IMG/VR virus record: IMGVR_UViG_3300034111_000056
Span: 1 to 24,798 of that record
Source of the DNA: a virus
DNA: 24,798 nucleotides
Strand: one strand, 5' to 3'
The translations under genes and the position numbers were made by a program. Shown in pieces: positions 1-24,798 of the stretch (position 1 is its first letter; each line of letters begins with the position of its first letter). The notes under the pieces were generated by a model that ran no database searches, was not told where the DNA came from, and saw only the letters and a program-made list of their open reading frames with translations.

Positions 1-34
1 AGCACTTGGCTAACCCCCTTAATTGTTGGACTAA
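1..34 (-). promoter_or_regulatory. possible ribosome binding site of the next gene beyond the window
   Basis: On the minus strand, just after the stop of the secreted-protein gene, a purine block AAGGGGG (positions 20-14) is followed 8 nt later by a GTG triplet (5-3). This looks like a Shine-Dalgarno sequence and start codon for a gene that continues past position 1. In a phage of this layout it would plausibly be portal or another head gene. Only five bases of the possible coding region are visible, so this is inference. No terminator-like hairpin with a T-run follows the secreted-protein gene, which fits continued transcription. Confidence 0.25.
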
Positions 35-1741
35 TTAAGCCTTAACCTTCTTTTGGATCTTTACGACCAAAGCGGTTAGTGCTGTGATTTGCTTCTTAAG
101 TGAAGCAATTAGTGCAGATACATCTGCAGACAACTTAGCAACTGCATCAACTGCAGCCTGTGCCTGTACTGTAGCAGCATCTGCAGCCTTTGAAGCAGCA
201 ATCGCTGCATCTGTAGCAGCCTGGGCTGCCTTTGCTGCCTCTTCAGAAGCCTTTGTAGCAGCCTTTGTTGCTGCGTTAGAAACTTCTGCTGATGCTGTTA
301 CTACAACCTGTCCAGCAAGTGGAAGTGAAGTTCCACCTGTTGCTGAGATCTTAACAACGTTTTCAGCCAAAGGCATAAATACCTTGTATGACTTAGCAGT
401 TGCTGTATCTGTTGTAACTGATGTTGCAGTTAGTACATCAGATGATGATCCAAATGCATAGTTAGGAACAATTCCACCTGTAGCAAATAGGTTAGCGTGT
501 GTCTTTCCAGATACTGGAAGACCTGCTGCATCAAGAACCTGAACTGTGATAGTTGCTGCTTCTCCTGGAAGATAAACTTCCTTATCAAATGACAACTTAA
601 CAGTTGCTGCAGTTCCCTCTACACGAGTAGAAACTGGAGCAGATGATACTGTACCTGACTTAACAGTTACAGCGACTCCGCCTGTCTTGACTCCTGTAAG
701 AGTAAACACTGCTTCACCATTTACGATTGTTGCTGCAGTTCCTGAATCGGATACCACTGAAACATCGCTTGAGAAAGCATTGAGTGTTCCTGCTCCAACT
801 GTTACTCCAGCAGCATCATATGCCACTGCCTTAATTGTTGAAGCATTTGATCCTGTTGCAATAACAGGCTTGACTACTGTTGCTACGATAGATGCAATAT
901 CTCCGTAGAATGTTACCTTCTCAGTTGCAAGAACTGCACCTGTAAGGGTTGTAAGAGTAATTGTTGATACTCCTGCTGTACCGTCAGCAAATACACCAAT
1001 GTAATTTCCTGTTGGAATAACTACTGAGCGACCAAGAGCAGTCATAGTTGTAGCATTTGTGCCATAACCAATCATACCTGTTCCTGAAACTGTTGCAAGA
1101 ATTGACTCAGTTGCTGCTCCGCCTGCTGCATTCTTAGGTGTAACAACGATTACCGCTGCTGCATCTGCTGAAGTAGCCTTTGGTGCATAAACTGTGGCAT
1201 CTGCTGTTGCAGTTGTTACTTCGCCAGAGTTAAGAATTGATGTTGTTGTTGCTGCAGAAGGTGTAACATCTGCTGCTTTAACTGTTACTGTCCACGCAAC
1301 TGATGGACCTGTTGCTGGACGAGTTGTAAGAATACGTGCTTCGTATGTACCCGCAACTGTTGGTGCTACCAATGAAACTGTAAACTTTGCAGTTACATAT
1401 CCTGGTGTTCCAACTGTTGAGTTAACATCTGCTGAAAGGCTTCCTGCTGCAATTGTAACTACAGAGGTTGTTGTTTCAAGCAATGAGAGTGTTGCACTCT
1501 TTGATGAGCCTGATGGCTGTGCAAAAATAGCAGATAGCACCGTTGCTGTGTCTGCTGCTGTTTCTGAAATAAATGACAATGTTACTACTGCTGTAGCAGT
1601 CTCACCTGCAGTGATTGTATCTGTAGCAGAGTCAATCGTTAGTGCTGGTGCAATTACAGCAGCACTTGTCGGAAGTGCTGACATAACGCCAAAGGACATT
1701 GCTGCAGCGAGTCCTAGGGCAATTTTCTTAAATGAATTCAT
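35..1741 (-). CDS. secreted, Ig-like and coiled-coil host-type surface protein
   Basis: This 568-aa protein begins with a clear Sec signal peptide: Lys-Lys n-region, hydrophobic residues 8-23, and probable signal peptidase I cleavage after Thr-Ser-Ala (25-27) or one residue later. The mature part is Ala/Thr/Val/Ser-rich and mostly beta. It has repeated Ig-like or Big_1/invasin-like stretches, for example around residues 290-370 and 385-480. From about 486 to the end it becomes an Ala-rich coiled coil with a basic tail, IQKKVKA. There is no LPXTG motif or C-terminal membrane anchor. ATG is preceded by AAGGAG at good spacing. It is the gene after terL. The architecture resembles cell-surface proteins of small freshwater Actinobacteria rather than known phage structural families (my recognition, not a search). 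It could coat the host, block superinfection, or be assembled on virions; the role is unknown. Confidence 0.85.
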   Translation of the reverse strand: MNSFKKIALGLAAAMSFGVMSALPTSAAVIAPALTIDSATDTITAGETATAVVTLSFISETAADTATVLSAIFAQPSGSSKSATLSLLETTTSVVTIAAGSLSADVNSTVGTPGYVTAKFTVSLVAPTVAGTYEARILTTRPATGPSVAWTVTVKAADVTPSAATTTSILNSGEVTTATADATVYAPKATSADAAAVIVVTPKNAAGGAATESILATVSGTGMIGYGTNATTMTALGRSVVIPTGNYIGVFADGTAGVSTITLTTLTGAVLATEKVTFYGDIASIVATVVKPVIATGSNASTIKAVAYDAAGVTVGAGTLNAFSSDVSVVSDSGTAATIVNGEAVFTLTGVKTGGVAVTVKSGTVSSAPVSTRVEGTAATVKLSFDKEVYLPGEAATITVQVLDAAGLPVSGKTHANLFATGGIVPNYAFGSSSDVLTATSVTTDTATAKSYKVFMPLAENVVKISATGGTSLPLAGQVVVTASAEVSNAATKAATKASEEAAKAAQAATDAAIAASKAADAATVQAQAAVDAVAKLSADVSALIASLKKQITALTALVVKIQKKVKA

Positions 1742-1784
1742 CTTTCTCCTTGTTTGTTTTATTCCAGCCTTTGGGCTAGAAATG
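1742..1784 (-). promoter_or_regulatory. short leader with hairpin and strong RBS before the secreted-protein gene
   Basis: The 43-bp gap between terL and the secreted-protein gene contains CTAGCC-CAAA-GGCTGG (1779-1764, minus strand). It can fold as a 6-bp stem with one G.U pair and a 4-nt loop. It is followed by an A-rich single-stranded stretch and AAGGAG just before the ATG. There is no T-run after the hairpin, so it is unlikely to be an intrinsic terminator. A leader hairpin that stabilises the mRNA or keeps the ribosome site open is more plausible. No convincing -35/-10 pair was seen in this gap. Confidence 0.3.
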
Positions 1785-3572
1785 CTATATTAGATTGAAT
1801 TTGTCTAAGAAATCACGAACATCGTCCGTCATTTGCTTAGGTTCTAATTCTACCATAGATCTACGTTTCTCTGCAAGTTGAGCAGAAGACGAAGACCAAG
1901 TGTGTACTTCAATGACTGTATTAGTAGTCTTTGGGGTATGGGATATAGCCCCAAATACTGAGCCAGCCAAAGCATCTGCTAAGTCTTTAGATTTCTTTCT
2001 AGGGTGATCTACACGATTACCTTTCATAATCTTCAACTCAGACATTTCTTCTAGCAAGATTGGAATCATAGGAATTGCTACACGCTCTTCATAAATCATC
2101 ATTGCTAAATCTTCATAGTGTTTTTTTGCAACAGAAACAGTTTCAGTTCTAATTCCCACTGCCTGTAGTTCATTCTGAATATCAAATGACTGCCAACGGT
2201 CAAAGGAAACCATTCCAATGTTAAAGCCTTCTCTGCGAAGATTAATAATCCAATTCTTTACATCAGATAGGTTAACTGGGCCTTCTGCCCTTGGTTCCCA
2301 CCAAGCAACAGCATCTACTACTACCATTGGAGCCACTTGTTCATAGTCTTTAATAACCTGAATGTTTACCCACTTGTCTACGTGAGAAATTGCTACTGCA
2401 CACTTATCATGCTTTTGTGCAAGGTCGGCGTGAATATAGTAAACCTTGTCTGGGTCTGGCTTAAAGGCCTCATCAAACCTTCTAAACTGATCTAATGGAT
2501 TACGAAGTGTCATAACCTTTTCTAGTTTGGTTCTGTCTTTAAAGAAAGCATCAGAAGCATAGGTGGGCATACATGCAAAACGCATCATGGCATCTGCAAG
2601 GTCTGTGTAAAATGCAATCTTAAAGTCATCAATTTGGCGGGTAGGATTTACTTCCCAGGTTGGTCGTTTAAATGCCAACACTCTTGGAATTTTATAAGAA
2701 AGTATTGTGTCTTCATCCCAAGAAATTTCAAACCTATTTCCTGGATCCTCATGTGGCAAATCTGGATTCATAATAAAGGTGTGCTTACGCTCTACAGTTT
2801 CTTTTTCAGCAATTACTGATTCATATTTTTGTGAAATAAAGTCACCCTGATAACGGGGGAATGAAAGCAAAACAACCTTGCCAAGATCAGGAAAACGAGA
2901 ATCTACAGTACCACGAAATGCTTTATAGATATTTTCAGCAGTCTTTCCCTGTTCATTACCTGTTCCAACCTCTGATGCAAAACCAGAAATCTCATCAAGT
3001 ACTGCCATGAAAAGGTTCAAACCCTCGTGAGATTCACGTTCAGAGTGACCAGAGTAAACAGTTACAGACTTATCAAAATCAATTGAGTCTGCCTTTGCAT
3101 TATACTTTCCAGCAAACCAAGGGGATCTTTCAATCTTTGATTTAAAACCTTTAAAGAAAACATTTTTTGCCTGTTGTGCGTTAATAGCAACGTTAATAAT
3201 ATCAATAGCATCACCTGCAGGCTTACCATAATAAACAGCAGGGTCTTTAAGACACAGTAGTTTATACACTGTATATGCACAGGCTACAGTTGATACGAAG
3301 TCTTTTCCAGATCCCTTGCCAAGTTGGAGAATAATCTCATTCTTTGTATATTTATCAAAGTATTTTGCTCCCTCAACGGAACCATAAAGTTCTTCAAGAT
3401 CTTCTTTGCGGTAGATTTGACTCATAGCCTCTACGATCTGATACTGAATATCAGATAGTTGTGGCTGCCCAAGATAGTCTGGAGACTCAACAAAAGTTTT
3501 TGCGTCTACAGGTTTTTCAATAAAATGGTTTTCTTTTAGTACTTCAAGAAACTCATTGAACATCGTGGACAA
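1785..3572 (-). CDS. terL: terminase large subunit (packaging ATPase and nuclease)
   Basis: The protein is the motor that cuts concatemeric DNA and pumps it into proheads. N-terminal ATPase: Walker A LGKGSGKD at residues 84-91 (numbered from the TTG start), with Asp where Ser/Thr is usual, and Walker B FMAVLDE with D193 and E194. The C-terminal RNase H-like nuclease shows candidate acidic residues D383 (IHADLAQ), D458 (SFDRW) and D530/D533 (KDLADA). The length of 595 aa is normal for the family. Start is uncertain: TTG at 3572 has a GGGAG about 14 nt upstream, while ATG at 3563 gives 592 aa without a clear RBS. Both overlap terS, so translation is probably coupled. The terS-terL pair sits between the recombination block and the secreted-protein gene. 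Confidence 0.93.
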   Translation of the reverse strand: MSTMFNEFLEVLKENHFIEKPVDAKTFVESPDYLGQPQLSDIQYQIVEAMSQIYRKEDLEELYGSVEGAKYFDKYTKNEIILQLGKGSGKDFVSTVACAYTVYKLLCLKDPAVYYGKPAGDAIDIINVAINAQQAKNVFFKGFKSKIERSPWFAGKYNAKADSIDFDKSVTVYSGHSERESHEGLNLFMAVLDEISGFASEVGTGNEQGKTAENIYKAFRGTVDSRFPDLGKVVLLSFPRYQGDFISQKYESVIAEKETVERKHTFIMNPDLPHEDPGNRFEISWDEDTILSYKIPRVLAFKRPTWEVNPTRQIDDFKIAFYTDLADAMMRFACMPTYASDAFFKDRTKLEKVMTLRNPLDQFRRFDEAFKPDPDKVYYIHADLAQKHDKCAVAISHVDKWVNIQVIKDYEQVAPMVVVDAVAWWEPRAEGPVNLSDVKNWIINLRREGFNIGMVSFDRWQSFDIQNELQAVGIRTETVSVAKKHYEDLAMMIYEERVAIPMIPILLEEMSELKIMKGNRVDHPRKKSKDLADALAGSVFGAISHTPKTTNTVIEVHTWSSSSAQLAEKRRSMVELEPKQMTDDVRDFLDKFNLI

Positions 3573-4089
3573 CTGTAATCACTTCTCCCTCTTTTGCAAT
3601 AGAGGATAGTCTTTGCATAATGGTGTCACGAACTTCTGGATACTCTGAAGCAACATCTCTAAGAATTCCAACAAGAACTTCTTGACGACGCTCAACTTCG
3701 ACCATCTCTTCAGCAAGTTCTTTATTTTCAAGAAGTCCAGCCTTCTGGAGCATATCAATACGCTTTGACTCAATGTCCATAACTAGTTTAATAGCAGCAG
3801 TCTTTGCACTAAGATTATTAGTCATAGATGCCTCATCAATAACTTCGTAAGATTTTCCAATTAGTCTTGCATAGTGTGCATCCATTGCAGCCAACGCTTC
3901 TTTAGCACGAGCACGAATAGCATCATTAGCAGATGCCATAACTTTCCACTCATTGATTAAAGAAACAACACGAGTTCGTGGAATGTCTAATTCTTTTGAA
4001 ATAACAGTGGGGTCGTTGCCTTTTAGGTATTCACTAACAACAACATTTACTTGATCAAGATGTTTAATCAAATCATCTTCAGTTGACAT
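3553..4089 (-). CDS. terS: terminase small subunit
   Basis: This 178-aa, largely helical protein directly precedes and overlaps the large terminase gene, the standard position for the DNA-recognition subunit. Residues about 18-50 form a helix-turn-helix-like segment (ISKELDIPRTRVVSLINEW). It is followed by long amphipathic helices typical of the oligomerisation region of terminase small subunits, and a C-terminal tail that may contact TerL. ATG is preceded by AGAGGG. The start overlaps the end of the DUF3310 gene by 11 nt. The family is assigned from position, size and HTH character; sequence alone is less diagnostic than for TerL. Confidence 0.8.
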   Translation of the reverse strand: MSTEDDLIKHLDQVNVVVSEYLKGNDPTVISKELDIPRTRVVSLINEWKVMASANDAIRARAKEALAAMDAHYARLIGKSYEVIDEASMTNNLSAKTAAIKLVMDIESKRIDMLQKAGLLENKELAEEMVEVERRQEVLVGILRDVASEYPEVRDTIMQRLSSIAKEGEVITVVHDVQ

Positions 4090-4321
4090 ATTTACCCTCT
4101 AATCTATTAATTTCATCTTTGATATAGAAGATTGCTTTCTCTAAATCTTGAATAGTCTTTGACTCATCTTTAAGCCCTGCTCTCCAAAGATATTTAAAGG
4201 CATTGCCTATATTAAAGTTACGATGACGAGTAATCTGAATACACTCAACTCCAGATGGGTCTGTTGTATAGTGTTCTGGATGGTTGACTTGATCAACAGT
4301 TATGTTTAGGTTTTCACTCAT
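4079..4321 (-). CDS. DUF3310 family protein
   Basis: This 80-aa protein carries the hallmark of the DUF3310 family, common in phages. It has an N-terminal VNHPEHYT motif, then GVECIQI, and a C-terminal helical part with FKYLWRAGLKDES followed by DLEKAIFYI. Members are sometimes described as nucleotide-kinase related, but the role is not firmly established and I assign none. The ATG at 4321 is chosen because GAGGAAG lies 8 nt upstream. Its first bases overlap the stop of the small membrane-protein gene (ATGAGTGA). A longer in-frame ATG at 4351 exists but has no comparable RBS. The gene sits immediately upstream of terS. Confidence 0.82.
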   Translation of the reverse strand: MSENLNITVDQVNHPEHYTTDPSGVECIQITRHRNFNIGNAFKYLWRAGLKDESKTIQDLEKAIFYIKDEINRLEGKYVN

Positions 4322-4448
4322 ACGATTCTTCCTCATCGTCTTCCCAGTCAAACGCTTCTGGCATACCCTTAAGGGTTGTCAGGACATAAGTTATTCCTAC
4401 TGCTCCAGCAATACCCAAACCAATAATAACTTTTTGTACTTTATTCAT
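4314..4448 (-). CDS. small single-pass membrane protein
   Basis: This is a 44-aa protein with a short basic N-terminus (MNKVQK), one hydrophobic segment at about residues 8-25 (IIGLGIAGAVGITYVL), and a strongly acidic C-terminus (DWEDDEEESYE). By the positive-inside rule the N-terminus would be cytoplasmic and the acidic tail outside. ATG overlaps the stop of the preceding HTH gene as ATGA, and AAGGA lies about 10 nt upstream. A longer reading from an upstream start at 4514 is less likely because it would overlap the HTH gene. A holin-like, superinfection-exclusion or membrane-tethering role is conceivable. The position beside packaging rather than lysis genes gives no proof. Confidence 0.6.
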   Translation of the reverse strand: MNKVQKVIIGLGIAGAVGITYVLTTLKGMPEAFDWEDDEEESYE

Positions 4449-4600
4449 CGTCTTGATTTCCTTAATCCGAATTTTGCAAGGTACACATATATTGTCTCTA
4501 CGCTTGCACCACACTCTTTAGCAATATCCTCTGGACTTTTCTTGTCCATTAGGTACCGTTTGCGTAGCCAAACTTCGCTTGTATATAGTTTACCAGCCAT
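4445..4600 (-). CDS. small helix-turn-helix protein
   Basis: A 51-aa reading frame starts at ATG 4600 and stops with TGA at 4445, overlapping the next gene's ATG. The sequence is basic and helical. Its segment SPEDIAKECGASVETIYVYL (residues 22-41) fits a helix-turn-helix in which a short helix, a Gly turn and a recognition helix are visible, as in resolvase or sigma-like small HTH domains. It fills the only gap in the tight run between the RuvC-like gene and the membrane-protein gene. The RBS is weak (AGGGG, about 14 nt upstream), and a promoter candidate overlaps its start. It could regulate the terminase block or act on DNA during packaging; the exact function is unknown. Confidence 0.6.
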   Translation of the reverse strand: MAGKLYTSEVWLRKRYLMDKKSPEDIAKECGASVETIYVYLAKFGLRKSRR

Positions 4601-4615
4601 GATGTTATTTGTCAA
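4587..4615 (-). promoter_or_regulatory. candidate promoter before the terminase block
   Basis: On the minus strand a perfect -35 TTGACA (4615-4610) is separated by 17 bp from TAAACT (4592-4587), which matches TATAAT at four of six positions including T1, A2 and T6. Transcription would start near 4580, inside the small HTH gene. It would therefore serve the membrane protein, DUF3310 and terminase genes rather than the HTH protein itself. The same TTGACA and TAAACT pairing recurs before the SSB gene. This is sequence evidence only. Confidence 0.4.
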
Positions 4616-5201
4616 CCCCTATAGCCTTTGTCCAATTGTTTATTGCCCAATGCCCAATGCCACAAGCATCTGCTACATCATTATCGTCAATTGTTTTATC
4701 ATAGGTAGTATTAATAAACTTAATAGTTCTTTCTTTACGAAGCATTCTTTCATAGGACTTATACCAAGACTCTGACTTCCCTGGATTTTGTGAACGAATA
4801 AATAGTTGCTCATCTTTAGAGATCTTCTTGTTATTAATATAGTTTTGCCATGTAATCGGAGATACCTTGCCAAAGGTTCTGATCCCACTAATTGCAGCGG
4901 AACCTAGAAGTGCTCCCTGAACTAAAGCAAGATCAGCAGCAGTCTTTGGGCTATTCATAAATACAGTATGCTCAATAACAATAGCATCAACATTGATATA
5001 TTTTTCAAAGTAGAGTCGTGTCTTTGCAGCAGCGTCTCCAACTTTATCATATATATCTTTTCCTTCAAAATAAATCTTGCCACACTCTTTTAAGAATCCA
5101 GCATGGAAAGTGGCATAGGCAAGACTATTTGTGCTAGCATCTATTGCACAAATTTTTTCTGGTTGGGTTTCTAGACCCCATTTATTCTTGCTCATACTCA
5201 A
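4605..5201 (-). CDS. RuvC-like Holliday junction resolvase
   Basis: This protein of about 198 aa has an RNase H-like/RuvC fold. The first strand is ICAIDAST with D21, then AIVIEH with E77, and a C-terminal acidic pair in IDDNDVADA (D175, D178), matching the D-E-D-D metal site of RuvC nucleases. The segment from TVFMN to about residue 105 resembles the RuvC region around the second acidic residue. It should cut four-way and branched junctions before packaging, in keeping with its place between the recombination and terminase genes. The TTG at 5201 has AAAGG 5 nt upstream. The in-frame ATG at 5195 (196 aa) is an alternative. It overlaps the upstream zinc-protein gene. Confidence 0.8.
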   Translation of the reverse strand: MSMSKNKWGLETQPEKICAIDASTNSLAYATFHAGFLKECGKIYFEGKDIYDKVGDAAAKTRLYFEKYINVDAIVIEHTVFMNSPKTAADLALVQGALLGSAAISGIRTFGKVSPITWQNYINNKKISKDEQLFIRSQNPGKSESWYKSYERMLRKERTIKFINTTYDKTIDDNDVADACGIGHWAINNWTKAIGVDK

Positions 5202-5472
5202 TAAAACCTTTCAACTCTTTAATCATTTTATTAACTTCTTTTTCACTTATATTACAATTTGAACAAAATCCAGAATCATTATATATAGAAAGCATAACTC
5301 CACATCCACCAAGACACTTTCTATCTTTTCCTATTCTTTTTTGTCTACGTGTAACTTGATATCTTTCAGCAATTTTTTCTCTAGTAGCCTCATCTCTACA
5401 AGTATTGCTGCAGTATATCTGATAACTTACTTTAGGATTAAAGTATGTATCACATTTGTTACAAAGTTTCAA
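5182..5472 (-). CDS. small protein with two zinc-binding motifs
   Basis: This 96-aa protein has two cysteine clusters. The first is Cys4-like (CNKC near the N-terminus, then CSNTC), and the second spans CLGGC and CSNC around residues 53-74. A basic, Arg/Lys-rich linker lies between them, so nucleic-acid binding is likely. No catalytic motif is seen. The start is TTG at 5472, supported by GGAGAAG just upstream. It overlaps the end of the Cas4-like nuclease gene and the start of the RuvC-like gene. It resembles the small zinc-finger proteins phages carry beside recombination nucleases, such as HNH-adjacent or transcription-related proteins, but I cannot name a family. Confidence 0.7.
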   Translation of the reverse strand: MKLCNKCDTYFNPKVSYQIYCSNTCRDEATREKIAERYQVTRRQKRIGKDRKCLGGCGVMLSIYNDSGFCSNCNISEKEVNKMIKELKGFIEYEQE

Positions 5473-6274
5473 CTAACTTCTCCATTGATTTAATCTTAAC
5501 TACTCCTTCTCCTGCATCTAAACAAGCCTTTTGGATAGGGCATGTCTTACAGATTTTAGAATTAGATCGGTAGTTTTTAGTAGGAAGAGTTCTATCTTCC
5601 CAAGCCTTACGAACCTCACGCATCCATTGAAATGCGTTATCAATCCATTCACGATAATTATCATCTACCTCTACTGGCAGTACAAGAAGTTCGTGGTTGT
5701 TCTTGTTTTCATAAATAAGAACACCTTTCTTCTTGCCAAGAATCTTCATGTAGATAAGCAACTGAATCAAGTGACCAGTCTTTGGCTTCATTGAATTTTT
5801 ACGATACTCAAAACCTTCATTGAGCATAGTCTTAATTTCTCCAACAATTTCTTCGCCTTCCCAGTCAAGCATCACGTCACCATATCCAAAGATAGGTGGA
5901 TCATCATGGCGAATCTTAAACTCAGTTGTCTCCTCATTATTATCATCACGATAAATCTTAACAATGCCAGCATTCATCATAGCGTTCTGGATTCTTGCAT
6001 GAGATAACGTTCCAGCAGTCATGTTTGCTGCGCCATAAGCATCTGCATTATCTTCAAACATTTGACCATCAAATGCTAAGTACCAATATCTTGGACACTC
6101 TCCATGTGAGTATGCAATTGTAGATGGGGCAAAAGTTTTCTTTTGTGTTTGCTTTGGGCCACGATTAATAATGTAACCGTGCTTAATTTTTTCAATTAAA
6201 GCGTCACTATCAAGAACATTATTTTTCTTTATAGCAGGCTTAAGCATCACCGAGTGTAGTAAATTCTTAGTCAT
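5459..6274 (-). CDS. Cas4/RecB-like PD-(D/E)XK nuclease with Fe-S cysteines
   Basis: This is a 271-aa exonuclease-type protein. Numbered from ATG 6274, it shows APSTIAYSHGECPR with C60, a His in AGTLSH (H92), GYGDVMLD (D133), EIVGEIKT (E146, K148) and a QxxxY motif at Q171. These are the ordered motifs of the RecB/Cas4 branch of PD-(D/E)XK nucleases. Three C-terminal cysteines in CKTCPIQKAC (C242, C245, C251) together with C60 match the 4Fe-4S cluster of Cas4 and AddB. It probably resects DNA ends for RecA-dependent recombination. There is no CRISPR array or other cas gene here. An ATG at 6280 is also in frame, but the AAAGG touches it; spacing favours 6274. Confidence 0.82.
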   Translation of the reverse strand: MTKNLLHSVMLKPAIKKNNVLDSDALIEKIKHGYIINRGPKQTQKKTFAPSTIAYSHGECPRYWYLAFDGQMFEDNADAYGAANMTAGTLSHARIQNAMMNAGIVKIYRDDNNEETTEFKIRHDDPPIFGYGDVMLDWEGEEIVGEIKTMLNEGFEYRKNSMKPKTGHLIQLLIYMKILGKKKGVLIYENKNNHELLVLPVEVDDNYREWIDNAFQWMREVRKAWEDRTLPTKNYRSNSKICKTCPIQKACLDAGEGVVKIKSMEKLVETL

Positions 6275-6280
6275 ATTCAT

Positions 6281-6305
6281 CCTTTGTTTATATAAGTATA
6301 CCAGG
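6281..6305 (-). promoter_or_regulatory. possible extended -10 promoter before the Cas4-like nuclease
   Basis: This 25-bp gap carries TGGTATACT on the minus strand (6303-6295), a TGn-extended -10 with TATACT. No good -35 lies 16-18 bp upstream. The 10-mer GGTATACTTA (6302-6293) is identical to that at the strong promoter candidate near 15100. The nuclease RBS AAAGG lies in the same gap. Confidence 0.3.
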
Positions 6306-6617
6306 TTAGCGCATTATGTATTTTAATGCTGAGACCAAGTTGTTTACTGCTTCTGCTGCTGTATAGTAAATATTTTTCTTTGCACGATTATTCTTATCAA
6401 CATTTGCCATCCAAGTAGCCTTTAACGCTAGTTTTCCTGCAATTGCCTGAAGTCTTACAATCTCAATTGCTGCAACTGGCATAGGTATATCTGGCTTAAT
6501 GATTAACTTAGCAATCATTGATAAAGCCATTGTGAGTTCTTCATCTTCCATAAACTCAGCAATCTCTGCCAAACCATTAACCATCTCCAGGGTTGTTTGT
6601 CCTGTACCTTCTGTCAT
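6306..6617 (-). CDS. small helical protein of unknown function
   Basis: The predicted product is 103 aa, acidic at the N-terminus and basic at the C-terminus, and apparently all helical. The segment from about residue 76 to the end (KNIYYTAAEAVNNLVSALKY) is an amphipathic helix typical of self-associating or partner-binding phage proteins. No enzymatic motif is seen. ATG is preceded by AAGGAG at ideal spacing. Its place between a RecA-linked nuclease candidate and the Cas4-like gene suggests a recombination accessory, for instance a mediator loading RecA on ssDNA. I cannot show homology to UvsY or any other mediator. Confidence 0.7.
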   Translation of the reverse strand: MTEGTGQTTLEMVNGLAEIAEFMEDEELTMALSMIAKLIIKPDIPMPVAAIEIVRLQAIAGKLALKATWMANVDKNNRAKKNIYYTAAEAVNNLVSALKYIMR

Positions 6618-6618
6618 T

Positions 6619-6903
6619 TTACTCTCCTTCTATTAACTGTTCTAACATGTCTAATTCAATTATAGCAAGTCTAACCTTCTGGGTACCCTCGCCCAGTACG
6701 ATGATGAGGGCAGGATCCATACTCTTCTTAAGAGCATCTGTTACAGCCTTAGCCCAAACATCTTGGTTAAGAGTAAAAGACTTTGAACATTCTTTAAAGT
6801 CAACTACAAAGTTATGCCAAGAGGCATCACCTTTTGTATTATTTCTGCCAGAGTTCTTGTGCTGCTTTGCACCTATTCTTTTGGACTCAGAGCGCTCACT
6901 CAT
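6619..6903 (-). CDS. mini PD-(D/E)XK, Hjc/resolvase-like nuclease candidate
   Basis: This 94-aa protein reads like a minimal archaeal-Hjc/phage resolvase. Features in order: an early Glu in ESKR (residue 6), a Gly/Asn/Ser-rich SGRNNTKGD with D26, then VVDFKE giving D35-x-K37, followed by SFTL and a Trp-containing helix at about 50, and PALIIVLGEG near 64-72. The D...DxK order with a following SF motif is what PD-(D/E)XK junction resolvases show. Normal family members are about 100-140 aa, so this is compact. ATG overlaps the stop of the preceding zinc-protein gene. The RBS is weak. The RecA neighbourhood supports a DNA-junction role; the call is by motif only. Confidence 0.5.
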   Translation of the reverse strand: MSERSESKRIGAKQHKNSGRNNTKGDASWHNFVVDFKECSKSFTLNQDVWAKAVTDALKKSMDPALIIVLGEGTQKVRLAIIELDMLEQLIEGE

Positions 6904-7081
6904 TTATAAAGTCTGCCTTTTTCTTTTTTTCTGGTTTTAGATTTACCTTAGACACATGCTTCTTTGTACACATCCATGTAGCATCTCCTGAGTCAATCCA
7001 AAGTCTCAAAGAAGTAACTTCTTCATGACATTTTTTGCAAGGAAACTTACCTTCAAATACTTTAAAGTCTTTATCAGCCAT
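6896..7081 (-). CDS. small CCCH-type zinc-binding protein
   Basis: The protein has 61 aa with FPCKKCHEE (CxxC, residues 15-18) and MCTKKH (C38 to H42), giving a likely Cys3His zinc site. A lysine-rich tail from residue 50 to 57 (PEKKKK) suggests nucleic-acid contact. It lies between recA and the mini nuclease gene and overlaps both (start inside the last codons of recA, stop beyond the next ATG), so it is translationally coupled to them. Function is unknown; an accessory or anti-host DNA-binding role is possible. Confidence 0.65.
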   Translation of the reverse strand: MADKDFKVFEGKFPCKKCHEEVTSLRLWIDSGDATWMCTKKHVSKVNLKPEKKKKADFINE

Positions 7082-8090
7082 TTGAAAGTTTCTTCTTTAA
7101 AGACTCTTGCAAATCAATATCTTCTTTTACACGGTTAATGAAGCCATCTCTACCCTGAACCTTTGTTCCGTCATCAAGTTGATACCATGCACCAGTTCTA
7201 TTAACAAGTCCTGCTGCTTCTGCGGTATCTACAAGATCTCCAATAGAGTCAATGCCGATTTCGTCTCCTCTAAAATAAAAGTCATACTCGCCTGACTGAA
7301 AACCTGGAGAAGTTTTAGAGAACTGCAGTTCCCAACGAATCTTTCTTCCAATTTTTTCTTCAATCAACTTATCGCCAATCTTAATCTTGCCTTTGATGGC
7401 TTGATTATCCGACTCTGATGAGAACAGTTTAATAACTGTTGACGAATAAAATTTTGTAGCCTGCCCACCTGTTGGTTGCTGGCTTGTATACATTGCGTTA
7501 ATGTTGTTTCTTGACTGAGAAATAAGAACAAATAGAGTAGGATTAACTTTATTGTTAGCATAGTTAATCATCTTCCAGGCATTTGAGAAGTCACGAGACT
7601 CCGCACCAATCTGCTTAGTATTTTCTAGTTGTTTAAGTTCATCTGAATCTTTTTCAAAGTAAATTGCTGGAAGCAATGATGTAATTGAGTCAACGACAAC
7701 AATATCTACACCAGCATTAATAAGGTTTGTTCCTACATCAACCATTTCATTAATTGTGCGAGCCTGTGAATAAATCAACTTAGATGAGTCAACACCTAAA
7801 CGCTCTGCCCACTTTGGATCGTAAGACATTTCTGCATCAATCCATGCACAAACCTTGCCTTCTTTCTGTGCTAGGCCTATCATCTGAAGGCATAGAGAGG
7901 ACTTTGCAGAGGACTTTGAACCCCAAATGAGTACTTGTCTGCCATAAGGTAATCCTCCTGCTAAGGCACGGTTTAAACCAAAACTAGGTGTGGCTGCATA
8001 CTCTGTTGGAGGAACTGAATCTCCAGTCATAATAGTCTTACGCAACTTAGGGTTAAGTTGTGCTAGTACTTCTTCCATTGTTACTGACAT
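7074..8090 (-). CDS. recA: RecA-type recombinase
   Basis: This 338-aa strand-exchange ATPase has Walker A GSKSSAKSS at residues 57-65, in which the usual Gly before Lys is Ala62. The catalytic Glu is E87 in IDAEMSYD, and Walker B is VVVDS ending at D134-S135. The L2 DNA-binding loop follows ISQSRNNINAMY and leads to TGGQATKFY, closely like bacterial RecA. The C-terminal GIDSIGDLVDTAEAAGL and GAWYQ segments match the RecA C-terminal domain. Length is about that of cellular RecA (about 350). ATG overlaps the mazG-like stop as TAATG. It should pair the ends resected by the Cas4-like nuclease and make the junctions that the resolvases cut. The LexA-cleavage role of cellular RecA need not be kept. 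Confidence 0.93.
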   Translation of the reverse strand: MSVTMEEVLAQLNPKLRKTIMTGDSVPPTEYAATPSFGLNRALAGGLPYGRQVLIWGSKSSAKSSLCLQMIGLAQKEGKVCAWIDAEMSYDPKWAERLGVDSSKLIYSQARTINEMVDVGTNLINAGVDIVVVDSITSLLPAIYFEKDSDELKQLENTKQIGAESRDFSNAWKMINYANNKVNPTLFVLISQSRNNINAMYTSQQPTGGQATKFYSSTVIKLFSSESDNQAIKGKIKIGDKLIEEKIGRKIRWELQFSKTSPGFQSGEYDFYFRGDEIGIDSIGDLVDTAEAAGLVNRTGAWYQLDDGTKVQGRDGFINRVKEDIDLQESLKKKLSNG

Positions 8091-8422
8091 TAAAATCGTA
8101 CCCCGTGTTTTTCTGGTCTAGTTTTATTAAAGTCGACCTTTTCTTTGAGTGCTTGATCAAGTGATAATCTAGTATAGCCTGCTTCAACCATTCCTGCATA
8201 TAGATCAAGTGTCCTAATAATAATATCTGCAAACTCTTTAGTGATCTCTTCTTCGCCTTTATCTTTACGTACTGCTTCCATTACCTCAGTAACTTCTGAC
8301 ACAATCATCATACATTGTTTAGCAATAAATATATCATTTATAGCGTCGTGATCTTCTGGGCTTCCCCAAAAACCTTTTTCAACTGCATTCTTGTGTAGTT
8401 CTATTGCCATATCGTCAAGCAT
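8090..8422 (-). CDS. mazG: MazG-type nucleotide pyrophosphohydrolase
   Basis: This 110-aa protein has the all-alpha NTP pyrophosphohydrolase signature. EVTEVMEAVRK contains EXXE (E43, E46), and KEFADIIIRTLD contains EXXD (E63, D66), which together bind Mg2+. It is a single-domain phage MazG, about half the size of E. coli MazG. Such enzymes hydrolyse (d)NTPs to monophosphates. In phages they are thought to clean or rebalance the nucleotide pool, or to affect ppGpp. The start ATG has an excellent GGAGG 7 nt upstream that lies within the end of dnaE, and its reading frame overlaps dnaE by 8 nt, coupling it to the polymerase. Confidence 0.85.
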   Translation of the reverse strand: MLDDMAIELHKNAVEKGFWGSPEDHDAINDIFIAKQCMMIVSEVTEVMEAVRKDKGEEEITKEFADIIIRTLDLYAGMVEAGYTRLSLDQALKEKVDFNKTRPEKHGVRF

Positions 8423-11400
8423 TTATATCCTCCAGTGTTATTGTTCCATCTTTTGTTTTACCAAAACTAAATTTATATGATTTGCCTTCTTCAATATGCA
8501 TATATGCTTTTGAGAATGCTGTAGGAAATACAGTGATAGGGTGCAAGTCTCTGCTTGTGTCTGCAAGTGTAAGGGTTGCCATCTTCTTACCCGCTTTAGT
8601 AACTCTAGGCTTAAAAGATACTACATACATTTCTTCATCCTTGTATGGCAACTGCTTATAACTTAAAAATTTGACAAGGGCATCTGAAGATGTTCTTATT
8701 TCATCTGCTGGGATTGCAGAAACAATTCTGTTGTCTGTTGCCAAAAGCAAGTATGTCTTTCCAGTTTCAATTGTTGTCTGCTCTTCATCAAAGATTCCAA
8801 TTGATCCAGTTTTATCTAAGACTTCAACTCTTGACCAGCCAGTGCCACGCTTTATTGCCTTGACCATTCCCAAAAGAATATAAGATCCCTTTTCTTCAAA
8901 CTGCTCTACATCACTAATAAAAGCATAATAGTGAGATGGAATAGTAATATTAAACTCTGGTAGATTTAGATACTCATAAAGGTTCTCTTTAATCTCATCA
9001 TCATTTCTAGGGTTATCATTAAATGTTGCAGCACCAATTACTCTTAGTGCCTGCAGTGCACGGGAGTTTACTCCGTTTCCTTTTGTAAAGGTAAATTCCT
9101 CAAGTTCTTTGTATGAATTAAATGGTCGTGCTGATATGTATCTTTCAGCAATCGTGTCAGATATGAACTTGATAGCACTGAGTCCAAACCGAATGCCTTT
9201 ACCCTCAATTTTAAAATCTTTATCCGAATCGTTAATGTGAGGTAACTTAATACTAATGCCCATTCTTTTTGCTTCAATAAGATACTCAGTTCTGCCATCT
9301 TTGTCCTTTTCATTTTTTAATAGTGCAAACATAAACTCTAGCGGATAGTGGTATTTGAGCCACGCTGTCCAATACGAGAGAGTACTGTAAGCAACGGCAT
9401 GTGATTTGTTGAACGAATACCCAGCATGCGCTTCAAAATCATGCCAAAGATCCAAAGCATCATTAGGGGAGATATACTTACTAGCACCACTAACGAAACG
9501 ATCTTGGAACTCATTAAACTCTTTAGCATCTTTTTTCTTTCCAATGATTTTTCTAACTTTATCTGCTTCCGACATGGACATACCGCCAAGTTGTACGCAT
9601 GCTTGCATAACTTGTTCTTGGTAAAGAATGCAGCCATAGGTATCCTCCGTAAATGGTTTTAGAATTTGGTGAAGATAATTAATATTTTGACGACCGTGCT
9701 TGCGGTCAATATAATCTTTACCGATTGTGTTAGCAGCACCTGGGCGAACCAAAGCATTTGATGCTGCAAGTTCGTTTAGGTTCTTTACACCCATCTTAAT
9801 AAGAAGGTTTGTATATGGCGTTGCTTCACACTGAAACACTCCCTTGGTAAAACCACTAGAGAGCATCTCGTAAACATCTTTATCTTTCATGTCAATTGAC
9901 AATAAGTCAATGTCAACATAATGGTTTTCTTTAACCATATCAATAGTATCTTTAAGTACACTAAGAGTCTTAAGCCCTAGAGCATCAATCTTAATTAGCC
10001 CAATGCGTTCTGCTTCTTCCATGTCTACACCAACAACAGGAATACGCTCATCACTACCAGTAGAAGATCTTGTCTCCATTGGAGCGTGTCTAAAGATTGG
10101 TTCTTTTGAAGTAACAACACCAGCAGCATGAATACCAGTACCACGAATTCTTCCACGCAGTTGCTCTCCATAAACTTCTACCTCTGGATATTTTTCACGG
10201 AACTCTCTTGTTGACTTAGAGTTACAGAAATCATCCCAAGTATCTACAGTCTTTAGTACTTTGTTTACATCTGACAAAGGAATATTTAGAACTCGTGCAA
10301 TATCACGAACAATTCCTTTTCCAGTAAATTCTAAAAAGGTTGCAATAGATGCAACGTGGCGATATTGACGAACTAGATAGTCTTTTACTTCTTCACGACG
10401 AGTATCTTGAATATCTGTATCAATATCTGGAAAGTCATTACGCTCTGGATTAATAAAGCGGAAGAACAACAAGCCGTGTTCAATTGGATCAATATCAGTA
10501 ATACCAAGTGAATAGCACAACAATGAGCCAGCAGAAGATCCACGTCCAGGACCTACCAAGATGCCTTCCTTCTTTGCCCAACTAATCATATTCTGAACAA
10601 CAAGAAAGTATGGGCCAAAGTTCTTGTTCTTAATAATCTCTAACTCTTCATCAAGGCGGTCAAGGTATTCTTGATTAGTATCCAAACCACGAACCTTCAA
10701 GCCTTCCATAGCAAGGGTTCTAAGTTCTTTGTCAGGGTTTTTATACTGTACTGGTAGAAGGTTTAATCCATCTTTAATATCATAGTCTTCTACCTTGTCA
10801 GATATCACTATGGTATTTGTGTACATATCTTCTCTTACAATACCCTGGGATTCCATGGCAAACTTCATTTCGTCATACGAAAGCAGGTGTATATCAAACT
10901 TATTAAATGACATTTGTCTATCTTCACCGTACAAATAGTCAAGACGCTTCATCATTCCATCTTGCTTTTTTGATTTGTCATAGGTGGTATCTTTTTGTAC
11001 CTTGGCGTGAGAGTTCATAAGTAACTTAAACTCTTGAATTTCTTTTTGTGATTCGTCAACATGGTGACAATCTGGAGTAACAACAGTCTGAATTTTAAAT
11101 TCATCTGCAAGATCAGATAACTGCTTATTAACTTCTGCCCCGTTATGTGGCATAAGTTCCATATAGAAATCATCTTGAAACACACGCTTAAACCACTCAA
11201 TATGTTTCTTTGCTTGTGCATACTCTCCAAACTCAAGAGCCTTTGCAATAATACCACTAAGACAGCCAGAGAGTACGATAATACCTTCGCTATACTTTTC
11301 TAATACTTCAAAGTCAAAGCGTGGTTTATTAAAGTACCCCTCTGTCCATGCAATTTCATTAATTTTATTAAGATTTTCAAGACCTACTTGATTCTTAGCG

Positions 11401-11687
11401 AGAAGGATAATGTGATTATAAACTAGATCAGTTGGCTCTGTGCGTTCTGCCTTCGGCCTCTTGTCAAATCTATCAACACAAAAATATCCTTCTACGCCAA
11501 GAATAGGCTTTACACCTTTTGCTTTTGCAATTCGGTACAGTTCCCGATGCCCAGATAAGGTTCCGTGATCTGTGATAGCCAATGCTGGCATACCAAGTTC
11601 AACTGCTCGGTCTACATATTCTTCTGGAGTAGCAACACCATCAAATAATGAATAGTGTGTGTGTACGTGTAAGCCTGCGTAGTTCAT
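8415..11687 (-). CDS. dnaE: DNA polymerase III alpha subunit (DnaE-type replicase)
   Basis: This is a 1090-aa family C polymerase, near the usual 1100-1180. The PHP domain (about 1-275) keeps all nine metal ligands of proofreading DnaE1: H7, H9, D16, H41, E66, H92, C142, D206 and H208. The palm has GPGRGSSAGS (379-388) and catalytic aspartates D423 and D425 in PDIDTD, with the third, D568, in IKIDALGL. A helix-hairpin-helix region and two OB-like segments (about 965-1000 and 1025-1085) follow. I do not see a clear QxxLF-type clamp-binding motif before the first OB segment. There is no DnaQ-like exonuclease gene in the window, so proofreading may be done by the PHP domain. ATG follows the ssb stop by three bases; the RBS is weak. 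Confidence 0.95.
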   Translation of the reverse strand: MNYAGLHVHTHYSLFDGVATPEEYVDRAVELGMPALAITDHGTLSGHRELYRIAKAKGVKPILGVEGYFCVDRFDKRPKAERTEPTDLVYNHIILLAKNQVGLENLNKINEIAWTEGYFNKPRFDFEVLEKYSEGIIVLSGCLSGIIAKALEFGEYAQAKKHIEWFKRVFQDDFYMELMPHNGAEVNKQLSDLADEFKIQTVVTPDCHHVDESQKEIQEFKLLMNSHAKVQKDTTYDKSKKQDGMMKRLDYLYGEDRQMSFNKFDIHLLSYDEMKFAMESQGIVREDMYTNTIVISDKVEDYDIKDGLNLLPVQYKNPDKELRTLAMEGLKVRGLDTNQEYLDRLDEELEIIKNKNFGPYFLVVQNMISWAKKEGILVGPGRGSSAGSLLCYSLGITDIDPIEHGLLFFRFINPERNDFPDIDTDIQDTRREEVKDYLVRQYRHVASIATFLEFTGKGIVRDIARVLNIPLSDVNKVLKTVDTWDDFCNSKSTREFREKYPEVEVYGEQLRGRIRGTGIHAAGVVTSKEPIFRHAPMETRSSTGSDERIPVVGVDMEEAERIGLIKIDALGLKTLSVLKDTIDMVKENHYVDIDLLSIDMKDKDVYEMLSSGFTKGVFQCEATPYTNLLIKMGVKNLNELAASNALVRPGAANTIGKDYIDRKHGRQNINYLHQILKPFTEDTYGCILYQEQVMQACVQLGGMSMSEADKVRKIIGKKKDAKEFNEFQDRFVSGASKYISPNDALDLWHDFEAHAGYSFNKSHAVAYSTLSYWTAWLKYHYPLEFMFALLKNEKDKDGRTEYLIEAKRMGISIKLPHINDSDKDFKIEGKGIRFGLSAIKFISDTIAERYISARPFNSYKELEEFTFTKGNGVNSRALQALRVIGAATFNDNPRNDDEIKENLYEYLNLPEFNITIPSHYYAFISDVEQFEEKGSYILLGMVKAIKRGTGWSRVEVLDKTGSIGIFDEEQTTIETGKTYLLLATDNRIVSAIPADEIRTSSDALVKFLSYKQLPYKDEEMYVVSFKPRVTKAGKKMATLTLADTSRDLHPITVFPTAFSKAYMHIEEGKSYKFSFGKTKDGTITLEDINA

Positions 11688-11690
11688 CTA

Positions 11691-12347
11691 TTACCAGTCT
11701 GTGTTTGTTGCAGACGTGGTTGTTGGACCATCAAAGCCCAAATAGAATGCTTCTTGTTCCGCATAAGGAATCTTCTTAAGTGCTGATTCCAATGGGAATG
11801 GTTCAATCTCTGCCCAGTCAAAAGGTTCCTTGTCTGGTGCAGATGGAATAAGTGTGTAAGATGTTTCAGTTCCCTGACCATTGCGCTTTACTTTCCAAAC
11901 CAAGTTTGAGATGCTTCCTGTTTCAAGAGCATACTCACGAATGGTATTGAAAGCAGATTGCTTGCTTACACCCATTGACCAAATAGCAACATATGGCTTT
12001 TCAATTCCATCGTCTACTAGGACGTTGCAGTAGAAACGAAGACGACCACGCCATCCAGCCTTTGGATCCTTGCGGTGCATCTCTTCTGCCCAGTCACGGC
12101 CTTCTGATTCCATTGTGTCTACAGCCTTACGCTTATAGTCCTTTGGATTTGTGTGTTCTTTTACAACTAGCGCAAGACCACGACCTTCATTATAATTTGC
12201 TGAGTCTTCATCTAGTTCTTCAATAAAGCGAATCTTTACTGATTGACCATCGGCAAGTTTTAGCCACTTTACCTTTGGTGAGTTTTCGTCATACTTTGGC
12301 TTGTCAAGCAGGGCATTGATATTCTTGAGTCCCTTTACTACGCTCAT
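11691..12347 (-). CDS. likely single-stranded DNA-binding protein (gp32-like)
   Basis: The predicted product is 218 aa. The pattern WLKLADGQSVKIRFIEEL at residues 28-45, WRGRLRFYCNVLVD at about 99-112, and a polar tail rich in Thr/Ser/Asn ending in TDW is the layout of phage ssDNA-binding proteins related to T4 gp32 and to small OB-fold SSBs. The central region has the aromatic and basic residues expected of such a fold, but no zinc cysteines like those in gp32. It lies between primase and polymerase, the place for an SSB at the fork. It has its own promoter candidate and a strong AAGGAG, consistent with a need for many copies. The family is inferred from layout rather than a diagnostic signature. 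Confidence 0.6.
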   Translation of the reverse strand: MSVVKGLKNINALLDKPKYDENSPKVKWLKLADGQSVKIRFIEELDEDSANYNEGRGLALVVKEHTNPKDYKRKAVDTMESEGRDWAEEMHRKDPKAGWRGRLRFYCNVLVDDGIEKPYVAIWSMGVSKQSAFNTIREYALETGSISNLVWKVKRNGQGTETSYTLIPSAPDKEPFDWAEIEPFPLESALKKIPYAEQEAFYLGFDGPTTTSATNTDW

Positions 12348-12370
12348 ATTTTCTCCTTCGTGTTGTTATA

Positions 12371-13294
12371 TTAGTTTAGCATAGACGAGATAGATTTGTC
12401 AAACTGGAACTCAAGTTCCTTAATTGCTTCATCATCCATATCGCCAATGTCTTTGTATTTTTTATCTATGTTGACTACGCTGACTAGAGATCCAAGTTTT
12501 TCAATTAACTTGTCTTTCATAATTGCGCCAGCCTCATCATTGTCTGCAACAAGTACAACGTTGTTGAAGTACTTTTCTAACAGTTTAATCTGCGATGCAG
12601 ATACGTTAGCACCCAGTGTTGCAACTGCTGGGAAACCTACTTGGTCTAAGCGGATTGCATCAAAGGATGACTCCACTACATATATAATACTAGAAGTCTT
12701 AACTCTGTGCAAGTTAAACAAGACCTTACTCTTTGGAAGGCCAGGAGTATTCTTAAACTCTTTACCTTCAACAGAACGACCAACAAAACCAATTGTTAAT
12801 CCATCTGGAGAGTGTACAGGAATGGTAACCATATCCTGTTTTTCTGAATAACCTAACCAAAACTTTTTAACAGAATCTTCTGTAATTGATCTTCCAGAGT
12901 AATATCTCATTGCTCTTGGAGACTCAAGTGCTTGATTATTTAAACGCTTAATTAAAACTTCATCATACTGAACAAAATCTGGTGGTGCATACATAGCCTT
13001 ATTAACTATGTTCTCAATGTTTGTTTCTGTTTCTTTGCTTTTTATGTAGCGGACAGTTTCAAAATATGATCGGCCAGTTGTGAACATAATAAACTCTTCA
13101 AGGTTTTTAGTTGTCTGGCATCCAAAGCAAAAGAACAAACCGCTATCCTTCGCTACTTCTCCTGCTGGAGTTCTGCTGTTATTATGATATGGACAGTACA
13201 CAATGAAGTCATTACCAAACTCTGCTTCAATCTCAACTCCAGATCCATTAAGGACTCTGCGAACCTGTTCTTCACTATAGATATTACTTGCCAT
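12371..13294 (-). CDS. dnaG: DNA primase, CHC2 zinc and TOPRIM type
   Basis: This 307-aa protein makes RNA primers. It has a zinc-binding motif C34-P-Y-H37 with C56-F-G-C59 (CHC2 type), and a TOPRIM domain with E208 in VVESSFD and the DxD pair D251/D253 in VADNDEAG. Cellular DnaG is about 600 aa; this phage form stops after TOPRIM and lacks the C-terminal helicase-binding domain, so it may meet the helicase differently. ATG at 13294 overlaps the end of the helicase gene by 11 nt, and GGAT lies just upstream. Starts further upstream, up to 13330, would only add residues inside the helicase gene. Confidence 0.9.
   Translation of the reverse strand: MASNIYSEEQVRRVLNGSGVEIEAEFGNDFIVYCPYHNNSRTPAGEVAKDSGLFFCFGCQTTKNLEEFIMFTTGRSYFETVRYIKSKETETNIENIVNKAMYAPPDFVQYDEVLIKRLNNQALESPRAMRYYSGRSITEDSVKKFWLGYSEKQDMVTIPVHSPDGLTIGFVGRSVEGKEFKNTPGLPKSKVLFNLHRVKTSSIIYVVESSFDAIRLDQVGFPAVATLGANVSASQIKLLEKYFNNVVLVADNDEAGAIMKDKLIEKLGSLVSVVNIDKKYKDIGDMDDEAIKELEFQFDKSISSMLN
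12373..12402 (-). promoter_or_regulatory. candidate promoter of the SSB gene
   Basis: On the minus strand TTGACA (12402-12397), an 18-bp spacer and TAAACT (12378-12373) end just at the stop of the primase gene. Transcription from about position 12366 would give a leader of roughly 19 nt that holds AAGGAG before the ATG at 12347. The position at one of the few real gene gaps, before an abundant protein, makes it the best-placed of the three promoter candidates. Confidence 0.5.
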
Positions 13295-14507
13295 CTTCAA
13301 AATCCTTATATCTGTAGTAGCCCTTGTCAAAGTCTACCTGTACTAAGAAGTCACCCATAAAACCATTACGGTTCTTTCTAAATACACACTCAATAATATC
13401 ACTATTAACTCCACGACCCAATGCAAGAAGCCAGTCAGCATCATAAGAAATCTGTCTTGACCACGCCGTTTGTCCAAGTGTTGGAGGAGTGCTAAGATCC
13501 TTTACATCGTCAGGGGTAGCAGATGAGATAGCAATAATAGGCACTTCTTCACTAATAGACATTAGTTTAAGTTCTCGTGAAAGGTTCTTCATCTTTACCG
13601 TTTCATTATCAGCCTTTTGGTTTGGACTCATAAGTTGTAGATAATCTACTACAACAAAGTCAGGCTTATACTGATCAATCTTTCCACGGATTACTGAAGG
13701 AGTAACCTCTCCACCAGAATCATTTGAGATGATGTGAAACTCTGGGCGACCCTCTACCTTATTCGCATGCCATTTACGAAGCATATCAATTTCAACTTCA
13801 CCGTTAGAAAGTTTACGGTGTGACCAAAGACCTTCACCCATAATTGCAAATACACGGTTACGAACTTCTGTCTCAGACATTTCAAGCGAGATAATCATTG
13901 GTGACTTACCCTGTTTCCACGCCTGCACTGCAAAGTATAGTGCCATCCATGACTTACCAATACCTGGATAGGCTAAGAATACTCCAAGTTGCCCTGGCAT
14001 AATTCCAGCAGGAAGATAGTTATCAAAACCTGGAAGGCCAGTCTTAATTCCTACAGCACCTAATTCATTTTGCTTTTGCACTCTTTCGTAATATGCTACA
14101 GCATCTTCAAGATCTGTTGCATCAATGTCACGGATAGCAGCAGTGTTCTTTTTTAGTTCTGAGGTTTTAGTTATAAGGTGCTCAAGTGCTTCTGTCCCGT
14201 TACCAGTCTGAACCTCACCTGCTGCATTGCGAAGAAGATCTTTTAGACTATCATTTAGATATTCTGTTTGAAGTTCTGCAAGGTGGTGCTTTGTAGACCC
14301 AACACCAGACACTGGTTCAAAGTCTCTAAATTTTTCTCTTACTAGATCTGTTGGTGGCAGTGCCTGATTGTTTTCAGAATACAAGCGAATAAAGTTCCAA
14401 ATATCATTGTGAGTTCGTAGCATTGTCTCAACATTGCCCTGAAGCAGTACGTGAATTTGTTTATCTTGTAAGACTGCAGTAATAACCTTTGCCTCTGTGT
14501 TATTCAC
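13284..14507 (-). CDS. dnaB: replicative DNA helicase, DnaB-like
   Basis: This 407-aa hexameric-helicase-type ATPase has Walker A PGIGKS (K185, S186), a catalytic Glu in SLEMSE (E209), and Walker B DFVVVDYLQL with D288. The ISSATPDD to DADWLLALGR region matches DnaB motifs H3-H4, including an Arg finger region near the end. The N-terminal 150 residues are helical and smaller than those of E. coli DnaB, as in many phage DnaB proteins. The start is GTG at 14507 with AAGGAG 8 nt upstream, overlapping the stop of the previous small gene. It unwinds the fork and should act with the primase encoded next. Confidence 0.92.
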   Translation of the reverse strand: MNNTEAKVITAVLQDKQIHVLLQGNVETMLRTHNDIWNFIRLYSENNQALPPTDLVREKFRDFEPVSGVGSTKHHLAELQTEYLNDSLKDLLRNAAGEVQTGNGTEALEHLITKTSELKKNTAAIRDIDATDLEDAVAYYERVQKQNELGAVGIKTGLPGFDNYLPAGIMPGQLGVFLAYPGIGKSWMALYFAVQAWKQGKSPMIISLEMSETEVRNRVFAIMGEGLWSHRKLSNGEVEIDMLRKWHANKVEGRPEFHIISNDSGGEVTPSVIRGKIDQYKPDFVVVDYLQLMSPNQKADNETVKMKNLSRELKLMSISEEVPIIAISSATPDDVKDLSTPPTLGQTAWSRQISYDADWLLALGRGVNSDIIECVFRKNRNGFMGDFLVQVDFDKGYYRYKDFEDGK

Positions 14508-14808
14508 TTAACCACTCCTTTGCCATTCGTCTACGCTCTGCTCTATCTTTTTTGTCTTGCTCTGTTTCTTTCTTACCATTTATAATTTTTTCTGTATTAT
14601 AAGCAAAGTAATTCCAACTAGGCTCTTGTGCAATAGAAAAGTAATACTCTAAAATGTCATAGCAATCACTAATGCCATAGGACTCAATGAGCGCATCAGC
14701 AGACCACTGCTCCACGTTAAGATTCATATTAGACTTTTGCTCATACCTTTGTAGGTAAAACTTGTTAAACCTGCTGAGCAAAGCCATTCGGTCTTTGCGA
14801 TCAGCCAT
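14500..14808 (-). CDS. small protein, possible helicase loader or adaptor
   Basis: The protein has 102 aa, helical and charged, with a middle stretch of aromatics (YDILEYYFSIAQEPSWNYFA at about 50-70). It ends in a long basic/acidic helix rich in Lys, Asp and Arg (about 75-102). The gene overlaps the helicase start by eight bases, which is where phages commonly encode a helicase loader. No ATPase motif is present, so a small non-ATPase loader or adaptor is the best guess. ATG overlaps the previous stop as TAATG. I cannot confirm a family. Confidence 0.6.
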   Translation of the reverse strand: MADRKDRMALLSRFNKFYLQRYEQKSNMNLNVEQWSADALIESYGISDCYDILEYYFSIAQEPSWNYFAYNTEKIINGKKETEQDKKDRAERRRMAKEWLSE

Positions 14809-15017
14809 TATGCTTCGGAAGCCTCTTCTTGTGCTTCACGAATCTTATCTGTTAACTTATCTTCTACAAACTTATACACACGCTCAAAAGCCTGATCTGT
14901 ATTCTCACCATCACGCTTGCTATCTACAACTCCAAGGTCAAGTCGTAGTGACTGAAAGTTACCCAGGTTAAGTGTATAGCCCAGAGTAACTGATACTTTT
15001 GTTGAATCGTTTTCCAT
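14808..15017 (-). CDS. small protein with NLGNF motif, unknown
   Basis: This 69-aa protein is acidic at the C-terminus. The first half is a beta-like run with VSVTLGYTLNLGNFQSLRLD at about 8-27. The second half is an amphipathic helix ending in AQEEASEA. I recognise the NLGNF-ESL style of motif from small phage proteins but cannot give a function. A GGTGG sequence precedes the ATG. It is the first complete gene downstream of the strongest promoter candidate, so it may be expressed early with the helicase module. Confidence 0.6.
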   Translation of the reverse strand: MENDSTKVSVTLGYTLNLGNFQSLRLDLGVVDSKRDGENTDQAFERVYKFVEDKLTDKIREAQEEASEA

Positions 15018-15034
15018 TATCCACCCATTTCGTT

Positions 15035-15577
15035 TTAAATGGACTCACTCCACACTGGAATAAATCGTCCATCTTCTGTCTTCGTATATGTAAGTATACC
15101 GTCTCCCATTCGCCGTGTCAATTCTTGGCTAGTAGGAGTCATATTATTTGTTATTAATTTGTCTTTTCTTGGTTGTCCAATATGTATACTTGCAAGTATA
15201 GCACGTATCTCTTTTACATGCGACTCAGAGTAATATGCTCTAACTTGCCAAGATCTTTCTCCATTTAAACTAGCACCTATTGGTGGCGGAATAACTCCTC
15301 GTTTAATTAAACTTGGAATATACTTTCTGTGCCTATTGACAAGTACAGCAGTCTCTGCTACACTATAGGCTCTTTCCCTATGTTTCTTGAAATCAATAAG
15401 CAAACAAGACTCTAATCTATCTTTTGTAACATTATACAAAGTTACTAAGCCAGTAGATCTAGAAGAGTGATGAACCTTTACTAAGTCCCCATTTAAAAAC
15501 CATACTTTAACTTTACCCTTAATTACAGGTTCGTTATTGTATGCTTCGCTCTGGATTTTTCGTTTAGAAGTATCCAT
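15035..15577 (-). CDS. MerR/excisionase-like helix-turn-helix DNA-binding protein
   Basis: The product is 180 aa. Residues about 70-95 (YSVAETAVLVNRHRKYIPSL, then IKRGVIPPP) match the winged helix-turn-helix of MerR and excisionase-like proteins, where a Ser-Val-Ala-Glu-Thr start, a recognition helix and a Pro-rich wing are typical. The N-terminal part is small and beta-like; the C-terminal part is mixed and ends in WSESI. It likely binds DNA as a regulator rather than as an excisionase, since no integrase gene is seen. Its ATG at 15577 overlaps the upstream zinc-ribbon gene by about 55 nt; AAGG is 3 nt upstream. A 16-bp palindrome and a promoter candidate lie within its 3' half. Confidence 0.7.
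   Translation of the reverse strand: MDTSKRKIQSEAYNNEPVIKGKVKVWFLNGDLVKVHHSSRSTGLVTLYNVTKDRLESCLLIDFKKHRERAYSVAETAVLVNRHRKYIPSLIKRGVIPPPIGASLNGERSWQVRAYYSESHVKEIRAILASIHIGQPRKDKLITNNMTPTSQELTRRMGDGILTYTKTEDGRFIPVWSESI
15093..15121 (-). promoter_or_regulatory. strong promoter candidate for the replication module
   Basis: On the minus strand TTGACA (15121-15116), exactly 17 bp and TATACT (15098-15093) form a nearly consensus sigma-70/sigma-A type promoter. Transcription from about 15086 would read the last bases of the HTH gene, then the small protein at 15017 and the helicase-primase block. Its -10 lies within the 10-mer GGTATACTTA, which is repeated at 6293 and 16259. This is the best-matching promoter in the window. 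Confidence 0.55.
15185..15200. repeat. 16-bp perfect palindrome, possible operator
   Basis: TATACTTGCAAGTATA reads identically on both strands with no spacer. It lies in the 3' half of the HTH gene, about 65 bp upstream of the strong promoter. It may be a binding site for the HTH protein, but it also translates in frame. In about 25 kb a chance 16-bp perfect palindrome is not very improbable. Confidence 0.3.
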
Positions 15578-15714
15578 GCGCCTTCCCTGCTTTCACTTGG
15601 TGGATGAAAAAATCTTCTTGATCCACAACGAACACAATAAATCTCTATATGATCAATATTAGAATATTGTCTATCAACGAACATTCTACCTTTGCACTTT
15701 CGGCAAGAAATCAA
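15523..15714 (-). CDS. small zinc-ribbon protein
   Basis: From TTG at 15714 the protein has 63 aa. CRKCKGR near the N-terminus and CVRCGSRR about 20 residues on form a two-knuckle Cys4 zinc ribbon, followed by a Pro/Ser and basic tail. The start is chosen because AAGGA lies 7 nt upstream and outside the previous gene. An earlier in-frame TTG at 15753 would give 76 aa and a 23-nt overlap. The role may be nucleic-acid or RNA-polymerase binding, as for many phage zinc ribbons. It lies between the last tail gene and the MerR-like gene. Confidence 0.65.
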   Translation of the reverse strand: MISCRKCKGRMFVDRQYSNIDHIEIYCVRCGSRRFFHPPSESREGAWILLNEKSRAKHTITNL

Positions 15715-15730
15715 TTTAACATCCTTAATG

Positions 15731-16171
15731 TTAGTTTGGTACGCCAATAACAATAAGGTTTACACCAACAGTAAGATCGCCAGCAGCATTAAATCTTACA
15801 ATTCCATCTACCTTTGTTGTTGTAACGCTTGTTAGTGTTACTGTAACATTTTGTCCTGCTGGAGTTCCACCCTTATTTATTGGTGTTGCTGTAACTACTG
15901 GGGCATATTTAAAATCACTATATGGAAAAGAGAATGGAACTTCTGAAGATGCTGTAACTGTTTTATTGTTTGCTACCTCTACATATCCACCAATAAACTT
16001 TGCCTCTGATGTTTTTACGTTTTGAGGTCCTGCTGTTCCTGCATCTACGGTAGTAGTCTTGTATGTTGCAGAAGAAACTTGTGCAGATAAATCGTTAACT
16101 GCCTTAGTTAGTTCATAAATATATGCAACATCTATTGGTTGCCCTCTTTCGGGTAGCGGTACTTTTGCCAT
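15731..16171 (-). CDS. tail fibre/tip protein, short coiled coil plus beta domain
   Basis: This 146-aa protein has a short amphipathic helix (IYELTKAVNDLSAQVSS, about 18-35), then a beta-rich domain with many Thr, Val and Asn residues and a hydrophobic terminal strand (VNLIVIGVPN). This pattern resembles trimeric fibre tips: the helix starts a trimer and the beta part forms the head. It is the last gene of the tail block. RBS GGAGAG precedes the ATG. Host recognition is the likely role, but no lectin or known receptor-binding family is recognised. Confidence 0.65.
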   Translation of the reverse strand: MAKVPLPERGQPIDVAYIYELTKAVNDLSAQVSSATYKTTTVDAGTAGPQNVKTSEAKFIGGYVEVANNKTVTASSEVPFSFPYSDFKYAPVVTATPINKGGTPAGQNVTVTLTSVTTTKVDGIVRFNAAGDLTVGVNLIVIGVPN

Positions 16172-16180
16172 TATCTCTCC

Positions 16181-16189
16181 ATTATATCA
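16181..16189 (-). promoter_or_regulatory. possible extended -10 element
   Basis: TGATATAAT on the minus strand is a perfect TGn-extended -10 in the 18-bp gap before the tail-tip gene. There is no -35 at 17 bp (CAGCAA), and transcription would start so near the ATG that the RBS might be lost. A leaderless transcript is possible, but chance in AT-rich DNA is equally likely. Confidence 0.22.
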
Positions 16190-16690
16190 TTAGACCGTAT
16201 GCATTGCTGGATTATAAACACGCAGTGTTGTATATTCCCTTGTTACTGGTTCACCTATTAAGTATACCTCAACTGTAACTCTGTTTGGCACATCTTCTTG
16301 ATCTACCCCATCAATAAAAAAGGTATCTGGAACAACAAGAGTAGTACTATTTGTTGTTATTCTTTCTACATAGTTCCAATCGCCTAGACCAGCAGACTTA
16401 CTCCATTTAACAAAAATGTCATAATCTTTTGCTTGGCGAATAACATTTGTTTCAATTTTAATTGTCACAGAATCCCAGGCTACACGGACTACACCAGAAG
16501 AAGAAGATATATTTATTTTTCCAGGAACATAGGTATAGTTTGGATCAACGCTATATACAGAAGACCAAGAAGAAACTCTGTTTTTATCTTCAGATATAAT
16601 CCTATATCTTACACTATATTCTCCAGTAATACTACTTACTGGTGGCAAACTTTCTTTTAGTACTTTTGCCTTTTTAATAATCTCAGCCAT
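16190..16690 (-). CDS. tail protein with fibronectin-III-like fold
   Basis: The 166-aa product is beta-rich. SVRYRIISEDKNRVSSWSS at about 25-43 and a later DYDIFVKW strand fit a fibronectin type III-like sandwich of the kind often found in phage tail-tip proteins. A final strand, TREYTTLRVYN, is followed by a short tail. The gene shares TAATG with the end of the gene upstream, so they are translated together. A cell-surface or sugar-binding role is likely by class; the exact partner is unknown. Confidence 0.65.
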   Translation of the reverse strand: MAEIIKKAKVLKESLPPVSSITGEYSVRYRIISEDKNRVSSWSSVYSVDPNYTYVPGKINISSSSGVVRVAWDSVTIKIETNVIRQAKDYDIFVKWSKSAGLGDWNYVERITTNSTTLVVPDTFFIDGVDQEDVPNRVTVEVYLIGEPVTREYTTLRVYNPAMHTV

Positions 16691-17814
16691 TACGTTACAC
16701 CAATAGAAAATCTAAATTCTACATAGTTGCTTGTATTTGGTGCCTTAACGATTGACTCTGAGTCTAAGTTTTGTATAACAGAATAACCTGTTAGACCATA
16801 TAGAACATTTGTTGTTCCTATATTTTCTAGTCTCATTGAGTCAAGAGCAATGTAATAATTATTAGAAACAGCGCCACCATCAATAGCACTTACATATATT
16901 TTTGCAACTGTGACAGCATTCCAAGTAAAATTAGCACTTGTATATAACTGTTGTAATTGTTTAGATACTACGATATATCTATTTTCTTCTAAATTATATT
17001 CTCCAATGCCAGTGCCGTTTGTTATTTCTGCTTCAAACCTTGCATATTCCCCAGATCCATCATCAGTTGATGCAAAGTCTACAAGAACACGTACAGTATC
17101 TGGAACAGCAAGAGAGTCTCCATCTTTACTTATAACAGAAAATGCTAGGCGTAATTCATCTGTAGGAGAGTTTTGGGAAAAATTTACACTTGGGTTGGTG
17201 TAGTGGATGTGATTAGATCCTGCACCAATGACAAAGTGCCCACCAGATACGGTTAAAGTTGAATCATCTCCACGCATTAAAATTACGTTATTTAGAAATC
17301 TGCACCTTTCATATCTTTCTGCTCTAGACACTTTATAAAATATAGGGTTATCGGCGTTTGTCTGAAAAGCCTTTAGGTTGGTTGAAATAATATTGTCATC
17401 ATTTTCGTCTAGAGCAGTAGAAATAGAGGTTATGGCTGTTACTGATGCTGAGGTGTGGTAGTTCCAGTTTTCAACATTAGTAAAAGAAAAAACGGTCTTG
17501 CTATCATAAGCACCTGCTGATGGATTAGACTTTGCAGAAAAAATACCAACTTCTGTTATTTCGTATCTTTCTTCTGCTGGTAGTTCTGCTGTAAATACTA
17601 TTTTGTCCAACCCCCCCTCGCTAACAAAACCTCTAGAAGATATTGGTACACGAAGCATTTCAAAATCAAGATTTTTTTTATTAGAATAATCTCCAGGTAT
17701 ATCTACTGTATCAAGAGGCTTAGGTCCGCACCCAATGGCAATATAAGAAGCGTAGGCTGGAGCCTGTCCAAGAAGGTATTTGCCAAGAATAGACTTTCCA
17801 GTATTAGTTATCAA
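16690..17814 (-). CDS. tail-fibre-like protein
   Basis: This 374-aa protein starts ITNTGKSILGKYLLGQ, then YIAIGCG and EERYEITEVGIFS. That is the N-terminal pattern of tail-collar/fibre proteins that attach to the tail and carry a distal binding part. The remainder is beta-rich with Asn and Ser, without known enzyme motifs. The start is TTG at 17814, overlapping the previous stop (TTGA), with GGGAG five bases upstream. It likely assembles on the tail tip with its neighbours and contributes to adsorption. Confidence 0.7.
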   Translation of the reverse strand: MITNTGKSILGKYLLGQAPAYASYIAIGCGPKPLDTVDIPGDYSNKKNLDFEMLRVPISSRGFVSEGGLDKIVFTAELPAEERYEITEVGIFSAKSNPSAGAYDSKTVFSFTNVENWNYHTSASVTAITSISTALDENDDNIISTNLKAFQTNADNPIFYKVSRAERYERCRFLNNVILMRGDDSTLTVSGGHFVIGAGSNHIHYTNPSVNFSQNSPTDELRLAFSVISKDGDSLAVPDTVRVLVDFASTDDGSGEYARFEAEITNGTGIGEYNLEENRYIVVSKQLQQLYTSANFTWNAVTVAKIYVSAIDGGAVSNNYYIALDSMRLENIGTTNVLYGLTGYSVIQNLDSESIVKAPNTSNYVEFRFSIGVT

Positions 17815-18326
17815 GATACTCCCTCATTAAAATCTGTCTCATATATTGTACCACTTCTGGCTATCTGAATCTCTATCTGCTCATCTGTCTCAAGGTTTAC
17901 TGCCTCTACTATAAGATTACCCGTGACTGAATCTATATAAACGTAGTCTCCTCCAGTACCACCGCCATTTTGAGGAATCTTATCATCAAGTTTAATTGGA
18001 AAGTTAGCAAAATACTTATCTGCAGTTGCCTGAAGATTAAGAATATTATTAGGGTTATACTGCTGCTCTATAGAAGAAAGATTTTTAATTGGTTGATAGG
18101 TAATTTTTTGACCATTAACTGTGTCACGCCTTGCAATGCTAATCAACTCTTGGCCACCTATATCTTCAAATATTAAATCAGCCATTAAGTCAACGGGAAC
18201 AGATCCATCGTCAAAAAGTATAATGTCCTTTGTTGCGGTTTTTACATAAGAAAAAATAGAAGAAGACACTGATGATTTTGAAGATGGCGTTGGTGGAGTT
18301 GCGCTGACTCCTGCACTGTTTGTCAT
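17811..18326 (-). CDS. tail-associated protein of unknown function
   Basis: The 171-aa protein has a Ser/Pro/Thr-rich N-terminus (about 1-25), then a compact mixed domain (DIILFDDGSVPVDLMADLIF), and a Gly-rich hinge near 125-131 before a C-terminal beta segment. No family is recognised. GAGG before ATG 18326 supports this start, although an alternative at 18338 exists. It sits between the hub protein and the fibre gene, overlapping both within a few bases, so it is probably a tail-tip linker or chaperone. Confidence 0.6.
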   Translation of the reverse strand: MTNSAGVSATPPTPSSKSSVSSSIFSYVKTATKDIILFDDGSVPVDLMADLIFEDIGGQELISIARRDTVNGQKITYQPIKNLSSIEQQYNPNNILNLQATADKYFANFPIKLDDKIPQNGGGTGGDYVYIDSVTGNLIVEAVNLETDEQIEIQIARSGTIYETDFNEGVS

Positions 18327-18327
18327 T

Positions 18328-21300
18328 TTATACCTCACTCAAGTAAAGCGTCATGTTTGGTCCATCACTATTTCTAGAATACTCTATATTATATATAACA
18401 AATCTTGTATTAGATGAAGTTATCATATCAAGATTGTTGCTATCTTTATAATTAATATTAACAATATCGCCAAGTTGTAGTGTTGGAATACTAAATATAT
18501 TAACACCAACGGATCTTTTGGGTGTCATTAACTTATCAATAATCCACCCCATTAAACTATTGGCAGAGTCTTGAGTTTGAATATATGGAGCCTCAATAGA
18601 AAATTCATTATTTCCATATATCATCCTGCTTTGTTTAATTTTATTATATTTTTCTAACTCTAAATATGGAGATGTTAGCACTGTTGTTCCTTGCATTTCT
18701 GGATCAGAGTGGCTAGATTTTTTATTAAAATATTCATCTACCGTCAATTCATGTGTTGTGTCTTGTGTAAATGTAATACCCTGAATTCTTAAGTAGTTTC
18801 CACTTGTGTCATCTAGAACTAAGGCCTTATCTGTAGAATTAAAAATCATAAACTCAGCACCATAAGAATCTGCATAAAATCCAGAAGTAGTGTATCCTTT
18901 TATACGATTAAATGTTGGTGATAGTTGAGCATATAGCGCTGGATATGCACGATCATATCTAATATCAAAATATGCACACTCCCTCATGATAGTCCCAAAC
19001 TCATCAAAATAAATATTATATTTTGGTGGTTGCTGGGCACTTATGCCAGAGATATAAGTTGACTGGACTATTCCGCTCATAGCATATTTTCTAAAAGATT
19101 CATTAGTGTCTACTGTGTCATCTCCAAATGCTTGTGAAATTGTGTCTACAGTAGTGGATACAGTGTTTTGAGAATAGTTTTCTGAAAGAGCGTAAACATT
19201 TTCAAACATAACTCTTGATGAGCCACGGGTAAATAAAGCCATATTATTGTATATGGGAAGTGGATCAATATCATCAACCACCTTAATAAGATTATTGTTA
19301 ATGTATAGATAAAATCTTCTGGTGTTTCCTATATCTGTATACTCAACAGAAAGATCAAAAACAGTTGGTGTTTCTTGTGTTGTCATTCTGTATTGACCTG
19401 TAAAACTTCCGTCATCTACTGTAATCTTTGACAATCCGCCCCAAAGTTTTAATGGAATTGCATCTGAGTTTGCGCTATTTTTTTTAATTTTATAAAATAA
19501 AACATTGTGGATAACAACATCCTCAGTTCCGTCTGCTGTTGTTTTTAAATAAGATTCTACATTGCTTTCAGTTAATGCAACTATCTCAAAATAATATCCA
19601 TTATTAGTTTCTGGATTTAGCATTACACCAAGACCTCCAGAGCCACCACCAATACTAACGTTCTGATCTGTTAAGGATCCTGTTACTTGATAATAAGAGG
19701 TACTGCCTGTTGGAGTTTGTCCTCTTGTTTGATTATTCTCAATCTTACCGATTATCCGCATTCTTGTTCCAAAATGCCTATAAGCATTATTTAAAGGTTT
19801 ATAAACATAAGATATAAAATCAAGAGGACTTTCAGTAGTTGTAAATGATGGACCATTCATTATAAGGGCAGATGATTGTATTGTTCCAGTTCTTGCCTGA
19901 GTAAAAGAGTTTACATCTGTTTCTGTTTTTCCACTTAAAGACATGAAGTTTCTAATAATGCTATTTCTTGTTGTCCTTTTTGCAAGGGCATTGTCTACTC
20001 CTGCAGCACCAACGGATGTAGAGGGAGTTGTAGGGCTTGGGTTGGTTGTAAACAAATAGTCTTTGGCCTTCATCGTGCATCCACGAACATTGTCATTATT
20101 TGACCAATAGGAATTTATTCCAGCACTATGTGCGGACACCTGTGTACCAAACTGCCCACGTCCATGTTCAACAACAGCACCATTTTTCATCTTTGTAGTT
20201 GTACCAGTTGTCTCGTAATAAGGTACAGCATAAATTCTTATTCTTCCAGTTGGATATATTTTTCCATTAAATGGCAAAACAGAAAAATATTTTTGATACT
20301 CTTCATTACTACTAATCCATACATTACTTGATCCTTGTCGGTGTGTTGACTTCCACTGATCAATAGTTTTATTTGCTTGATCCTGAGTAATTTCTTTAGA
20401 CTTAACCTTTGACTCAATTGTAGAAATAACTGATGCTGGAGCAAGGTTTCCTGGATCTACAAAATACTGCTTTGTATAATCTATAGTTCCGTCTGTTTTA
20501 ATATCATACCAAAGACCAAGGGTAACACTAAACTCCGCAGCATCATATTTAATAATTTCTCCGTTAGAGTATAGGTAGCCATTGTATCTTGTTAGCCAAT
20601 ATACGTTTTCTCCTAAATCAATTATATTATTTGTCATTTGGTTATTGACAACTACTGGCAAAGCACTTGTCACATCTGATGCAATTGGCATTGCTCCTAA
20701 AACATAACTACCCTGAGTACTTGCAACCTCATTGATAGTCTTAGTGTTTTCAGTTCCAGAAACTTCCCATAAAAGGGCAGGCTTATATATCCATGTTTTT
20801 TCTTGATCTACCAGGCTTGCCTGGCGAATACTTCCGTATGACCTTTGAATGTATCTTGTTGTATAGTTAATCTTTCCAGCGTTAAATATTTTTTTATCTT
20901 CTGATGAAATAGATATAATGTTTGGAAGAGTTCCAGATGTAGCATTTTCAGTTACTCCTGTATCTGTCTGATTGTTAGATCCAGACAAAACAAAGGCTGA
21001 CTCTCTTTGGGTTAGCGAAGGCATCATGTAGTCTTTGCTCATTACTACAAAGTTATTGTATTCATCAAAAAACATTGCTGTCTGTGTTGATGTGGCTAAT
21101 TGGTTTAATACTTCAGCAACATTTTGATCTGGAGCAATAAAGAAGTATGGGATGATTGGATCGTTTTCTCCTGCTACCCTTAAAAATGTGTAGTTACTAA
21201 AACCAATATAGTCAAGCAAAAGTGTAATAGCATAACTAAGAGATGCTTCTGTGACAAGCATTCTTGGCGCAGGCATTGACTCAAGGAGAAAGTACATATC

Positions 21301-22851
21301 TCTAAGGGATAAGGACAGTGTTCCAGAACTGCGATCAACCTGTGGAAAACCTTCTGAGTATAAAGTCTTCATTGGAACATAGTAATCATATCCACCAACA
21401 TTAACAATCTTTTCATAAAAGTTAAACTTAATGTTTTTTCTTACGTATTTGCTAAGTATGCTTGTTGTATTATTAGGGTTAAACGCTTGGTCATCATCAA
21501 AAAGAGAAATTTCTCCTGTTGAGGCAAGCAGTTGTCCAACTGGTAAAGAAGTTGCTCCAAGGTTAGCAAGGCTTTTATTAATTCTAAAATCTATAACTTT
21601 ATTAGAAATATCAACAACAAGTCTAGGAGACATTTCAATTAGGTCAAACCTAGAATCAAATTTGTTCATGGTATCTACTACAATGCGAATTCCTCGCACG
21701 TTCTGAAACTCTCTATAGACCTTTTGGCCATCTGTTTCATTATTAAAATAAGCAGGAGATGTAACATCTTCTATAAAACTACTTTCATTGTTTACTGTTT
21801 CTTCTGCAACTCTCCACCCATATTGTGGGGTAAATGTTTTGTATTCTTCAGACTCCTCATCCCAAATATGAAAAGTTCCTCGGCTACCAGTTGTAGGAAT
21901 AACCAGGTACGCATATCCATCAAGTGAAATACTTGGCAACTGAGATACTGCTGGCAGTGTTGTTTGATAGTTAAACCTTGTTCTATATTCTTTAGGAATA
22001 ATAAGACCATACTGAAGTTCAAGATATCCATCTGGACCAACTATTGCTGTCCCGTCGTCTCTTACGCTTGTAGCATTAAATGATTGTGCATCTACCCAAG
22101 AATTATCCTTGAGATATTGAACTTTCCAGTTTAGTGGGGTTGTCTTATAATCTGACCTATAAAGTGGATCTTGTATTGAACCAGAAGAAGTTACAAAAGG
22201 TCCCAGGTTTACATTTCCAACATTAGTCTGCATCTTTACAATAATTCTATTTGCTGGAACATTTTCTTTATACACAACAAAGGGGGCTGTATCGTCAATA
22301 TAGTTTAATGTTCCAACTTTGTTCTTAGCAATACCACGCTCAATTGTTTTTGTAACACCACCCTCTACTGCAGTCTCAGTTCTATAAGAGGTCCAATATT
22401 TAAACTCATCATATCTAGAGGGCATATAGTATCTTGGTCTTTGAGACATTAGTTCATTTGAATTATGAACATAGTTGCCACCAAAATACATCAACTTGTT
22501 AATACCTGATCTTGGTCTAAAAGGTTTAATGCAATCCTCTAAAGAATAGAGCATTTTCATTTTTTCTTTTTTAGAAATAAAGAACTGTGGCAAATCAGCA
22601 TTAGAGAATCCACCATCAATTGCAATATCAGCATCAGTTGCCCCAGTATACAAACCCGCAGAGTCTAATGCATCAAAGGTATTTGATATAGTTGTAAACT
22701 TAGTATCTGTGCCAGTTGGTCTATATCTATAATTACCCAGTCTTTCAATGTTATCTGGCATGTTCATATTCCACTCAGCCAAAACAAGAGACTGCAACTG
22801 GATAGTTGAAGAAGATTCTAGATGTGTTTTTAATTCACTACTTACAAACAC
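18328..22851 (-). CDS. large tail-tip/hub protein with internal jelly-roll
   Basis: At 1507 aa this is the longest protein. The N-terminal third shows features of siphovirus hub/minor tail proteins, for example the stretch VVDISNKVIDFRINKS near residue 410-430 and ISLFDDDQAFNP. A segment at about 1010-1225 looks like a concanavalin/LamG-type jelly-roll (LYINNNLIKVVDD, ALFTRGSSRVMFENVYALSE), usual for sugar binding. The C-terminus (TLQLGDIVNINYKDSNN) resembles the end of tail hub domains. No peptidase or lysozyme motif is seen. The start is GTG with GAGG seven bases upstream, just after the preceding stop. It likely forms the tail tip, contacts the host and lets DNA pass. Confidence 0.75.
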   Translation of the reverse strand: MFVSSELKTHLESSSTIQLQSLVLAEWNMNMPDNIERLGNYRYRPTGTDTKFTTISNTFDALDSAGLYTGATDADIAIDGGFSNADLPQFFISKKEKMKMLYSLEDCIKPFRPRSGINKLMYFGGNYVHNSNELMSQRPRYYMPSRYDEFKYWTSYRTETAVEGGVTKTIERGIAKNKVGTLNYIDDTAPFVVYKENVPANRIIVKMQTNVGNVNLGPFVTSSGSIQDPLYRSDYKTTPLNWKVQYLKDNSWVDAQSFNATSVRDDGTAIVGPDGYLELQYGLIIPKEYRTRFNYQTTLPAVSQLPSISLDGYAYLVIPTTGSRGTFHIWDEESEEYKTFTPQYGWRVAEETVNNESSFIEDVTSPAYFNNETDGQKVYREFQNVRGIRIVVDTMNKFDSRFDLIEMSPRLVVDISNKVIDFRINKSLANLGATSLPVGQLLASTGEISLFDDDQAFNPNNTTSILSKYVRKNIKFNFYEKIVNVGGYDYYVPMKTLYSEGFPQVDRSSGTLSLSLRDMYFLLESMPAPRMLVTEASLSYAITLLLDYIGFSNYTFLRVAGENDPIIPYFFIAPDQNVAEVLNQLATSTQTAMFFDEYNNFVVMSKDYMMPSLTQRESAFVLSGSNNQTDTGVTENATSGTLPNIISISSEDKKIFNAGKINYTTRYIQRSYGSIRQASLVDQEKTWIYKPALLWEVSGTENTKTINEVASTQGSYVLGAMPIASDVTSALPVVVNNQMTNNIIDLGENVYWLTRYNGYLYSNGEIIKYDAAEFSVTLGLWYDIKTDGTIDYTKQYFVDPGNLAPASVISTIESKVKSKEITQDQANKTIDQWKSTHRQGSSNVWISSNEEYQKYFSVLPFNGKIYPTGRIRIYAVPYYETTGTTTKMKNGAVVEHGRGQFGTQVSAHSAGINSYWSNNDNVRGCTMKAKDYLFTTNPSPTTPSTSVGAAGVDNALAKRTTRNSIIRNFMSLSGKTETDVNSFTQARTGTIQSSALIMNGPSFTTTESPLDFISYVYKPLNNAYRHFGTRMRIIGKIENNQTRGQTPTGSTSYYQVTGSLTDQNVSIGGGSGGLGVMLNPETNNGYYFEIVALTESNVESYLKTTADGTEDVVIHNVLFYKIKKNSANSDAIPLKLWGGLSKITVDDGSFTGQYRMTTQETPTVFDLSVEYTDIGNTRRFYLYINNNLIKVVDDIDPLPIYNNMALFTRGSSRVMFENVYALSENYSQNTVSTTVDTISQAFGDDTVDTNESFRKYAMSGIVQSTYISGISAQQPPKYNIYFDEFGTIMRECAYFDIRYDRAYPALYAQLSPTFNRIKGYTTSGFYADSYGAEFMIFNSTDKALVLDDTSGNYLRIQGITFTQDTTHELTVDEYFNKKSSHSDPEMQGTTVLTSPYLELEKYNKIKQSRMIYGNNEFSIEAPYIQTQDSANSLMGWIIDKLMTPKRSVGVNIFSIPTLQLGDIVNINYKDSNNLDMITSSNTRFVIYNIEYSRNSDGPNMTLYLSEV

Positions 22852-22852
22852 C

Positions 22853-23488
22853 TTATACCTCTTCCAGTGTTACCGAGATATTCCAAAGGTCGTGGTTGGT
22901 TGCTCCACGCTTTACAACAGTATAATTAAATTCAGATATATAAACCTGAATTACTTGATTATACTGATGAAGGTGTGCGTATGGGTCTTCTGTATTATCA
23001 AAATTGCTATATTTGTCATATGCCAAAAACATCCAGAATGGACCTTTGTGTGTTTCGTACCAGTCTAAAATGTCAACTCCACCTGCTCCACCATCTGATG
23101 TGTACTCAGACTGTGTTCCCTTTAGTGCTGACAAACCATTATCTGCAAACTCTGGACTTTCAGTATATGGTCTTGATGGCAGATTTTCCCAGGACCAAGA
23201 AATCTCAAGTTTATCTGCAATATGATATGAGCGCATTCTACCATTAATGGTTCTTTGTCTTTGTTCAATTCTCTTTGGAGAAAATCTCATTTCGCTACGA
23301 TTATGATCAGAAAGTATTACGAATTGATCTATTAGAGAAGGGTTTGTCTCTGCCCCTATATCTGCCCCAACCTCATACCCTGTAGGCACATAGAGACCGT
23401 TTGAGAGCGTTCCTGGGTTATTAGACCAAAGAACTCCTTGCGGTCTCTGATAGCGCTTTCTACCTGTTATATAGCCTGATGTTGCCAT
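22853..23488 (-). CDS. distal tail (Dit-position) protein
   Basis: This 211-aa protein sits between tape measure and hub genes, the normal position of the distal tail protein. It is basic and Gly/Tyr-rich at the N-terminus (YITGRKRYQRPQG) and beta-rich later (LEISWSWENLP, then a VIQVYISEFNYTVVKR strand). ATG overlaps the tape-measure stop as TAATG, with AAAGG directly before it. The function, a hexameric or trimeric ring joining tube to tip, follows from position; I do not see a diagnostic Dit motif. Confidence 0.65.
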   Translation of the reverse strand: MATSGYITGRKRYQRPQGVLWSNNPGTLSNGLYVPTGYEVGADIGAETNPSLIDQFVILSDHNRSEMRFSPKRIEQRQRTINGRMRSYHIADKLEISWSWENLPSRPYTESPEFADNGLSALKGTQSEYTSDGGAGGVDILDWYETHKGPFWMFLAYDKYSNFDNTEDPYAHLHQYNQVIQVYISEFNYTVVKRGATNHDLWNISVTLEEV

Positions 23489-24798
23489 TACCTTTGTCCC
23501 CGAAGTCTTTGTGAATCAATATACTTAATCTCAGACATTACCGCCTTGGCAATATCATCTGCACCTGCATTTGTATTATTTACGTTAATTCCTACATTGT
23601 AATTATACACCTTGCTAGAGTTATTTGCTGAAGAACCTGCTGCCCCTACGCCAACCTTGACATTATTACTCATAGAAGAATATGTAGGTGTATCAAAAGA
23701 TGTATACTTTCCATTATTTAATGATTCAAGAAATGCTCCGTATTGATCTGCAATACTTCTTTTTATAACAAATTCTCCAGGAGTTAGCATTGCTGGAACA
23801 GTGTCGGTGCCTTTAGGTTTAAACATTCCTCCGCCATCCATATATGGAACTAAACCTCCCATTGGCATATACTTAGGAATCATTCCACCATTTGACAGCA
23901 ACAGTTGATTTCCAAAACGACCTCCTCCACCACCACCAGATGTTCGTGGAAGTACTGGTCCAACAAACCCTTTGTCTCCTGGTTTTAAAGTAGACTGTGG
24001 CATTTGTATGGATGGAGTAAAGCCAGGAATAATTGGTAGTTTAGCAAGTCTTTCTGCTTCAGCCGCTGCGAGTGCTGCTGCTTTTGCATCCTCTGCTGCT
24101 TTTGCATCCTCTGCTGCCTTATCTCTGGCGGCTTTGGCTAGATCTGCTTTATCTGCTGCAGATGTTGACCCCGATGATGGATACTTTCCAACTTCTAAAG
24201 ATGCATTCTTAATTGCTGTTGTAACTGCATCCCATGCTGCAGATACTCCACCTACTGATGTTGCAATTTCATCAATATTAATTACCTGTGCATCATATGC
24301 TTCATTTAATGTAGTAGCAGCACCTTTTATAATTTCCCATTCTGATGCAGTCATTTTATTAATTTCTACATTTGCCAAAGCCTTTGTATTTGCATCTTCA
24401 TGTGCAGACACTAAACGATTTCTTGCTTCAATTTCTTTTTCAAGTTTATCAATATGTGTTTCTTGTATTGCTGCTATTTCTGCTGTAAGTTGTTTTCTAG
24501 TATATTCTTTTCCATTAATTTTTGTTCTAAGATCATCAAGTTGTTTTTGTCTAGCAACTTCCATTGCTGCTCTTTGTTCGTCAAGTGCTTCTCTAGCATT
24601 TCTAGAAGCAACCTCTGCCTGCTGAGCAGAATAATCTGCTGCAGCCTTGGCTGCTGCTGAAATATCACCTTGTGTAAGAGCATCTGCTAGGGTTAATTGA
24701 TTTTGTTGCTGTGCTGCAATGTCCTCGTTGATAGAGAGAACCTTTTCTAGAGCACCTACCTGCTCATCAATTAATTTAGCCTTTGCATCATACTTATC
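23488..24798 (-). CDS. tape measure protein, C-terminal part
   Basis: The frame is open to the end of the window, so only the last 436 residues are visible; the N-terminus lies beyond 24798. The visible part starts with long Ala/Gln/Glu/Lys coiled coil (about 1-240), including an 18-bp DNA repeat that gives two AEDAKA copies. A Pro-rich stretch and a Gly-rich hinge follow. The C-terminal signature GTDTVPAMLTPGEFVIKR is at about 328-346, a motif seen at the end of many siphophage tape measures. It sets tail length and is ejected ahead of DNA. The next gene starts at its stop codon. No transmembrane segment is in the visible part. Confidence 0.9.
   Translation of the reverse strand, partial: DKYDAKAKLIDEQVGALEKVLSINEDIAAQQQNQLTLADALTQGDISAAAKAAADYSAQQAEVASRNAREALDEQRAAMEVARQKQLDDLRTKINGKEYTRKQLTAEIAAIQETHIDKLEKEIEARNRLVSAHEDANTKALANVEINKMTASEWEIIKGAATTLNEAYDAQVINIDEIATSVGGVSAAWDAVTTAIKNASLEVGKYPSSGSTSAADKADLAKAARDKAAEDAKAAEDAKAAALAAAEAERLAKLPIIPGFTPSIQMPQSTLKPGDKGFVGPVLPRTSGGGGGGRFGNQLLLSNGGMIPKYMPMGGLVPYMDGGGMFKPKGTDTVPAMLTPGEFVIKRSIADQYGAFLESLNNGKYTSFDTPTYSSMSNNVKVGVGAAGSSANNSSKVYNYNVGINVNNTNAGADDIAKAVMSEIKYIDSQRLRGQR
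24078..24113. repeat. two perfect 18-bp tandem copies in the tape measure gene
   Basis: The unit CTGCTTTTGCATCCTCTG occurs twice in direct tandem, followed by a short partial copy. It keeps the reading frame and encodes two AEDAKA units in the coiled coil. Slipped-strand duplication is the simple explanation. Confidence 0.8.

Follow-up and report, generated by a model that had tools for sequence, protein, structure and literature searches.

Does a phage DnaE with a complete PHP site correct its own errors, and how is such a polymerase held on DNA if the usual clamp-binding motif is missing? These questions are raised by a gene in a 24,798-nucleotide stretch of the IMG/VR record IMGVR_UViG_3300034111_000056 (all of which we call the window), for which a preliminary description proposed a self-proofreading replicase with little or no need of a sliding clamp. 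The window is assigned to a phage since it encodes a large terminase, and the polymerase gene lies among the following genes:

1785..3572, minus strand: large terminase (phrog_2, 1.5e-15)
4605..5201, minus strand: RuvC-like resolvase
5459..6280, minus strand: Cas4-type exonuclease
6619..6903, minus strand: Holliday-junction resolvase family phrog_2002
7074..8090, minus strand: RecA-like recombinase
8090..8422, minus strand: MazG-like pyrophosphohydrolase, overlapping the DnaE stop
8415..11687, minus strand: DnaE (Pol III alpha), 1090 aa, ATG start (TIGR00594, 1.9e-234)
11691..12347, minus strand: ssDNA-binding protein (SSB; phrog_9721, 7e-43)
12371..13330, minus strand: DNA primase
13284..14507, minus strand: DnaB-like helicase

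This is the Stanwilliamsviridae-type module (helicase-primase-SSB-DnaE-dUTPase or MazG-RecA-resolvase-Cas4-RuvC-terminase), and the relatives of the window phage are Stanwilliamsviridae-like actinophages. DnaEs of the Stanwilliamsviridae Streptomyces phages BillNye, Circinus, Wakanda, Blueeyedbeauty, Jay2Jay and StarPlatinum are 47-56% identical to the window protein over the full length; the family also shares with the window the gene order, nine PHP ligands and a YLx[LI]PxF peptide, and the DnaE of TunaTartare has tandem OB folds like those of the window. Position 40 differs, lying in TNHG in Stanwilliamsviridae (N in 8/8) and in TDHG in the window.

The reading frame is real, the opposite (plus) strand at 8415..11687 being riddled with stops, and its product belongs to the C family (Pol III alpha), with PHP, NTPase/palm, fingers and HhH regions in order (Pfam: PHP 4e-46, DNA_pol3_alpha 5e-72, fingers 7e-46, HHH_6 4e-13) and three catalytic aspartates:

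10419..10427, minus strand: polymerase catalytic D421 and D423 (aligned to E. coli DnaE)
9984-9986, minus strand: third catalytic aspartate, D568 (aligned to E. coli DnaE)
9024..9260, minus strand: (HhH)2 segment, residues 810-888 (Pfam HHH_6)

D421 is conserved in 200 of 201 distinct relatives, and D423 and D568 in all 201. The AF2 model (pLDDT 90.1, pTM 0.79) contains tandem OB folds and superimposes on M. tuberculosis (Mtb) DnaE1 (5lew) with Z 42.4 and rmsd 2.9 over 863 residues, and on a second structure of that enzyme (7pu7) with Z 41.6; overall fold and PHP ligands are shared. The VIA-align lists from which fold matches are quoted are not exhaustive. Compared with Mtb DnaE1, the window protein has a shorter PHP loop and an extra OB fold and lacks both the QxxLF motif and a tail after the OB region. 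E. coli DnaE has the same polymerase core and catalytic aspartate triad but, unlike the window protein, a degraded PHP site (RHDFDHGDR), a separate DnaQ and a QADMF clamp motif. The best PDB sequence matches are to Thermus aquaticus (Taq) DnaE (2hpi, 3e0d, 4iqj), a protein of 1220 aa solved with tau (4iqj), whereas the window DnaE stops after its second OB fold at 1090 aa.

The features of the PHP region are as follows:

11013..11681, minus strand: PHP domain, residues 3-225 (PF02811 at residues 6-181; the model aligns with 5lew)
11640..11669, minus strand: PHP ligands H7, H9 and D16 (alignment)
11565..11567, minus strand: PHP ligand H41 (alignment)
11490..11492, minus strand: PHP ligand E66 (alignment)
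11412..11414, minus strand: PHP ligand H92 (alignment)
11262..11264, minus strand: PHP ligand C142 (alignment)
11064..11072, minus strand: PHP ligands D206 and H208 (alignment)

All nine ligands are in place exactly where the preliminary description had put them, and they align with the metal ligands of Mtb DnaE1 (5lew/7pu7) and of Taq DnaE, in which the nine are conserved (PMC5636811). An enlarged search gave 233 loci and 201 distinct DnaE proteins, 20 of which lie on truncated contigs that do not span all nine ligand columns; HHDHEHCDH is kept in each of the 181 that do. A chance origin of the pattern is ruled out by this invariance of nine ligands, spread over 200 residues, in 181 sequences. 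When the window is aligned with the first-round relatives and eight Stanwilliamsviridae, the PHP domain shows 55 invariant columns out of 223, and these include every one of the nine ligand positions (hypergeometric 2e-6, with columns that are not independent of one another). The window protein has the motif HHDHEH[C/H]DH, which PMC12926913 scores as 'active' in bacteria; a complete site is ordinary there, being found in 80 of the 81 bacterial DnaEs examined.

In Mtb DnaE1, three zinc ions are bound by nine such residues, and the D23N and D226N mutants have lost exonuclease activity altogether (PMC5636811); by alignment, D16 and D206 of the window are the equivalents of D23 and D226. Mtb K136, mutation of which lowers exonuclease activity, aligns with K121 (Lys in 191/191) and Mtb Y105 with Y90 (Tyr in 171 and Phe in 18 of 189), while nothing in the window protein corresponds to W137 of the Mtb loop. 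From these correspondences we infer that the window site binds metal and has exonuclease activity. The proposal of self-proofreading through the PHP domain is well supported by analogy: the motif is complete and invariant, the fold is predicted and the lysine on the DNA path is conserved, and what stands is a predicted activity. We caution that a complete site could also be purely structural, since Mtb DnaE1 becomes less stable when its metal ligands are mutated (PMC5636811).

Whether a separate proofreader accompanies the polymerase is answered differently for the window and its nearest long relatives than for the wider family. The window contains no DnaQ-like gene, as initially noted: PF00929 gave no match even at E<=10, phmmer with the phrog_403 exonuclease gave none and neither did the list of open reading frames, which together rule out a hidden DnaQ there; the window is, however, a 24.8-kb fragment of a genome of probably about 115-135 kb, so this absence says little. 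Its Cas4 and RuvC genes are ruled out as proofreaders by family, the Cas4-type exonuclease serving recombination. In the freshwater group, local --max searches with five query kinds turned up no DEDD exonuclease on any of 13 long contigs of 82-115 kb, among them G016, the contig of V_L038, which groups with the window in the tree; DEDD regular-expression matches in five long relatives were judged, by reading the sequences, to be a tail-type protein, a dioxygenase-like protein and Cas4.

All searches of the window and of its nearest long relatives thus agree with a missing DnaQ, but the wider family does not. There, Loccivirinae have a DnaQ gene and Boydwoodruffvirinae encode a PF16473 exonuclease, neither of which was found in the window. 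Two freshwater relatives (G035/L067) encode, two genes after RecA, a phrog_403 exonuclease, with the PHP site still intact, and in the wider family diverged DnaQs occur in G061 and G060. The phrog_192 search found the exonuclease of G035 and the DnaQ of G061, a local search that of G060, and the idea that freshwater relatives are without any DnaQ is overturned. The PF00929 search had missed the G035/L067 gene, so 'absent' is a statement of lower sensitivity, and the labels on the tree, where 34 of 34 freshwater rows are DnaQ-negative, are wrong for V_L065 and, outside the clade, for E_L251 and E_L252. The tree itself (FastTree, with long branches, and without six rows whose DnaE is identical to that of another locus: L241, L258, L281, L300, L303 and L321) was used for grouping only. 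Because the PHP site is intact also in DnaQ-bearing relatives, its invariance is no proof of sole proofreading. Outside the family, all 12 phages without a PF00929 match have an intact PHP site, and it is destroyed in E217 and ECML-117, both of which have a DnaQ gene a short way upstream of the polymerase.

The C-terminal region bears on how the enzyme is held on DNA:

8952..8978, minus strand: conserved YEYLNLPEF, residues 904-912, at the alignment place of the bacterial QxxLF
8700..8921, minus strand: extra, RPA-like OB fold (OB1), residues about 923-996 (AF2 strands)
8418..8636, minus strand: canonical DnaE OB fold (OB2), residues about 1018-1090 (PF01336, structure alignment)

The expected clamp-binding motif is indeed missing: no QxxLF-type sequence follows the HhH segment in the window, and none is present in the C-terminal tails of 77 first-round relatives or eight Stanwilliamsviridae, compared with 65 of 80 bacterial DnaEs. 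In the enlarged set the string (QMYLF) occurs in two of 196 tails, both times within an OB strand and away from the motif site. That site is filled instead by [YFV]Lx[LIV]PxF (columns 906-912), invariant in 196/196 relatives, which we take to resemble the hexapeptide QLxLPL and regard as a plausible, putative non-consensus clamp binder. The YLxLPxF peptide lacks the glutamine and might instead pack inside the protein; the pLDDT of YEYLNLPEF is about 51-61 in an isolated C-terminal model, and the full model gives values in the 70s-80s.

The peptide is followed by OB1 and then by OB2, which ends the chain; alignment and model agree that no tau-binding domain follows. Among the fold matches listed, OB1 is close to RPA OB domains (3e0e, Z 9.8, rmsd 2.0, 74 aligned; 2k5v, Z 9.5, rmsd 2.7, 77 aligned; 2k5v again with a model of the fragment, Z 9.9). 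OB2 aligns with Mtb DnaE1 988-1099 (Z 8.3, rmsd 2.3, 81 aligned), and PF01336 reaches it at a sub-threshold 1e-4 in the window and at E<=0.1 in 74 of 101 members. It is possible that the extra OB fold makes this a clamp-light replicase.

No phage clamp gene was found among relatives (DnaN in 0 of 42 records, PF02767 in 0 of 50); the T4-type clamp PF02916 was also absent from 50 records, but its control was silent too, which leaves that result without evidential weight. Hosts always have a sliding clamp, and this remains available to the window phage DnaE. The suggestion of a polymerase with little or no need of a sliding clamp is therefore unsupported as it was worded, given a possible host clamp and an invariant peptide in the QxxLF site.

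We consider it probable that the gene encodes a replicative Pol III alpha that proofreads via PHP and has a remodelled processivity module. The phage's own C-family replicase would act with the adjoining helicase, primase and SSB; primer ends that carry a mismatch would be cut out by the polymerase itself in a metal-loaded PHP site; and the processivity module would have been reshaped by putting [YFV]Lx[LIV]PxF in place of QxxLF, inserting an OB fold before the normal one and losing the tau-binding tail. More tentatively, and with slightly less than even confidence, we suggest that the host clamp is where the new peptide anchors the polymerase, and that the two OB folds in tandem hold DNA and assist in passing the primer end to the PHP site. 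The main alternative, an enzyme that dispenses with any clamp, drawing processivity from the tandem OB folds (with phage SSB and helicase) and proofreading from PHP, would fit the clamp-free phage records, the lack of QxxLF at its usual site, the missing tau-binding tail and the RPA-like OB1; it appears rather unlikely to us, because a host clamp always exists, the clamp site itself is occupied by an invariant hydrophobic peptide and OB folds are common. Tandem-OB DNA binders (Teb1, HIN domains, and also POT1) are among the Foldseek matches listed for the C-terminal fragment, but the overall superposition is poor, with rmsd above 15, so single OB folds are matched and the arrangement is not; we do not claim a match to it.

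Proofreading could also be supplied in trans, by an undetected phage exonuclease or host DnaQ, with PHP kept for structural or metal-binding stability. The family members that combine a DEDD exonuclease with an intact PHP site, and the mere 24.8 kb covered by the window, are consistent with this, but exact ligand identity in all 181 complete rows, the loss of PHP in E217 and ECML-117 beside their DnaQ genes and the 13 long relatives in which no exonuclease was found make us judge it distinctly unlikely. That the protein serves repair or recombination instead of replication, as the nearby RecA, Cas4 and RuvC genes might suggest, is unlikely in the extreme: helicase, primase and SSB genes are equally near, the module is syntenic with that of complete Streptomyces phages, and in the gene annotation of complete Circinus no second polymerase was noticed. 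On our preferred reading of a self-proofreading replicase with a remodelled processivity module, the window DnaE probably corrects its own errors and holds DNA in an unusual way.

For phage DnaE, the literature listings that we searched offered no paper dealing with clamp motifs or with proofreading by the PHP domain; a 2011 study by Kazlauskas and Venclovas is said to concern viral replicases. It is a bold and, in our view, doubtful extension that a Pol III lineage widespread among phages made a single polypeptide from alpha, epsilon, clamp and tau, replicating genomes of >100 kb without clamp or separate proofreader; PHP would then replace epsilon, and the inserted OB fold and new conserved peptide would replace clamp and tau attachment. 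Two questions are raised for bacteria in PMC3919608: are proofreading by PHP and proofreading by DnaQ mutually exclusive, and what keeps a Pol III alpha on DNA when it has no clamp motif? The family is a natural experiment on both: its related polymerases all keep the PHP site intact and all have the clamp motif replaced, and some of the phages carry a DnaQ-type gene and others do not. Its single-chain enzymes would allow proofreading by PHP and dependence on a clamp to be measured directly. Clamp binding by the new peptide would widen the known motif; if there is no such binding, the family would provide a clamp-independent C-family replicase.

The polymerase under study is encoded on the minus strand, the plus-strand reading of the same interval being interrupted by stops throughout:

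8415..11687, minus strand: DnaE open reading frame, 1090 aa, ATG start

Its Pfam domains (PHP, palm/NTPase, fingers and HHH_6) mark it as a DnaE-type polymerase, with a TIGR00594 match of 1.9e-234 and assignment to phrog_405. The 24,798-base virus fragment also carries a terminase (phrog_2), tail genes and a replication and recombination module (helicase, primase, SSB, DnaE, MazG, RecA, HJ resolvase, Cas4, RuvC, terminase) in the order found in the complete Streptomyces Stanwilliamsviridae phages Circinus, Wakanda, Blueeyedbeauty, Jay2Jay and StarPlatinum. Among annotated proteins, the DnaE of these phages comes nearest, at 47-56% identity; identity was below 60% in all 1366 matching phage records. 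Directly after the terminase gene lies a 567-aa, Ala/Thr/Val-rich, adhesin-like protein with a signal-peptide-like start (35-1741, minus strand), without match in Pfam and PHROG searches, and a short DUF3310 protein (PF11753; 4079-4351, minus strand) sits between the RuvC-like and terminase genes.

The preliminary description proposed a complete proofreading PHP site, and alignment with Mtb DnaE1 and Taq DnaE confirmed the exact positions of all nine named residues (H7, H9, D16, H41, E66, H92, C142, D206 and H208). The resulting string, HHDHEHCDH, conforms to the active-PHP pattern HHDHEH[C/H]DH of a 2026 survey of bacterial polymerases (PMC12926913). It recurred in 181/181 family rows covering all nine columns, drawn from 201 distinct proteins at 233 loci, and in a smaller family set 55 of 223 PHP columns were invariant, all nine ligands included (hypergeometric 2e-6, treating PHP columns as independent). 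K121 (Mtb K136) was invariant in 191/191 rows and Y90 (Mtb Y105) was Y or F in 189/189; mutation of these Mtb residues lowers exonuclease activity (PMC5636811). A confident AF2 model (pLDDT 90.1, pTM 0.79) matched Mtb DnaE1 (5lew) with Z 42.4 and rmsd 2.9 over 863 aligned residues. A complete site is unremarkable by itself because 80 of 81 aligned bacterial DnaEs have one, a fraction biased upwards by drawing them by similarity; the exception is E. coli (RHDFDHGDR). Taken together, ligand invariance, the retained K121 and Y90 equivalents and the fit to 5lew support the PHP-proofreading reading well, the activity itself being predicted. Just ahead of ligand H41 (window 11565-11570, residues 40-41), residue 40 is D in 152/185 and N in 33/185 family rows, with N in all eight annotated Streptomyces phages.

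The C-terminus departs from the bacterial plan. A Q..[LMI]F motif follows the HhH in 65/80 bacteria and was found at that place in no family member, which bears out the earlier remark that a QxxLF-type motif is missing. Residues 906-912 instead read [YFV]Lx[LIV]PxF in 196/196 covered rows, with L907, P910 and F912 invariant and the stretch well conserved in an otherwise variable linker (0.82 versus 0.63). The peptide resembles clamp peptides in hydrophobic spacing but lacks Gln; in the Pol iota PCNA peptide, Tyr takes the place of Gln (PMC3716654). Two OB folds follow in the model. The first (residues about 923-996) has no Pfam name, matches the OB domains of RPA and of aminoacyl-tRNA synthetases with Z 9-10 across 73-77 residues, and occupies the place of the bacterial post-clamp segment; the second is the ordinary DnaE OB (PF01336 in 74/101 members at E<=0.1; Z 8.3 against Mtb DnaE1 988-1099). 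With nothing beyond the second OB, the protein lacks the tau-binding tail, and the polymerases of phages TunaTartare (Streptomyces) and Weasels2 (Rhodococcus) share this C-terminus.

That the polymerase manages with little or no clamp, as first suggested, is a possibility rather than a demonstrated property. Searches for DnaN in 42 records and for PF02767 in 50 found none, with bacterial controls positive (a T4-type clamp test was void and carries no weight), and these results, with the absent QxxLF, count in favour of clamp-free processivity through the OB pair; the invariant [YFV]Lx[LIV]PxF at the clamp site speaks against it, and we consider it unlikely. Docking of DnaE on the host clamp by the replacement peptide is a somewhat stronger, still tentative prediction, for which the poor order of 906-912 when the C-terminus was modelled alone (pLDDT 51-61), as expected of a docking peptide, is weak evidence. 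PHP proofreading in DnaE is already known (PMC5636811, PMC4731781 and PMC12926913); a literature search, thin on subscription journals, yielded no account of a phage family in which an invariant PHP site goes together with tandem OB folds and a substitute for the clamp motif.

The family is mixed as to separate exonucleases. PF00929 matched 1/45 records in one search, 5/17 in another and 10/50 at E<=0.1 in a third (8 over cut-off), almost all of Loccivirinae type; in Boydwoodruffvirinae a PF16473 exonuclease takes its place, and two Loccivirinae have both. These PF16473 (Rv2179c-like) DEDD exonucleases, found in Boydwoodruffvirinae and some Loccivirinae (loci L116-L121), lie far from the polymerase gene and in Mildred21 carry RNase H or exonuclease annotations. 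PHP and DnaQ are not mutually exclusive in the family, since DnaQ-bearing Loccivirinae retain all nine ligands (4/4 annotated phages; no exception in 181 rows). Outside it, in a small sample of lineages that do not all count as independent, and with a PF00929 search of incomplete sensitivity, the site was intact in 12/12 phages without a PF00929 match, Glittering had both an intact PHP and DnaQ, and the site was lost in E217 (RRADEKEYD) and ECML-117 (RRENEKGYH). At the loci of these last two (L393 and L101), the polymerase with the destroyed PHP site has a DnaQ gene immediately or almost immediately upstream, the reverse of the window arrangement.

As first described, no DnaQ-like gene is apparent in the window: PF00929 gave no match at E<=10, nor did phmmer with a phrog_403 exonuclease. 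The window belongs to a freshwater group of relatives. Two contigs of that group, as a phrog_192 search and reading of its matches revealed, encode a phrog_403 protein ('DNA polymerase exonuclease subunit', 5e-69) without counterpart in the window:

L065:15000-15656 and L067:15000-15656, plus strand: phrog_403 exonuclease (PF13482), two genes downstream of RecA within the replication module and adjoining the HJ resolvase gene

The PF00929 genome search had missed this protein, although the protein itself scores 9.7e-7. Fourteen long records were therefore searched locally at --max with DnaQ, PF16473, phrog_403, E. coli DnaQ and G061 queries; DEDD-type queries found no credible match in 13 freshwater records (82-115 kb), with Circinus, L065 and G061 positive as controls, and G060, outside the freshwater clade, carried one gene of PF16473 type and another, diverged, of DnaQ type. 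In the window's branch, whose genomes here probably fall slightly short of completeness, PHP is thus the sole proofreader detected, and it probably excises in a metal-dependent manner.
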